In this document: piece by piece, positions 1 through 64,000 of the stretch
Position numbering within the stretch: the first letter of the stretch is position 1
How the letters are laid out: every line of letters begins with the position of its first letter
Source: an uncultured Bacteroidota bacterium
GTDB taxonomy: Bacteria > Bacteroidota > Bacteroidia > Chitinophagales > LD1
Assembly (NCBI GenBank): GCA_903919075.1
Contig: CAIXGR010000040.1
Span: 1-64,000 of the forward strand
Direction of reading: 5' to 3'
Length of the DNA stretch: 64,000 nt
The notes under the pieces: generated by a model
Databases searched by the model: none
Seen by the model: the letters and a program-made list of their open reading frames with translations, nothing else
Told to the model about the DNA's origin: nothing
Position numbers and translations under genes: made by a program

Positions 1-1
1 A

Positions 2-874
2 ATTGTAATTATATGTAAAAACGTAGTGGGTAAATCTACTTTCCTAAATATATTATTGGGGATTGAAACTGCGGATTCGGGAAAAATAAATCCGGGTGAA
101 ACAGTGGTGTTCGGATACTTTTCGCAGCAGGGGTTGAAGGTAAAAGAGGATAAGCGGGTGATTGAATTTGTAAAGGATATTGCCGAGTATTTTCCGTTGG
201 CCGATGGTACTAAGGTTTCGGCATCGCAGTTTTTGCAGATATTTCAGTTTACGCCCGACCAGCAATACACTTATATTTCTAAACTGAGCGGGGGCGAAAA
301 AAAGCGTTTGCAGATTCTTTCTATTCTGTTCAGCAATCCTAACTTTTTGGTGTTGGATGAGCCTACGAATGACCTTGACCTGATTACATTAAACGTGTTG
401 GAAGATTTTTTAGAATCGTACCAGGGCTGTGTAATTATTGTTTCGCACGACCGGTATTTTATGGATAAGTTGGTTGACCACCTTTTTGTTTTTGAAGGCG
501 ATGGAGTGGTAACTGATTTTACCGGTAATTATACAGAGTGGAGAAAGGCGCAGGTTAAAGCAAAAAAATCGGGCGTTAGAAGCAGCCATGAAACACAACT
601 AACCAGCAGTAGTGCCGCAGCCGAGGAACCGGTAGCTACAACAATTGCAGACAAGAAACGCAAACCTACCTTTAAAGAAAAAATTGAATTTGAAAAACTG
701 GAAAAGGAAATTCCGGAGTTTGAAAAAAAGAAGGTTGAGTTGAATGATAAAGTAAACTCGGGGGAGTTGCCTTATGACCAATTGAACAAGGCCATTCAGG
801 ATTTAGGTAATGTATCCGTTCAATTAGAAAAAATGGAATTGCGGTGGCTGGAGTTGAGTGAGTTGGTGAAGTAA
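2..874 (+). CDS. ABC-F family ATP-binding cassette protein, 3' part only
   Basis: This is the C-terminal ATPase half of a soluble ABC-F protein (Uup/EttA-like group, acting at the ribosome rather than in transport). The reading frame is open to the window edge, so the first ATPase domain lies outside. Visible in order are the end of Walker A (GKST), a Q-loop (GYFSQQ), the signature LSGGEKKRLQIL, Walker B LVLDEPTNDLD, and the switch His in VSHDRYF. A charged C-terminal coiled coil follows (about the last 70 residues), as in Uup-type members. Oddity: the Walker A preceding GKST reads CKNVV where the family normally has GxNGV; both changes fit G-to-T differences and sit at the sequence edge, so base errors are possible. 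The exact subfamily cannot be decided from half a protein. Confidence 0.9.
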   Translation: MVIICKNVVGKSTFLNILLGIETADSGKINPGETVVFGYFSQQGLKVKEDKRVIEFVKDIAEYFPLADGTKVSASQFLQIFQFTPDQQYTYISKLSGGEKKRLQILSILFSNPNFLVLDEPTNDLDLITLNVLEDFLESYQGCVIIVSHDRYFMDKLVDHLFVFEGDGVVTDFTGNYTEWRKAQVKAKKSGVRSSHETQLTSSSAAAEEPVATTIADKKRKPTFKEKIEFEKLEKEIPEFEKKKVELNDKVNSGELPYDQLNKAIQDLGNVSVQLEKMELRWLELSELVK

Positions 875-912
875 CCCCTTCCGTCCCCTAAAGGGGAGAC
901 CAGAGCGAAATA
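874..912. repeat. Intergenic repeat, copy 1
   Basis: A 39-base stretch directly after the ABC-F stop codon is repeated almost exactly at 3164-3201, also directly after a stop codon. It contains the self-complementary core TCCCCTAAAGGGGA, able to form a short hairpin. It could be a small dispersed repeat that also acts as a 3' end structure. Confidence 0.6.
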
Positions 913-977
913 CTAAAAAGCATTTTCCGTTCCTTGTAAAATTAGTAGTATTGGGCTTAGACTACCCGTCATCCCCC

Positions 978-1034
978 CAATTCAATTCGCCGTCTTCGAC
1001 GATTGAATTGAATTGTCCCCCTTCGAAGGGGGAC
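978..1034. repeat. Two adjoining inverted repeats
   Basis: CAATTCAATTC (978-988) pairs with GAATTGAATTG (1005-1015), leaving a 16-base loop. It is directly followed by the perfect 20-base palindrome at 1015-1034 (GTCCCCC, central TTCGAA, GGGGGAC). They could serve as a terminator or be remnants of a small mobile repeat; there is no clear U tract. Confidence 0.55.
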
Positions 1035-1170
1035 GAGAGAAAGACCCAATATTATCTTCGATCAATGTGGTTAATTACTGCATAAAACCAAAATATAAAA
1101 TTTAGCTATTTTTGTTATATTTGCAGTACGGCACTATGAAGTGTTGACATGAAAGCCTTTGGCGTTATGA

Positions 1171-1258
1171 GGCAGGGGTTACAGGGGTTACACTTTTATA
1201 AGGCAATATATTGATTGGCAGGTATTTGATTTTTAAAGTGTAACCTGTAACCTCTGCC
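1171..1258. other. Large imperfect inverted repeat, possible structured RNA
   Basis: The arm at 1171-1196 (starting GGCAGGGGTTACAG) is complementary to 1235-1258 (ending CTGTAACCTCTGCC), with one mismatch and a two-base bulge over about 24 pairs and a loop near 38 bases. A TAnnTTTG box lies about 50 bases upstream. This could be a small RNA, a terminator-like structure or a repeat element; the sequence alone cannot separate these. Confidence 0.45.
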
Positions 1259-1471
1259 CGATATTAAAGTTTTGATTATTAATATATTGTGGCATACAAT
1301 AGCTTAGTTGGGGTGACAGTTTTGTAGAATGAATTGATTATTAGTGAGTAGAAATGTAACCCATTGTATGAACAGGATTTTTTAGATTAATATGATATCT
1401 ATTTACAATTATATGACAGATAAAAATATTTATTCGTCCTTTATCTCGTTACATTGCGTTAAAGTTCACTC

Positions 1472-3160
1472 ATGAAAATATTTTACTTTATTGCATTTTC
1501 ATTTTTATTGTTCATTAACGCTAACATTCCTGCGCAACCGCCAAATTGGGAATGGGCCAAAAATGCCGGGCATACCAATACGCCTACAAATCAAAGTGTA
1601 AGTACCGATGCTTTTGGAAACGTTTACGTAGCGGGAAATTTTTTTAGCACTACTATTGTTTTTGGAAATGATACGCTGATCAATTTGACTAATCCGGATA
1701 CTGCGCATCTTGTCAGTGATATTTTTATTACCAAATATGATTCATCTGGTAATGTGCTTTGGGCAAAAAGCGCTATCGGTCCGGGAAGCAATGCCACTAG
1801 TATCTGTACAGATGCTTTAGGGGATTTTTATGTAACGGGCTATTTTTCTGATTCCCTTATTTTCGGAAATACCGTCTTAACCAATAATCATTCAGAAAGT
1901 GTGTTTACTGCAAAGTTCAATTCATCTGGCAATGTAATATGGGCAAAAACTACTGTTACAACCAGCAACAATTGTTCATTTAATATGGGCAGGAGTATAA
2001 GCACCGATTTTTCCGGAAACGTTTATATAACAGGTTATTTTTCCAACGCCAATATTATTTTTGACAGCATTATCTTAATAAACTCAGGCACCACATCTTG
2101 TAACTGGGATTTTTTTATTGCTAAATATGATTCGGCAGGCGGTATAATTTGGGCCAAAAATGCCGGTGGCTATTACAATGAATTGGGTCAAAGCATAAAT
2201 GCGGACGCCTTAGGAAATATTTATGTAACCGGATTTTTCAGTAATAGTGATATTACTTTTGGAAACATTACTTTAACCCCTGCTATAAATGCTAATTGTT
2301 TTATCGTAAAATACGATTCTACAGGTGGTGTAGTCTGGGCAAATAGTATTGTAGGCGATATTTCAGACTGCAGTTTAAATATTGATATTTCTGGTACTAT
2401 TTACTTAACCGGAGGGTTTTCAGGCACTGCAGTTTTTGGGAACGATACTTTAATTGACAGATCAACCATAGGACGTTCTAATATTTTTATCGCAAAATAT
2501 AGTTCCTACGGAACGCCGATTTGGGGTAAATGTGTCGGCGGGACTAATTATGATGCAGGGCAAAGCATATGCACTGATACTCGAGGTAACATTTATGCAA
2601 CCGGCTACTTTGCCAGTTCCAGCATTGTGTTCGGAAACGACTCTTTAATTAATAGTGCAAATGCGGGCGGAGCCGACGTTTTTGTTGTAAAATATGATTC
2701 CACTGGCGCAACACTTTGGACAAAAAGCATAGGCGGGCCAAATTGGAAAATGGGTCAAAGTATTAGCGCAAATACTTTTGGAGATGTTTATATAACAGGA
2801 AGCTTCGGATACCCTGAAATTAATTTTGGAAACATAACCTTAACCAGTTCAAACGGCCTTTTTGACTTTTATATAGCGAAGTTGGGCAATCAGTACACAA
2901 CCGACATTGCAACTGAAAATATTTCGTACGCTCACATCACCGTCTTCCCCAACCCCTCCACCGGCACCTTCAATTTTACCGGTCTCACACCGGGTTCAAC
3001 TATTCAAATTTATAACGTATTAGGAGAAATAATATATAATGAAACTGCTAATAACGAGAGCTACCGGGTAAGCCTTAACAACCAAACTAAAGGGATTTAT
3101 TTTTATCGGGTTAGTGATAATGGGAATGATGTGGGGCAAGGGAAAATTGTTTTGGAGTAG
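1472..3160 (+). CDS. SBBP-repeat beta-propeller protein with type A T9SS sorting domain
   Basis: Secreted protein of 562 residues, probably cell-surface attached or released. A signal peptide (about residues 1-21, cut near IPAQ) is followed by seven visible copies of a roughly 55-residue SBBP-type repeat; each has a core like DAFGNVYVAGNF, then FGNDTLIN and a segment like AKYDSSGNVLWAKS. These probably form a beta-propeller. Residues about 489-562 are a type A T9SS sorting domain, starting VFPNPSTGTFNF and ending with a basic/aliphatic tail (GQGKIVLE). A close relative, cut by the window edge, lies at 63173-64000 and ends with almost the same residues. Ligand and function are unknown; propellers of this kind are common in Bacteroidota secretomes. 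Confidence 0.88.
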   Translation: MKIFYFIAFSFLLFINANIPAQPPNWEWAKNAGHTNTPTNQSVSTDAFGNVYVAGNFFSTTIVFGNDTLINLTNPDTAHLVSDIFITKYDSSGNVLWAKSAIGPGSNATSICTDALGDFYVTGYFSDSLIFGNTVLTNNHSESVFTAKFNSSGNVIWAKTTVTTSNNCSFNMGRSISTDFSGNVYITGYFSNANIIFDSIILINSGTTSCNWDFFIAKYDSAGGIIWAKNAGGYYNELGQSINADALGNIYVTGFFSNSDITFGNITLTPAINANCFIVKYDSTGGVVWANSIVGDISDCSLNIDISGTIYLTGGFSGTAVFGNDTLIDRSTIGRSNIFIAKYSSYGTPIWGKCVGGTNYDAGQSICTDTRGNIYATGYFASSSIVFGNDSLINSANAGGADVFVVKYDSTGATLWTKSIGGPNWKMGQSISANTFGDVYITGSFGYPEINFGNITLTSSNGLFDFYIAKLGNQYTTDIATENISYAHITVFPNPSTGTFNFTGLTPGSTIQIYNVLGEIIYNETANNESYRVSLNNQTKGIYFYRVSDNGNDVGQGKIVLE

Positions 3161-3163
3161 GGC

Positions 3164-3201
3164 ACCCCTTCCGTCCCCTAAAGGGGAAACCAGAGCAAAT
3201 A
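3164..3201. repeat. Intergenic repeat, copy 2
   Basis: Near-identical second copy of the repeat at 874-912: CCCCTTCCGTCCCCTAAAGG, then GGA, ACCAGAGC. It starts four bases after the preceding stop codon. The two copies share position relative to a gene end as well as sequence. Confidence 0.6.
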
Positions 3202-3259
3202 CACAATAAAAATACATTTAACTACGGAGGCACGGAGAAAACAGCCGATAGTATCATAT

Positions 3260-3303
3260 AAAAACAGAAGCCATTCCGCTAACCCGGAATGGCTTCTGTT
3301 TTT
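3260..3303. terminator. Bidirectional rho-independent terminator
   Basis: A perfect 19-base-pair stem (arms 3260-3278 and 3285-3303, core ACAGAAGCCATTCCG) with a six-base loop. It has an A run on the left and a T run on the right, so it can stop transcription from both sides. It lies between the convergent T9SS gene and citrate synthase gene. Confidence 0.9.
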
Positions 3304-3315
3304 ATAAAGTAAAAA

Positions 3316-4602
3316 TTATTTTCTCTCCTTAATCCCTACAAACGGGCGTTGAATTTCGCCGGTGTATATTTGGCGCGGGCGGCCTATGTCTTCGTTTCTT
3401 TCGCGCATCTCTTTCCATTGCGAAACCCAGCCCGGTAGGCGGCCTAAGGCAAACAGCACGGTAAACATTGGCGTTGGGAAACCAAGCGCTTTGTAAATAA
3501 TGCCTGAATAGAAATCGACGTTAGGGTAAAGTTTTCTTTCAATAAAATATGGGTCGTTAAGTGCGGCTTCTTCCAGCTCTTTAGCAATTTCAAGAAGCGG
3601 GTCGTGCACGCCTAATTTTTTCAAAATGTTATCGCAGGCTTTTTTAATAATTTTTGCGCGCGGGTCGAAGTTTTTGTAAACGCGGTGTCCGAATCCAAAC
3701 AGCAGACGTTTTTTGTCTTTTGCTTCGGCTACTACTTTCTTTACGTTTCCATTATCGTTATCGCGAATGTATTCGAGCATTTCCAATACTTCCTGGTTTG
3801 CACCTCCGTGGCGCGGGCCCCAAAGTGCGGCAATACCGGCACCGATAGATGCATATAAGTTTGCATGTGACGAGCCTACGATACGCACGGTTGATGTAGA
3901 ACAGTTTTGTTCGTGATCGGCATGAAGAATTAATAGTTTGTTCATGGCATCGGTAATTACCGGATCGGGCGTAAACTCTTCGGTAACGTTGCCAAAAGTC
4001 ATATACAAAAAGTTGGTAACGTAGTCGTATTTATTTTGCGGGTAAAGCACCGGATGGCCTTTACCTTTTTTCTGAATCATAGCAGCCAAGGTTGGCATTT
4101 TAGCCAATAGCCGAATTATAGTAAGGTTAGTTGCCTCGGGGCTTTTGTTAGGGTTCAGTGAATCCGGGTAGAAAGATGAAAGCGATGCAATTAAAGTCAT
4201 TAACTGCCCCATTGGGTGTGAACCGGCCGGGAAAACTTCGAACACCTTCACGATGTTTTCATGCACCAGCGTGTGCTGTGTAAGGCTTCCTTCAAATACC
4301 GCCAATTGGCTTGCAGTGGGCAAACTGCCGTAAAGCAAAAGATACATTACCTCGGTAAAAGATGATTTTTCGGCAAGATCTTCAATATTATATCCACGGT
4401 AGCGCAGAATTCCTTTTTCGCCATCCAAAAAAGTAATGGCGCTTTCGGTGCAGCCGGTGTTTTTGTAACCCTCGTCGTAAGTTACTCAACCGGTTTGGGC
4501 TCGCAGTTTAGTAATATCAACTGCTTTTTCGTTTTCGGTTCCTGTAATTACAGGCAGCTCATAGCTTTTACCCTGGATGGTGAGATTGGCTGTTTCAGAC
4601 AT
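3316..4602 (-). CDS. gltA: Citrate synthase gene interrupted by one in-frame TGA
   Basis: Citrate synthase condenses acetyl-CoA and oxaloacetate to citrate, the first TCA-cycle step. Read from the ATG at 4602 the frame spans 429 codons including its stop, the normal type II length. It matches the family from the start (MSETANLTIQGKSYEL) through DGEKGILRYRGYNIEDLAEK, the catalytic His regions (HADHEQNCSTSTVR, GPRHGGAN, FGHRVYKNFDPRAK) and the catalytic Asp region (NVDFYSGI). Codon 39 (4486-4488 on the plus strand) is TGA, where relatives have a sense codon between TG and VT; homology continues in the same frame on both sides. Without readthrough only the part from about 4428 (a TTG codon) remains open. 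This is a nonsense mutation or a base error; TGA is a normal stop elsewhere here (rnpA). Confidence 0.85.
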
Positions 4603-4957
4603 GGCTTTAATTAATTAATGTTTTTTTATACTATAACAGCACCGGTTAAATGGTGCTTTTCGATTCTCTTAATTAACCAATCTGGTTCTCAATTACGGCG
4701 CTCCGGCTAATTCTATCACAGTTCTTTGCCTATACCAAAATGCCATCAAACCTTTCCGCCCTTAAACAGAGCCCGCTGATACTTTTGGTACCGGCAAGCA
4801 GGCAGGCGCGCCAAAAGTAATAAAACAAGTAATAAATAATAGCTTAGTACATAATATCATCTTCTTTCTTTTTCACACGACTGTAATAACGGAACTGAAA
4901 CAAAAATGTTCGGGTATAGAAGGCGGGGCTTCTATACAACTTCCGAATGGTATTAGG
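4603..4957. other. Gap upstream of citrate synthase
   Basis: No protein gene is visible. Minor structures are a six-base-pair hairpin in the citrate synthase leader (4638-4657, AGCACC/GGTGCT), an inverted pair TACTTTTGG/CCAAAAGTA (4780-4788 and 4811-4819), and a nine-base-pair hairpin GTATAGAAG/CTTCTATAC (4914-4937) that may end the minus-strand gene starting at 5404. None has a strong poly-T tract. Confidence 0.45.
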
Positions 4958-5404
4958 CTAGAATATGAGGGATGCGCCCAATGAACCATTGGGTAAAAGG
5001 CCGGTTTGCAGGCTCATGTATTTAAGGCGAGTTTTAAAGTTGATTTTGTTCTTTATACCAAACCCGCCTAGTATAAAGCCACCTACTATACTTATGCCGC
5101 CCGCCACCAAATATATAGTGCCCTGTTGGTGGTTTCGGTTAATATCGGCTGTTGGGTTAGTGTTGCTTGGGTCGGGCATGGTGTTATAAACCTGGGAGCC
5201 TTCGTAAATAAAATAGCTGCCTGCAGCGCATAGGGCCACACCGCCCCCTATCATTAATGTGCCACTGGTATTTAGGCGGGCAAGATGCACCGAATCAGTA
5301 TGGCTGAATGCATGCAGGGCAGGCCTTGACTTAGTGGAATCGGGCTGTGCTGTTACATCAGTAAATATGCACAAAAGGACAAAGAGGAGAAAGTATAGTT
5401 TCAT
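4958..5404 (-). CDS. Small exported membrane protein, unknown function
   Basis: I do not recognise this 148-residue protein. It has an N-terminal signal sequence (MKLYFLLFVLLCIFTDVTA), a polar stretch, and two glycine-rich hydrophobic segments (around GTLMIGGGVALCAAGSYFIY and YLVAGGISIVGGFILGGFGI), which fits a small inner-membrane protein or a short membrane-inserted lipid-facing hairpin. It starts 20 bases downstream of the pheS stop on the same strand, so it is probably cotranscribed with pheS, but nothing links it functionally to tRNA charging. A nine-base-pair hairpin at 4914-4937 follows its stop. Confidence 0.65.
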   Translation of the reverse strand: MKLYFLLFVLLCIFTDVTAQPDSTKSRPALHAFSHTDSVHLARLNTSGTLMIGGGVALCAAGSYFIYEGSQVYNTMPDPSNTNPTADINRNHQQGTIYLVAGGISIVGGFILGGFGIKNKINFKTRLKYMSLQTGLLPNGSLGASLIF

Positions 5405-5424
5405 TGGTTTGATATACCAGGTAT

Positions 5425-6453
5425 TTACCCTGCTGAAAATTGCTTGAGAAAGCGAATGTCGTTTTCAAGAAACAGGCGCAGGTCGTTGATTTGATATTTT
5501 AGCATGGTAATTCTTTCTATACCCATGCCAAACGCAAAGCCTGAATATTTTTTCGGGTCTATTTTGCAATTTTCAAGTACGGCAGGATCAACCATGCCAC
5601 AGCCGCCAATCTCAACCCAACCTGAGTATTTGCAAACAGGACAGCCTTTTTGGCCACATACAAAACACGAAATATCTACCTCGGCACTAGGCTCGGTAAA
5701 AGGAAAAAACGAGGGGCGAAAACGTATTTCGGTATTTCTGCCGAACATTTCTTGAGCAAAATAAAATATGCACTGTTTTAAATCAACGAAAGAAACATTT
5801 TCGTCAATATATAAACCTTCAATCTGGTGAAACGTACAGTGGGCGCGCGCCGTAATGGTTTCATTACGATAAACGCGACCAGGAAAAATATACCGCATAG
5901 GTGGCTTCTCATTCTCCATTACCCGTATTTGCACACTTGAGGTTTGGGTTCGTAAAAGCGTGTTTTTATCTTCAGAAAGAAAGAAAGTATCCTGCATATC
6001 TCGAGCTGGATGGTCGGCTGGGGTATTTAGTGCTGTAAAATTGTGCCAATCGTCTTCAATCTCTGGCCCTTCAACTACAGCAAAACCTATGCGTCCGAAA
6101 ATTTCAATCATCTTATTTTTGATAATGGAAAGCGGATGGCGGGTGCCTAGAGGAATATCATAACCCGGGGCAGTTAAATCAGGGGTCTCTGTTTTTGAAG
6201 ATTTGCCGGTTTGAAATGATTGCCGTAGTTCCTCGAATTTATTTTCGGCAGCGGCCTTTAAGGTGTTCATTAATTGGCCGTATTCTTTCTTCCTTTCGTT
6301 GGGCAATTGAGCCATGTGTCCGAACAAATCTTTCAATACACTTTTAGTTCCTAGGTATTTAATCCGGAATTGCTCCAACTCATCATTATTAGCCGGTGCC
6401 GATGAATTAATTTCAAGTAAAACACTGTTGGCTTTATCAAAAATTTGCTGCAT
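5425..6453 (-). CDS. pheS: Phenylalanine--tRNA ligase alpha subunit
   Basis: Alpha subunit of the alpha2/beta2 class II synthetase that attaches phenylalanine to tRNA-Phe. The 342-residue length is normal for bacterial PheS. An N-terminal helical tRNA-binding part (about 1-90) is followed by the catalytic core: [35 protein letters not shown], motif 2 around [20 protein letters not shown], the segment [19 protein letters not shown], and motif 3 [18 protein letters not shown] near the C-terminus. A Cys-containing loop ([17 protein letters not shown]) resembles the zinc-like knuckle seen in many PheS proteins. The beta-subunit gene pheT is not adjacent, so the two subunits are encoded at separate loci. 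Confidence 0.97.
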
Positions 6454-6912
6454 GGGGTAAAAATAAAAACTTATTTAGTTTTAGCATTTGTCAGAAAGCA
6501 TATAGATAAATACCCATTTATGCCACTTACAGAACAGTAACTTAACAGCTGGGAAGAAATATTACTACGCATAAAGCTATAAACTAACTGATAAATAGCG
6601 CACTAGGACTGTTATACAAGGTACAATAGGTTAAAATAATACCAGTTTAACAAAGCCAAATATAAAGCCATTGAAAACCATTTAGAAAGGCAACTTAAGG
6701 AGAAGAAATTAAGTATAATACATTTAATACTATGGGTGGATTTTAGTAAATTGCTCATCCCCTTGGTATGCCTGTTTTTTTATGAAGGTAAAAAAGCAGT
6801 AAAAACTATTTGTAGCAAACAACAAAATGACAAAAAAATACATCTACTTATTAGTTTAAGTTGGTGGTAAAAACTTTATAAGACTTATACTTTTTCTATT
6901 ACGCCGAGAATT
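6454..6912. other. A+T-rich gap between divergent genes
   Basis: About 460 bases separate pheS (minus) from the SprB-like gene (plus) and should hold both promoters. I see no ORF worth calling and no complete TTTG-N19-TAnnTTTG promoter. The best fragments are TAAGTTTT upstream of pheS and TACTTTTT near 6890 on the plus strand. Confidence 0.4.
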
Positions 6913-9900
6913 ATGATACGGAAAATACTCTTTTTACTGGTGTGCAGCATTTGCTTTGCCTGCAAGAGTTTTTCCTGTGTTGGTTCTCAATCATATACCA
7001 CCAATCCAGCACCTGGACCTGGTAATACTTATACCGCAGGCCAGGTAGTAACTTTTTGTTATACCATAAACGGCTACAACCAGGTAAATTCCAATTGGCT
7101 TCATGGCTTAACCTTTACCTTTGGTTCGGGTTGGAACGCCAATTCTTTTACTGTGGTTAGTGCACCACTACCTGTTAGCGGAACTGGTACTTGGGGCTAT
7201 TACCCTAACGGAGAAACGAGTTCTAATACAGGTATACATTATAGCGCGGGGTTTTACTTTGAAACAGCTACCGGTGCGGCCTGCGGGTGCACCAATGGAA
7301 ACCCCGGGGATAATTACGGCGACGATTGTGCCTCGGGCAATTGTTCCTGGACTTTTTGCTTTTCACTACAGGTAAGCAATAATGCATCACCGGGGGCAAG
7401 CCTATCTCTAAAAATTACACCCACCGGCGATGGTGCCAGCGGATCATGGGGTAACCCTGGGTGTAGTGATCCTGCTTCCTCTATAAGTACATCTACCGTA
7501 GCTGCACATATTCTTGTTGTTAACACTACCGGCACTAATGTTACTTGTGCCGGTGCGTGTAATGGCAAAGCTATTGCAACAGCTAGCAATGGCTCACCGC
7601 CTTATCTTTATAAATGGAGCACTACGCCTACGCAGCATACGCCTAACATATCAAATCTTTGCCCAGGAACATACTACGTTACTGTAACGGATTTAAATAA
7701 TACCAGCGCAACGGCTTCTATAACCATTACTCAGCCTGCACCCATTACAAAAACTGATAGCATAGTCAATCCAACATGTAGTGGCACTTGTACCGGGGCT
7801 GTAATAGTTAATGCAACAGGTGGAACACTCCCCTATAATTATGCATGGAGCGCCGGTGCTGCGCCAAACGCATCAGCCGACTATACTTTATGTGCGGGCG
7901 CTGTAAACGTGGTGGTCACGGATTCTAATCATTGTTCTATTACTTCATCTTACACGTTGGTTGACCCGCCGGTTGTAATCGTTAATTTAGTTTCACAAAG
8001 TAACGCACTGTGTTACGGTTCAAACACAGGCTCGCTAACTGTAAGTGGCACTGGTGGTACATCCGGGCATTTTAATTACCATTGGTCTAATTCCATTAAC
8101 GGGCCTACCGATAGCACACTTGTAGCGGCTAATTATAAAGTTACGGCTACCGATTTAAATGGATGCACCGCAACTGGTTCTTATACAATCTCGCAGCCTT
8201 CAACATTTATTGTTATTGATTCGCCGGTTATAACGAATATAAAGTGTCATGGTTTGCATGATGGGGCTATTAGCGCCAAAGCTAACGGAGGCGCAGGAAC
8301 ACTTAATTATAGCTGGGAAGAAGTGTCAACATCGGCGTTTTTATTCGGTCAAACTATTACTAATCTTTCGGCTGATTCGTATAATCTTACTGTAACCGAT
8401 AGCACCAATTGCCAGGCTTTAGCCAACTACCAAGTGCTTGATGCCGCTGCCTTGACGATAGATTCACTTACCATTTCTGCACCCACTTGTTATGGGGTAA
8501 ATAACGGAACCGGAGCCATATATGCACATGGCGGCACCGGTAATTTAAATTATAATTGGAACGGTACTGCCGCCGATACCACAGCCTTACTGAATAATAT
8601 TGGTACCGGACCTTTAACTATAACCATACTGGATGGAAACAATTGCATTGTAAAGGATTCAGCCTTTGTTACGCAGCCGCCACAAATTGTTATTAATGTA
8701 TTGAATCAGGTAAATGTTTTATGCAATGCCGGGGCAAATGGCAGTATAACAATTAGTACATCCGGTGGTGTTGCGGGCTATACCTATCTTTGGAACAACT
8801 ATCAAACCGGCCCAACAGACACGGCTTTGGCTGCCGGTGCAGTTACTGTTACAGTTACCGATTCGCATGCCTGTACGGTTTCGCAAACATTTAATATTAC
8901 CCAAACCTCTACATTGGTTGCTAACCCGCTTGAAACAGATAACAAATGCTTTTCTGCAGCCGATGGCTTAATTGATGCAAATATAACCGGTGGCTCGCCA
9001 CCCTATTCGTTTATGTGGTCCGACTCTCAATCTACGCAAATAGCTCATGCACTTCCAGCGGGTACGTATACTTGTACCGTTACAGATTATGATGGCTGCA
9101 CCTTATTGGCAACAAGCACTGTTAACCAGCCAGAGGATATAGTTATATACGATTCAACAATTGCTGTAAAATGCAATGGGCAAAATAGCGGGATGATAAC
9201 AATTGCTGCAACCGGAGGGGTTTCTCCTTTTACATTTGCATGTACACAGGATGAGGCAATTTTTAAATACGCGCAGAACGGAATTATTACACAACTTGAT
9301 ACCGGTATATATTCAGTTATAGCCTCTGATGGTAACGGGTGCACTAAAAATATAGCGGCCTATGTGCCAAGTGCAGTGCCTGATAGTTTTACTACAGCTA
9401 CTGATTCAACATTATGCTATGGGGTGGCTTTTCGTGACGGGGCAGCCCATATAGTTGCAACAACTTTGCAAAATGCGCCTTATCAATATGGAATTGATGG
9501 GGGGGCCTTTCAGTTAAACGGGTATTTTCCGGGGCTTGCTGCCGGGGCGCATCTTATCTTAGCAATTAATACAAACGGCTGTATAGATTCATTACCGGTA
9601 TCAATTTATGAACCACCACCTGTAATTGTTCAGATGGTTCCTGATACAATTGTAATTCCTTTGGGGCAAAGCCAAAGTGTAAAGGTAAATTACTTGAATA
9701 TTAGTAATGCCATTTATAGCTGGGAACCTGCTATGGGCTTAAGTTGTATGGATTGTGCCGAACCTGTGTTGAGCCCGTACGTTTCGGGTACTTATACCGT
9801 AACAGCAAGTATGCAAAGTGTCGATGCCATTTGTTCGGGTTATAATACTTTGTACGTTGAGGTATTGCCCGAAAGAAATGTATTTGTGCCTAATGCTTTC

Positions 9901-10146
9901 AGCCCTAACGGCGATGGCAACAATGATGTATTTAAAATATATGGCGAGAATATTAAATCAGTTGAATTGAAAATATTTAACCGGTGGGGCGAAATGATTT
10001 ATTATACCAACAACCAGTTTAGTGGTTGGGATGGAACTTACAAAGGGCAAATGCAACAGCCCGGTATTTTTATTTATGAAGCCGTTGTTACATTTCTTGA
10101 TAATAAACAAACATCGCAAAATGGCTCCCTTACTTTGATTAGATAA
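6913..10146 (+). CDS. SprB-repeat surface adhesin with type B T9SS (gliding-associated) C-terminal domain
   Basis: A 1077-residue secreted protein, probably a cell-surface adhesin. A signal peptide (about 1-22) leads into a Cys-rich N-terminal domain of roughly 190 residues (aromatic and Gly/Asn rich, resembling a lectin-like or jellyroll fold, not identified). Eight clear SprB-type repeats follow, plus one degenerate copy; each begins near C-x-G and contains GG-x-PY-x-Y-x-WS and YTVTVTD-like elements (for example NGSPPYLYKWS, TGGSPPYSFMWS). Residues about 990-1077 are a type B sorting domain, VFVPNAFSPNGDGNNDVFKI, then FNRWGE and GWDGTYKGQ. In Flavobacterium the much larger SprB is the mobile gliding adhesin; this is a shorter relative and no gliding genes lie beside it. 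Confidence 0.9.
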   Translation: MIRKILFLLVCSICFACKSFSCVGSQSYTTNPAPGPGNTYTAGQVVTFCYTINGYNQVNSNWLHGLTFTFGSGWNANSFTVVSAPLPVSGTGTWGYYPNGETSSNTGIHYSAGFYFETATGAACGCTNGNPGDNYGDDCASGNCSWTFCFSLQVSNNASPGASLSLKITPTGDGASGSWGNPGCSDPASSISTSTVAAHILVVNTTGTNVTCAGACNGKAIATASNGSPPYLYKWSTTPTQHTPNISNLCPGTYYVTVTDLNNTSATASITITQPAPITKTDSIVNPTCSGTCTGAVIVNATGGTLPYNYAWSAGAAPNASADYTLCAGAVNVVVTDSNHCSITSSYTLVDPPVVIVNLVSQSNALCYGSNTGSLTVSGTGGTSGHFNYHWSNSINGPTDSTLVAANYKVTATDLNGCTATGSYTISQPSTFIVIDSPVITNIKCHGLHDGAISAKANGGAGTLNYSWEEVSTSAFLFGQTITNLSADSYNLTVTDSTNCQALANYQVLDAAALTIDSLTISAPTCYGVNNGTGAIYAHGGTGNLNYNWNGTAADTTALLNNIGTGPLTITILDGNNCIVKDSAFVTQPPQIVINVLNQVNVLCNAGANGSITISTSGGVAGYTYLWNNYQTGPTDTALAAGAVTVTVTDSHACTVSQTFNITQTSTLVANPLETDNKCFSAADGLIDANITGGSPPYSFMWSDSQSTQIAHALPAGTYTCTVTDYDGCTLLATSTVNQPEDIVIYDSTIAVKCNGQNSGMITIAATGGVSPFTFACTQDEAIFKYAQNGIITQLDTGIYSVIASDGNGCTKNIAAYVPSAVPDSFTTATDSTLCYGVAFRDGAAHIVATTLQNAPYQYGIDGGAFQLNGYFPGLAAGAHLILAINTNGCIDSLPVSIYEPPPVIVQMVPDTIVIPLGQSQSVKVNYLNISNAIYSWEPAMGLSCMDCAEPVLSPYVSGTYTVTASMQSVDAICSGYNTLYVEVLPERNVFVPNAFSPNGDGNNDVFKIYGENIKSVELKIFNRWGEMIYYTNNQFSGWDGTYKGQMQQPGIFIYEAVVTFLDNKQTSQNGSLTLIR

Positions 10147-10252
10147 AAATGCTTGTTAAATTAATTGGTCTTTCGCTGCAAGGCGCGCGCGCTCAACAGT
10201 TTTTCTGCTGAAAACAATTTAATTCAACACTTAGTATTTCAAAAACTCATCA

Positions 10253-13200
10253 CTATAAATATGTTATCCAAGGAGCATATTTCTTCAATCGCGTGCGCAC
10301 TTTATGCCCCAGCATATACATTGTTGGAACGATTAGAAGCGTAAGGAAGGTAGCCATTATCAATCCGAATATCATAGTCCAGGCCAAAGGGCCCCAGAAT
10401 ACTACATTATCGCCGCCCATGTAAAAGTGAGGCTTTAACTCGGAGAATAATTTTTCGAAATCCATATTTAAGCCTATGGCCAGTGGTATTAAACCTAAAA
10501 TTGCCGCTGCTGCTGTAAGTATTACTGGCGTCATTCTTGTTGCACCGCCTTCTACTACTGCATTTTCAACATCCGAGCCGCGCGCTCGCAACTCGTCAAT
10601 AAATTCAATCAATAAAATACCGTTTCGTATTACAATACCTGCCAGCGCAAAAATACCCACACCGGTCATTACAATTGAGAACTTCATGTGTGTGATGGCA
10701 AAGCCCAAAGTAACGCCTATTAATGAGAACAGAACTGTGCTACCAATAATTAACGGTTTAATTACCGAGTTGAACTGCGTTACCAATATTAAAAACATTA
10801 ACGCCAACGCACCCATAAATGCAACGCCAAGGAAACTGGATGTTTCCTGTTGCTGTTCCTGTTCACCGGTCATTTTAATTTCATATCCTTCAGGAACATC
10901 CATATTGGCAATAACCAATTGAACTTGCGGAATAATTTCATTAGCCGTGCGGCCCCCGGTAACATCAGAAGCAAGGGTAACTACACGCTTTTGATTTTTC
11001 CGATTAATAACACTTATAGTATTATCATAATGCACATTTGCAATGGCCGAGATTGGCACCTGACGGAATTGGCCAATAGCCATATCCATGAATGAAATGT
11101 TTACATTCATTAACTGCTCTATCTGTTTCCTATCTTCCGAACGTAGCCTTAATTGTATAGGTGCATCTTCGTTCTTGTCGCGGAACTTTGAAACTTCTTT
11201 GCCAAATAATGCTGTACGCAATTCGCTGCCCACCTGCCCTAGCGAAATACCTTCACGCTGCATTTTTTCTTTATCAATATCTATAATAATTTCAGGCTTG
11301 CTGATTTGTAAATCGCTTTTTAATTCGTCAATTCCGGCAATGCCTTCTTTATCTATTTGTGTTTTCAGCTGGCTGGTTAGTTTTTGCAGCACGGCAAAAT
11401 CATCGCCGCTTATTTCAATATTAATTGGCTTTCCTACCGGTGGTCCATCGTTTTCTTTTTCTACCGAAATTTGTGCTCCTGCAATGCCTTCGCGCTTAAA
11501 TTCTTTTTGAATAGAATCGAGCCAAACATTGGTTTTAGGCACTTTCCGTTGTGCGTATTCTTTAAACGCCACCGTAACTTTACTTTTGTTAGGGGTTGCA
11601 ACTTTATCTGGATTCTGTGGGTCGCCGGCACCAAGGCCTATGTTCGAAATTACTGAAGTAACATCCGGATTATTCTCGCCAATTATTTTATAAACTCTTT
11701 TTTCAATAATGCGTGTTACAGAGTCGGTAACATTAGCATCGGTACCCATAGGCAGCTTGCAATACACATATACAAATTTTGGAATGCCTGCTGGGAAAAA
11801 TTCGATTTGTGGTTTGGTAACAATAAAAATAGCTATGCTGATAAAGAAAAATACAACTACGCCACCAAGAACATATATAGGACGATATCCTTTTACAAAC
11901 GAACCCAATACTTTGCTATAAGTATTTCTAACAGTTGGCCATACACGTGTTTGCCAGCCTTTAATTGCACTTATAAGCACAAAATGATAAAGCAGCAAAA
12001 GTGCAATGCAGGTTATAGCAAAATTGCCAATGCCAAAGTGCTTAGTGGCGTAGCTTACAATTACAATTACTGTAAGGAAAATAATAGCCTTTAAATAATC
12101 CTTCAACTTAGATGACATATTATGGTCATCTTTTTTCATGAACGAAACGGCAAAAACCGGATTCATTACAAATGCTACGAATAGCGACGCGCCTAATGTT
12201 ATGATAAGAGTAATAGGCAGGTGTTTCATGAATTTACCTACAACACCGGGCCAAAATAATAGTGGAAAGAACGGCGCTAATGTAGTAAGCGTACCAGCTA
12301 AAACCGGTATAAACACTTCACCGGCTGCATACTTGGCAGCTTGCGGAAGTGTGAAATCGTATTTATTAAAAATACGGTGTGTATTTTCAATTACTACAAT
12401 GGCGTCATCTACTACTATACCCAAGGCTAGTAGTAGCGAGAAAAGCACCATAACATTCATGGTCATATGCAAGCCTGGCATAAAAATGAAGGCAACCAAA
12501 GTGGCTAATGGAACTGAAAGCCCAACAAAAAAGGCATTGGTAAAGCCCATGAAAAACATGAGGATGAATACCACAAAAATAAAACCGAGAATAACCGTGT
12601 TAAGTAAGTCGTGCAGGGTTAAGCGTGTGTTCTCAGAAGTATCGCCGGTAACTTTTATTTTAAGGCCCTGAGGGAATTTGCCCGATTGATAATCATCAAG
12701 AATTTTGTAAATCTGGTCGGTAGCATTAATCAGGTTTTCACCACCGCGTTTTACCACGTTAAGTGTTACCACCGGTTTATGATCTAAGTGCGCGAAATCT
12801 TGTTTTTCAGCATATGAGTCTGCAACAGAAGCAATATCTTTTAAAAATACGGTAGTGCCGGTAAACGAACGAACAACAATATTCTCTATTTCTTTAGGGT
12901 CTTTAAACTGTCCGGCTACTCGAAGGTTACGGCGCATTTGATCCACCCGCACTTCACCGCCTGAAATATTCAGGTTTTCGCGCTGCACTGCATTTTCAAT
13001 ATCCAGAAATGAAATACCGGCGGCAGTCATTTTATACATATCTACATTGATTTGTATTTCACGGTCAACGCCGCCTACAATATCAACGCGAGTAATTTCT
13101 TTCATACTCTCAATACGGTCCTTCAACTGCTTGGCATATTTTTTAATCTGGTCTAAAGGAAAATCGCCGGAGAGATTAATATTCATTACCGGTAACTCGT

Positions 13201-13627
13201 TAATATCGAACTCCTGTATTTGAGGGTCGTTTTTTAAATCGCTGGGCAAATCTTTTTTGCCCTTGGCAACCGCATCGGTTACACGCTGCTTACATACAGT
13301 GGGGTCTTGGTCGGTACTAAACTCAACAGTTATAATTGAAACATCGGACAATGAATTACTACTTACCTTCTTTACCCCATTTAAACCCTTTACTTGCTTT
13401 TCGATTGGTTTTGTAATCAGGGTTTCAACATCTTCAGGGCTTGCTCCGGGGTAAATAGTTACAACCGAAATAGTAGGCACAACAACATCAGGATATAATT
13501 CTTTAGGAAGGTTGCTGTATATCAGCAAGCCCGAAAAAACAATTAGTGTGGTAAACACATAAATGCTGGTGGCGTTGTCAATGCACCAACTTGTAAATTT
13601 CAGTTCCTTAAGCCGTTCTATATTCAT
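10253..13627 (-). CDS. RND-family efflux pump inner-membrane permease
   Basis: Proton-driven RND transporter (AcrB/MexB-like superfamily, hydrophobe/amphiphile-type) that forms the inner-membrane part of a tripartite efflux pump. The 1124 residues give the usual duplicated layout: TM1 near residue 25, a porter domain (YPGASPEDVE, SGGEVRVDQMRRN), then a TM bundle from about residue 340 with the proton-relay motif GIVVDDAIVVIENTHR. The second half repeats this (porter domain with GKPINIEISG, then TM segments ending MTPVILTAAAAILGLIPLA). An extra hydrophobic stretch near residues 505-555 is typical of Bacteroidota homologues. It is the last gene of the tetR-tolC-adaptor-RND operon, 91 bases after the adaptor. 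The substrate cannot be read from the sequence. Confidence 0.95.
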   Translation of the reverse strand: MNIERLKELKFTSWCIDNATSIYVFTTLIVFSGLLIYSNLPKELYPDVVVPTISVVTIYPGASPEDVETLITKPIEKQVKGLNGVKKVSSNSLSDVSIITVEFSTDQDPTVCKQRVTDAVAKGKKDLPSDLKNDPQIQEFDINELPVMNINLSGDFPLDQIKKYAKQLKDRIESMKEITRVDIVGGVDREIQINVDMYKMTAAGISFLDIENAVQRENLNISGGEVRVDQMRRNLRVAGQFKDPKEIENIVVRSFTGTTVFLKDIASVADSYAEKQDFAHLDHKPVVTLNVVKRGGENLINATDQIYKILDDYQSGKFPQGLKIKVTGDTSENTRLTLHDLLNTVILGFIFVVFILMFFMGFTNAFFVGLSVPLATLVAFIFMPGLHMTMNVMVLFSLLLALGIVVDDAIVVIENTHRIFNKYDFTLPQAAKYAAGEVFIPVLAGTLTTLAPFFPLLFWPGVVGKFMKHLPITLIITLGASLFVAFVMNPVFAVSFMKKDDHNMSSKLKDYLKAIIFLTVIVIVSYATKHFGIGNFAITCIALLLLYHFVLISAIKGWQTRVWPTVRNTYSKVLGSFVKGYRPIYVLGGVVVFFFISIAIFIVTKPQIEFFPAGIPKFVYVYCKLPMGTDANVTDSVTRIIEKRVYKIIGENNPDVTSVISNIGLGAGDPQNPDKVATPNKSKVTVAFKEYAQRKVPKTNVWLDSIQKEFKREGIAGAQISVEKENDGPPVGKPINIEISGDDFAVLQKLTSQLKTQIDKEGIAGIDELKSDLQISKPEIIIDIDKEKMQREGISLGQVGSELRTALFGKEVSKFRDKNEDAPIQLRLRSEDRKQIEQLMNVNISFMDMAIGQFRQVPISAIANVHYDNTISVINRKNQKRVVTLASDVTGGRTANEIIPQVQLVIANMDVPEGYEIKMTGEQEQQQETSSFLGVAFMGALALMFLILVTQFNSVIKPLIIGSTVLFSLIGVTLGFAITHMKFSIVMTGVGIFALAGIVIRNGILLIEFIDELRARGSDVENAVVEGGATRMTPVILTAAAAILGLIPLAIGLNMDFEKLFSELKPHFYMGGDNVVFWGPLAWTMIFGLIMATFLTLLIVPTMYMLGHKVRTRLKKYAPWITYL

Positions 13628-13718
13628 GAATATTTTTGTATGTCAATTATATTAAGGTGCTCTTCTACACCACGCTCTCCTGCTATCCGATTTACATTAA
13701 AATAAGCAGGGCATACAA

Positions 13719-14867
13719 TTAATAATTAATTTTTTGTCCGTCTACAACTTCGCTATATCCAAAAGTGATGATGTTATCTCCTTCAGTTAAACCATCAGTA
13801 ACAACTGTTTGGCCGTTGTATTCAATACCGGTTTTAATCATTTTCTTTTGAGCCACTTTTATTGCGCCTTGTTGTTGTGCAACTAACACATAAGCACCAT
13901 CGGCTGATTTTTGAATAATGTTTGACGGAACAACCAATACATTTTTTAAAACCTCGTCGTTAATTCTCAGCTTGGCTATCATGTTAGCTGCGTATTCGTT
14001 GCTGGTATTGTTCAACTTCATTTCAATGCTAAAGGTGCGAGACCGTGGATCGATAGTTTTTGAAACATAAGTAACCACATCGGAAATTGATTTATTAATA
14101 TCAGGAAATGAAACTTCCACCTTATCGCCTTGCTTAATTTTGCCGTAATCGCTATCGGCAAGTTTTGCCTTTACTTTCAGGCTTTGGTTATTTACTATTC
14201 TTATACCGGGCATTAACTGGCTTGGTGCTGCCATATCGCCCACACGTAGATTTACCTGGTCAACCGTGCCGTTAATCGGAGCAATAATTTTAGTCATTTC
14301 CAATTGCTGCTTCAAAGCATCAATATTTTTCTCGGCAGCTTCTTTATTTGTTTTAGCCTGCAGGTATTGTATTTCGCTGCCTATTTTTTGGTCCCATAAT
14401 TTCTTCTGCTTTTCATAAGCCGTAGCTGCAAGCGCTAACTGGGTTTCGGCCGCTTGTAATTGATCCTGAACCGTTGCAGTAGTTGCTGTAAGACCCAACA
14501 GTTGACCCTTAGTAACCTTATCGCCAATTTTTACATACACGGCAGTAACAATACCTGGCTGTTGATTTAGCGCAGTAACATTCTCTTCCGCATCAACATT
14601 ACCTTGTACTTCTATATAGTGTTTAAAGTCTTGTTTCTTTAAAACATCTGTTTCAACCAGTTTAGATTTTTGATCAACCTTAAAAGTAGTATCTAATTTG
14701 GCGATATCTTTTTCAAGGGTTTCAATTTTTCCGATAAGGTCCTTCTGCTCTGCTTTGTAACTGGCAAGTTCTTTTTTCTTTGCCTCTAGGTCCTTTTTTT
14801 CGCTACCGGTACATGATGCGAGAATGAGAACAACAACAATTACCGGAATTATTTTTTGAAAGTTCAT
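13719..14867 (-). CDS. RND efflux periplasmic adaptor subunit (membrane fusion protein)
   Basis: Adaptor that bridges the RND pump and the outer-membrane channel. It begins with a lipoprotein signal (lipobox LASC at residues 16-19), so it is anchored by lipid. A heptad-rich coiled coil runs over about 25-62, followed by the split biotinyl-lipoyl domain (EVQGNVDAEENVTALNQQPG ... KIGDKVTKGQLLG), a helical hairpin (about 135-195), the returning lipoyl half (IIAPINGTVDQVNLRVGD) and the beta-barrel and membrane-proximal domains. The extra N-terminal coiled coil before the first barrel strand is unusual compared with AcrA but frequent in Bacteroidota. The gap to tolC is 26 bases, so they are cotranscribed. 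Confidence 0.93.
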   Translation of the reverse strand: MNFQKIIPVIVVVLILASCTGSEKKDLEAKKKELASYKAEQKDLIGKIETLEKDIAKLDTTFKVDQKSKLVETDVLKKQDFKHYIEVQGNVDAEENVTALNQQPGIVTAVYVKIGDKVTKGQLLGLTATTATVQDQLQAAETQLALAATAYEKQKKLWDQKIGSEIQYLQAKTNKEAAEKNIDALKQQLEMTKIIAPINGTVDQVNLRVGDMAAPSQLMPGIRIVNNQSLKVKAKLADSDYGKIKQGDKVEVSFPDINKSISDVVTYVSKTIDPRSRTFSIEMKLNNTSNEYAANMIAKLRINDEVLKNVLVVPSNIIQKSADGAYVLVAQQQGAIKVAQKKMIKTGIEYNGQTVVTDGLTEGDNIITFGYSEVVDGQKINY

Positions 14868-14893
14868 GTATATGAAGTTTATTTTTCTGTTTT

Positions 14894-16303
14894 TTATTTT
14901 ACGCCCATCGCTTTATCTAAATCGGCTTTGGCATTTAATAGATTCATTACGCTTTGCACGTGCTTCAACACGTTTGATGCATAATCCTGTTCGCTTTGCA
15001 CCAACTCGAAACTTGAGCCTACTCCCTCTTTAAATTTTGATTGATTGGTGTTGAATATTTTTTTGCTGAGGTCGGCAGTTTTTTGCGAAATGGCTTCATC
15101 GCTAATGGCTGTGTTAAGTCCAGATTCAGCTGCTTGATATTGCAATAGCGATGCATTCTTAAAGTTTTCAAAATCGTTAATGGCTTTAAGTTCTTCCATT
15201 CGCGCCTGCTTTATCTGTGCATTTTTCAATCCTGAATCGAAAATTGGAAGTTTTATACTTAACCCTACCAAGCCTTGTTGATACCAATTGGCCCGGTGAA
15301 ACATATCACCAAACTTTTGGGTTTGTGTGTTCCAGCCGTAATTTAAAAAGGCTGAAATTGTTGGATAATAGCCTCCCTGCTTTTGTTTTTTGTCGTATCC
15401 TTTTAAAATAACTGATGTGGTTAACAGATCATATTCAATTCTGTTTTTGGCATCAAACTTTCGTTCGTTCGAAATGTCAGCGGCACCTTTCAACTCATCT
15501 AGCTTATCTTTTAAAATAATTTCATCGCCCAAAGGCAAGCCCATTTGAAATTTCAAATTTGCCAAGCCTACTTCGGCCATTTGGTTTTGTAAGTTGATTT
15601 GGCTTTGTAATGTTGCCTGCGCCAACTCCAACCGGTTAACGTCCAATTCTTCAGTAAGGCCTTGCTCGAAAACTGCTTTGGTATCGCTTAGTAATTTTTC
15701 TATCGGCTTTAAGTTATCCAGTAAAAGGCTCTTGGCCTCCTGCGCTGCCTCGGCCTGGTAATAAGCTTTAGCAACCGTATACTTTATATCCTGCTCGCTC
15801 ATTTCGCGCGAAAAGCGGCTAACATTGTATAAATCTTTTCGCGCCTTTAAGCCCACAAAATACCGGCCATCAAAAAGTAATTGGTTGATGGATAAATTAG
15901 TTGTGATGTCATTGGGTAAGAAGAATGAAATATTACTAAACCCTCCACCGCTCTGCTGAAGAAGAGTTCCAACATTCGGAAGATCTGTACCAATTTGGTT
16001 AATTATTTTATTAATAGGGCTGTTAGGGTCAGAAAAGGAGTTGGTGAATGCAGGTATTTCCGGCGTTTTAAAATAATAATCATACTCAAAACTTGCATTT
16101 ACCTGCGGCAATCCGGTAGTTAATATTTCCCAGTTAAAAGCTTTGGCTTTTGTTTCATCAAGCCGGGCATTTTTTACGGTATTGTTGTTTTGAATAGCAA
16201 AATCAACAGCCTCTTTGAGGGAATAGGTGTGTGTTTCTTTTTGCTGTGCAAAAACAGCAACAGAAAGTAACAGGGCGATATATGTAAAGAAACTTTTTTT
16301 CAT
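14894..16303 (-). CDS. TolC-family outer-membrane efflux channel
   Basis: Outer-membrane factor of the tripartite pump. A signal peptide (MKKSFFTYIALLLSVAVFAQ) precedes the duplicated TolC fold of long helices and short outer-membrane strands. Recognisable elements are SLKEAVDFAIQNNNTVKNAR at the start, the helix QAEAAQEAKSLLLDNLKPIE, and the second repeat around GLSIKLPIFDSGLKNAQIKQ, then ENFKNASLLQYQAAESGLNT and the closing helix EQDYASNVLKHVQSVMNLLN. The 469-residue length fits the family. It is the second gene of the operon, 22 bases after the TetR regulator. Confidence 0.93.
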   Translation of the reverse strand: MKKSFFTYIALLLSVAVFAQQKETHTYSLKEAVDFAIQNNNTVKNARLDETKAKAFNWEILTTGLPQVNASFEYDYYFKTPEIPAFTNSFSDPNSPINKIINQIGTDLPNVGTLLQQSGGGFSNISFFLPNDITTNLSINQLLFDGRYFVGLKARKDLYNVSRFSREMSEQDIKYTVAKAYYQAEAAQEAKSLLLDNLKPIEKLLSDTKAVFEQGLTEELDVNRLELAQATLQSQINLQNQMAEVGLANLKFQMGLPLGDEIILKDKLDELKGAADISNERKFDAKNRIEYDLLTTSVILKGYDKKQKQGGYYPTISAFLNYGWNTQTQKFGDMFHRANWYQQGLVGLSIKLPIFDSGLKNAQIKQARMEELKAINDFENFKNASLLQYQAAESGLNTAISDEAISQKTADLSKKIFNTNQSKFKEGVGSSFELVQSEQDYASNVLKHVQSVMNLLNAKADLDKAMGVK

Positions 16304-16325
16304 CCTAATCTTTATCTCTTGTCGT

Positions 16326-16943
16326 TTAACTTTTAAATAAATTGTGTTCGTCTAAATATTTTAATCCCTTATGCGAAACAATTCCGCGCAAATGGTAATT
16401 CAAATATTCGCGGTAAATATCTAAAAACATATATTTTTTTGAAGGAAATACATCCTGGTTAAACAGTGTTTCGGTGCCAAAAACATAAATTTTAGAAATC
16501 ATATCAGCATTAAGGTCTTTGCGGTAGTAGCCTTCTTTAACACCGGTTTTAAGATTATCATTAATACAGCCCAACATAACCTGGTAACGGTAATTGTTGT
16601 ATAGCAACCAACTTTCGGGATAATATTTTTGCAGGTCGTGCAGCGCTGATGGATTAAAGTCGCTCATGGCCTGTAAAAAATAGTCTATCATTTGTATCAT
16701 TTGATCAATGGAGTTTTTTGAGTTGGCCAAAATATTTTCCAACAAACGGCGCTCCTCGTTCAAATAATCATCAAGTGTAAGTTTAACCAGCTCAGCTTTA
16801 TTTTCTACAAACTGATAAATGGTTTTTTTGCTCATGCCTAGTTCCTTCGCAATTTCATCCATGCTCATGTTCTTCACTCCGTACTTCATGAACATTTCAC
16901 GCGACTTAGTTAACAGAAATTTTATCTCCTTGCCTTCTTTCAT
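16326..16943 (-). CDS. TetR/AcrR-family transcriptional regulator of the efflux operon
   Basis: A 205-residue one-component regulator. The N-terminal helix-turn-helix is clear (SREMFMKYGVKNMSMDEIAK, then ELGMSKKTIYQFVENKAELV); the rest is an all-helical ligand-binding domain without recognisable specificity. I chose the ATG at 16943 (MKEGKEIKFLL) and not the upstream ATG at 16982, because a complete promoter (-7 box at 16953-16960) lies between them, so the longer reading could not be translated from that transcript. It is the first gene of tetR-tolC-adaptor-RND and probably autorepresses the operon; an inverted repeat GGAAAC-N16-GTTTCC overlaps the promoter -33 box. Confidence 0.92.
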   Translation of the reverse strand: MKEGKEIKFLLTKSREMFMKYGVKNMSMDEIAKELGMSKKTIYQFVENKAELVKLTLDDYLNEERRLLENILANSKNSIDQMIQMIDYFLQAMSDFNPSALHDLQKYYPESWLLYNNYRYQVMLGCINDNLKTGVKEGYYRKDLNADMISKIYVFGTETLFNQDVFPSKKYMFLDIYREYLNYHLRGIVSHKGLKYLDEHNLFKS

Positions 16944-16952
16944 AAGCGGGGA

Positions 16953-16983
16953 CAAATGTATGTTAATAAACTTCGGAAACAAA
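16953..16983 (-). promoter_or_regulatory. Bacteroidota-type promoter of the efflux operon
   Basis: On the minus strand, TTTG (16983-16980), a 19-base spacer, then TACATTTG (16960-16953) match the Bacteroidota sigma-ABfr consensus TTTG-N19-TAnnTTTG exactly. The expected start of transcription is only a few bases before the ATG at 16943, so the mRNA may be nearly leaderless. Confidence 0.75.
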
Positions 16984-17002
16984 ATGGAGTATTAAAGTTT
17001 CC
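16975..17002. promoter_or_regulatory. Possible TetR operator
   Basis: Inverted repeat GGAAAC (16975-16980), 16 bases, GTTTCC (16997-17002). It overlaps the -33 element of the efflux promoter, a usual place for a TetR-family repressor to bind. The arms are only six bases long, so it could be coincidence. Confidence 0.35.
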
Positions 17003-17196
17003 AATATGTTTTTTAGCAACAGAATCGAAGCTTGCCTTGCTCGCAATCCGTCTCCGCTAAGTGCGGGGGGCAAATAGTATTTTAATCAGCCCTTTAGGCT
17101 CACGTAAATAGCTGATATTGAATTTAATGGGTGATTATTACCTAAGACGGAATGCCCACGACTTTGTTTATCTTAGCTTATATAAACACCCTTGCT

Positions 17197-17958
17197 ATGA
17201 GTAATATGGATTTCAAGGATTTCTTTTCGCGGCAATCGGATATTTACTTAAAGGCGCGGCCTACTTACCCTGATGAATTGTTCGAGTATCTGGTTTCTAT
17301 TTCGTCCTCCTCTGAAATTTGCTGGGATTGTGGTACTGGCAATGGCCAAGCGGCAATTTCGTTGGCCAAGTATTTTAAAAAAGTAATTGCCACCGATGGA
17401 AGCGACAAACAAATTAAAAATGCAATACTTAAAGAAAACATAGAATATGTTGTTGCCAATGCCGAAGACAGCGGCCTGCCTGAGCATTGTGCCGATTTAA
17501 TAACTGCAGCAACCGCCGCCCACTGGTTTGATCATGATAAATTTTATGCTGAGGTGGAAAGAGTAGCCAAGCCCAACGCTATTATTGCCTTATGGGCATA
17601 CTCTGAAGCAATAATAGCCCCCCCAATCGATAAACTGATGGCCTGGTTTATGTATCAATTTTTAGAAAACTACTGGCCTGATGGAAGATGGTATGTAAGA
17701 AACAGTTATGAAACATTGCCCTTTCCGTATAAACCTATTAAAACGCCGCAATTTTATTGCAAACTGGATTGGAGCAAAGAGCAATGGCTAGATTATTTAA
17801 GAAGTTGGTCTTCTTATAATAACTATGTTGCAAAACACAATGCCGACCCGCTGGTATTTTTGTTGCCGGAATTTAATAAGTTATGGAGCAACCAAGAGAT
17901 AAAGCGCATTACGTGGAAGTTGCACTTGAAATGCAGTAAGGTAGATGAGAAACTTTAG
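17197..17958 (+). CDS. Class I SAM-dependent methyltransferase
   Basis: A cytosolic methyltransferase of the methyltransferase-11 type. SAM-binding motif I is CWDCGTGNGQAAISLA, motif II follows at VIATDGSDKQI, and AEDSGLPEHCADLITAATAA precedes HWFDHDKFYAEVERVAKPN, the motif pattern of YcgJ/UbiE-like enzymes. The opening DFFSRQSDIYLKARPTYPDE is the normal start of this subfamily, so I place the start at ATG 17197 (253 residues) or ATG 17206; the upstream ATG at 17152 adds only unrelated hydrophobic residues. The gene stands alone and its substrate (small molecule is likely) cannot be predicted. Confidence 0.88.
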   Translation: MSNMDFKDFFSRQSDIYLKARPTYPDELFEYLVSISSSSEICWDCGTGNGQAAISLAKYFKKVIATDGSDKQIKNAILKENIEYVVANAEDSGLPEHCADLITAATAAHWFDHDKFYAEVERVAKPNAIIALWAYSEAIIAPPIDKLMAWFMYQFLENYWPDGRWYVRNSYETLPFPYKPIKTPQFYCKLDWSKEQWLDYLRSWSSYNNYVAKHNADPLVFLLPEFNKLWSNQEIKRITWKLHLKCSKVDEKL

Positions 17959-18103
17959 ATTTGATGCCTTAGTTAAAAAATGTTCATTATCAACCCCGTG
18001 TCTTCTGCCTCACGTATCATATTGCAAGCATAATTCGAGCGAATTCTAATTAAAAAACGTTAAAGGGGCTATTGCCTAACCCACTAAAAGTGAAAAAAGG
18101 CAT

Positions 18104-18111
18104 TACTTTTG
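18104..18111 (+). promoter_or_regulatory. Promoter -7 box of the DUF1573 gene
   Basis: TACTTTTG matches TAnnTTTG, 54 bases before the ATG at 18165. No good TTTG lies 18-20 bases upstream, so only half of the promoter is supported. Confidence 0.4.
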
Positions 18112-18164
18112 TTACTACTCTGAAACAACAACGCAAATTTTTATAACAACTAAAACAACCAACG

Positions 18165-18698
18165 ATGAAAAAGTTATTTATGATTTTAAGCTTTACAGGT
18201 GCTGCCCTGTTTACTTTTGCACAAGAGAAGACTGGAACTCCTGCTCCGGCTCAGGGAAACGTTCCGGCAACTCCTGCTGCGGCACCAGATCCTAATGCCC
18301 CTGATTTTAAATGGGAATCAACTACTATTGATTATGGTAGCAATGTTACAAAAGGCGACGAATCGGCTGCTGGAAAAGAATTTCACTTTACTAACGTTGG
18401 TAAATCTCCACTTATTATAGCTAGCTGTCATGGCTCATGCGGTTGCACAGTGCCAACTTGTCCTACAGAGCCAATTTTACCTGGTGCTAAAGGAAGCATC
18501 AAAGTTCACTATGATATTAACCGTGTAGGCCCTTTTACTAAAACTGTAACAGTTAGCTCAAACGCTAAAACGCCTAACGAAACATTAAAAATTAACGGTA
18601 CTGTGGTTGACCCGAATGCCGGCAAAACACCACCACCAAGCGCACCAGTAACTACACCTACACCTGCTCCGATGACATCACCATCAACGCCTAAATAA
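18165..18698 (+). CDS. DUF1573 domain exported protein
   Basis: A 177-residue secreted or periplasmic protein. A signal peptide (MKKLFMILSFTGAALFTFAQ) is followed by a Pro/Ala-rich linker, one DUF1573 Ig-like domain (about residues 45-145, with FHFTNVGKSPLIIASCHGSC, CGCTVPTCPTEPILPGAKG and TVTVSSNAKTPNETLKINGTV), then a Pro/Thr-rich tail (PPPSAPVTTPTPAPMTSPS). The cluster CHGSCGCTVPTC is a Cys pattern common in this family. DUF1573 proteins are abundant in Bacteroidota; no function is established. The tail is low-complexity and probably extended. Transcription ends at the terminator that starts 26 bases after the stop. Confidence 0.88.
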   Translation: MKKLFMILSFTGAALFTFAQEKTGTPAPAQGNVPATPAAAPDPNAPDFKWESTTIDYGSNVTKGDESAAGKEFHFTNVGKSPLIIASCHGSCGCTVPTCPTEPILPGAKGSIKVHYDINRVGPFTKTVTVSSNAKTPNETLKINGTVVDPNAGKTPPPSAPVTTPTPAPMTSPSTPK

Positions 18699-18723
18699 GC
18701 GCTGAGCAATTATAAGTTTTTTA

Positions 18724-18756
18724 AAACGGGCTTTGAGGCTTTCTCAAAGCCCGTTT
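18724..18756 (+). terminator. Rho-independent terminator after the DUF1573 gene
   Basis: Perfect stem AAACGGGCTTTGAG/CTCAAAGCCCGTTT (14 base pairs) with a five-base loop, followed by a T-rich stretch. It closes the DUF1573 transcript and lies just upstream of the rlmN promoter. Confidence 0.88.
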
Positions 18757-18771
18757 GTTATTATATATCTC

Positions 18772-18779
18772 TAACTTTG
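18772..18779 (+). promoter_or_regulatory. Promoter -7 box of rlmN
   Basis: TAACTTTG matches TAnnTTTG, 16 bases before the rlmN ATG. The nearest TTTG (18754-18757) gives a short 14-base spacer and lies inside the preceding terminator, so the -33 element is uncertain. Confidence 0.5.
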
Positions 18780-18795
18780 CAGTGTATTAACAGTT

Positions 18796-19842
18796 ATGAA
18801 AGACATAAGGATTTTTTTGCAGGATGAGCTTATTGCCGAGTTTGAAAAAATGGGCGAGCCTAAATTTCGCGCCAAGCAGATTTATGAATGGCTTTGGAAA
18901 AAGAGTGCCCGTTCGTTTGATGAAATGACCAACCTTTCGAAAGACCTGCGTAAAAACCTGCAGGAAAAATTTGTTATTGCACCCGTTGTAGAACATGTAG
19001 TTCAGAAAAGTAAAGATGGTACTGTAAAACTTGGCATACAATTGCAAGATGGGCGGATGATAGAGGGGGTAATGATACCAGACAGGGAAAGAAGCACTGC
19101 GTGTGTTTCGTCACAAGTAGGGTGCTCGCTTAGTTGCTCGTTTTGCGCTACCGGTTTTTTAAAGCGAGAAAGAAATTTAACCGCTGGTGAAATTTACGAC
19201 CAGGTAGTAATGCTGAATAAACATGCCTTGGCACATTCAGGTAAGCAGCTTACCAATATTGTATATATGGGTATGGGCGAACCTTTGCTGAATTATGAAA
19301 ATGTAATGAGAAGCATTCGCCTAATCACCTCGCCGGATGGCTTGAACATGGCACAGAAAAGAATTACTGTTTCCACAGCAGGTATTGCAAAAGCTATTAT
19401 CCGATTAAGCGATGAGGGAATGAAATTTAACCTGGCCTTATCACTACATGCAGCTACCGATGAAAAGCGCGACCGGATTATGGATATTAACCTTGCCAAT
19501 AATCTTGAAACTGTATTCGAAGCGCTGAATTATTTTTACGAGAAAACCGGCAATAAAATAACCTTCGAATATATTTTGTTCGATCATTTTAATGACACAC
19601 CGGAAGATGCCGATGCCTTGATTCAACTATACAACAAGGTACCTGCCTTTATAAATATTATTGAATACAATAACGTAGAAGGGGTTACACTTAAAAGAGC
19701 CAAGGCCGAAAGAAGAGATGAGTTTGTAAGATATTTAGGCAAAAGAGGGGTGGAAGTAAAGGTGCGCCGCAGCCGCGGAAAGGACATTGATGCCGCCTGT
19801 GGCCAGTTAGCTAATAAGAGCGAAGCTGGAGAAATAAAATAA
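18796..19842 (+). CDS. rlmN: Dual-specificity 23S rRNA A2503 / tRNA A37 C2-methyltransferase
   Basis: Radical-SAM enzyme that methylates C2 of A2503 in 23S rRNA (and A37 of some tRNAs), tuning translational accuracy and drug binding. The 348 residues include an N-terminal helical RNA-binding part (FRAKQIYEWLWKKSARSFDE), the Cys motif CVSSQVGCSLSCSFC (catalytic Cys plus the three iron-sulfur Cys of CxxxCxxC), GMGEPLLNYENV, the SAM-binding TVSTAGI and SLHAATDEKRDRIMDIN, and the second catalytic Cys in DAACGQL near the C-terminus. All key residues are present. The PhoD-like gene follows 29 bases later and may be cotranscribed. Confidence 0.97.
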   Translation: MKDIRIFLQDELIAEFEKMGEPKFRAKQIYEWLWKKSARSFDEMTNLSKDLRKNLQEKFVIAPVVEHVVQKSKDGTVKLGIQLQDGRMIEGVMIPDRERSTACVSSQVGCSLSCSFCATGFLKRERNLTAGEIYDQVVMLNKHALAHSGKQLTNIVYMGMGEPLLNYENVMRSIRLITSPDGLNMAQKRITVSTAGIAKAIIRLSDEGMKFNLALSLHAATDEKRDRIMDINLANNLETVFEALNYFYEKTGNKITFEYILFDHFNDTPEDADALIQLYNKVPAFINIIEYNNVEGVTLKRAKAERRDEFVRYLGKRGVEVKVRRSRGKDIDAACGQLANKSEAGEIK

Positions 19843-19871
19843 AGAAAATACTGAATCAGGAATTAGTAGCC

Positions 19872-21251
19872 ATGAAGAAAATTGCATTTGTTATTGCCGC
19901 TATTGTATTATGCGGCCTTGCATTTTCTCAAAATCCTGAAAAGCCAAGATTAATTTCGGGGCCCTTTGCCGGGGCTGTAACAAAAAATTCAGCAAAAGTT
20001 TGGATTGCTTACAGAGGGAACGGGCAAAACATGCTGACCTTACTTGACACTTCTGATAATACTACAATCACTCCAACCGGGTTTCATAAAATAAATGATG
20101 ACAAGGGCAATACTGCACTGGTGATGGATTTCACAGACCTGCAACCGGAGCATACCTACAAAGCAGTTGTTGCTTTTGACCTGCTAAACCTGCATCCAAA
20201 ATGTTTCATTAAAACACAAGCCGATACTGCGGTAAAAGATTTGAATTTTATTTTGGGTTCGTGCGCTTTATTAAACACCGGTTTTTCCAGGCTTATATTT
20301 CCAGGTAGTTCGTCTGAAATATTTGGCCGCATGAAAAGGCAGCGTAGCGAGTTTATGGTATGGCTGGGCGATAACGTTTATTATTTCCACAAGCATTATG
20401 GAAGCTACCAGGGCATGTTTGGCCGCAACCTTAAAATACGAAGAGGCTTTATAAGTTTAAGTGGATTTCTTGCAGCACAACCCAACTATGCTATTTGGGA
20501 CGACCATGATTATGGATGGAACGACTCAGACAAAAAATTTCCTCAGAAGGATTCTTCCTTGATTGTTTTTAAAGGCTTTTGGCCCAATCCATATGCCGAA
20601 AAAGAAGATTTTAAAGGCAATTATTTTACGTTCAGGTATTACGATGCCGAATTTTTTATGACCGATGACCGCTGGTTCCGCGATAGTGAGGGCGACACTG
20701 CAGGTGCTTATTTGGGCAAGGAACAATTAGCCTGGCTTAAAGACAAACTGCTACATAGCGATGCCACCTTCAAATTTATTTGCACCGGTTCGCAGGTACT
20801 TAATGATAGCTACTTTGGTGAATCGTACGCGAAATACCCGCACGAAAGAAATAACCTGTTCGATTTTATTGCTACGAACAATATAAAAGGAGTAATTTTT
20901 TTAACCGGTGATAAGCATTACAGCGAATTAAGTTTGCGCAATTGGAAAGGCTACCCGCTTTATGATTTCACCTCCTCGCCTATTACCAGCCCGGTGGTGC
21001 CTGCAAAGTTTCTGGGGTTTTACCATAATTCATACAGTGTACCGGGTTCAATTCTTTATCGAAAAAACTTTGGCAAAATATCATTAACCGGTCCGGTAGG
21101 CAACCGGAGCTGTAAAATGGAAATATATGGCCGCGGCGGACATAAAAAATGGGAATACATTATTGATGCCAGTGAACTACAGAATAGAATACAGGATAAA
21201 AAATCTGTAAAAGGGGTGAACAAAAAGCATCTTAAACCTGCGGCCAAATAA
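19872..21251 (+). CDS. PhoD-like phosphodiesterase/alkaline phosphatase, exported
   Basis: A 459-residue metallophosphoesterase of the PhoD group, which cleaves phosphomono- or diesters with calcium and iron in known members. After a signal peptide (about 1-19) comes an Fn3-like N-terminal domain (KNSAKVWIAYRG, HTYKAVVAFD), then the metal-site motifs: NFILGSCA, MVWLGDNVYYFHKHYG, IWDDHDYGWNDSD, FFMTDDRWFRD and GVIFLTGDKHYSELS. The tail ends in a Lys-rich stretch without a T9SS domain. It probably acts in the periplasm to release phosphate. It starts 29 bases after rlmN; a functional link is not implied. Confidence 0.9.
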   Translation: MKKIAFVIAAIVLCGLAFSQNPEKPRLISGPFAGAVTKNSAKVWIAYRGNGQNMLTLLDTSDNTTITPTGFHKINDDKGNTALVMDFTDLQPEHTYKAVVAFDLLNLHPKCFIKTQADTAVKDLNFILGSCALLNTGFSRLIFPGSSSEIFGRMKRQRSEFMVWLGDNVYYFHKHYGSYQGMFGRNLKIRRGFISLSGFLAAQPNYAIWDDHDYGWNDSDKKFPQKDSSLIVFKGFWPNPYAEKEDFKGNYFTFRYYDAEFFMTDDRWFRDSEGDTAGAYLGKEQLAWLKDKLLHSDATFKFICTGSQVLNDSYFGESYAKYPHERNNLFDFIATNNIKGVIFLTGDKHYSELSLRNWKGYPLYDFTSSPITSPVVPAKFLGFYHNSYSVPGSILYRKNFGKISLTGPVGNRSCKMEIYGRGGHKKWEYIIDASELQNRIQDKKSVKGVNKKHLKPAAK

Positions 21252-21358
21252 TCTATACCAGCCGAGATACTTTTTGTAGTATTTCAAATATAGTTTTCCC
21301 CAGAGGAACAATTTTAAATTGTTATATTTAAAAAATCCTACCATGAAAAATAAACGAT

Positions 21359-22753
21359 ATGTCTATTAATTCGACACTTCAAAAAACTGGAATACCAATC
21401 TCTGTCTTTTCAAAGCTTTCTTTCCTGCTGTGCTTGTTTCACATTATAAACACTCATGCTCAAACATGGCAATACGTTGGTACTCCAAATTTTTCGATCA
21501 ATTATGCCTCGTCTCCTACTATTGCGATAAATAGCAAGGGTGTGCCATATGTGGCTTACGGAGAGGATGTGGGCGGAGGGAAGGCGAGTGTTAGGAAATT
21601 CGATGGAAACTCATGGGTATATGTTGGATTGCCGGGGTTTTCAGATAGCTTGGCAATAGGTCCCATAATAGCTATAGACAAACAAGATACTTTATACGTA
21701 GCGTATAGAGATTATTATGATGACGAAAAAGCCACAGTAAAAAAATTTAATGGAACGGATTGGGTTACTGTCGGGTCACGTGGCTTTTCGAATATTACTG
21801 TTGATTTTTCTTTCACAGTTAGTGCAGACGGAACTCCATATTTTGCTTATTCCGATGCATCCAGCAATGCAAAATTAAGTGTTATGAACTATACTGGTAA
21901 CACTTGGCAATATGTAGGCGATGAGGGCTTTTCTTCTAATTATGCCGAATGGAATTCTATTGCCATAGATAATAATGGAAAACCTTATGTATCATTTCAG
22001 GACCGGGGAGATTCCGACAAAATCACTGTAATGAAATTCGACAACGGAAGTTGGAATATAGTTGGTGTTCAGGGTTTCTCTGGCACCTCTGTATTTGGTA
22101 CCGACATTGCTCTAGATAGTTTTGGAACACCTTATGTAGTTTATGGTAATAATAACAGCCCGTACAAAATGAGCGTGATGAAATTTAAAGATACAGCTTG
22201 GGTATACGTTGGGGTGCCAGAATTTTCGCTTAATGGTGTTGCTTTTATGGCGTTAGCTTTAAATAAAGAAGGTATCCCCTATGTATCATTTCAAGATCGT
22301 GCAAACTCCAGTAAAGCATCGGTAATGAAATTTAATGATACAGCTTGGGCTTATCTAGGCAACGCAGGATTTTCAAGCGATGAAGTCATGCCTACTGATA
22401 TAGCAATAACTCCGGAGGGGGTGCCCTATGTTGTTTATTCAGATCCTGGCGGTACTAATAATATATCTGTTCAAAAATATGGGATATTTACAGATGTGGT
22501 ATTTAATGAATCAACAAATACGGATTTTAATATTTACCCCAACCCAGCCAATAACAAACTATCGGGTAATATTAATTACCTGCAAAAAAGCTATTTGCAA
22601 ATTCTTGCTATTGATGGGCGCGAGATTATGTCACAAGAGCTTATTCAACGAAATAATTTTGAGATAGATGTTTCAAATTTACCAGCCGGTCTTTATTTCT
22701 TGGTATTGCACAACGATGAGGCACGAGTGGTAAAAAAGGTTGTGAAAGAATAA
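21359..22753 (+). CDS. Repeat beta-propeller protein with type A T9SS sorting domain
   Basis: A 464-residue secreted protein. A rather long signal region (about 1-35, ending in INTHAQ) is followed by seven repeats of roughly 50 residues, each with a core such as SIAIDNNGKPYVSFQD and a strand such as ASVMKFNDTAWAYLGNAGFS; these very probably build a beta-propeller. Residues about 390-464 are a type A T9SS sorting domain (FNIYPNPANNKL ... LPAGLYFLVL). A second ATG at 21343 opens an eight-codon frame that overlaps this start. Ligand is unknown. This repeat differs from the SBBP repeats in the genes at the two window ends. Confidence 0.85.
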   Translation: MSINSTLQKTGIPISVFSKLSFLLCLFHIINTHAQTWQYVGTPNFSINYASSPTIAINSKGVPYVAYGEDVGGGKASVRKFDGNSWVYVGLPGFSDSLAIGPIIAIDKQDTLYVAYRDYYDDEKATVKKFNGTDWVTVGSRGFSNITVDFSFTVSADGTPYFAYSDASSNAKLSVMNYTGNTWQYVGDEGFSSNYAEWNSIAIDNNGKPYVSFQDRGDSDKITVMKFDNGSWNIVGVQGFSGTSVFGTDIALDSFGTPYVVYGNNNSPYKMSVMKFKDTAWVYVGVPEFSLNGVAFMALALNKEGIPYVSFQDRANSSKASVMKFNDTAWAYLGNAGFSSDEVMPTDIAITPEGVPYVVYSDPGGTNNISVQKYGIFTDVVFNESTNTDFNIYPNPANNKLSGNINYLQKSYLQILAIDGREIMSQELIQRNNFEIDVSNLPAGLYFLVLHNDEARVVKKVVKE

Positions 22754-22798
22754 TAAGGCTCAAGAGCCAACCTGTAACTTACAACTTGTGACCCGCAA

Positions 22799-23755
22799 CT
22801 AAATAATCTCCACCTGGCGCGCCACTTTTTGTAAAATTTCGAATATAGTTTCGGCCATTACATTCTCGCTATCCAGTGTGGGGTTGATTTCTGTAAACTC
22901 CAGACAGCACACTCTTTCATTTTGTACAAATTCCAAAATAATATCGGCGGCTTCGCGCTCATTAATACCGCCTTTTACCGGTGTGCCTGTTCCGCGAGAA
23001 ATGGATGGGTCGAGCGAATCGGCATCGAAGGATATATATATTTTATCGCAGTGCGAAAGATACTTGAGTGCCTCGCGGCATACTTTGGTAACCCCCGTTT
23101 TCTTAATTTCGGAAGTGGTTACATTTTTTACTTTGTGTTGTTTAATCAGGTATCCCTCTTGCTCCTCAAAATCGCGCAGGGTCATGTATATTAAATCGCG
23201 ATAGTCAACTTTAGGGCTTATGTTCCCTACGTTTTTCAAGCGTTCCCATAGCTCAATTGTTTCATAATCAAGGTCGTTTACTTTGTTTTCTATGTTATCC
23301 TCACCCAAAGTGGCTGCCAACGGCATACCATGCAAATTACCCGAAGGTGAAGTATAGGGCGAATGAAGGTCGGCATGGGCATCAATCCAAATTACCCCTA
23401 ACCGCGAATCCGGGTAGGCCATTTTAACCCCGGCAATACTGCCCCCGGCCGTAGAGTGATCGCCAGAGAGGATAAGAGGAAACTTTCCGTCTTTTAACGA
23501 ATCACGCACTGCGGCTGCCACTCTTTCGTACATTTTTAATACGTTTCGTATCCTTTTGGCATATCGGCTTTCAATAACCCCAAAAAGCGCAGTATTATCG
23601 TCGGGTATGTTAATGCTGCGGTGTACTTTAAAAAAGTCACTTCGGTAGTCCATTGCAGCTATCTTAATGGCATCAATACCCAAGCTGGCACCACGGGTTC
23701 CTGCCCCAATTTCGCTTTTAACTTCTATCAGCCTGATTTGCTTTGTCTTTTTCAT
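22799..23755 (-). CDS. Arginase family protein, probably arginase
   Basis: Manganese-dependent ureohydrolase of 318 residues; arginase splits arginine into ornithine and urea. The metal-binding signature is present: GDHS, DAHADLHSP, SFDADSLDPSISRGTGTPV, plus SGNLHGMPLAA, the arginase-type substrate loop, and the C-terminal EFTEINPTLD. The usual SFDVDxLDP reads SFDADSLDP, a conservative change. The SGNLHGMP loop favours arginase over agmatinase or formimidoylglutamase, but substrate is not certain. It stands alone, convergent with the preceding T9SS gene (45-base gap), with no other arginine genes near. Confidence 0.9.
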   Translation of the reverse strand: MKKTKQIRLIEVKSEIGAGTRGASLGIDAIKIAAMDYRSDFFKVHRSINIPDDNTALFGVIESRYAKRIRNVLKMYERVAAAVRDSLKDGKFPLILSGDHSTAGGSIAGVKMAYPDSRLGVIWIDAHADLHSPYTSPSGNLHGMPLAATLGEDNIENKVNDLDYETIELWERLKNVGNISPKVDYRDLIYMTLRDFEEQEGYLIKQHKVKNVTTSEIKKTGVTKVCREALKYLSHCDKIYISFDADSLDPSISRGTGTPVKGGINEREAADIILEFVQNERVCCLEFTEINPTLDSENVMAETIFEILQKVARQVEII

Positions 23756-23904
23756 AAATATCTCATTTTCAACGTAAAAATACCTGACAAGGTTTGGTAT
23801 AAACTTCGGGTTGAAGTGTTAAAAGAGACCAATTAGTTAAGAATCGAAAAAATATTTACAATTCTTATATGTCGGTATATAGTTCTTTCTATATTAGTTG
23901 CTAA

Positions 23905-25437
<1,533 letters not shown>

Positions 25438-25508
25438 TTAATCTTTCAAGTATCAAATTACCACAGCTTCAACGAAATTTCTTTTTCGTACCCCCGTTTT
25501 GATTATAG

Positions 25509-25516
25509 TATCTTTG
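25509..25516 (+). promoter_or_regulatory. Promoter -7 box of the DUF1295 gene
   Basis: TATCTTTG matches TAnnTTTG, 25 bases before the ATG at 25541. The -33 region has no clear TTTG at the right distance. Confidence 0.45.
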
Positions 25517-25540
25517 GTTAGCAAGCGTTAATTATACCCG

Positions 25541-26311
25541 ATGAATCCTTTTGTACTTTCGGCTTTATGCATCTTTTCATTTATGTGCCTGATGTTTATT
25601 ATTGCGCAAATAAAAAAAGATAATAGCATAGTAGATGTAGGTTGGGGCATCGGGTTTATGATGGTTGCCTTTGTTACCTTTTATTATTACCACGACCACA
25701 CCAGGCACCAAAAATTAGTTACTTTTCTTACCACAGTTTGGGGCACGCGACTGGCCATGTATATTCTTATCCGCAATTGGGGCAAGCCCGAAGATTTTAG
25801 ATATGCAAAATGGCGGCAAGAGTGGGGCAATGCAGTTATTATCCGCTCATTTTTTCAGGTGTTTATGTTGCAGGGTGTGGTTATGTTTATTAACGCGCTT
25901 CCCATAATAATTGTCAACTCAACTCCACATATCGACCCCAGTTTAAAATGGCTTTACCCGGTAGGAAGCGTGATTGGTTTTATCGGGTTTTGTTTTGAAT
26001 CTCTTGGCGATTGGCAGATGTACATGTTTAAAACCGACCCGCACAAACATGGTATTATGAACCATGGCTTATGGAAATACACCCGCCACCCCAACTATTT
26101 TGGCGAAGCCTTACAGTGGTGGGGATTTTTTATGCTGGCTATTCCATCGGGCATGTGGTATCTTTCAATTCTTGCACCGGTAACTATTACTTTTCTTTTA
26201 CTAAGGGTATCAGGTGTCACCATGCTTGAAAAGAAATATGAGGGGAATGATGAGTATTCGGAATATAAAAGAAATACGAGCGCCTTTATTCCGTGGTTTA
26301 GTAAAAAATAA
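25541..26311 (+). CDS. DUF1295 integral membrane protein (steroid 5-alpha-reductase-like)
   Basis: A 256-residue protein with about six hydrophobic segments. The C-terminal signature HGIMNHGLWKYTRHPNYFGE, then GFFMLAI, is that of the DUF1295 / steroid 5-alpha-reductase and isoprenylcysteine methyltransferase-like superfamily, whose members bind NADPH or SAM through this region and modify lipids. The precise substrate of this bacterial group is not known. The C-terminal 30 codons overlap, in another frame, an upstream extension of the next ORF that I do not believe is translated. Confidence 0.88.
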   Translation: MNPFVLSALCIFSFMCLMFIIAQIKKDNSIVDVGWGIGFMMVAFVTFYYYHDHTRHQKLVTFLTTVWGTRLAMYILIRNWGKPEDFRYAKWRQEWGNAVIIRSFFQVFMLQGVVMFINALPIIIVNSTPHIDPSLKWLYPVGSVIGFIGFCFESLGDWQMYMFKTDPHKHGIMNHGLWKYTRHPNYFGEALQWWGFFMLAIPSGMWYLSILAPVTITFLLLRVSGVTMLEKKYEGNDEYSEYKRNTSAFIPWFSKK

Positions 26312-26342
26312 GCCCATACATTTGCAATACATATATAATTTT

Positions 26343-28205
26343 ATGAAAACTATAGCTCTATTCATAACAGGCATTCTATTCCACACAATGGCTTTTGCTA
26401 ATAGCTTTGATGATTACCAAAAGCATATTGCGCCTGACAGGTTGATGCTTATATTTAATAAAGACGTGCCCGTTGAACGCCAAGCCGAAATTATACGCTC
26501 ATCGGGTTTAGTAAAAAACTTTGGCCATCTTCCTTCTCCTTCGCTTACCATTTGCTTTACTGATGATGTTGATGCCGCTCAAAAGTCTTTTATCACATTA
26601 CCTGAAATAAAATTTGTTTCGTTTTTTATAACCGATGGCGAAAATCATTATGCCGGTGTATTGGATGATTTTTTTGTAAAGCTGGCCGATAAAAATTTCG
26701 AGTCTATGTTACAAGAAAAATTGAAGCAGAAAAATTTAGGTCCTGCTGTTCCTGATACTTACATTCCCAACTTGTATAAGGTATCTAATTCAAAATTTAC
26801 AAACCGTAATACCATTGATTGGTGTGCAGATTTTTTGAAAGAAAACTGGGTGGTTTATGCAGCTCCCGATTATTTGCTTAACCCTATTGTAACTTCGAAC
26901 GACCCATTATACAGCCGCGAGTGGAATATAAAAAACGTTGGCACGCCGATACAAGGGAACGGAACAGTTGATGCTGATATGGAAGTTGACAGTGCCTGGA
27001 CATTAACCACCGGCAACCCGGCTATCAAAGTATCAATTATTGATTCAGGAGTGGACACCTTGCATGAAGACTTAATGCAAAATCTTTTACCTGGCCATGA
27101 TGCTGTTAGCCATTCAACTGATGGCTACCCAACGCCCGATTATCCTGAAGACGGACATGGCACTTGCTGTGCTGGTATTGTAGCAGCAGTAAAAGAAAAT
27201 GGAATTGGCTGCACCGGTGTGGCACCATTGTGTAAAATAATACCGGTGCGTTCATTTTACTACGTTATTATATCTGGTAATCTTTTGCCATATTCTACAG
27301 CAAGCACTTTTGCAGAAGCTATTGGATGGAGCTGGGATTCGGCAAAGGCTGATATACTAAGTAATTCATGGGGGCTTCCACCCGATCTTGTTTCGTACCT
27401 ACCGGGTGGTATACAACCTGTTAATGATGCCATACAACAAGCATATATTAGCGGGCGCAATGGGAAAGGTGTAGCTATGTTTTTCAGCAGCGGTAATGAT
27501 AACACCGGCACCGGCCCAATATGGCCGGCCTATTTACCGCAATCCATATCAGTAAATGCCACTAATATGTGCGATAGCCGGAAATCGCCTACCGACTGCA
27601 GCGGCGAAAACTGGGGTGGCGATTACGGCCCTGGTCTTGACTTTAGCGCACCGGGTGTAAAAATTACTACTACCGATATGCTTGGTAGCAATGGCTTTTC
27701 AACTGGTGATTACTATTATCTTTTTAATGGCACCTCAGCGGCTTGCCCGAATGCTGCGGCTGTTGGAGCGCTTTTACTTTCAATACGCCCCCAACTAAGT
27801 GCAGATGAGGTAAGAAATATTATTGCGCAAACCTGCGACAAAACCGGTGGATACGGATACGATTCAGTTTTTACAAACGGGACATGGTGCCCCGAAATGG
27901 GCTATGGGCGTGTTAATGCTTATAAAGCTTTGCAGTATGCTTCTGTTTACACATCGGTTAATGATATAAGTATTGAAGAGAATTGGAATATTTTTCCGAA
28001 CCCTGCGCATGACGATTTAAATATTCAGTATAGCGGGGAGAAAAACACCATCTTAACTATTTATGATATGACAGGAAAAGCAGTTGTTGTATCAGAACTA
28101 CACAAGGGACTAAACAGAATGGATATTTCGACAATGGCTGACGGAATATATTTGGCAAAAGAAACAGGGAATAGTATGGCGAAAAAGATTGTTGTGTGCT
28201 GGTAG
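26343..28205 (+). CDS. Secreted subtilisin-like serine protease (S8) with type A T9SS sorting domain
   Basis: A 620-residue exported peptidase. I start at ATG 26343 because a standard signal peptide follows (MKTIALFITGILFHTMAFAN); the in-frame extension to 26214 overlaps the DUF1295 gene and is non-secretory. A propeptide-like region runs to about residue 170. The S8 catalytic triad is visible: Asp in VSIIDSGVD, His in EDGHGTCCAGIVA, Ser in NGTSAACPNAAAVGALL, with the oxyanion Asn in ILSNSWGLPP. The C-terminal 75 residues form a type A sorting domain (NIFPNPAHDDLNI ... MADGIYLAK). It probably digests extracellular protein after T9SS export. Confidence 0.92.
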   Translation: MKTIALFITGILFHTMAFANSFDDYQKHIAPDRLMLIFNKDVPVERQAEIIRSSGLVKNFGHLPSPSLTICFTDDVDAAQKSFITLPEIKFVSFFITDGENHYAGVLDDFFVKLADKNFESMLQEKLKQKNLGPAVPDTYIPNLYKVSNSKFTNRNTIDWCADFLKENWVVYAAPDYLLNPIVTSNDPLYSREWNIKNVGTPIQGNGTVDADMEVDSAWTLTTGNPAIKVSIIDSGVDTLHEDLMQNLLPGHDAVSHSTDGYPTPDYPEDGHGTCCAGIVAAVKENGIGCTGVAPLCKIIPVRSFYYVIISGNLLPYSTASTFAEAIGWSWDSAKADILSNSWGLPPDLVSYLPGGIQPVNDAIQQAYISGRNGKGVAMFFSSGNDNTGTGPIWPAYLPQSISVNATNMCDSRKSPTDCSGENWGGDYGPGLDFSAPGVKITTTDMLGSNGFSTGDYYYLFNGTSAACPNAAAVGALLLSIRPQLSADEVRNIIAQTCDKTGGYGYDSVFTNGTWCPEMGYGRVNAYKALQYASVYTSVNDISIEENWNIFPNPAHDDLNIQYSGEKNTILTIYDMTGKAVVVSELHKGLNRMDISTMADGIYLAKETGNSMAKKIVVCW

Positions 28206-28209
28206 CCCT

Positions 28210-28350
28210 TTATTTAACCAGACCTCGTTTTTCAAACTCAGCCTGTTTTTTATTAAGCACATCACTCATGTGGCTATTAAGCAACACAAAGCCAATCAAC
28301 AATAAACAGAATACTACCAACATTAAATTCATGCTTTTGTCAGTTTTCAT
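28210..28350 (-). CDS. Small single-span membrane protein, 46 residues
   Basis: A short frame not usually called at standard length cut-offs. It runs ATG 28350 to TAA 28210 and encodes a polar start (MKTDKSMN), one strong hydrophobic segment (LMLVVFCLLLIGFVLL) and a charged tail (VLNKKQAEFEKRGLVK), the layout of a small bitopic membrane protein. A TAATTTTG box (28371-28378, minus strand) fits a -7 element some 20 bases upstream. It follows serS on the same strand, about 150 bases downstream of that gene's start side, and converges on the protease gene. No family recognised. Confidence 0.55.
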   Translation of the reverse strand: MKTDKSMNLMLVVFCLLLIGFVLLNSHMSDVLNKKQAEFEKRGLVK

Positions 28351-28370
28351 ATTCCGGGCATTTCTTATTA

Positions 28371-28378
28371 CAAAATTA
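28371..28378 (-). promoter_or_regulatory. Promoter -7 box of the 46-residue membrane protein
   Basis: On the minus strand, TAATTTTG matches TAnnTTTG 21 bases before the ATG at 28350. No TTTG at 18-20 bases upstream is visible. Confidence 0.35.
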
Positions 28379-28501
28379 TATTACAAATAAACGAATCTCT
28401 TGTTGCAATATTATGGCTTATTGTCATACAATTGTCAAAAGAAATTGCATTTCACATTTATTTTCAAAAAATACGTAGTGGAATAATGTTAAAAGCCGGG
28501 T

Positions 28502-29767
28502 CTATACTATTTTATCAAACCCTGTATAAGCCTGTAGGGCTAATGGAATGTTAATACCATCTGGTGATTGATGATTTTCTAAAAGAGAAGCTACAATACG
28601 CGGCAACGCCAATGCACTACCGTTAAGGGTGTGTACTAACCGTGTTTTTTTATTCTCATCTCTAAAGCGAATTTTCATCCGGTTACTTTGATAAGTTTCG
28701 AAATTAGAAACAGAACTTACTTCCAGCCAGCGTTTTTGAGCGGCGCTAAAAACTTCAAAATCGTAAGTAAGTGCAGATGAGAAACTCATGTCGCCTCCAC
28801 ACAAACGTAAAATACGATATGGAAGCTCTAATTGCTGTAACAGGCTTTCAACATGGCTTATCATTTCGTCAAGCACAGCATAACTTTTATCGGGGTGCGC
28901 TATTTGTACAATCTCCACCTTATCGAATTGGTGCACACGGTTTAGGCCCCGCACATCTTTTCCATAACTACCAGCCTCGCGCCTAAAGCATGGAGAGTAT
29001 GCCGCAAATTTTACCGGAAGGCTATCTACAATTTCATCTCGCAAAATATTTGTTACCGGTACCTCGGCGGTAGGAATCATATAAAACTTATCAAGCCCTA
29101 TATGATACATCTGCCCTTCTTTATCGGGCAATTGTCCGGTACCAAATGCACTGGCCTCGTTAACCATGTGTGGTGGTATTACTTCAAGGTATCCGGCTTC
29201 AATGGCTTTATCCAGAAAAAAACTTATTAGCGCACGTTGTAGTTTTGCGCCCTTGCCTTTATATACCGGAAAACCGGCACCGGTAATTTTTACGCCTAAA
29301 TCAAGATCGAAAAGTTGGTATTTTTTTGCAAGGTCCCAATGTGCTTGCGCTGTTTCGTGAAACAGCGGAATATCGCCCCATTGTTTTACCACCTCATTTT
29401 CTTCAGGTGTTTTGCCCTTAGGCACTATACTGTTAGGTGTGTTCGGAACACGGACTAAAATATTTTTTATGTCCTCTTCAATCTTACTTAACTCTGTATC
29501 TAATTGTTTCGATTCTTCTTTTAACGAAGCGCTATCGTTTTTCCTTTTATCAGCATCTTCTTTTTTGCCTTGCTTAAACAGCTCTCCTATTTCTTTAGCA
29601 ATAACGTTTTGCTTATTCAAATTATCATCAAGCTGCTTTTGTATTTTGCGGCGGTTTTCATCAAGGCTCAATACCTCGTCAATAAGGTTCAACTCATTAA
29701 AGTTTTTTACTGCAAGGCGTTGTTTAACTTCGGCCGCATTATTCCTAATATTCGCTATTTCGAGCAT
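28502..29767 (-). CDS. serS: Serine--tRNA ligase
   Basis: Class II synthetase charging tRNA-Ser (and tRNA-Sec where present). The 421-residue length is standard. The N-terminal antiparallel coiled-coil arm that grips the long variable arm of tRNA-Ser occupies about 1-105. The catalytic domain has TAEVPVTNI, motif 2 FRREAGSYGKDVRGLNRVHQ, and motif 3 LNGSALALPRIVASLLENHQ, followed by the family-typical C-terminal PLALQAYTGFDKI. All are intact. It is monocistronic, on the opposite strand to rho. Confidence 0.97.
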   Translation of the reverse strand: MLEIANIRNNAAEVKQRLAVKNFNELNLIDEVLSLDENRRKIQKQLDDNLNKQNVIAKEIGELFKQGKKEDADKRKNDSASLKEESKQLDTELSKIEEDIKNILVRVPNTPNSIVPKGKTPEENEVVKQWGDIPLFHETAQAHWDLAKKYQLFDLDLGVKITGAGFPVYKGKGAKLQRALISFFLDKAIEAGYLEVIPPHMVNEASAFGTGQLPDKEGQMYHIGLDKFYMIPTAEVPVTNILRDEIVDSLPVKFAAYSPCFRREAGSYGKDVRGLNRVHQFDKVEIVQIAHPDKSYAVLDEMISHVESLLQQLELPYRILRLCGGDMSFSSALTYDFEVFSAAQKRWLEVSSVSNFETYQSNRMKIRFRDENKKTRLVHTLNGSALALPRIVASLLENHQSPDGINIPLALQAYTGFDKIV

Positions 29768-30124
29768 GGATGATTGTTTTTATAATTGCGAATATAAAAT
29801 TAGACTTCAACAGATTCAATGAAATACTGCCTATTACTTAAATAGCGAGTGAAAACGACCATTAACAGGCGTTTTTAGCATTCGTTAAATAAACAGAAGA
29901 TACCTGAAAAAAAGATTTGGCGATTCAGAAACTTTGTCTAACATTGCATTGTTGTCCGTTATAATTCTCGCAGTATTTAGTTTTATTTCCAACTAAAGTT
30001 TACTGTTAAAAAATCCCGAACCGAAAATTAATGGTTTTCTGAAAAAGCACCCGAAGTGTTTATTATTCCGCATGAATTTTTCTCATAACATAAAACATTT
30101 TATTTTAATTAAACACACCTACGC
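29768..30124. other. Gap between divergent serS and rho
   Basis: About 360 A+T-rich bases hold the promoters of both genes. No protein or RNA gene is evident and no full consensus promoter stands out. A long untranslated rho leader is possible, since rho is autoregulated in many bacteria, but the sequence does not show it directly. Confidence 0.35.
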
Positions 30125-31708
30125 ATGTACGACATTCTCCAGTTAAACGACATGATCCTTCCCGAACTGAGGGAAATAGCTGAAAAGCTAAAAATTAAAG
30201 GCCACGAAAAGTTAGACAAGCAAGACCTTATTTTGAAAGTTTTAGATGCCCAGGCACTGAATCCCCAAGTTCAGGAAGAAGCCGGCAAATTAAAAGATAG
30301 AGACAGAGATAAGGATAGAACTAAAAGGCCAAGAACCCGCAAGCCTATTGACCCTGACTTAAAAAAGAAGGACGACGAAAAAGAAGAAGAAAAAGAAGAG
30401 CCAGTTGAAGAGCAAGAAGAAGTTTATGTAGCGCCAAACCCTGGCAATGAAACAAAAACCGTAAAACTTTCTACTTCGGAAGGCACCGTTTCGCATGAAT
30501 CTGACAGAGGAAACCGCGGTAACGAAGGCGATAACCACGAAAGACAAAACGACGATTACCAAAGTAAAAAAGGAAATATTTTTAGTGTAGAAACCGACGC
30601 TATTATTGAAGGCGAAGGTGTATTGGAAATGATGCCCGATGGATATGGTTTCCTTCGCTCATCTGACTACAGCTATCTTTCATCACCCGATGATATTTAT
30701 GTTTCTCCTTCGCAAATAAAATTATTTGGCCTTAAAACCGGCGATACCGTTAAGGGCTACATCCGCCCTCCGAAGGCTGGCGAAAAATATTTTGCCCTTT
30801 TAAAGGTAGATACTTTGAATGGCCGTGCGCCGGAAGAAGTTCGCGATAGGGTATCTTTCGATTACCTGACTCCGCTTTTCCCACATGAAAAGCTGAATCT
30901 GTTTACCCATCCTTCTAACCTTACTACAAGAATTATTGATTTGTTTACCCCAATAGGAAAGGGACAAAGAGGTATGATTGTATCGCAACCTAAAACGGGC
31001 AAAACCACTATTTTGAAAGAGATAGCGAATGCGATTGCAAAGAACCATCCGGAGGTATACCTTATCGTTCTGCTAATTGATGAGCGCCCTGAGGAAGTTA
31101 CCGATATGGAACGCAACGTAAACGGAGAAGTAATAGCATCTACTTTTGATGAGCCTGCTGAGAAACACGTTAAAGTTTCAAGCATCGTTCTTCAAAAGGC
31201 AAAAAGATTGGTTGAGTGCGGACATGATGTAGTAATTCTGTTGGATTCTATCACCCGTTTGGCTCGTGCACATAACACTGTTGCCCCTGCATCAGGCAAA
31301 GTTCTTTCGGGTGGTGTTGAGGCCAATGCTATGCAAAAGCCTAAACAGTTTTTTGGTGCTGCCCGTAAAATTGAGAACGGCGGTTCGCTTACCATATTAG
31401 CTACAGCCCTAATTGATACAGGCTCGAAAATGGATGAGGTTATTTTTGAAGAGTTTAAAGGAACTGGTAACATGGAGTTACAGCTTGACCGTAAGCTTTC
31501 GAACAAACGTGTTTATCCGGCTATTGATATCGTTTCATCATCAACCCGCCGCGATGACCTTTTATTGGATAAAGAAACCCTGCAGAGAATGTGGATTTTA
31601 AGAAACCACACTGCCGATATGACCTCAGAAGAGGCTATGAACTTCCTTATTCAGCAAATGAAGGGCACTAAAACCAATGAAGAGTTCTTAGTGGCTATGA
31701 ATAGCTAA
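30125..31708 (+). CDS. rho: Transcription termination factor Rho with a long disordered insertion
   Basis: Hexameric RNA-dependent ATPase that ends transcription. The 527-residue protein is about 100 longer than E. coli Rho. Order: N-terminal SAP-like helical domain ([20 protein letters not shown], about 6-45); a very charged low-complexity insertion of roughly 110 residues (around 58-150: arginine/lysine clusters [15 protein letters not shown], then acidic [14 protein letters not shown]); an RNA-binding cold-shock domain ([20 protein letters not shown]); and the RecA-like motor with Walker [15 protein letters not shown], Walker [15 protein letters not shown], and the Q/R loops. The insertion is typical of Bacteroidota Rho; in Bacteroides thetaiotaomicron such a region has been reported to drive phase separation. 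Confidence 0.97.
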
Positions 31709-31791
31709 GAGTATTTTTTGAGCTTAATGCCTAATAGTGAGCCTGATATGCGTATATCTGCAACTAATAAAGATTAAGTATAAAAACACCT

Positions 31792-31821
31792 TTTGACAAG
31801 TGGAAAGAATAATTATTTTTG
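31792..31821 (+). promoter_or_regulatory. Promoter of the rpmH-rnpA-yidD operon
   Basis: TTTG (31792-31795), an 18-base spacer and TATTTTTG (31814-31821) match the Bacteroidota promoter consensus. Transcription should start near 31827, giving a leader of about 43 bases to rpmH. Confidence 0.7.
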
Positions 31822-31869
31822 CCGTCCCATTTAAACAATGGGCTTAAATAAATTTAATAGATACCAAAG

Positions 31870-32025
31870 ATGAAAAGGACATTTCAGCCGAGCCGTAAAA
31901 AAAGAACCAATAAACACGGCTTTAGATTAAGAATGAGCACTAAAAATGGAAGAAAAGTTCTTGCAAGAAGAAGAGCCAGGGGCAGAAAAAAGCTCACCGT
32001 TTCGGACGAAAAGAAACTTAAGTAG
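31870..32025 (+). CDS. rpmH: 50S ribosomal protein L34
   Basis: A 51-residue protein, too short for most ORF cut-offs, beginning [18 protein letters not shown], the invariant L34 start, and continuing [20 protein letters not shown]. It is a small basic protein of the large subunit. The C-terminus carries a few extra residues ([10 protein letters not shown]) typical of Bacteroidota. It heads the rpmH-rnpA-yidD operon and overlaps the rnpA frame from 31946 onward. The classical dnaA-rpmH linkage is absent: rho lies upstream. Confidence 0.97.
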
Positions 32026-32443
32026 TTCTTCCGCCGCTAAACCTGTTGCAGTATTTGACCTTGCCAAAGCAAAAGGCAGGAACTTATTTTGCAAAGAGGA
32101 GAAGCTAAAGAGCAAAAAAATTATAGAGCAACTTTTTAAGCAGGGTAAATCTGTTTCGTTAAACGGGTTTACCCTTGTTTATTTACCCTGCGTCCTGCCC
32201 GTATTTTATCCCGCTCAGGCTGGTTTTTCAGTTCCCAAAAGTGCTTTTAAACATGCCGTTGACCGCAACCGCATTAAGCGCTTAATGCGCGAAGCTTACC
32301 GCCTCAATAAATTATTACTTTACGAAAAATTGGCTGCGCAACAACAATTAGCGCTCATGTGGGTTTATAAAGGCAAAAAGCTGCCGGAATACCCCATAGT
32401 TTTAGAAAGCGTTTTGGGCTGCTTAAAGAAATTGAAACTGTGA
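31946..32443 (+). CDS. rnpA: Ribonuclease P protein component, start nested inside rpmH
   Basis: Protein subunit of RNase P, which removes 5' leaders from pre-tRNAs. The RnpA core spans about residue 48 to the end: [40 protein letters not shown] and [11 protein letters not shown] (the RNR motif). The frame has no ATG, GTG or TTG codon between about 31961 and the conserved core near 32085, so translation must begin inside rpmH, at ATG 31946 or TTG 31961, giving an acidic N-terminal extension of some 45 residues ([16 protein letters not shown]) encoded in part on a different frame of rpmH. Thermus is a known case of rpmH-rnpA overlap. Ends TGA, overlapping the next gene. Confidence 0.9.
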
Positions 32444-32670
32444 AACTAATTTCAAAAAGCATCAGCCTGTTTTTCATTTTCCTCATCAAAGCCTACCAAA
32501 CTTTGCTGTCGCCTATTTTAGCGCCCCGCTGCCGGTATTCGCCAACCTGTTCGCAATATAGTATTGAAGCCATAAAAAAACATGGCCCTTTTAAAGGCGG
32601 TTGGCTGGCTATTAAACGTATTTTAAGTTGCCATCCTTGGGGTGGACATGGGTATGACCCGGTGCCTTAA
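32440..32670 (+). CDS. yidD: Membrane protein insertion efficiency factor YidD
   Basis: A 76-residue member of the YidD (DUF37) family, which aids YidC-dependent insertion of inner-membrane proteins. Features: an N-terminal amphipathic/hydrophobic segment ([20 protein letters not shown]), then the signature [20 protein letters not shown] and [20 protein letters not shown], with the conserved Cys and the terminal PVP-like end. It uses a GTG start that overlaps the rnpA TGA stop (GTGA), a sign of translational coupling. YidC itself is not nearby. Confidence 0.95.
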
Positions 32671-32829
32671 TGCCAACTACTAATTTACGATTGATTTTTC
32701 CTAAAATGATATAAATACCACATTGAGGCTGGCAACAATTTTAACATGTGGGCGTTAAAGATTATGTTTACACTTGTAACATAAGCGATACAAAAATAAT
32801 TATTATTTGAAAGCTTACCTTATTGCCGA

Positions 32830-34512
32830 ATGATTGCCGAGATAATGAAGAAATCGAAAAAAATATTGCTGCTTGGGTGTATTGTAATCATTGCATTTGT
32901 ACCTATTGCATTTACCGGCAGCACTTCCTCTTATTTCGAGATAACCAAGAACCTCGACATTTTTACAACGCTTTATAAGGAACTGAATACTTATTACGTT
33001 GATACCATTAAGCCCGAAAAATTAATGCGCTCAGGCATTAATGATATGTTGGATGGGCTGGACCCTTACACTGATTTTATTCCTGAAGAAGAGATGGAAG
33101 ATTACCGCACGCAAACCACCGGCAAGTACGGTGGCATTGGGGCAGTAATAGGCACCCGCGGCGATTATGTAGTTGTGACCGAGCCTTACGAAGGCTTTCC
33201 GGCAGATAAATCGGGATTAAGATCAGGAGACAGAATTGTTGAAGTGGATGGAAAAAGTGCAAAAAACTATAAAACCGACCAGGTTAGCGCTATGCTAAAA
33301 GGCAAGCCGGGTACAGAGGTGGCGCTAAAAATACGCCGCATGAATAAGGACGGCAAAGAAGATGAATTTACTGTGAAGATGACCCGTGAAGAAATTAAAA
33401 TTAGAAACGTTCCGTATTATGGAATGGTGAGCGATGATATTGGCTACATACGATTAAGCGGCTTTACCGAAAGAGCAGGCGCTGAAGTAAAAAATGCACT
33501 TGAAACGCTTGAAAGTAAACACAAGTTAAAGGGCTTGGTATTTGATTTGCGCGATAACCCCGGTGGCTTATTAAACGAAGCAATAAACGTTGCCAATGTT
33601 TTTATTGATAAAAACATACGTGTAGTTGATACCAAAGGCAAGATTGATGAGTGGAATAAATCTTTTTCAACGCTGAACGACCCGGTTGACATGAAACTTC
33701 CGATGGTGGTATTGGCTGACGGGGGCTCTGCTTCTGCGGCGGAAATTGTATCGGGCTCGTTGCAAGATTTGGACCGGGCCGTTATTATCGGGCAAAAAAC
33801 TTTTGGTAAAGGGCTAGTTCAATCTACCCGTTCATTACCTTTTAATGCAAAACTGAAAATTACTACGGCCAAATATTATATCCCGTCGGGCCGATGCATA
33901 CAAGCCATTAATTATGCCGAAAGAAATGCAGATGGTAGCGTAAAGCGCATACCCGATTCACTAAAGGTGGCTTTTAAAACCAAGAATGGCAGAACAGTTT
34001 ATGATGGCGGCGGTATTGACCCCGACGTAGCTTTAGAGCCTGAAAAGCTGGCGAAAATTACCATTAGCCTTGCTACTAAAAATTATATATCGGATTATGC
34101 TACCGAGTACCGCAGTAAGCACGATAAGATAACCGATGCCAAAAGCTTTGCTTTAACCGATGCTGATTATGCAGATTTTGTAACATGGGTTTCGAAAAAG
34201 GATTACGAATACTCTACCACCAGTGAAAAATTATTGGATGAGTTGAAGACAGCCGCTGAAAAGGAAAAGTATTACGATGATATTAAGAGCGACTACGAGG
34301 CCTTGAAAAAAACCATGATGCACGATAAGGAGCACGACCTTGAAAAAGAAAAGACACAAATAAAAAGTGTATTGGAAGGGGAAATTGTGGCCCGGTATTA
34401 TTTAAACACAGGAAGAATAGTAGCATCGTTCAAAAGCGATACTGAGTTAAAAAAAGCCATCGACATATTGGGCGATGAAAAAAAGATGAATGAGCTTTTG
34501 GTAAAGAAGTAA
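32830..34512 (+). CDS. S41 carboxy-terminal processing protease, copy 1
   Basis: A 560-residue exported serine protease of the CtpA/Tsp type, which trims or degrades periplasmic proteins from their C-termini. A signal-anchor (the likely start is the second Met at 32845, MKKSKKILLLGC) is followed by an N-terminal helical domain (MRSGINDMLDGLDPYTDFIP), a PDZ domain (about 95-175, IGAVIGTRGDYVVVTEPYEG) and the S41 core: KGLVFDLRDNPGGLLNEA, the nucleophile Ser in ADGGSASAAEIVSG and the Lys in GQKTFGKGLVQ. The C-terminal third is a Lys/Glu-rich helical region. It starts 160 bases after yidD and just before a related second copy. Confidence 0.93.
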   Translation: MIAEIMKKSKKILLLGCIVIIAFVPIAFTGSTSSYFEITKNLDIFTTLYKELNTYYVDTIKPEKLMRSGINDMLDGLDPYTDFIPEEEMEDYRTQTTGKYGGIGAVIGTRGDYVVVTEPYEGFPADKSGLRSGDRIVEVDGKSAKNYKTDQVSAMLKGKPGTEVALKIRRMNKDGKEDEFTVKMTREEIKIRNVPYYGMVSDDIGYIRLSGFTERAGAEVKNALETLESKHKLKGLVFDLRDNPGGLLNEAINVANVFIDKNIRVVDTKGKIDEWNKSFSTLNDPVDMKLPMVVLADGGSASAAEIVSGSLQDLDRAVIIGQKTFGKGLVQSTRSLPFNAKLKITTAKYYIPSGRCIQAINYAERNADGSVKRIPDSLKVAFKTKNGRTVYDGGGIDPDVALEPEKLAKITISLATKNYISDYATEYRSKHDKITDAKSFALTDADYADFVTWVSKKDYEYSTTSEKLLDELKTAAEKEKYYDDIKSDYEALKKTMMHDKEHDLEKEKTQIKSVLEGEIVARYYLNTGRIVASFKSDTELKKAIDILGDEKKMNELLVKK

Positions 34513-34525
34513 TAGTAAAAATAAA

Positions 34526-36229
34526 ATGAGGCCAATAAAAAAAATAGCGAGTGTAGCGCTTTCCCTTTTCAGAAAAAGCTGGAAGGGGTTTGCATTGGTA
34601 ATTATTATTTCCGGCTGCATGTCGTTTGCCGATTATTATTTTGAGATTTCGAAGAACCTGGATATTTTTTCTTCGCTTTTTAAAGAGGTAAACACTTATT
34701 ATGTTGATGATATAGAGCCATCGAAATTAATGCGCACCTGCATTGATGGCATGCTTAAAACATTAGACCCCTTTACAAATTATTATTCCGGCTCGCAAAT
34801 TGAAAACGCCAGAATACAACAGGGGGGCAAGTTTGGGGGCTTAGGTATTGAAATTGAAATAATGAACAGCTATCCGGTTGTTACATCTATTACCAAAGAT
34901 CAACCGGCAGATAAGGGGGGATTGAAAACCGGTGATATTATTAAATCAATTGACGGCAACTCAACACAAAACAGAAGTAAAGAAGAGGTTGACAAGATTC
35001 TTATAGGCCAGCCAAAAACAACTCTTGCACTGCAAGTAGAAAGAAGAACCTCATTAACTGATCCTGCGCAGACATTAAGCTTTAATATTCAGCGCGAGGA
35101 AATAGAGGAAACTAACGTTCCTTTTTCGGGTATGGTTGCACCGGGCATTGGTTGTGTTAAGCTGAAAATTTTTAACGAGCATGCGGGTAGAGATGTGAGG
35201 GCCGCTGTTGATAGTTTAAAGCGCGCTAACCCCGATATGAAGGGCATTATTCTTGACCTTCGCACTAACCCTGGTGGATTGCTTAATGAAGCAGTAAACG
35301 TGGTAAATGTTTTTATTGATAAAGGAAAGCTTGTAGTTACTACCAAAGGAAAAGTAGATGAATGGAACAACAGTTTTAAAACATTGGATGATGCGGAAGA
35401 TTCAAAAATTCCACTGGTGGTTATAGTAAACTCAATGTCTGCTTCAGCATCCGAAATTGTTTCGGGTACTATACAGGATTATGACAGGGGGGTTATTATA
35501 GGCCAGCGTAGTTATGGCAAGGGCTTGGTTCAAATAACTAAAAACCTGTCATATAATACCATGCTAAAAGTAACTACGGCAAAATATTATATACCTACCG
35601 GCAGATGTATACAAGCTATTAATTATGCAGAGCGTAACCCCGATGGCAGTGTAAAACATATTCCTGATTCATTAAAGGTTGCTTTTAAAACTATAGATAG
35701 CAAAAGAACCGTATATGATGGTGGTGGCATTGACCCTGATGTGATTTTACCAAAAGAGGAACACAGCAAAATTGCTGAAACACTATTTTTAAAAGGCTAT
35801 ATTTTCGACTTTGCATCTAATTACAGATTACAACATAATGATATTGGCGACCCTGCTAAATTTAAACTTACTGAAAAAGATTTTGATGACTTTTCAGCTT
35901 ATGTAAAAACAAAAGACCTTACTTATAAAACCGAAACTGAAGAGAAGCTAGAAAAATTAAAGGATGCCTCTACCGAAGAAAAATACTTTGATGCTTTAAA
36001 GGATGAGTACGAAACCCTTAAAAACAAATTAGCCAAGGATAAGGAGCAAGACATAACAAAGAACAAAAAGGAAATCATTATCGTTCTTGAAAATGAAATT
36101 GCGGGCAGATATTATTACGCTTATGGCAAAGCGAAAAAAAGCTACCAGAACGACTCTGAAGTCGCTAAGGCCATTGAATTGCTCAACAATTCCGAAAAGT
36201 ACAGCGAATTGCTAAGCGCGAAGAAATAA
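34526..36229 (+). CDS. S41 carboxy-terminal processing protease, copy 2
   Basis: A 567-residue paralogue of the upstream gene, 13 bases after it, so the two form one transcription unit. The layout is the same: a signal-anchor (FALVIIISGCMSFADYYFEI), the MRTCIDGMLKTLDPFTNYY helical domain, a PDZ domain (GLGIEIEIMNSYPVVTSITK) and the S41 core with MKGIILDLRTNPGGLLNEA, the nucleophile in SMSASASEIVSG and Lys in GQRSYGKGLVQ. Catalytic residues are intact, so both copies should be active. The pair looks like an old tandem duplication, because similarity is spread along the entire protein and is far from identity. Confidence 0.92.
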   Translation: MRPIKKIASVALSLFRKSWKGFALVIIISGCMSFADYYFEISKNLDIFSSLFKEVNTYYVDDIEPSKLMRTCIDGMLKTLDPFTNYYSGSQIENARIQQGGKFGGLGIEIEIMNSYPVVTSITKDQPADKGGLKTGDIIKSIDGNSTQNRSKEEVDKILIGQPKTTLALQVERRTSLTDPAQTLSFNIQREEIEETNVPFSGMVAPGIGCVKLKIFNEHAGRDVRAAVDSLKRANPDMKGIILDLRTNPGGLLNEAVNVVNVFIDKGKLVVTTKGKVDEWNNSFKTLDDAEDSKIPLVVIVNSMSASASEIVSGTIQDYDRGVIIGQRSYGKGLVQITKNLSYNTMLKVTTAKYYIPTGRCIQAINYAERNPDGSVKHIPDSLKVAFKTIDSKRTVYDGGGIDPDVILPKEEHSKIAETLFLKGYIFDFASNYRLQHNDIGDPAKFKLTEKDFDDFSAYVKTKDLTYKTETEEKLEKLKDASTEEKYFDALKDEYETLKNKLAKDKEQDITKNKKEIIIVLENEIAGRYYYAYGKAKKSYQNDSEVAKAIELLNNSEKYSELLSAKK

Positions 36230-36371
36230 CCAACCTTGAAAAATAGAGCTCAGTAAAATCATTAGCCCACTTGATTTGCTTTGCCTATTCTTTTTAAATA
36301 CCTATCTTTAAATAACAATTTTACTTCTGGCTTCTACCCTGAAAATTTGTTATCAACTACAAAATAGTAAT

Positions 36372-37934
36372 ATGAAAAAAATAATTTACTCCTTTTTTCT
36401 ACTGGCATTCTCTATCGTCGCTTTTGCTCAAACAGGCGGTATTTCAATTAGCAACACAGGCTCTTTGCCCGATTCTTCAGCTGCCTTGGATGTGAATTTT
36501 AGTAATAAGGGCGTCCTTTTCCCACGCTTAACAACAGCACAACGCAACAGCATTGCAAACCCGGCACAAAGTTTAATGATATTCAACACCAACACTAATT
36601 GCTTTGAAACGTTTATTCTGGGTTCATGGCAAAATATTTTCTGTGGCTGCGGCGGCCCTCCGGCAACACCTGGCAATATCAGCGGGTCTTCTACTGCCTG
36701 TGTTTCACAATCGGGTGTTGTATACACCATATCAGCTGATAGCGGTGCTACGTCGTATACATGGATTGTTCCATCTGGGGCGATTGTTACTGCCGGCCAG
36801 GGAACAACTTCGGCCACCATTACTTTTGGAAGTGTATCGGGCAATGTAACTGTTGTTGCTAATAATTCTTGCGGTAGCAGCGGGCCAAGCAATCTTTCTG
36901 TAACACTTAATTCTGCACCCGGAACACCGGGTACCATTTCAGGGTCTACCAATATTAGTTCTGGTCAATCGGGTATTATTTATTCTATCTCACCGGTTAG
37001 TGGTGCTACCTCTTACACATGGACATCCCCGTCTGGTGCTACTATTACGTCTGGCCAGGGAACTGATTCTGTAATTGTTGATTTTGGAAACAACCAGGGC
37101 AATATGTCAGTAACCGCTAGTAACAGTTGCGGCACTTCAGATGCCAGTAGTTTGGCTATAACATTCTGTTCAGGCACAATAACCTATAATAGTAACGGCA
37201 CTTATGAAAGTGGCAATATTCAATCATTTAATGTACCGAGTTGCGCTACTCAAATTACAATAGAGGCTTGGGGAGCACAGGGAGGAAACACAGTTGCATT
37301 TTCAGGCGGCGCGGGAGCTGATATAAAAGGAACTTTTAGTGTTACCGGTGGTGAGTTGATTAATATATTGATTGGTCAACAGGGTAAAAACGGCTCAACA
37401 GGCCATGGTAACTGCGGTGGCGGTGGTGGTGGAACATTTGTTACGCGTAGCAATGGAAACCCCATGCTAGTAGCCGGTGGCGGCGGCGGTGCGGGAATTT
37501 CGGGTAGTGCGCCAGATGGTGGTCAGTTGGGCACTTCAGGGTCAAGCGGAAAAGGCAGTAATGGCATGGCCGGTGGTACCGGCGGAAATGCAGCACCCAA
37601 TGTTTGCGGAGGATGCGGCTCAACTAATGGTGCGGGGTTTTATAGCAACTCTCAGGCTTATGGTGGTAGTTACGGCACAGCGGCATTAGCATACGTAAAC
37701 GGAGGAACCGGCTCTACTTCGGTAAGTGGCTATAATGGGGGATTTGGGGGGGCTGGGGCAGGTGCATTTGGCGCCGGTGGTGGTGGTGGTTATTCGGGCG
37801 GCGGTTCAGGAAACTATACCAGCGGAACAGATGATTCATCGGGCGGCGGCGGCGGCAGTTATAACGCCGGAACCAATACAGTTAACCAGGCTGGTTCCAG
37901 AACAGGTAACGGGCAGGTGATTATTACGTGGTAA
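36372..37934 (+). CDS. Secreted PKD-like and glycine-rich protein, copy A
   Basis: A 520-residue exported protein (signal peptide MKKIIYSFFLLAFSIVAFAQ). Its N-terminal module (about 25-95: PDSSAALDVNFSNKGVLFPR, LTTAQRNSIANPAQSLMIFN, then FILGSWQNIFC) is shared with the protein at 58455-60149. Two PKD/Ig-like repeats follow (PATPGNISGSSTACVSQSGV ... and PGTPGTISGSTNISSGQSGI ...). The C-terminal half is a glycine-rich domain of Pfam 'Gly_rich' type: it opens YESGNIQSFNVPSCATQITI, then EAWGAQGG, has many GGGG runs, and ends with strand NGQVIITW. There is no T9SS sorting domain. Probably extracellular and adhesive; export beyond the inner membrane is not explained by the sequence. Confidence 0.8.
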   Translation: MKKIIYSFFLLAFSIVAFAQTGGISISNTGSLPDSSAALDVNFSNKGVLFPRLTTAQRNSIANPAQSLMIFNTNTNCFETFILGSWQNIFCGCGGPPATPGNISGSSTACVSQSGVVYTISADSGATSYTWIVPSGAIVTAGQGTTSATITFGSVSGNVTVVANNSCGSSGPSNLSVTLNSAPGTPGTISGSTNISSGQSGIIYSISPVSGATSYTWTSPSGATITSGQGTDSVIVDFGNNQGNMSVTASNSCGTSDASSLAITFCSGTITYNSNGTYESGNIQSFNVPSCATQITIEAWGAQGGNTVAFSGGAGADIKGTFSVTGGELINILIGQQGKNGSTGHGNCGGGGGGTFVTRSNGNPMLVAGGGGGAGISGSAPDGGQLGTSGSSGKGSNGMAGGTGGNAAPNVCGGCGSTNGAGFYSNSQAYGGSYGTAALAYVNGGTGSTSVSGYNGGFGGAGAGAFGAGGGGGYSGGGSGNYTSGTDDSSGGGGGSYNAGTNTVNQAGSRTGNGQVIITW

Positions 37935-38011
37935 TATGTGCCTTTGATACATTATATAAAATAAAAATGAATCCAGCCAATCCCTCACATTTCTTATTTT
38001 AGTATAACACA

Positions 38012-39049
38012 ATGAGAAAATTATCTATAGGCTTCATTTTTGCTTCTACTTTACTTTGTTGTTCTTTACCATCGTGTATTAAAAACACTGAAGACCCGCA
38101 TTGTGCTATGCTATATTATGTAAGCGCCCCGCCCTATTACTTTAGCAACACACCCCATGAATATGGCAGCCTTAATGTTTCAAAATTCGGAAGCCCCTCA
38201 TTTAACCCACTAAATTCAAATCAGATTGTTTTTCCGGTGTATAAAACAGGTGTAGATTCTACTAAAATTACTGTTCTAAATATCAATAGCGGTTTGAAAA
38301 CTATTTTTTCTGTTCATGGACAATTAACCGGCCCTGCTGAAAAAATATCATGGGGACAAAACAATAAACTCTTATTGCCCTCATACTACTATTACTATCC
38401 ATCAAACAGTTATTATTCATCATACAGCGTTAATGCAGCTGAAGCAAATGCTGATGGAACAGGAATGGGAACCCTTTTTACCGGATTATCTGGCGCTGGA
38501 ATCTGGTCAAACAATAGCAGCAAAATTTTATGGAGTTCAAGCCCAAGTTCGCTTGGCATTTATTCTTTAAATGGGCAGGCTATTGATTCTATCTCTCTTT
38601 ATTATGTTAACGATTTTGACTGGGGCGTTAACGGGCAAATAGTTGTAGCAAACAATTATAAATTTTTAAATATTTACGACAGCACACTTGCATTGATTAA
38701 AAGATTAAGAATAATAGCGGATAATTATCAATTCAGTTTTGCTTTTTCTGTGGCATGGGTGCCAAACTCATCCAAGGTAATATGGTCCAGCATATATGGT
38801 ATATATATCACAGATATAAATACGGAGAAAACCACGCAATTCAAGACAGCAGATCTTAAAACTGTTTACAAAGGCCTGTCAATCTCGCCTGATGGTTCAA
38901 CTTTAGCTGTGTATAAAGAGATATGGAATAGCTGTAATACTGACTTAAACTATTTCCCCAGTAATAACTCCGGTAATAACACAGAGGAAGGAGCAGTTAT
39001 TGAACTTATTAATATGGGCACCGGTGCGGAAATACAAGTTTATCCTTAA
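38012..39049 (+). CDS. Lipoprotein, probable beta-propeller
   Basis: A 345-residue protein with a lipoprotein signal (MRKLSIGFIFASTLLCCSLP, lipid Cys near LPSC at residue 22). The rest has repeated short strands of the TolB/WD40-like kind (INSGLKTIFSVHGQLTG, AGIWSNNSSKILWSSSPSS, LGIYSLNGQAIDSISLYY, VAWVPNSSKVIWSSIYG, GLSISPDGSTLAVYKEI), so a beta-propeller lipoprotein is likely, perhaps reading out or binding a surface ligand. No enzymatic motif. It follows the glycine-rich gene by 77 bases on the same strand. Function unknown. Confidence 0.7.
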   Translation: MRKLSIGFIFASTLLCCSLPSCIKNTEDPHCAMLYYVSAPPYYFSNTPHEYGSLNVSKFGSPSFNPLNSNQIVFPVYKTGVDSTKITVLNINSGLKTIFSVHGQLTGPAEKISWGQNNKLLLPSYYYYYPSNSYYSSYSVNAAEANADGTGMGTLFTGLSGAGIWSNNSSKILWSSSPSSLGIYSLNGQAIDSISLYYVNDFDWGVNGQIVVANNYKFLNIYDSTLALIKRLRIIADNYQFSFAFSVAWVPNSSKVIWSSIYGIYITDINTEKTTQFKTADLKTVYKGLSISPDGSTLAVYKEIWNSCNTDLNYFPSNNSGNNTEEGAVIELINMGTGAEIQVYP

Positions 39050-39055
39050 TAAATT

Positions 39056-39469
39056 TCAGAATACATATTTAACAAAGGTAATTTCGGCAGCTTTCCCATC
39101 TAAATACAGTGGCTTTCTAAGTTTTAAGATGTAATACCCTGAGTAGTTGCCGATAGCTGAATCAATATATTGAGGTTCATGAACTATGCCTAATGCAAAA
39201 GAATTAATGTATAAACGCAGCGGCCCAATGCCTACCTTTCCACAAGCCTGAAACCAACAACCCTCGTTTGACCAAGGGTCGCTTTCAGAAAAGCAGCCGG
39301 TATTGTCATCATAAATAGTAAGGCTGGTAATAGGACAATCATTTAAAGCAACCCAGTTTCCCAAGTACTCTCCTCCATCGTAACTTGTAGGTTTTTTACA
39401 AGAGGTAAATTCTGAAAGAATAATTGCCAGCAATAAAATGGAATAAAGAATTTTCATAACTCCCTTCAT
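39056..39469 (-). CDS. Small lipoprotein, unknown function
   Basis: A 137-residue protein with a hydrophobic N-terminus and a lipobox-like Cys (LSEFTSC). Either the ATG at 39469 or the one at 39457 could start it; the second has an AAGGGAG purine tract three bases upstream. The remaining sequence has several Cys, Trp and Gly residues (NWVALNDCPI, NTGCFSESDPWSNEGCWFQACGKVG) and strands such as GYYILKLRKPLYLDGKAAEI. No family recognised. It is convergent with the beta-propeller lipoprotein gene. Confidence 0.65.
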   Translation of the reverse strand: MKGVMKILYSILLLAIILSEFTSCKKPTSYDGGEYLGNWVALNDCPITSLTIYDDNTGCFSESDPWSNEGCWFQACGKVGIGPLRLYINSFALGIVHEPQYIDSAIGNYSGYYILKLRKPLYLDGKAAEITFVKYVF

Positions 39470-39581
39470 TCGCTATATAAAATAGGCTTTTAGATTTAAA
39501 TATTCTTATTAAAACTAAGTAATAATTTTCATTTATTGCAATCGAGATAAATGTCCAAGGCTGTAGAATACTGATAAATGG

Positions 39582-39612
39582 ACAAAAAAAGAGTCCGAAT
39601 AAATTCGGACTC
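39582..39612 (-). terminator. Rho-independent terminator after rplC
   Basis: On the minus strand, GAGTCCGAAT/ATTCGGACTC (arms 39612-39603 and 39600-39591) forms a ten-base-pair stem with an essentially minimal loop, followed by seven T residues. It lies some 55 bases after the rplC stop and closes the str/rpsJ/rplC operon. Confidence 0.88.
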
Positions 39613-39667
39613 CCTTTCACTTTCCTTTATCGGGATCTGGTCACATAGCTATGCTTCGTGATTCGAA

Positions 39668-40282
39668 CTACCCTTCAATAATTAAATAAGAACCTATTGC
39701 ACCGGGAACTGCGCCCTTAATAAGCAATATATTTTCTTCAGCTAGTATTTTTACCACTTGCAGGTTCAATACTTCAATACGGTTACCACCTGTTCTACCG
39801 GCCATTCTCATACCCGGGAAAGAGCGTGCAGGATCAGAAGATGCCCCCATTGAGCCTGGAGCGCGCATCCGGTCGTGCTGTCCGTGCGTGGCCATACCAA
39901 CTCCTTTAAATCCGTGACGCTTAACAACACCCTGAAAACCTTTTCCTTTAGATGTTCCTATTACGTTTACTAAATCTCCTTCTTCAAAAACTGCAACTGT
40001 AACAGCTTCACCTACCGGCTTTCCGAAATCGTAATCACGAAATTCGTGCACTCTTCTTTTAGGAGTAGTGCCAGCTTTTTTAAAATGTCCTTGCTCCGCT
40101 TTAGTTGTTGATTTAACTCTCTTCTCATCAAAAGCTACCTGTGTTGCAGTATAGCCATCAATTTCCTGAGTTTTTATTTGTGTAATAATACATGGGCCTG
40201 CTTCAACTACTGTTACAGGTGTGTGTTTACCATTGTCATACACACTAGTCATTCCCGCCTTTTTTCCTAGTATTCCTTTCAT
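39668..40282 (-). CDS. rplC: 50S ribosomal protein L3
   Basis: Primary-binding protein of the large subunit; 204 residues, near normal length. It begins [20 protein letters not shown] and contains [20 protein letters not shown], the conserved GGPATHGSMFHR-equivalent ([37 protein letters not shown]) and ends [16 protein letters not shown]. It is complete. Normally rplD, rplW and rplB follow at once; here the strong terminator at 39582-39612 and unrelated genes follow, so the S10 cluster is split after rplC. Confidence 0.97.
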
Positions 40283-40357
40283 TTTGTTGGGTTTTAGAGG
40301 ACCCCCAGCTTTTGCAACAGGGGTTCATAAATTATAAAATTAATTTTTCGATTCTAC

Positions 40358-40663
40358 TTATGCCTTTATTTCAACTTCAACACCACTGGGAAGTTCCAGT
40401 TTCATCAAAGCATCAATAGTTTTTGATGTTGATGAATAAATATCCAACAGTCTTTTATAAGTACAAAGTTGGAATTGCTCTTTCGAGTTTGCATTTACGT
40501 GCGGAGAACGCAATACTGTAAATACTTTACGATGTGTAGGAAGAGGCACCGGGCCGCTAACTATAGCACCTGTATTCTTTACAGTCTTAACAATTTTCTC
40601 AGCGCTTTTATCAACCAGGTTATGGTCGTAGCTTTTTAGTTTAATTCTGATTCTCTGGCTCAT
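40358..40663 (-). CDS. rpsJ: 30S ribosomal protein S10
   Basis: A 101-residue small-subunit protein, also the NusE partner of NusB in antitermination. It begins [20 protein letters not shown] and contains [20 protein letters not shown], then [19 protein letters not shown], all diagnostic for S10. It lies 44 bases after fusA and 75 before rplC in one operon. Confidence 0.97.
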
Positions 40664-40707
40664 AAAAAGAACGTTATTGGGTTATAAATTATTTTTTTCT
40701 TAATCAA

Positions 40708-42825
40708 TTACTCTCCTACTGCACTGCTTCTTAATTTGCCCTGGTTTTTGGCAATTACAGTAGCTGCAACTCCTTCTGGTGCCGGTTGGAAACTGTGGAA
40801 CTCCATTACTGAAGTAGCACGGCCAGATGTAATGGTACGCAATTGTGTTACGTATCCAAACATTTCGCTCAATGGCACTTTAGCTTTTACTACTTGTGCG
40901 TTTACTTTAGCTTCCATACTTTCTACAATACCTCTTCTACGGTTCAAGTCGCCTACCACATCACCAGTGTTTTGGTCAGGGGTAATAACTTCAACTTTCA
41001 TGATAGGTTCCATCAATACCGGTTTGCAATTTTTTGCAGCCGTTCTGAAAGCAAGCTTAGCACAAAGTTCGAAAGACAATGCGTCCGAATCCACCGCGTG
41101 GAATGAGCCATCATACAATCTCACTTTAAGGCTCTCTAATTCATAACCAGCTAATACACCGGTTTTCATTGCTTCTTTAAAGCCCTTTTCAACAGATGGA
41201 ACAAACTCACGCGGAATTGAACCTCCGAAAATATCATTCACAAACTGTAAACCTAAAACACCTTCATCGGCAGGGCCAATTTCAACTCTTATATCGGCAA
41301 ACTTACCACGACCACCGGTTTGCTTTTTGTAAAGCTCGCGATGTTCGATAGTTTTAGTTAATTTCTCTTTGTAGTTAACTTGTGGTGCACCTTGGTTACA
41401 TTCTACTTTAAATTCTCTGCGTAAACGGTCAACAAGAATTTCCAAGTGTAACTCGCCCATACCTGCAATAATAGTTTGGCCGGTTTGGTCATCGAATGAT
41501 ACACGGAAAGTAGGATCTTCTTCAGCTAACTTGCCTAACGACATACCTAACTTATCTAAATCTTTTTGTGCCTTAGGTTCAATAGCCAATGAAATAACCG
41601 GTTCAGGGAATTTCATGCTTTCCAATATTATTGGATGCTTTTCAATACAAAGCGTATCACCGGTACGAATGTCTTTAAAACCTACTGCTGCTGCGATATC
41701 TCCGGCTTCAACCTTTTCAACTGGGTTTTGTTTGTTAGCGTGCATTTGGAACAAACGAGAGATACGTTCTTTTTTACCGGTACGGGTGTTCAATATATAT
41801 GAACCCGCATCCAAAGAACCTGAATATACCCGGAAGTATGCCAAACGGCCTACGAAAGGATCGGTAGCAATTTTAAATGCCAAAGCGCAAAAAGGCTCAT
41901 CGGTATCCGGATGTCTTACTTCTTCTGCTAAAGTATCGGGGTTAGTACCTATCACTTCTTTTTTATCAGAAGGTGAAGGAAGAATAGCGCAAACTGCATC
42001 TAACACAGCTTGTACACCTTTATTTTTAAATGCTGAGCCGCAATACATAGGCACAACTTTTTGTGCTATTACTGCTTTACGAACTGCCGCGCGAATTTCT
42101 TCAGGCGAAATTGAATTTGGATCAGCAAAATATTTTTCCATTAAGTGGTCGTCGAATTCGGCAACCTGCTCTAACATTTTTTCGCGGTAAGATTTTACTT
42201 CTTCTACTAAATCAGCCGGAACGGGAATGATTTTAGAAGTCATACCCTTATCATCTTCATCCCAAATTGTAGCTTCGTTAGTTATTAAATCAACAACGCC
42301 TTTAAAGTGTTCTTCGTTGCCAATAGGTATTTGCATTACCATTGGGGTTGAACCCAACATAGTATTTACCTGCTTAACCACGTTAAAGAAATCGGCACCC
42401 TGGCGGTCCATTTTATTTACAAAACCTAAACGGGCAACACCGTAGTTATCGGCCAAGCGCCAGTTAGTTTCAGATTGAGGTTCAACACCATCAACCGCAC
42501 TAAAAAGGAATACCAAGCCATCCAATACACGCAGTGAACGGTTTACTTCAACAGTAAAATCCACGTGTCCAGGAGTATCAATAATGTTAATGTCGTATTG
42601 TTTTTCTTTCCATGTCCAGTGGCAACGGGTAGCAGCCGAGGTAATGGTAATACCACGCTCCTGCTCTTGTTCCATCCAGTCCATAGTTGCGGCACCTTCG
42701 TGCACCTCACCAATTTTATAGTTAACACCGGTGTAATACAAAATACGCTCAGTAGTAGTGGTTTTACCTGCATCAATGTGTGCTGCGATACCAATATTTC
42801 TCGTATAACTTAGATCTTTTCCCAT
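40708..42825 (-). CDS. fusA: Elongation factor G
   Basis: GTPase that drives ribosomal translocation; 705 residues, full length. Domain I has G1 [18 protein letters not shown]3 [20 protein letters not shown], and G4 [10 protein letters not shown]; domains II-V follow, with [20 protein letters not shown] and the C-terminal APLSEMFGY-like [20 protein letters not shown]. It is the usual operon EF-G. Its gap to rpsG is 101 bases. Confidence 0.97.
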
Positions 42826-42926
42826 TTTCCTGACTTCTCGATTAGAGAAGAACTTTTAAAAATTATTTTAATACTACTTATTATTTACTATTCCTTTCTT
42901 AAGTCCCGTTTAGGGGATTTAATGAT

Positions 42927-43394
42927 TTAGAATTTAAAGTGTGCGAAAGCTTTGTTAGCCTCAGCCATTTTGTGTGTGTCTTCTTTTTTCTTGAAAGCAC
43001 CACCTTCACCTTTTGATGCAGCAACTATTTCAGAAGCTAATTTGTCGGCCATGCTTTTGCCGTTTCTGTCACGGCTATATTGAATCAGCCATTTCATACC
43101 CATTGAAACTTTGCGGTCGCCGCGAACTTCAGTAGGTATCTGGAAGTTAGAACCACCAATACGGCGGGTTTTTACTTCAACCGAAGGGCCTACATTTTGA
43201 AGGGCTTTCTTCCAAACTTCCATGCCGTTTTCTTTAGTTCTTTCTTCTATCATGTCGATAGCACCATAGAAAACACCATATGCAACAGCTTTTTCACCTT
43301 CATACATTAAACGGTTCACAAACTGTGTAACCATTACTTCGCCAAATTTTGGATCGGGCTGAACGTATCTTTTCGGTGCTTTTTTCTTTCTCAT
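42927..43394 (-). CDS. rpsG: 30S ribosomal protein S7
   Basis: Primary 16S rRNA-binding protein that nucleates the 30S head; 155 residues. It begins MRKKKAPKRYVQPDPKFGEV and has AKRRGTEVWKKAL-type core (KENGMEVWKKALQNVGPSVE), RRIGGSNFQIPTEVRGDRKV, then ALRWLI-like GMKWLIQYSRDRNGKSMADK, ending KMAEANKAFAHFKF. It is complete and cotranscribed with rpsL (34-base gap). Confidence 0.97.
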   Translation of the reverse strand: MRKKKAPKRYVQPDPKFGEVMVTQFVNRLMYEGEKAVAYGVFYGAIDMIEERTKENGMEVWKKALQNVGPSVEVKTRRIGGSNFQIPTEVRGDRKVSMGMKWLIQYSRDRNGKSMADKLASEIVAASKGEGGAFKKKEDTHKMAEANKAFAHFKF

Positions 43395-43428
43395 GTTATA
43401 TTAGGTTATATTACTATTTAACAATTAA

Positions 43429-43842
43429 CTATTTTTTGCCGCCTTTAGCTGGTGCCGCTGCCGGTGCGCCCGCCTTAGGACGTTTAGTACCGTATTTAGA
43501 ACGGCTCTTTTTACGGTTTTCAACGCCCGCAGTATCTAACGAACCACGAACGATGTGGTAACGTACACCCGGAAGGTCTTTTACCCTACCACCGCGAATA
43601 AGCACGATAGAGTGCTCTTGCAGGTTATGGCCTTCGCCTGGTATATAGGCAATAATTTCAATGGCGTTAGTAAGGCGTACCTTGGCTACTTTACGCAAAG
43701 CCGAGTTAGGCTTTTTAGGCGTTGTTGTGTAAACACGGGTGCATACACCTCTTTTTTGAGGGCACGAATCAAGGGCACGGCTCTTCGATTTTGCACGAAT
43801 AATAGACCGCGACTTTCTTACTAACTGTTGAATTGTAGGCAT
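43429..43842 (-). CDS. rpsL: 30S ribosomal protein S12
   Basis: Decoding-site protein; 137 residues. I start at ATG 43842 because [20 protein letters not shown] is the invariant S12 start; the ATG at 43869 adds MPSQNKNQR and lies inside the promoter -7 box. Key stretches are [60 protein letters not shown] and [20 protein letters not shown]. Lys at PKKPN and in [10 protein letters not shown] (sites of streptomycin-resistance changes) look wild type. A Lys/Ala/Gly-rich tail ([16 protein letters not shown]) extends the C-terminus, frequent in Bacteroidota. Confidence 0.97.
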
Positions 43843-43866
43843 TCTCTGATTTTTATTTTGGGACGG

Positions 43867-43896
43867 CAAAAGTAGCTTTATTATTTGAAATTCAAA
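43867..43896 (-). promoter_or_regulatory. Promoter of the rpsL-rpsG-fusA-rpsJ-rplC operon
   Basis: On the minus strand, TTTG (43896-43893), an 18-base spacer and TACTTTTG (43874-43867) match the Bacteroidota consensus. Transcription should start near 43861, about 20 bases before the rpsL ATG. Confidence 0.72.
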
Positions 43897-43915
43897 AAGG
43901 GTAAAAGAGTTTTTA

Positions 43916-43950
43916 GTTTGGGGTTTAGCGTTTGGGGTTTAGCGTTTGGG
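43916..43950. repeat. Short tandem repeat, 14-base unit
   Basis: The unit GTTTGGGGTTTAGC occurs two and a half times in a row directly upstream of the rpsL operon promoter. It is probably slippage-prone DNA; no role is evident. Confidence 0.6.
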
Positions 43951-44080
43951 TAAAGACCGTTGCGTTATTAGCGCTTTTGAGGCTTTTTTGCAAGAATGTT
44001 AAAATCGGCTTTTTTTGAATAGCATTTGCTCAGATGATTCATTTTCAATACCTTGAAAGAAGAGTCATTTGTTAATTACA

Positions 44081-44728
44081 TTAAGTATTCAAAGCAGTTT
44101 TTATTATTTGCATCAGTTCTTCGGCCTTGTTCAATGTCATAAAATGGCCTCCATTTTTTATTTTAAAATTGCAATCAATAAATCGAAAAGGCAGGATTCG
44201 GTCGGCTGTTCCGTGGATATGGACTATGTTTTCAGGTTTGGCTAAATTCTGCCAACCTACCAATTCATTAATAGCCCACTTTAGAAAAACAGGGTCGGTA
44301 TCAAAAAGTATAGTTTTTAGAAGCTGTTGCTCAAAAGCCGAAGTTGTGCCGAAAAGCCAGCTTGTAATAAAATTGGATTGCTTCAAAAGTTTGCGCGGCA
44401 AAAGGTGATGAAGCCCAAGTTTTCCGGCCCAACGATAATAGAAAGGAATTTCGCTTCTCGTCTTTGCGCTGGCAACTAAAATTATTTTTTCAGTATCAAT
44501 TTGCTTAGCTACTTCAATAGCCATTATTCCGCCGAATGAAAGGCCGATTAAAATTGGCTTGTCGGTTTTAATTTGTGCTAAAAGGCGGGTTGCATAGTTT
44601 TCAATGGTTTCATTTTGTTGTGGTGCTTCCCATTTAATAAAAGTTACATTGTAGCCAGAAAAATCAAGTTTTTGAAACACTCTGTCATCTGCACCAAGGC
44701 CGCTGAATATGTAAATGGGGGTTGGCAT
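44081..44728 (-). CDS. Alpha/beta hydrolase
   Basis: A 215-residue cytosolic protein of the alpha/beta-hydrolase fold. It has the opening IYIFSGLGADDRVFQKLDF, the nucleophile elbow GLSFGGIMA, a likely acid in IHGTADRILPF, and the catalytic His in KNGGHFMTLNKAEE near the C-terminus. The central cap region is small. The substrate (ester, lactone or peptide) cannot be told from sequence. It stands alone between the str operon and the tandem T9SS genes. Confidence 0.82.
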   Translation of the reverse strand: MPTPIYIFSGLGADDRVFQKLDFSGYNVTFIKWEAPQQNETIENYATRLLAQIKTDKPILIGLSFGGIMAIEVAKQIDTEKIILVASAKTRSEIPFYYRWAGKLGLHHLLPRKLLKQSNFITSWLFGTTSAFEQQLLKTILFDTDPVFLKWAINELVGWQNLAKPENIVHIHGTADRILPFRFIDCNFKIKNGGHFMTLNKAEELMQIIKTALNT

Positions 44729-44878
44729 TTTTTCAGTTTGTTACCGCGTGAATTTATTTAATATTATATTGAATAAAAGTTAAGTAGTAACTTTTCAAAC
44801 TAATATTTCATTAGTTTCGATTTTCCTGACACCCCAAACAAACCTTGAGACCGATTTTTATGTAAACAAATGTAGTAT

Positions 44879-46357
44879 ATGATGATGTCTCAATTTTACG
44901 CCAAGCTACTTTCAACAACACGGATTTTTATTTTTCCGCTGCTCTTCTTAATTAACAGCGCAGTTACTTTTGCGCAGCCACCTCCGCCGCAACCCTTTTC
45001 TATTGTTATTTCCAACACCTGCAATTCGGCCACTGCTGTTATTACTACTAATGGTATAACCCCGGTTAATTTCAGCTTTATATGGACCGATGGCGAAAAC
45101 AATATTGTAGGCCAAACAATTAATTCGCCTGATACGGTTAACACTGTCAGCAATCTGGCTGATAGTGCAGCTTATTCCCTTCAAGTGTTTTGGACTGATA
45201 ATGGAGATACAATTTTAGTATTGGATACAGTAAGAATATTCTGTGGCCTTGAGCATTCTGCTGATACTATTGTTTGCTCGGGGCAAGCGGTTACACTTTG
45301 GGCACACGGAATAGGTTCTACCGGCACTTATAGTTGGTTGCCGGGTGGTGCAATAAATGATACAATTACCGTAACGCCCGATACTACTACCTCATATACT
45401 GTTATGTTTACCCCAACTATAGGTGGTGGGCCATACATGGCCGCCATTACTGTTACTGCAATAGCTAATCCTTCGGTTACCATAAATGATACCGCTATTT
45501 GCGCCGGCCAAACAGCTACTTTAACCGCGGTTTCATCAGTGGCCGGTGGTACCTATATTTGGTGGCCGGGTGGTGACACTACCCAAAGCATTAGCATTAC
45601 GCCACAAAACACCACACACTATATTGTTACTTATACTACCAGTTGTTATGTAGCTACAGACACTAATACTGTTACGGTTAATAACGCTCTGGCACCAGTG
45701 CTCACAGTATCTACAGATACTATTTGCTCCGGGGATAGTGCTTACATTTGTGCACCATCAGGGTATGTATCCTATAATTGGACCGGCGGCTCAACAAACA
45801 CATGTACTTATGCCTTTCAGCCAGGCAATTATTATGTTACCGTAACAGATAATGGAAATTGCACGGCAACTTCCAACGCAATTGCTATTCATTCTTATCC
45901 GGCAACTTATATATCAATTATATCCAATGGAGATACTTTATATACTACCCTCGGATTTACAAATTATCAATGGTACTTAAATACAGATTTATTAGAAGGT
46001 GCAAATACAAATATTTATATAGTCAACCAACCTGGTAATTACAACTTTTCAGCAATTGATAGTAATGGCTGTTATGCAATTTCCAGTACTGTTGTAATAG
46101 CTGGCATAAATGAAACCGACATTGACAAATGGATAAAAGTATTTCCTAATCCAAGTTCGGGAAGATGGATATTGGAAATAGATAATAATTTAATTGGAGG
46201 CGTAGTTGAAATTTTTGATGCCAACGGAAAATTGGTTTATACTCATGAAATTTTGAATGCGCAATCGGAAATATTGCTAGACGAATCGATGGGAGTTTAT
46301 ACCCTTCACTTAGTTTCAAAATTGAAGAGTTTTAATTTAAAGCTAATAAAGATTTAA
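44879..46357 (+). CDS. T9SS cargo protein with PKD/Ig-like repeats
   Basis: A 492-residue secreted protein with a signal region of about 33 residues (ending FAQPPPPQP). The body contains Ig/PKD-like repeats rich in Thr, Ser and Cys; the consensus strand is like SADTIVCSGQAVTLWAHGIG, then TYSWLPGGAINDTITVTPDT. Residues about 420-492 are a type A T9SS domain: KWIKVFPNPSSGRWILEI, then GGVVEIFDANGKLVY, ending NLKLIKI. The next gene, 165 bases on, encodes a much longer protein whose C-terminal half is clearly homologous, so the two arose by duplication. Probably an adhesin; no catalytic motif. Confidence 0.82.
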   Translation: MMMSQFYAKLLSTTRIFIFPLLFLINSAVTFAQPPPPQPFSIVISNTCNSATAVITTNGITPVNFSFIWTDGENNIVGQTINSPDTVNTVSNLADSAAYSLQVFWTDNGDTILVLDTVRIFCGLEHSADTIVCSGQAVTLWAHGIGSTGTYSWLPGGAINDTITVTPDTTTSYTVMFTPTIGGGPYMAAITVTAIANPSVTINDTAICAGQTATLTAVSSVAGGTYIWWPGGDTTQSISITPQNTTHYIVTYTTSCYVATDTNTVTVNNALAPVLTVSTDTICSGDSAYICAPSGYVSYNWTGGSTNTCTYAFQPGNYYVTVTDNGNCTATSNAIAIHSYPATYISIISNGDTLYTTLGFTNYQWYLNTDLLEGANTNIYIVNQPGNYNFSAIDSNGCYAISSTVVIAGINETDIDKWIKVFPNPSSGRWILEIDNNLIGGVVEIFDANGKLVYTHEILNAQSEILLDESMGVYTLHLVSKLKSFNLKLIKI

Positions 46358-46407
46358 AGTTTCTTTATGCTTTTAATGAAAAACCATGTTGTTCAAGTAT
46401 CCATTTC

Positions 46408-46439
46408 TTTGATAAATTTAATTTAGTTTAATATCTTTA
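46408..46439 (+). promoter_or_regulatory. Possible promoter of the long tandem T9SS gene
   Basis: TTTG (46408-46411), a 20-base spacer and TATCTTTA (46432-46439) resemble the Bacteroidota consensus, with one mismatch in the -7 box. Confidence 0.5.
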
Positions 46440-46521
46440 TTTAGCTTCTTTTTTCGTGGCACCTAATTATAGCTGCAACCTAAAATTAAGATTTAATCAA
46501 GCACTAAAAATATCCCCCAAC

Positions 46522-49500
46522 ATGGAACCATTTTACCCAAAACAGATTTCAGTTTTTATTTTCAGCCTGTTTTTTTTCATTATCAGTGCACAACCCGTGG
46601 CACAAAATAAAGTAGGCATAAAACCTGCACACAGCTTTTCTAATAATGATCCATTCGGCTCAGCTGCCTTTATTGAAAATAAGGATATTGTAAACGATTT
46701 TGAGAACGAGAAGATATTGTATTACGCAAACCGTGATAATGTAAATGCCTACTTTACCGAAAAGCGCCTTATTTATTTAGTAAGCGCCGTGAATAAAGAA
46801 GAATTGAAAGAAAGAAATAATGAAGCACACGAGAAAGAAAGTATTGACCGAGAGAAAGAAGAATTAAGCATACCCATACAAACCAGCACGGTGAGTGCAG
46901 AATGGATTGGAGCCAACCCTGCCCCACAAATAATTGCACAAAAAAAGGTTGAGCGATATTATACCTATTTAAAGAAAGACGATAACGCCGGATATAAAAC
47001 GTTAACTACTTATGGCAACCAAACCATTACCTATAAAGATTTATACCCGGGTATTGATGTTGTATATAGTTTTCCTGAAAGAGGGGGCATGGAATATACA
47101 TTCATTGTTCGCCCGGGTGCCGATGCAAGCCAGATAAAAATGTCTTATTCAGGGGGAGGCGTAAAAAGTTTGAAAAAAAATAATACAGGTGATTTAGTAA
47201 TACATACCGGTTCAGGTGATATTATAGAACATGCACCGGTTTCATATACCGGTATATCTACTACTGTACCTTCAAACTTTTCGATTACAGACAGCACCGT
47301 TCAGTTTGTTTTTCCAAAAGGCTATGATAATACTCAAACATTAATTATTGACCCATGGGTTACTACCTTAACCACACTCCCCTCAACAAATATGGGGTTT
47401 GATGTAGACTATGATAATGCCGGAAATTTATTTGTTTATGGCGCAGGCTCCTCATCTATTTATGACACCGCACATTATTTTAAAGTGGCTAAATACGACG
47501 CTACCGGTACTGTTTTGTGGACCTTTAATGGCTCTGTTGCCAGTATCGGGTGGAATTCGGTAACGCTTGGTGGCGGACAATACATGTCTCTACCCGGCAA
47601 TTTTATTGTTGAAAAAACCACTGGTAAAATATATGTAGGCAAAGGCTTCGATCAAAATGGAACAAGCACTATACGCTTAAATGCCAACGGCGGTTACGAT
47701 AATTTTGTTTCTGCTATTGATCCAAATTTTCTTGAAACATGGAATCTTTCTTACAACCATGCAACCGGTTCTATTTTGGCTTTAGGTGGTACTGTGCTTT
47801 CGAATTTAAACGTGGGTGTAGTTAACCCTACAAGTGGCGCCATTACTACCTCTAACTTTACAGAAATATCGGGATTAACGGCTCAAGATGTTATTAACAG
47901 CACACGCGATAAGAATGGCAATTTATATGCCATACTTAATTCAGCTTCCAACTCATTGCCTTACTCAAACACATTATACAAAGTGAACGACTCTTTAAAT
48001 GGATACAAATGGGTAGCCAATTCCGGTTTCTTTGTTTTTAATGAAGCCTCGAATGCTCCGTTTTGGGATGCTGCTGATGGATATAGCGGAAATGCATTTA
48101 ATGCTTTAGCAGCTAATGGTTCGTATTTATATTATTACGATGGATTTAACCTTGCAGCATATAGTTTAGATAGTGGCAAAATAGTTGGCACACCAACCAC
48201 TATTAGCGGGTATACAGCCTTGAACCAAGGCGGCATTGCAGTTGATAATTGTAATAATATTTATGTGGGAGGCAAGGGCGCTATCAAAACTTTTAGTTTT
48301 AATGGCTCAACATTTACTGCCCATCCTAATATTTCTTTGGGGTCTGGTTACACCACTGATAAAATATTCGATATTAAATACAACCATGCCAACAATCTGC
48401 TATACGTTACCGGTAATCATTTTGCGGGTACTTATAATGCTAATTTAAGCACTACCTGTAACCTCGATACAACATTCAACCTTGGCATTACAAGTACTTG
48501 CGGATCGGCCACTGTGCATGTTTCGCCATCGTATTTAAGCCCTCAAATATTTACTTATACCTGGATGGATAGCCAACATAATATTATAAGCCAAATAATA
48601 AACTCAACCGATACCTTAAACACGGTTAATAATCTTGCAGATAGCGCTATGTATATTGTGCTGGTGCAGTGGAATGCTAATGGCGATACCATATCCAAAT
48701 CAGATACTGTAAATATACTATGTAGCTTTACTTATTCACCCGACACCACTATATGCTCAGGACAACAGGTTACCCTTGTGGCTAATGCAGTTGGTTTTTC
48801 GGGCAATTACAGTTGGTCACCGGGTGGGGCAAGCACATCTTCAATACAGGTCTCTCCAACAACAACAACAACCTATACTGTTACCTATATACCCAATAAC
48901 GAACAGCCAGTAAGTGCGGCAATTACGGTAACTGTACTACACATAGCAAGCCTGATTGTTAGCGACACTTTGGTGTGTGCGGGTAGTAGTGGCACTATAA
49001 CCGCCACCCCATCTATTGCAGGGGGCACTTATAGTTGGTCGCCAGGTGGGTATAGCACTAATAGTATTACAGTTTCGCCTGATAGTAGTACAACCTATAC
49101 AGTTACTTATATTTCTACTTGTGGCGCTACAACAGCTACCGGTTCAATTAATATTTCACCGGTTCCTACTTTGGTTACATCTACTGATACGCTTTGCAAT
49201 GGCGACAGCACCCTTATTTGCGCTTCGTCGGGTTTTATATCATACCATTGGAGCAACGACAAAACAAACTCGTGCATTTATGTTGCCCAAAGTGGCGATT
49301 ATTATGTAACCGTAACGGACGGGGCAAATTGCTCTGCAACATCCAATCATTTTACCATTTACAATTATCCGTTAACCTCCTTACCTGTAACTAATAGCGG
49401 AGATACTTTAACTACCCTTCAGGGGCTAGCTAATTACCAATGGTATTTAAACGATGGTCTATTAGGTGCAGCAACTTCCGATACATACATAGTCAATCAA

Positions 49501-49827
49501 CCCGGCACTTATAAAGTATCGGCAGTAGATAGTAATGGCTGTTACATTATCTCAAGCCCGGTTGTAGTAACCGGCATAAATGAAACCGGTATTGATAAAT
49601 GGATAAAAGTGTTTCCAAATCCAAGTTCGAGAAGATGGATATTGGTAGTGGACAATAAATTGATTGGAGGCAAAGCAGAAATTTTTGATGCTGCTGGCAG
49701 GCTGGTTTATGCTCGCGAAATTTTAAATGAGCAGTCCGAAATATTGCTAGATGGTGCGATGGGAATTTATACCCTTCGTCTAATCTCTAACTCTAAGACT
49801 TTTAATTTAAAACTTATACAGCTTTAG
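46522..49827 (+). CDS. Large T9SS cargo protein with DUF7948-like N-terminus and PKD/Ig repeats
   Basis: An 1101-residue secreted protein; I start at ATG 46522 (MEPFYPKQISVFIFSLFFF), since the GTG at 46456 adds a non-signal extension. The N-terminal domain (about 40-290: NDPFGSAAFIENKDIVNDFE, TITYKDLYPGIDVVYSFPER, GGMEYTFIVRPGADASQIKM, then VFPKGYDNTQTLIIDPW) resembles the DUF7948 module found before propellers in Bacteroidota secreted proteins. A middle region (about 290-650) has beta-propeller-like strands. The last 450 residues repeat the Ig/PKD and type A T9SS architecture of the neighbouring gene (KWIKVFPNPSSRRWILVV). Probably a surface adhesin; no enzyme motif. Confidence 0.83.
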   Translation: MEPFYPKQISVFIFSLFFFIISAQPVAQNKVGIKPAHSFSNNDPFGSAAFIENKDIVNDFENEKILYYANRDNVNAYFTEKRLIYLVSAVNKEELKERNNEAHEKESIDREKEELSIPIQTSTVSAEWIGANPAPQIIAQKKVERYYTYLKKDDNAGYKTLTTYGNQTITYKDLYPGIDVVYSFPERGGMEYTFIVRPGADASQIKMSYSGGGVKSLKKNNTGDLVIHTGSGDIIEHAPVSYTGISTTVPSNFSITDSTVQFVFPKGYDNTQTLIIDPWVTTLTTLPSTNMGFDVDYDNAGNLFVYGAGSSSIYDTAHYFKVAKYDATGTVLWTFNGSVASIGWNSVTLGGGQYMSLPGNFIVEKTTGKIYVGKGFDQNGTSTIRLNANGGYDNFVSAIDPNFLETWNLSYNHATGSILALGGTVLSNLNVGVVNPTSGAITTSNFTEISGLTAQDVINSTRDKNGNLYAILNSASNSLPYSNTLYKVNDSLNGYKWVANSGFFVFNEASNAPFWDAADGYSGNAFNALAANGSYLYYYDGFNLAAYSLDSGKIVGTPTTISGYTALNQGGIAVDNCNNIYVGGKGAIKTFSFNGSTFTAHPNISLGSGYTTDKIFDIKYNHANNLLYVTGNHFAGTYNANLSTTCNLDTTFNLGITSTCGSATVHVSPSYLSPQIFTYTWMDSQHNIISQIINSTDTLNTVNNLADSAMYIVLVQWNANGDTISKSDTVNILCSFTYSPDTTICSGQQVTLVANAVGFSGNYSWSPGGASTSSIQVSPTTTTTYTVTYIPNNEQPVSAAITVTVLHIASLIVSDTLVCAGSSGTITATPSIAGGTYSWSPGGYSTNSITVSPDSSTTYTVTYISTCGATTATGSINISPVPTLVTSTDTLCNGDSTLICASSGFISYHWSNDKTNSCIYVAQSGDYYVTVTDGANCSATSNHFTIYNYPLTSLPVTNSGDTLTTLQGLANYQWYLNDGLLGAATSDTYIVNQPGTYKVSAVDSNGCYIISSPVVVTGINETGIDKWIKVFPNPSSRRWILVVDNKLIGGKAEIFDAAGRLVYAREILNEQSEILLDGAMGIYTLRLISNSKTFNLKLIQL

Positions 49828-49961
49828 ATTTTCATTTTTTATTACAGCCTTAACCCAATGGAACGAGAACTCGGGGAAAACTTAGGACTTGAAGTTCAAA
49901 CAGGAGGGAATTATGTAAATCTTTTCAAAAATGATGTAACGCTTATCAATCATTTGAGATT

Positions 49962-49969
49962 TACCTTTG
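49962..49969 (+). promoter_or_regulatory. Promoter -7 box of the 60-residue protein
   Basis: TACCTTTG matches TAnnTTTG, 41 bases before the ATG at 50011. It supports that ATG over the upstream ATG at 49858. Confidence 0.45.
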
Positions 49970-50010
49970 TGTTGTTGCGAAAATTCTTTTGCAATTTAAA
50001 AACAGTAATC

Positions 50011-50193
50011 ATGGCAAATCCTGATAAAAAAAATAACGAGAAAGCACCAGTTGATAAAGACCTTGAAAAAAAATTGGCGGATGCTAAAAGCGAAGCCGAT
50101 AAAAAACAAAAGGGAACTAAGAAATATAGTTCATCAGGCGGTGGGGTACAGGGCGACGGTTCGGCCGGGCTTAGTGGTACGAGCGGAATTTAG
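50011..50193 (+). CDS. Small charged protein, 60 residues
   Basis: I do not recognise this protein. From ATG 50011 it reads MANPDKKNNEKAPVDKDLEK, then a Lys/Glu/Asp-rich helical middle and a Gly/Ser-rich tail ending SGTSGI. It has no signal peptide or Cys. A longer frame from ATG 49858 exists, but a -7 box (49962-49969) lies within it and its extra residues look non-coding. The gene is flanked by its own promoter and a strong terminator, so it is likely expressed alone, and probably at a high level. Confidence 0.6.
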   Translation: MANPDKKNNEKAPVDKDLEKKLADAKSEADKKQKGTKKYSSSGGGVQGDGSAGLSGTSGI

Positions 50194-50240
50194 CTTTACT
50201 ACCACAAGTATTTCTGATTAGTTGTGGCTATTATAACTTA

Positions 50241-50280
50241 TAAATAATGCGGACACCCAACTGGGTGTCCGCATTATTTA
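50241..50280. terminator. Strong terminator after the 60-residue protein gene
   Basis: Perfect inverted repeat: arms 50241-50259 (TAAATAATGCGGACACCCA) and 50262-50280, 19 base pairs with a two-base centre. The flanking A/T runs suit termination in both directions. Confidence 0.88.
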
Positions 50281-50448
50281 TGCCAATGGATGAAGGCTAT
50301 GCAGATTAGAAATAAAAAAATAGCTTTTTACAACCTTGTACTTCCTACAACAAATTATCTACTTATTATACCCCTCTCAAAAAACCCAAAAACTCGAAAC
50401 TGAAACCCGAATCTCTAAACTTTCCTAGCTTTTGTCGGTTAAATTGCC

Positions 50449-50456
50449 TACCTTCG
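50449..50456 (+). promoter_or_regulatory. Promoter -7 box of typA
   Basis: TACCTTCG, a common one-base variant of TAnnTTTG, 55-120 bases before the possible typA starts. The same variant precedes the helicase gene at 62651-62658. A TTTG 14 bases upstream is closer than ideal. Confidence 0.4.
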
Positions 50457-50574
50457 CGCCCTTTTACGTTCCGGCGAGTTGCGGGTTCAAAATGAAGTTA
50501 TAAGCAAACAAATGACAAATACAACCGCAAGCCCCGAAACAGTAACAGCACAAACTACTAATGCTCACGAGAAT

Positions 50575-52377
50575 ATGAGAAATCAAAATATAAGGAACAT
50601 CGCTATTATTGCCCACGTCGATCACGGTAAAACGACCCTGGTTGATAAAATTTTGCATCAGTGCTCGCTTTTCCGCGATAACCAGCAAACCGGCGAATTA
50701 ATATTGGATAATAACGACCTTGAAAGAGAAAGAGGTATTACCATCCTTGCTAAAAACGTGTCGGTTGAATACAAAGGCATTAAAATCAACATTATTGATA
50801 CCCCAGGCCACGCCGATTTTGGTGGCGAGGTAGAACGTGTATTGAACATGGCCGATGGCGTATTACTATTAGTAGATGCTTTCGAAGGGCCTATGCCGCA
50901 AACCCGTTATGTCCTTTCAAAAGCATTGGCTTTGGGCAAAAAACCAATTTTGGTTATTAATAAAGTAGATAAAGAAAACTGCCGTCCTGATGAAGTGCAC
51001 GAATCGGTATTCGATTTGATGTTTCACTTAGAGGCAAACGAAAACCAGCTGAGCTTCCCTACTGTTTACGGTTCGGCAAAGCGCGGATGGATGGGTCCCG
51101 ACTGGAAGCACCCTGCAGAAGATGTTACTTTCCTTTTGGATACTATAGTAGGCCACATTCCCGCACCCGAAATAATGGACGGAACTGTGCAAATGCAAAT
51201 TACGTCGTTAGATTATTCATCATACATTGGCCGTATTGCCATTGGTAGAATTACAAGAGGCAGTATTACCTCAGGCCAAAACGTATGCTTAGTAAAACGT
51301 GATGGCAAAGCCATTAAATCTAAAGTAAAAGAATTGTATGTTTTCAGCGGCCTCGGAAAAGCGAAAGTAGACAAAGTTGAGTGTGGAGATATTTGCGCTG
51401 TAATGGGTGTTGATGGTTTTGAAATTGGCGATACCATTGCCGACTATGAAAAACCGGAAGGCATGAAACCTATTCATATCGACGAGCCTACTATGAGCAT
51501 GGTATTTACTACCAACACCTCACCATTTTTTGGTAAAGAAGGTAAGTTTGTAACCTCACAAAAAATACGCGAGCGTTTATATAAGGAGTTAGAAAAGAAT
51601 CTTGCCCTACGTGTTGAAGACACCGACTCGGCTGAAAAATTCAATGTATTTGGTCGTGGTATTTTGCACCTTTCTATATTAATTGAAACTATGCGCCGCG
51701 AAGGTTATGAGCTTTCAATTGGCAACCCACGCGTGCTTACAAAAATTATTGATGGCGTAAAACACGAGCCGGTAGAAATATTAACCATTGATGCGCCTGA
51801 AGGGGTAGCCGGTAAATGTATTGAGTTGGTAACACAGCGCAAAGGCGACCTTTTAGTTATGGAGCCAAAAGGCGATATGATGCACGTGGAATTTGAAGTT
51901 CCATCGCGCGGATTGATTGGCTTGCGGACTTTGGTATTGAACACAACAGCTGGTGAAGCTATTATGGCACACCGCTTCAAAAACTACCAGCCGTGGAAGG
52001 GTGATATTCCGGGACGCACTAATGGCACTTTAATTGCCAAAGAAGCAGGCAGAGCTACGGCTTACACTATGGATAAATTATCTGACCGTGGTAAATTTTT
52101 TATCGAAACCGGTGTTGATGTTTACGAAGGACAGATAGTTGGTGAGTATACCAAAAGCGGCGACTTAGTAATTAATATTACTGAAGCTAAACAGCTTACT
52201 AACTTCCGCGCAGCAGGCCGTGATGATAAAAGCACACTTCCACCACCTATTAAAATGAGTCTGGAAGAAAACATGGAATACATTCAGGAAGATGAATACG
52301 TTGAGATAACACCAAAATCTATCCGTTTACGTAAAATTTATTTGAACGAAAACGACCGGAAGAGAGCTGCAAAATAA
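50575..52377 (+). CDS. typA: Translational GTPase TypA/BipA
   Basis: Ribosome-associated GTPase for 50S assembly and stress growth. Start at ATG 50575 gives 600 residues, the normal length, and the standard opening [20 protein letters not shown]; an in-frame ATG at 50512 would add 21 low-complexity residues and is also possible. G motifs: [29 protein letters not shown], and [14 protein letters not shown]-terminal TypA-specific sections include [15 protein letters not shown]-like sequence ([20 protein letters not shown]), then [20 protein letters not shown] and the end [16 protein letters not shown]. All GTPase motifs are intact. Confidence 0.95.
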
Positions 52378-52410
52378 GTTACAATTTTATAAGCCTTGAC
52401 TAACTATTTA

Positions 52411-52455
52411 ACCGCTATGTTATATCTGTTAACAGATATAACATAGCGGTTTTTG
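52411..52455. terminator. Terminator after typA, 40-base perfect palindrome
   Basis: Bases 52411-52450 are exactly self-complementary (arm ACCGCTATGTTATATCTGTT, centre GTTAAC), followed by TTTTTGC. As RNA it makes an unusually long hairpin with practically no loop, then a U tract. Confidence 0.9.
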
Positions 52456-52483
52456 CTTTCCCCTTTTATATGTCAAAAAAAAT

Positions 52484-52491
52484 TATTTTTG
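52484..52491 (+). promoter_or_regulatory. Promoter -7 box of the T9SS gene at 52512
   Basis: TATTTTTG matches TAnnTTTG, 21 bases before the ATG at 52512; no TTTG at the right upstream distance. Confidence 0.35.
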
Positions 52492-52511
52492 GAGGATAAA
52501 ACATCCCCCAC

Positions 52512-54260
52512 ATGAAAAAATATTTATTTTTTATTGCTGTTTTATTAATAGCTAAAATATCTAGCGGCCAATACTGCGGCAATGCCGGCCCTTTTGAATG
52601 TAGTGTTGATGGATCATTGACCCATTTCGGAGTTTCTGATTACGCAACATTTCCCTGTGTGCATGATAGTGTGCCTTATCATGAAGTATTACAGATATTT
52701 TTTCCGGATTCAGCGGATATAAGCATTTATCGGGTACAAGTTCTTTCTTTCAGCATAGATTCTGTTACTAACCTGCCTTGTGGCCTTTGCTGGAGTTGCA
52801 ACGATAGTACTTTTACGTACGCAGGGGGTACCAAAGGTTGCCTTTTAATATCAGGCACCACCAACGATTTGCATGGAGCTTATCAAATAAACGTATATGG
52901 TAAGGCGAATACAAGCTTCGGCACCGCTAATGGCACTTTAGCCTCGCTTGGCTATCCGTTTTTTCTTAATGTAGTGGGGCAATATGATGATTGTACGCCA
53001 ATTAATTTCTCTACATCCAATATTAGTTGTTCAACCGGACCACCACCAACACCACCAACATGTAATTTTGCAACGCAGGTGGTTGCGTCCAGCTCAGCAT
53101 CTAATTGTCATTTCGATAGTACAACATTAACTGTTATAGAACCCACCGGACCTAGCTATCAGTATTCATGGACTCTTTTTTCCGTTTCATATTTATTCAA
53201 CAACGACGTCTATAATGCTTCGGGGCCAAGTGTCGGGGTTAACGATTCGCTCAATATGGCCTGGTTAACCATTTCAGATAGTACCTGTTATGAATCTTTC
53301 TCTATATATATTGATCCCAAAGTCGGGCCGGTTTGTTCCCCCACCGGTATTTGCTATGCAACTGCCGATAGCAGTTTGCCGGACCATAGCGGCTTAAGTT
53401 TTATTTTCGAAAAAAATGATTGGTTTAATAACATTACCGGGTTCCAAATTTATCGTCAAGATTCAGCAAACCAAATATATTTACCGCTTATTGGTCAAAT
53501 AGGTGCCGGTTCACCGGGCATAATTACTGATGAAAATCCTCTATCGTTCTTTTCCATACATCCTGCTTTAGGCTTTAATGGATTAATGGACTTATACGCA
53601 TTAAGCTATACAACTGCGTGTGATAATCCTAGTGACGGCCTGAATCTTTGGAGTTTCTTTACTCCTTCAACTCTAGGAGTTGATACACTACAAAACGGTT
53701 TGCCACGGCTTATATGGAATAATAGCGACCCTTTAACATATAATAAAATTTACATTTATAGCCGTTATCCGGGCGGCAGTTGGCGCTTACGCTATGGCAG
53801 CATTAACCTAAATGATACTCTTTGGATAGATCAACAACCCGATAGTACCAATATGCAATACATGCTTGCTTATGATCTTACTGTAGATTGCGACCCATTC
53901 CGTTCAGCCAATCACACTGCATTTTCCAATTTTGGCACTACTGTTGTTTCGGCTGAACATGTTTATCACGACACAACAACCACAAATACGGGTATTAACC
54001 AAATATCGGCTTCGGCTACTGTGTTGCTTTATCCTAATCCGGCCAATGACAAATTGCATCTGCAAATAGCAGATGTAAGCACTATAACGCAATTAAATTA
54101 TAAAATATACAATATGCTGGGGCAGTTAATCAGCGCATCATCATTACCCGTTGATTCACGGAACGAACTAAATGTTGAATCGCTGGCAAGTGGTGTTTAC
54201 ACCATAACTTTACAAGCCAACAACCAACCTTTGGCAATAAAAAAGTTTGTGAAGAAGTAG
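52512..54260 (+). CDS. T9SS cargo protein, unknown function
   Basis: A 582-residue exported protein with a signal peptide (MKKYLFFIAVLLIAKISSGQ). The N-terminal part (about 20-190) has many Cys and aromatic residues (GNAGPFECSVDGSLTHFGVS) and a Pro-rich hinge (GPPPTPPTCNFATQVV). The middle has Ig/fibronectin-like strands (ITGFQIYRQDSANQIYLPLI, NKIYIYSRYPGGSWRLRYGS). Residues about 510-582 are a type A T9SS domain (VLLYPNPANDKLHLQI ... LASGVYTITLQANNQPLAIK). I recognise no enzyme motif; adhesion is a guess. It has its own -7 box and follows the typA terminator. Confidence 0.8.
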   Translation: MKKYLFFIAVLLIAKISSGQYCGNAGPFECSVDGSLTHFGVSDYATFPCVHDSVPYHEVLQIFFPDSADISIYRVQVLSFSIDSVTNLPCGLCWSCNDSTFTYAGGTKGCLLISGTTNDLHGAYQINVYGKANTSFGTANGTLASLGYPFFLNVVGQYDDCTPINFSTSNISCSTGPPPTPPTCNFATQVVASSSASNCHFDSTTLTVIEPTGPSYQYSWTLFSVSYLFNNDVYNASGPSVGVNDSLNMAWLTISDSTCYESFSIYIDPKVGPVCSPTGICYATADSSLPDHSGLSFIFEKNDWFNNITGFQIYRQDSANQIYLPLIGQIGAGSPGIITDENPLSFFSIHPALGFNGLMDLYALSYTTACDNPSDGLNLWSFFTPSTLGVDTLQNGLPRLIWNNSDPLTYNKIYIYSRYPGGSWRLRYGSINLNDTLWIDQQPDSTNMQYMLAYDLTVDCDPFRSANHTAFSNFGTTVVSAEHVYHDTTTTNTGINQISASATVLLYPNPANDKLHLQIADVSTITQLNYKIYNMLGQLISASSLPVDSRNELNVESLASGVYTITLQANNQPLAIKKFVKK

Positions 54261-54291
54261 CATTGTAACTGCTTAAAATTAAACAACAAGT

Positions 54292-54699
54292 GTGAACATT
54301 ATATACAAAAGAGAAATTCCAGACGTTGATAATTTGATGAATTTATATACTGACGTGGGTTGGGGTGTTTACCTGGAATCGCCTGAAAAACTATTGGAAT
54401 CATTAGAAAATTCTCAAGATGTAATATCGGCATGGGATGACAAAAAACTTGTTGGCCTTGTAAGAACCATCGGCGATAAAACCACCATACTATACATTCA
54501 AGACCTATTGGTATTGCACGATTATAAAAGAAATAAAATAGCAACCACTTTAGTTCAAATGCTACTTACAGATTATGCAGATATGAGAATTATACTGCTA
54601 GCCGATAATTACGATGAGCCGCGCAAATTTTACGAATCGCTTGGGTTTAGTTCAAGCAACAGCATTAACACTACCTGCTACATTAAATTACAAGGTTAG
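54292..54699 (+). CDS. GNAT-family N-acetyltransferase
   Basis: A 135-residue acetyl-CoA-dependent acetyltransferase. The GNAT fold is evident: LYTDVGWGVYLESPEKLLES, AWDDKKLVGLVRTIGDKTTI, the acetyl-CoA strand and loop YIQDLLVLHDYKRNKIATTL (here with RNKIAT in place of the usual Q/RxxGxG/A), and the C-terminal EPRKFYESLGFSSSNSIN. It uses a GTG start. Its stop overlaps the stop of the convergent glycine-rich gene by four bases. The acceptor is unknown; the group includes small-molecule and protein acetyltransferases. Confidence 0.8.
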   Translation: MNIIYKREIPDVDNLMNLYTDVGWGVYLESPEKLLESLENSQDVISAWDDKKLVGLVRTIGDKTTILYIQDLLVLHDYKRNKIATTLVQMLLTDYADMRIILLADNYDEPRKFYESLGFSSSNSINTTCYIKLQG

Positions 54700-56096
54700 T
54701 AATACCAGGTTACAACCACCTGCCCATTGCCCGATTGCAAACCGTTTTGCATGTTCGCGGCACTAACGCCTCCTATATATCCGCTTCCACCGCCGCCACC
54801 ACCGGCATCACCACCGCCACCGCCATAATAGCCACCACCACCGCCACCGCCACTATTGTTAGCAGTTCCTGCTTGGCCACCCTGGCCTAATGATCCGTTC
54901 TCAACTGCACCCGCGTAATGATAAACTGTTTCACTAGGGCCACCTGCACTTTGGCTAGCCCCCTGCCCATCATAACCTGGCCCTGCACCACCAGAGCAAA
55001 GCCCTCCGCTTGTTCCACCACCACTACCTCCCGTGGTCGACCAACTGGTAGACGGCACACCGCCACCGCCACCAGCAACAATTACTCTGCTAGCCAAATC
55101 TGTTCCACCAACTCTAACATCCGAAGCACCACCCCCGCCGGCACCGGAGCCAATTCCGGCACCTCCACCATTATACCCACCTGCAGTACCGCTTGGTTGA
55201 TTGCCTACGAATATATAAATCAAATCACCCTGTGTAACGCTTAGTGTGCCGCGCGCATATCCGCCATATCCACCACTGTTGCTGGCTACCGAGCCGCCCT
55301 GCGCACCGTAAACATCAAAGGTTAAACGAGTAACAGCCGTAGGCACCGTAAATGTTTGCTGGCTACCAGTATAGCTAAAAGTTTGCGAGCCGATGAATGA
55401 AACATTTATGGTATCTGAACTTGTAGAGCAGTCGCCAGTAATTGTCCAGCTTAATACGTACGCATTACCTGATATACCTGTGAATGTACTATTTGCGCTT
55501 GCAGGATTGGAAAAACTACCACCGGTGCCTCTTACAACTGTCCATAATCCGCTTCCATTTATAGCTGTGTTAGCAGCCAAGTTAATAGTAGTATCTTGTT
55601 GGTTTAATTGGTCCGAACCGGCATAAGCAGCAGTAGGTGCCTCAGCAAAAACCGAAGTCATTTGAAAGTTAGTGCCGTCGTAAACCACTGTTACTACTTG
55701 CTTATTCTGTATTTCGCAACCTGCTAAATTTTTATTAATAAATTTTTTAATAGGTATAGCGCCCAGGTTATTTACATTTAGCGTAGCGGGACCGCTAACA
55801 TTTTGATTTGATATAAAATTAAACACCATGCCCGCCTGATATGCTGTAATGGGCGGGTAAATAGTGATATTGAAGTTATTGTTAGATCCGGTGGCAACTG
55901 CATATATAAGTGTACCGCTTTGAACTGATTGTACACTGGTAGCATCTAAACTATCGGTTACGCTTTTAATGCCACTAACTTTGGCATTAGTCCCATTGCC
56001 GGTCAGCAATATAGCATGATCTATTTGCACCTGAGCAAAAGTAGATGAGGCTATTAAAAGACATAAAGCGATTATATAGAATTTCGGTTTTTTCAT
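54696..56096 (-). CDS. Secreted glycine-rich protein with phage-tail-fibre-like module, copy B
   Basis: A 466-residue exported protein (signal peptide about 1-21). Its N-terminal region (about 60-150: SGTLIYAVATGSNNNFNITI, YPPITAYQAGMVFNFISNQN, then SGPATLNVNNLGAIPIKKF and VVTVVYDGTNFQMTS) matches the beta-rich repeat common in phage tail-fibre and tail-associated proteins. A PKD-like segment (AGSDQLNQQDTTINLAANT) follows. From about residue 240, TFTVPTAVTRLTFDVYGAQG opens a glycine-rich domain like those at 36372-37934 and 58455-60149, ending GNGQVVVTWYY. No phage genes or T9SS domain are present. Probable surface or extracellular adhesin. Confidence 0.8.
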   Translation of the reverse strand: MKKPKFYIIALCLLIASSTFAQVQIDHAILLTGNGTNAKVSGIKSVTDSLDATSVQSVQSGTLIYAVATGSNNNFNITIYPPITAYQAGMVFNFISNQNVSGPATLNVNNLGAIPIKKFINKNLAGCEIQNKQVVTVVYDGTNFQMTSVFAEAPTAAYAGSDQLNQQDTTINLAANTAINGSGLWTVVRGTGGSFSNPASANSTFTGISGNAYVLSWTITGDCSTSSDTINVSFIGSQTFSYTGSQQTFTVPTAVTRLTFDVYGAQGGSVASNSGGYGGYARGTLSVTQGDLIYIFVGNQPSGTAGGYNGGGAGIGSGAGGGGASDVRVGGTDLASRVIVAGGGGGVPSTSWSTTGGSGGGTSGGLCSGGAGPGYDGQGASQSAGGPSETVYHYAGAVENGSLGQGGQAGTANNSGGGGGGGYYGGGGGDAGGGGGGSGYIGGVSAANMQNGLQSGNGQVVVTWYY

Positions 56097-56255
56097 AATT
56101 TATTATGTTTGTGTAATTGAGTCTGAATAAGTACCAAACCAAAAGTAAACAAACTAAATAATTAATCGGCTGCTTCTGTTACAAAACCATTATTTTCAAA
56201 AAAGGCATTTAACTAACCACACAATATCTGTAAGCACCTAAACAGGTAATTTATT

Positions 56256-57113
56256 ATGAAACAGCTGAAACCAATTTTGTTTTTCCTCGCAAACTTTGCC
56301 ATGCTGTCGTTTTCTGATAAGGCTGTAAAAAATGAATATTACCGTACAGAAAAATTTAAAGGCAAGGTGAAACAGATAACTATTATAAGTTATGGCCGGC
56401 CTCAAAAAAAAGGCGAAGGAACCAATGACACCCTTATATGGCTGGATACCGAAAAAATTAAACTTAATAAGGCTGGAAAGGAAATTGAAAGAAGCGCATA
56501 TAACCGAAAAGACAGCCTGCTTTATACTGACACTGTAAATTATGATGAGAGAGGCAGCCGGAAGGAAAGAGTATTTAGAAATAAAGAAGGAGCTTTGACA
56601 AAAAAAATAGCTTACCGGTATGATGATAACGGGCGTAAAATTGAAGAACACCACAATAAACCCGATGGCAGCCTGGAGCACAATGTTACTTATAAATACG
56701 ACCCGAAGGGCAATTGCACCGAATGGGCATCGTTTAGCCCTCGAGGTGTTTTAGTAGGCAAACAATCATTTTACTACGACAACAAAAACAATAACACGCA
56801 AGAAGTATGGTGGTTTTTAGCAGATAGTAGCAGAAATCAAAAGCTGGTTTATACTTATAACAGCAAGGGCCAAGAGGTTGAACGAAAAAAGTATACTTTG
56901 ACTGACAGTCTAAAATATAAAGACGTTTCGCTTTATAATACTAAAGGAAATTTAATCAAGATGGAACGGTTTGATGCTAATAATAATATTGTACCCGGCT
57001 TTTCAAATACGTATCAATATGAATATGACAAAAAAGGCAACTGGATAAAAAAAGAAGTTCAGGCTAATGGCAAAACGGGATATTTGTATTTGCGCAAAAT
57101 TGAGTATTATTAA
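56256..57113 (+). CDS. Exported protein with YD/RHS-like repeats
   Basis: A 285-residue protein with a signal-like N-terminus (MKQLKPILFFLANFAMLSFS). From about residue 85 it shows repeated strands of the YD/RHS type: NYDERGSRKERVFRNKEG, YRYDDNGRKIEEHHNKPD, YKYDPKGNCTEWASFSPR, YTYNSKGQEVERKKYTLT, LYNTKGNLIKMERFDANN and YEYDKKGNWIKKEVQANG, about seven in all. Such repeats build beta-structures in RHS/teneurin-like shells, but this protein is far too short for an RHS toxin and has no toxin domain. It is cotranscribed with, or followed by, an unrelated exported protein (40-base gap). Function unknown. Confidence 0.7.
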   Translation: MKQLKPILFFLANFAMLSFSDKAVKNEYYRTEKFKGKVKQITIISYGRPQKKGEGTNDTLIWLDTEKIKLNKAGKEIERSAYNRKDSLLYTDTVNYDERGSRKERVFRNKEGALTKKIAYRYDDNGRKIEEHHNKPDGSLEHNVTYKYDPKGNCTEWASFSPRGVLVGKQSFYYDNKNNNTQEVWWFLADSSRNQKLVYTYNSKGQEVERKKYTLTDSLKYKDVSLYNTKGNLIKMERFDANNNIVPGFSNTYQYEYDKKGNWIKKEVQANGKTGYLYLRKIEYY

Positions 57114-57152
57114 TAGTATACTTTCAATTGATTATTTACTACTATCCTTTTT

Positions 57153-57791
57153 ATGAAAAAAATATTTTCTGTAATTATTTCAGCGTTTCTTTACACAACA
57201 GCCTTCTCTCAACAATCCATGCCGGGCGATTACAATTTTACCGGGCATGCAACATTTTCTTCTTTGCAACTGGCATCGCAACAGCGGTCAACCCATGATA
57301 GTTTGGCAGTAGCCTTGGTGGACCGGAGTGGCAAGTTGAATATTGGCCCTGGCACTTATTTGCAAGTTGCACATGTAATTTTAGGCGAAAAGCAAATTGA
57401 CAGCTTACACATTTACGCAGCACTTGGTGGCTACCCGCTTATACCTGCGCCTGGTGTAGGAATGTATCTGGAAATATATTCCATTTCCGCTAAGGTTATA
57501 TTTAATACCAGGCCCTATTCAGGCTTTTGCAAATTATCTTTTTACGAGGGTGGTCCTTCCAAAGACTATATGATTGCTTCAGATGGTTGTTGCACCGGTG
57601 GAATTGGCTCCGATTTACTTAACCTGTCGGTATCTACCCGTATGCTAACTTTTAAATTAAGCGAAGGTAAATCGGTACAGCAAATCACGGAAAACGCACC
57701 ACTTACAGTTTTAGCCGAGCACGAAAGCCCTAAAGATGGAAACAGCGCTGTGGAGTTTATTATCACTTATGCCGTAGTTTCATTGCAATAA
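57153..57791 (+). CDS. Exported protein, unknown function
   Basis: A 212-residue protein with a signal peptide (MKKIFSVIISAFLYTTAFSQ). The rest is mostly beta-type, with elements PGDYNFTGHATFSSLQLA, SGKLNIGPGTYLQVAHV, GEKQIDSLHIYAALGGYPLI and YDGCCTGGIGSDLLNLS-like (SDGCCTGGIGSDLLNLSV). I do not recognise a family. It may be cotranscribed with the upstream YD-repeat gene (40-base gap) and its stop abuts the convergent lipoprotein gene. Confidence 0.6.
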   Translation: MKKIFSVIISAFLYTTAFSQQSMPGDYNFTGHATFSSLQLASQQRSTHDSLAVALVDRSGKLNIGPGTYLQVAHVILGEKQIDSLHIYAALGGYPLIPAPGVGMYLEIYSISAKVIFNTRPYSGFCKLSFYEGGPSKDYMIASDGCCTGGIGSDLLNLSVSTRMLTFKLSEGKSVQQITENAPLTVLAEHESPKDGNSAVEFIITYAVVSLQ

Positions 57792-58406
57792 TTAACGCGT
57801 AAACGTTATCGAAGCGCTACTGGTTAGCGAAGATGACGCATCGGCAGAAGACGAAGTGTTTGTATCATTGAAATTAAGAATTAACTGATTCGAACTTAGG
57901 GAAGTAATTGCATAGCGCTTTCTGGAAAAGCCAAACGCGTCATTATCGCCTGCAAACGTATTTCCATTCAATAAAACAGATCCCCCGTTTGTAAAACTGA
58001 TATTATCATTAGACGAGCTGTTGCTTTCAAACAACCATGTTCCGGTTGTAGAAGTGGCTGCTGGCACGCCGTTATGGGTATAGCTTTCTGTTATAAGATA
58101 TGTACCATCAGCATTAATTTTGACTGAAAGCAGATATGAATTAAGATTTATCGAATGACTACCTGCCCCTATCACTCCGGTAGTATCTGTTGTTTGCGTT
58201 ATTGTAGTTAGTGCCGAAGAATATGAAATTCCTTGTGTGATTGTAACGGTGGAGCCTCCATTAGTTTGCGTACCTACACTATGACTTAAAACATCGCTAA
58301 ATTTCCAAGTACCAATAATTGACGGGTTGCTTTTCTTGCAACCTGCTCCAAAAAGTAAAAATACAGTAGCAGATATAAGGATGAATGAGCGCAATATATT
58401 TTTCAT
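57792..58406 (-). CDS. Lipoprotein of lipocalin-like type, unknown function
   Basis: A 204-residue lipoprotein (lipobox GAGC near residue 22, after MKNILRSFILISATVFLLFG). The mature part opens with the lipocalin-like strand PSIIGTWKFSDVLSH, and later NADGTYLITESYTHNGVPAA and TGTWLFESNSSSNDN, as in the many 'lipocalin-like' or DUF5004-type Bacteroidota lipoproteins. The tail is Ser-rich (TNTSSSADASSSLTSSASIT). Function unknown; ligand binding is a reasonable guess. Confidence 0.65.
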   Translation of the reverse strand: MKNILRSFILISATVFLLFGAGCKKSNPSIIGTWKFSDVLSHSVGTQTNGGSTVTITQGISYSSALTTITQTTDTTGVIGAGSHSINLNSYLLSVKINADGTYLITESYTHNGVPAATSTTGTWLFESNSSSNDNISFTNGGSVLLNGNTFAGDNDAFGFSRKRYAITSLSSNQLILNFNDTNTSSSADASSSLTSSASITFTR

Positions 58407-58454
58407 GCTTTTTATTTTTATGGCCCAAATATAAATTTTAATATAAATTAATAG

Positions 58455-60149
58455 TTAGTAGGTTATAATAACATAACCATTACCGGTTTGAACACCATTT
58501 TGCATGGAACCATTTGTTACGCCGCCTATATAACCCGAGCCACCGCCACCACCGCCTGCCTCGCCACCGCCGCCGCCATACCAACCACCGCCACCACCGC
58601 TCGATTCTCCATTATTATAACTGCCTCTTCCACCCTGCCCAAACGAACCATCCGTTGCTCCGCTTCCAGGATAACCGGTATCCTGGGCACCACCCGCTGA
58701 TTGAGTGCCACCTGCACCATTGCGATAGGTGCCATTGCTACTGGTTCCGGTACCACCTATAAGCCCGCCCCCTTCGCCACCGGTAACAGTCCATGAGTGC
58801 GTAGCACCACCACCGCCGCCGCCAACAATTACCCTGTTCGATAAAGTATTGCCACCTACCCTAACATCTGTGCCCCCACCACCGCCAGATGGGTAGCTAC
58901 CTACACCGTCTCCCCCACCATTAAAACCACCAACGTATGAATATGGTATTCCTCCTACATTAATATAAAGCATATCTCCGGGTGTTACACTCAAATTGCC
59001 TGTTGCATATCCCCCAAGGCCACCGGTATTACCGCCGCTTGTTCCTCCCTGCGCGCCCCATACTTTTATATTAATATTGGTAATGCCATTAGGCACGGTC
59101 CAGGTTTGTTGGTTACCGGTATAATTAAATTGTTGGGTTACCGCATTGGTAATAACAACACCGGTAGTGGTAGTAGATGAACAGCCATTTAAAGTAACCG
59201 TTAAACTTACATTATAAGTACCGCCTGAAGTCCAATATATAGCCGGATTTTGAGCCGTGCTGGAAGAGCTTGAACCGCTGGCAAAAGTCCAACTATAAGT
59301 ACCACCGTTTGTAGAAGGAGTAAAAGTTATTGTAGAATCAGTTTTGCCAGATGTAGGGCTAAACGCCGATGAAGGCAATGTATCAACACTTACAGTTGTT
59401 GTTCCCGCAGCCGAATTACAACCTGCAACTGTAGCTACAACGCTATAGGTTCCAGTATCTGCTAACTGCACATTAGGTACCGATGCATTTTGAGTTGAAG
59501 AAGTGAAACCGTTGGGGCCGGTCCAATTATAACTGGCACTGTTTATTGTACTTGATGCAAGATTTAAAGTTTGCCCCATGCAAACTGGGCCATTGTTACT
59601 TGCAGTCGGTGTTTGAGGGGTAGCATTAACAGTAGCTACTGTAATTTGAGCTTGCGATGTACAGCCATTCAGGGTGGCCGTAACATAATACGAACCACTT
59701 GCTGCAGCCGAGGCATTTGCAATGGTTGGGTTTTGCATGTTAGAAGTAAAACCATTCGGCCCGGTCCAGCTATAGGTTGCACCAGAAACCGGAAGCGCCA
59801 TAAGATTTAAAGTTTGACCCGCACAAATAGGCCCGTTGTTTGAAGCCAGCGGATTATTAAAATCACAATCGCCACACCATTGCCGCCAACCATTGCCTAC
59901 ATAAACATTAAAACAGTTAGTAGTAGTATTAAAAAGAAAAAGCCCCAAGGCAGGATTAGAAATGGAATCGCGTTGGGCGGTTGTCATGCGCGGAGATAGC
60001 TGACCTTTATTTGTAAAATTGACATCCAGCCCTGCTGAAGGGTCTGGAGGGCTGCCGCTTGAGCCTATTGCTATTCCCTGCCCAAATCCTGCTATATTGA
60101 ACGCAATAAAACATGCGCCAAAAACTACTTTCAGTAAATTCTGTTTCAT
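58455..60149 (-). CDS. Secreted Ig/PKD-like and glycine-rich protein, copy C
   Basis: A 564-residue exported protein (signal peptide about 1-24). Its N-terminal module (PDPSAGLDVNFTNKGQLSPR, MTTAQRDSISNPALGLFLFN, then YVGNGWRQWC) is the one shared with 36372-37934. Two Ig-like repeats (SNNGPICAGQTLNLMALPVS, SNNGPVCMGQTLNLASSTIN) and a PKD domain (SAFSPTSGKTDSTITFTPST) lead to a glycine-rich domain from about residue 355 (QQTWTVPNGITNINIKVWGA) to the end GNGYVIITY. There is no T9SS domain. The run of glycine codons produces long spurious ORFs on other frames. Probably extracellular and adhesive. Confidence 0.8.
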   Translation of the reverse strand: MKQNLLKVVFGACFIAFNIAGFGQGIAIGSSGSPPDPSAGLDVNFTNKGQLSPRMTTAQRDSISNPALGLFLFNTTTNCFNVYVGNGWRQWCGDCDFNNPLASNNGPICAGQTLNLMALPVSGATYSWTGPNGFTSNMQNPTIANASAAASGSYYVTATLNGCTSQAQITVATVNATPQTPTASNNGPVCMGQTLNLASSTINSASYNWTGPNGFTSSTQNASVPNVQLADTGTYSVVATVAGCNSAAGTTTVSVDTLPSSAFSPTSGKTDSTITFTPSTNGGTYSWTFASGSSSSSTAQNPAIYWTSGGTYNVSLTVTLNGCSSTTTTGVVITNAVTQQFNYTGNQQTWTVPNGITNINIKVWGAQGGTSGGNTGGLGGYATGNLSVTPGDMLYINVGGIPYSYVGGFNGGGDGVGSYPSGGGGGTDVRVGGNTLSNRVIVGGGGGGATHSWTVTGGEGGGLIGGTGTSSNGTYRNGAGGTQSAGGAQDTGYPGSGATDGSFGQGGRGSYNNGESSGGGGGWYGGGGGEAGGGGGGSGYIGGVTNGSMQNGVQTGNGYVIITY

Positions 60150-60264
60150 GATTAATTAATATTATTGAATTGCTATGATAAATTTACGTCCATTGATTTT
60201 GATACAATGGGATAAAACCCGATGGTTTGGTAAGGTAAATATAAAACTAATAGAACTAAGCATC

Positions 60265-61287
60265 ATGAAAAAATCCTTTGCCTTTTACCTGTTGTTTTTG
60301 GGGGCTCAAATTGTTTTTTGCCAACAAAAATCAGAATACAAAATAGTCAAGAAAATTCCGGTAGGCGGCGATGGCGGCTGGGATTATATGGTTGTTGATG
60401 AAAACAGCCGCTTATTTATTTCGCATAGTAGCAAGGTTGAGGTAGTGGATGGCGTAAGCGGTAAATTACTAGGCAGCATACCCGATACGAAAGGCGTTCA
60501 TGGTATAGCTTTAGCCAACGAATTTGGCAAAGGTTTTATCAGTAACGGGCGAGATTCATCGGTTACAGTTTTCGATTTAAAAACATTAGCAACCATAACT
60601 AAAATACCGGTAACAGGTAAAAACCCCGATGCCATTTTATATGATCCTTTTTCGAAAAAAGTATTTGCATTTAATGGCCGAACACAAAACGCCACTGTTA
60701 TTGATGCCAATCAAAACAAAGTAGTTGCCACAATTGCGTTGGATGGCAAGCCTGAGTTTGCCGTTACAGATTTAAACGGAAGAGTGTTTGTGAATATTGA
60801 AGACAAGGATAAAATAAGTGTTATCAATTCCACCACTTTTAAAGTAGAACAAAACTGGATGATAGGTTCCGGGAAAGAAGCGAGCGGATTAGCCATTGAC
60901 AATAAAAATCATTTTCTATTTACAGTTTGCGACAACCAAAAAATGGTAATACTAAATGCACAAACCGGAACAGTAGTTAATACACTTGCCATTGGCGATG
61001 GTGCAGATGCTGCCGCGTTTGACCCTTTGCTAAAACGTGTATACAGCAGCAATGGCGATGGCACATTAACAGTTGTACAGGAAGATGATAAAGGCAATTT
61101 TAAAGTAATTGAAAATTTGCAAACCACCAAGGGTGCCCGCACTATGGGCCTTGATGAAAAAACGCACCATATATTTTTACCTGCTGCCGAATATGGCGAT
61201 AAACCAGAGCCCACTAAAGAAAACCCTCATCCCCGCCCAAGCATTAAACCGGGAACATTTATTATTATTGAAGTAGCACCGGAATAG
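60265..61287 (+). CDS. YncE-like beta-propeller protein, exported
   Basis: A 340-residue protein. I start at ATG 60265 because a signal peptide follows (MKKSFAFYLLFLGAQIVFCQ); the frame upstream to 60175 is not secretory. The body is a 40-residue-repeat propeller of the YncE/NHL kind: GDGGWDYMVVDENSRLFISH, IPDTKGVHGIALANEFGKGF, DSSVTVFDLKTLATITKIPV, GKPEFAVTDLNGRVFVNIED and SGLAIDNKNHFLFTVCDNQK, giving about seven blades. A C-terminal HPRPSIKPGTFIIIEVAPE follows. Members usually bind a ligand or DNA; the partner here is not known. Confidence 0.85.
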   Translation: MKKSFAFYLLFLGAQIVFCQQKSEYKIVKKIPVGGDGGWDYMVVDENSRLFISHSSKVEVVDGVSGKLLGSIPDTKGVHGIALANEFGKGFISNGRDSSVTVFDLKTLATITKIPVTGKNPDAILYDPFSKKVFAFNGRTQNATVIDANQNKVVATIALDGKPEFAVTDLNGRVFVNIEDKDKISVINSTTFKVEQNWMIGSGKEASGLAIDNKNHFLFTVCDNQKMVILNAQTGTVVNTLAIGDGADAAAFDPLLKRVYSSNGDGTLTVVQEDDKGNFKVIENLQTTKGARTMGLDEKTHHIFLPAAEYGDKPEPTKENPHPRPSIKPGTFIIIEVAPE

Positions 61288-61291
61288 GTAT

Positions 61292-62626
61292 TTATTTCCC
61301 CGGTTTTTTCTGGCCCCTTGTTTTAGGCTTGCCGTATTTTAACTTAAGTTTCATACCGCGTGTAAGGTGCACGTTTACCTTTTTATTTTTTTCCAGCTTC
61401 TCATGAAAAGCACCGGTTAGTTTTTTCTTCGAAAATTTATCCTGAATGTTGGGCACAAAAATCTTGGGCAATTCATCGGGTATCAACTGGTCTGAAGTTT
61501 CGAGGGTTTCCGGTACCGGTTGCATAGCAATTTTGTAGTTCATCAACTTTTCAATGGCCAATTGAAATTCTTCCTCCCTTGGTGTAATAAAACTTATAGA
61601 TATACCTTCTTTATCTGCCCTTCCGGTTCTGCCAATCCGGTGAATGTAGTTCTCCGCTTCATCCGGCATATCAAAATTAATAACGTGCGAAACTTCAGAT
61701 ATGTCTAAGCCCCGCGCTATAATATCAGTAGCTATAAGTGCCCGGTACGTTCCGGCTTGAAATTTATTCACCGTATCAAATCTGTTGTTCTGCGATTTAT
61801 TGGAATGTATAATTCCTATTTGGTCTGTAAATTTTCCTTCAATATTCTCGTATACCAGGTCGGCCAATTTTTTGGTAGCAGCAAATACTATTACCTTCTT
61901 AAACTCATCTTTATTAGCCAGCAGCGTTTTCAGCATATTTATTTTAGTATAAAAATTGGGCAACGCATAGCCCGATTGAACGATATTATCTAAAGGAGTA
62001 CCTGTAGGCGCAGCTTCAATCTTTATTGGATTATTAAAGTAATGTGTTATCAATGCCTCAACATCATCCGTTAAGGTTGCCGAAAACATTAGGTTTTGCC
62101 TTTTAGGCGGCAGCAGATTTAAAATTGTAGTTAACTGATACCGGAAACCCAACCCCAACATTTCATCCACCTCATCAACAATAAGGCGCTTCACTGTTTT
62201 TATCTTGGCACTTCCATTTAATATCAGGTCAAGCAGCCTACCAGGTGTGGCTACCAGTATATCAACCCCACCGCCAACCATTGCCATTTGCGGTTTAATG
62301 TTTACACCGCCATAAACCCCTTCAACAGTTACACTCATATACTTGCTCAATTGCTTGGCAACTTCAACTACCTGCACTACCAATTCGCGGGTAGGCACAA
62401 TAATTAAAACCTTAAGCGGTTTGCTTTTCGAAAACTCCCACTGGCGCAAGCATGGCAATAAATAGGCCAATGTTTTACCCGTACCTGTTTGTGCAATGCC
62501 TACCACATCGCGCCCCGACATAATTACCGAAAAACCTTTCTGTTGTATGGTTGTAGGCTGTGTGTATCCCAAATCATTCAAAGCATTTAAAAGGGGCTTA
62601 TTCAAATTTAACTCGTCAAACTTCAT
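61292..62626 (-). CDS. DEAD-box-type RNA helicase with DEVD in motif II
   Basis: A 444-residue ATP-dependent RNA helicase, probably acting in ribosome assembly or RNA turnover. The Q motif is GYTQPTTIQ; motif I is AQTGTGKTLAYLLP; then PTRELVVQVVEVAKQL, motif II VDEVDEMLGLGF (DEVD where the family has DEAD), motif III MFSATLTDD, motif IV/V RALIATDIIARGLDI and motif VI HRIGRTGR. The C-terminus is very basic (KKNKKVNVHLTRGMKLKLK, GQKKPGK), typical of RNA-binding tails. It starts with ATG 62626, 17 bases upstream of which a -7 box TACCTTCG is visible on the minus strand. Confidence 0.93.
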   Translation of the reverse strand: MKFDELNLNKPLLNALNDLGYTQPTTIQQKGFSVIMSGRDVVGIAQTGTGKTLAYLLPCLRQWEFSKSKPLKVLIIVPTRELVVQVVEVAKQLSKYMSVTVEGVYGGVNIKPQMAMVGGGVDILVATPGRLLDLILNGSAKIKTVKRLIVDEVDEMLGLGFRYQLTTILNLLPPKRQNLMFSATLTDDVEALITHYFNNPIKIEAAPTGTPLDNIVQSGYALPNFYTKINMLKTLLANKDEFKKVIVFAATKKLADLVYENIEGKFTDQIGIIHSNKSQNNRFDTVNKFQAGTYRALIATDIIARGLDISEVSHVINFDMPDEAENYIHRIGRTGRADKEGISISFITPREEEFQLAIEKLMNYKIAMQPVPETLETSDQLIPDELPKIFVPNIQDKFSKKKLTGAFHEKLEKNKKVNVHLTRGMKLKLKYGKPKTRGQKKPGK

Positions 62627-62650
62627 AATATTTATTCTTGAATTTGCTGG

Positions 62651-62658
62651 CGAAGGTA
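62651..62658 (-). promoter_or_regulatory. Promoter -7 box of the helicase gene
   Basis: On the minus strand, TACCTTCG (the TAnnTTCG variant also seen upstream of typA) lies 24 bases before the ATG at 62626. No -33 TTTG at the right distance. Confidence 0.4.
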
Positions 62659-62724
62659 GTGTTTAGCTTGTTAGAAATTCAGATTTAAATATTTGTATTA
62701 TATTGGCTTATAAATTTAACCTAC

Positions 62725-63036
62725 ATGAAAAAAACCATCACAGCCTCTCTCTTTTTATTGTTTTGTGCTTTTGCCCATGCTCAAATGAGTATGAACCAGC
62801 AATACCAAATGCAACAACAGCAGCAGCAACAGTACCGTAGTACCCAGCAGCAAATGCAGAATTATAATCGTCAACAAAGTGATTTGCGGCGTCAACAGGA
62901 TATGCACTTTCAGGACCAAATGCGCTCAATGAATACCTACAACCACGCACAACGTTCCGACAAGAAAAAGGAAAAGAATAAGAAGAATAAAAAAGACAAA
63001 TCGAAAGCTACCGAAACGGCTAAAAAGCAGGAATAA
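62725..63036 (+). CDS. Small exported glutamine-rich protein with a lysine-rich tail
   Basis: A 103-residue protein, not recognised as any family. It has a signal peptide (MKKTITASLFLLFCAFAHAQ), a Gln-rich part (MSMNQQYQMQQQQQQQYRST, coded by CAA/CAG runs), a hydrophilic middle with Arg, Asp and Met (RQQDMHFQDQMRSMNTYN) and a Lys-rich end (KKEKNKKNKKDKSKATETAK). It is probably unstructured, periplasmic or secreted. The codon runs could slip in replication and vary in length. No partner genes are near. Confidence 0.6.
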   Translation: MKKTITASLFLLFCAFAHAQMSMNQQYQMQQQQQQQYRSTQQQMQNYNRQQSDLRRQQDMHFQDQMRSMNTYNHAQRSDKKKEKNKKNKKDKSKATETAKKQE

Positions 63037-63172
63037 CAATTGCTTATTTCAACACAATCGTGGCAGCAACAGTGTTATAGAAGTATTAACACATTAACCA
63101 TAACGAAATCCATCCCCAGCTTATTTCCTTTCCCTTCTCCACAAATTGGAGGGGGGGGGAGGCAAGCAACCC
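63037..63172. other. Short gap with a guanine run
   Basis: About 135 bases hold no gene. They contain a homopolymer of nine G (63151-63159) next to the hairpin CTCC-ACAAATT-GGAG, just beyond the stop of the minus-strand T9SS gene. Such G/C-rich stretches after stop codons occur at three places in this window (also 874-912 and 3164-3201). Confidence 0.45.
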
Positions 63173-64000
63173 CTATTCCAAAACAATCTTCCCCTGCCCC
63201 ACATCATTACCCTTATCACTAACCCTATAAAAATAAATGCCTTTAGCCTGGCTGTTTAAATTGATGCGGTAGTTATCGCTATTAGCAATAGATGAATATA
63301 TAATTTCTCCTAATACATTATAAATTTGAATACTTGAGCCGGGGTTTACTTGGCTAAAATTGAAGGTAGCGATAGAGGGGTTGGGGAAGACGGAGATGAC
63401 GGGTGAGAATACCGGATCAGTAATGCTGGTAACATTGCCGCTTCCTAATTTTGCAATATAAAAATCAAAGGCCTTATCTGTATGATTAACTAAAGTATCA
63501 TTGTTAAAAATAATCTCCGGAGCTCTGAAATACCCTGAGATATAGACATTTCCAATATCATCAGTTATTCCGTTGGCAAAATCAGTGCTGGCTCCTCCGG
63601 CACTTTTCGCCCAAATTACATTACCAGATTCGTCGTATTTTACAATAAAAATATTGTCATTATTTCCGCTGGAGCTTGCATTAATTAAAGTATCATTTCC
63701 AAAAACAATATTTGTGTCGGGAAAACATCCCACTACGTATACATTACCAAATGCGTCAGTACTAATGCTTTGGCTGGCTGCAGGTGCAATTTTCCCTCCG
63801 CCTTTCGCCCAAATAACATTACCGGACGAATCATATTTTACAATAAAAATATCCTCAGTAATACCACTGGTATCACCATTAGTTAAAAGAATGTCCCCAA
63901 AAGAAATAGACCGCGAGGAAAAATATCCTCTTACATAAACATTTCCATCGGCATCCGTGGCTATGCCTTTGCCCATGGCGGCCTCCCAAACATGTTTATT
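63173..64000 (-). CDS. SBBP-repeat protein with type A T9SS sorting domain, 5' end missing
   Basis: C-terminal part of a secreted protein; the frame stays open to the window edge upstream of the Met at 63976 (it reads NKHVWEAAMGKG), so the start lies outside. Three SBBP repeats are visible: cores DADGNVYVRGYF, DAFGNVYVVGCF and DIGNVYISGYF, each followed by FGNDTLIN-like strands and AKYDSSGNVIWAKG-like segments. The last 75 residues are a type A T9SS domain, VFPNPSIATFNFSQVNPGSS, ending DVGQGKIVLE. It closely resembles the protein at 1472-3160 over repeats and C-terminus, so the two are paralogues. Function unknown. Confidence 0.86.
   Translation of the reverse strand, partial: NKHVWEAAMGKGIATDADGNVYVRGYFSSRSISFGDILLTNGDTSGITEDIFIVKYDSSGNVIWAKGGGKIAPAASQSISTDAFGNVYVVGCFPDTNIVFGNDTLINASSSGNNDNIFIVKYDESGNVIWAKSAGGASTDFANGITDDIGNVYISGYFRAPEIIFNNDTLVNHTDKAFDFYIAKLGSGNVTSITDPVFSPVISVFPNPSIATFNFSQVNPGSSIQIYNVLGEIIYSSIANSDNYRINLNSQAKGIYFYRVSDKGNDVGQGKIVLE

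Follow-up and report, generated by a model that had tools for sequence, protein, structure and literature searches.

The protein encoded on the minus strand at positions 54696–56096 of the window (the whole 64,000-nucleotide stretch of DNA analysed here) is, in the reading that we consider fairly probable, an adhesin-like protein of the cell that is exported through Sec and assembled from parts of phage tail fibres. The open reading frame, its tail-fibre-like module and its glycine-rich domain lie where a preliminary description of this DNA had placed them, and the module does occur in an exported protein of the cell, joined there to Ig-like and glycine-rich domains. That observation is confirmed as real and is larger than claimed; the neck, the 11 genomic copies and the fibre-tip likeness of the glycine-rich domain itself had been overlooked. 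The features are as follows.

54696–56096, minus strand: whole open reading frame (466 aa), exported fibre-like protein, one of 11 bead copies in its own genome
56034–56096, minus strand: putative signal peptide, residues 1–21, read from the sequence, with cleavage between FA and Q (Bacteroidetes Q rule)
55914–56033, minus strand: tail-fibre neck, residues 22–61 (..AKVSGIKSVTDSLDATSVQSVQSG), with a phrog_28171 match and, by reading, likeness to neck beta-layers
55647–55913, minus strand: tail-fibre shaft bead, residues 62–150, with sequence and fold matches
55389–55634, minus strand: Ig/PKD-like spacer, residues ~155–236, assigned by sequence, with a weak PKD match in paralogue L014 and pLDDT < 50
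54699–55391, minus strand: TNF-like plus glycine-rich head of the ALK/LTK GRD type, residues 236–466, with PF12810 and fold matches
58455–60149, minus strand: second protein of exported type, whose head is similar and whose N-terminal stem is different, matching PF12810 (E 1.4e-21) and PKD

The trimeric shaft bead in fibre gp47 of Pseudomonas phage Pa193 is a homologue of residues 62–150. A tblastn search of 50,697 phage records with residues 57–154 retrieved 309 records at E ≤ 0.01 (best E 8e-6), and in 297 of these the alignment spanned 80% or more of the query; among the 60 phage matches listed, identity was 30–34% and the annotation was mostly tail fibre or tail protein. Compared with PHROGs, the bead module matched phrog_28171 (E 5.9e-12) and phrog_4900, 'tail protein' (E 7.3e-11), and the same two families were matched by 59 and 61, respectively, of the 69 aligned bead members. 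The profile built from these 69 rows retrieved a single sequence from the PDB at E ≤ 10, namely the gp47 tail fibre of Pa193 (9b45, E 1.1e-16). The single 54696–56096 protein, used as a query against the same database, gave five sequences at E 0.64–1.4, none of them significant. The bead has no common Pfam family: no model over its cut-off covers the bead of the 54696–56096 protein, and any one family matches at most 5 of the 69 members at E ≤ 0.1. An NCBIfam scan of the protein gave no match.

The AlphaFold2 model of the bead (mean pLDDT 84.6, block means 94–97 over residues 51–120 of 129) led to the same fibre. The sole PDB match in Foldseek at E ≤ 0.001 was 9b45_2, accompanied by 65 matches to viral models at that threshold, and structural alignment with 9b45 covered 88 residues at 2.4 Å (Z 10.1; next entry Z 3.3). 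Because, according to the Pa193 paper, gp47 in 9b45 was obtained by fitting an AlphaFold model to the density (CC 0.71), the fold match is partly one of model against model. The same paper describes gp47 residues 1–340 as three trimeric beads-on-a-string of four-stranded sheets, and the matched residues 243–335 probably represent the third bead. The preliminary description had proposed the capture of a viral receptor-binding fold. Kinship with phage tails stands far above chance in tblastn, PHROGs and 9b45, and both structure prediction and profile search of residues 60–150 reach a phage tail fibre; however, since the match is to the beads-on-a-string of gp47, the module is a part of the shaft and not a receptor-binding domain, and the proposal does not hold in this respect.

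Upstream of the bead, residues 22–61 appear, in our reading of the sequence, to resemble known neck beta-layers, a strand-to-helix trimerisation motif. The phrog_28171 match begins at residue 2 of the mature chain. The beta-layer table of PMC4786415, in the portion available, includes DTDAVNYAQL from a trimeric autotransporter and NDHAATKAYVD from a tail-fibre hyaluronidase, and the beta-layer proteins found there are homotrimers with one exception; the 54696–56096 protein is probably trimeric. When the neck was sought with a sequence pattern, 8 of the 11 own-genome copies and none of the viral loci were flagged; reading, aided by profile matches starting at model columns 18–27 and by phrog_28171, recognised a neck in 5 of 53 viral loci (L061, L068, L071, L081 and L083). 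In the second genome described below, SJ145, protein L136 has DAANKKYVDD at the neck position and, by reading, is without a bead.

The part that is of a receptor-binding type is the C-terminal glycine-rich head, the predicted fold of which is like those of ALK/LTK and the Pam3 fibre tip. The head matches PF12810 (ALK_LTK_GRD) with E 8.4e-21 and 75.5 bits, the Pfam cut-off being 24.5. The model of residues 150–466 is of moderate quality (mean pLDDT 65, with the spacer below 50); by blocks, the first 120 residues of the head reach 73–95 and its glycine-rich middle 37–68. The head model aligned with ALK (Z 13.7, 184 residues, 3.3 Å), with the Pam3 fibre (Z 10.3, 133 residues, 2.5 Å) and with the Bxb1 tail tip (Z 8.9), the next entry having Z 3.2, and in Foldseek the ALK/LTK chains came top (E 8e-8), with Bxb1 at 0.0065 and the Pam3 fibre at 0.015. 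In a profile search of the PDB, ALK was reached at E 0.12 only. A tblastn search of the phage records with the head gave nothing at 1e-5, a setting in which the low-complexity filter could mask matches. The viral scan with the single head sequence gave no match, and that with a seven-row head alignment gave 13 loci. A local profile of ALK-type heads retrieved nothing at E ≤ 1 from the 80 bead ORFs of L022–L094, after which Pfam PF21722 matched three of the four proteins scanned. The PKD-like part of the 54696–56096 protein had no Pfam match, and the weak PKD match in paralogue L014 (E 0.0042) lies below the cut-off. Bead and head thus each look like part of a fibre, and the bacterial components are the signal peptide and the Ig/PKD-like spacer, which we take to be a domain of Bacteroidota type.

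The bead family is old, resident and constrained by purifying selection. The own genome encodes 11 diverged neck-plus-bead copies, each on a contig of its own and none interrupted by a stop, and these copies adjoin ribosomal, transport and metabolic genes, as recognised by reading sequence starts. Mean pN/pS is 0.43 and the maximum 0.63 (55 pairs), with pS 0.66–0.82 in the ten pairs listed, and bead GC3 is 0.26–0.40 against 0.37 ± 0.04 for 32 ORFs of the window. The heads of the ten other copies are diverse: PF12810 is over the cut-off in L014 and L020 and slightly below it in L019, L021 and L011, the last of which has a head that ends early and PF21722 over the cut-off; L018 carries Fib_succ_major and L017 a sub-threshold Collar match; and no Pfam match was found to the heads of L013 (glycine-rich by reading), L015 (headless) and L016. 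With the stem constant and the heads varying among paralogues, the exported fibres of this genome would differ from one another in their tips. PF12810 has 17 matches in the own genome and is also present in 9 of 29 other sampled relatives.

Some bead proteins are short or C-terminal and end in DPTLIYTTNGF or DQTLIYTTRGF (L015 at 5771–6292, minus strand, with 5316–5723 and 4646–5074; likewise L024 and L139). In three genomes a small protein of exported type, which begins with a TLQF segment, comes immediately after such a bead protein, and the two look like a stem-plus-tip partner pair. By reading, the halves of the TLQF partner apparently stand in swapped order before neck and bead, as if circularly permuted, in L026 (5394–6269, plus strand) and L135 (1516–2832, plus strand). 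Separately, L139 (2015–4180, plus strand) has a bead behind a long collagen-like triple-helix repeat (PF01391).

The genome labelled Crocinitomicaceae bacterium SJ145, a fragmented MAG that could be chimeric, contains 12 bead matches, one of them partial. Its protein L129 has, by reading, its parts in the same order as the window protein, and the heads align with 53% identity, with no Pfam match in L129; a relative with the same fusion, as looked for in the preliminary description, is therefore at hand. Pfam matched 6 of the 10 SJ145 proteins scanned and left 4 without a match; the heads were DUF1554 (L130 and L136, and below the cut-off in L022), Kelch (L131), DUF2341 (L132, second protein), PF21722 (L135) and PKD_6 (L022). 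With the own genome included, the bead occurs in 2 of 18 genomes of the genus, 3 of 30 of the family, 3 of 60 relatives and at least 2 of 395 Bacteroidota genomes of a phylum sample, the other genome matching over 27 positions only; this last count is a lower bound, because at most 10 candidates were scored per genome (10 of the 11 own copies were recovered). The family of SJ145 has the bead in 2 of 114 genomes, SJ145 included, and a named scan with two peptide patterns confirmed 20 loci out of 96 candidates.

Among viral sequences 53 loci were confirmed out of 134 candidates, some with tandem beads. Two proteins of viral contig L046 join a bead to a glycine-rich domain, with PF21722 over the cut-off, and adjoin a DNA-transfer/head-morphogenesis protein; in phage locus L081, neck and bead (by reading) stand beside virion, endolysin and integrase genes. 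The bead proteins of three IMG/VR contigs (L054, L056 and L057) start with an apparent signal peptide and are either exported phage fibres or miscalled contigs.

The bead tree (94 beads, 94 columns kept) is unrooted and leaves 44 of its 91 inner branches open. The window bead falls in a starred clade of seven, consisting of six own-genome copies and L129 of SJ145, and the own-genome label changes at least three times on starred branches. The label 'exported' was given to 37 rows from N-termini read by eye, the protein start being seen in 36 of them (all but L031, first bead); a single clade of all 37 is compatible with the data (p-AU 0.511), the tree being short and unrooted. That fit, and the presence of exported bead proteins in several Bacteroidota genomes, would accord with neck and bead being an old exported bacterial module that phages had borrowed. 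We hold this to be unlikely, though it is the most serious competitor, given that the bead is present in 309 phage records and 53 viral contigs, in tandem in some, as against at least 2 of 395 Bacteroidota genomes, the own one included. Capture from phage for bacterial use, that is, transfer from phage to bacterium, is plausible.

The signal peptide is upheld, as a putative one, by reading of the N-terminus. The Q that follows it is invariant in 11 of 11 own-genome bead copies, as in the Q rule for signal-peptide cleavage in Bacteroidetes (PMC5837995, available part); a strict pattern of the site matched 15 of 23 proteins, and by reading the residue before the Q is A, S or G in each of the 23. 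The 54696–56096 protein has no lipoprotein Cys, and in Pfam and NCBIfam scans it showed no outer-membrane anchor or T9SS sorting domain, nor the Por_Secre_tail domain of T9SS type A substrates. The latter domain is present in the neighbour at 52512–54260, and the own genome (3.5 Mb) has at least 150 T9SS-type C-terminal domains. Lacking such signals, the protein could be retained in the periplasm. A protein acting in the periplasm or cell envelope, and not as a surface adhesin, would accord with a putative signal peptide that is not joined by any recognised outer-membrane export or anchoring signal; we give this explanation a small but real chance. Against it, the recognised heads are not dominated by any family of enzymes or toxins, and the glycine-rich tip, Kelch and Ig/PKD heads are of kinds that bind or act as spacers, an argument that is weak because DUF1554, DUF2341 and Fib_succ_major are functionally uncharacterised. 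We infer that the adhesin-like protein resides at the surface, in keeping with the 'surface use' first proposed for it.

The second glycine-rich protein of the window (58455–60149) is outside the ten flanking proteins scanned for phage functions. Its PHROG matches include the glycine-rich families found for the first protein and, through the Ig part, phrog_3995 ('tail protein', E 1.5e-7); the two heads are 56% identical. On the minus strand like the first, it carries Ig-like and PKD domains on a 'LDVNFTNKGQLSPRMTTAQRD' stem. The unrooted tree of seven heads has one starred branch, which separates L019, L021 and SJ145 L129 from the window copy, L014, L020 and the 58455–60149 head; the last pairs with the window head at 82/85, unstarred. 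This tree suggests that heads have moved between stems. A more elaborate version, which we regard as quite improbable, is a polymorphic display on a captured phage-fibre stem, with heads exchanged between exported stems and with released or displayed tips occupying phage receptors, so that the proteins would be decoys or masks against phage adsorption and not plain adhesins.

Three of the ten flanking proteins (44.9–62.6 kb) match PHROGs at 1e-5, as elongation factor, acetyltransferase and helicase; at this threshold none of the ten matches a virion protein or a fibre-assembly PHROG. The earlier remark that no phage genes are near is thus sustained as regards virion functions, and there is no sign of a prophage. 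That the gene belongs to a decayed prophage, or is a stray phage gene, is very improbable even though the domains of its product are tail-fibre domains: by reading, signal peptides are present in 11 of 11 copies, and the copies occupy 11 contigs with ribosomal, transport and metabolic neighbours (also by reading), have no internal stops and show host-like GC3. Prophage membership was rejected on the absence of virion genes among the ten flanking proteins. A fibre of an extracellular contractile injection system (eCIS) or tailocin is the least credible origin; such systems have trimeric fibres whose receptor-binding domains vary, and some of the anchor types occur in Bacteroidota (PMC12923769, in the part available), but the chain begins with a signal peptide, and the sole sheath family searched, Phage_sheath_1 (PF04984), was absent from the own genome and SJ145 while a control matched 3 of 14 genomes, so that an eCIS tail fibre was rejected for lack of a PF04984 match in the own genome. 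A trimeric autotransporter adhesin was also rejected, there being no YadA anchor barrel and PF12810 alone in Pfam at E ≤ 1.

The individual pieces are known: Pa193 gp47, Pam3 gp24, the ALK glycine-rich domain, the necks of trimeric autotransporter adhesins and S74 chaperone domains. The presumed third bead of gp47 shares sequence and fold with the window bead, but gp47, in the available text, has several beads and a baseplate-binding N-terminus, whereas the window protein has one bead after signal peptide and neck. Fibre gp24 of cyanophage Pam3 (7ypx), with its TNF-like plus glycine-rich tip, has a fold in common with the window head; as far as its description is available, it differs in having a helical baseplate domain and a separate chaperone, no fibre-assembly PHROG being found among the ten flanking proteins here. 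The glycine-rich domain of ALK/LTK (PF12810) matches the head by Pfam and fold, but belongs to the ectodomain of an animal receptor kinase, whereas the window head is bacterial and fused to a fibre stem. Adhesins of the YadA type share, by reading, a neck-like motif, and the phage relative L081 has a YadA_stalk match below the cut-off (E 0.0029); unlike them, the window protein has no anchor barrel found by Pfam. A second exported class, L029 and L030, resembles the window protein as exported bead proteins and differs from it in having no neck, the bead directly following the signal peptide, and in a long repeat region and a Peptidase_S74 chaperone domain. A fibrillar adhesin-like protein is defined, in the accessible part of PMC8286594, by a listed adhesive and a listed stalk Pfam domain; the window bead has no Pfam model over the cut-off. 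We tentatively call the family fibrillar adhesin-like proteins made from phage-fibre parts. No recognised account of an exported tail-fibre protein family in Bacteroidota was found in the open-licence literature.

In the explanation that we propose, removal of the signal peptide would leave a mature chain opening with a fibre neck and one shaft bead, which together would hold three chains as a short stem. The stem would be followed by the Ig-like spacer and then by the TNF-like/glycine-rich head, a type that recognises the receptor as the tip of the Pam3 fibre and forms the ligand-binding part of ALK. Outside the cell, such fibre tips would most likely adhere to glycans, particles or other cells.

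Cells are known to reuse phage tail machinery in the form of complete contractile devices. In the present case isolated fibre parts make up an exported family, which numbers 11 copies in one Bacteroidota genome, 12 in another, distant one, and few in the remaining genomes of the samples. If trimerisation and surface location are true, the family would represent a route by which cells gain binding diversity from phages, would point to a domain absent from the Pfam and NCBIfam copies searched, and would offer naturally occurring stems on which tips can be exchanged. Whether cells block phage adsorption by means of fibre tips becomes a testable question.
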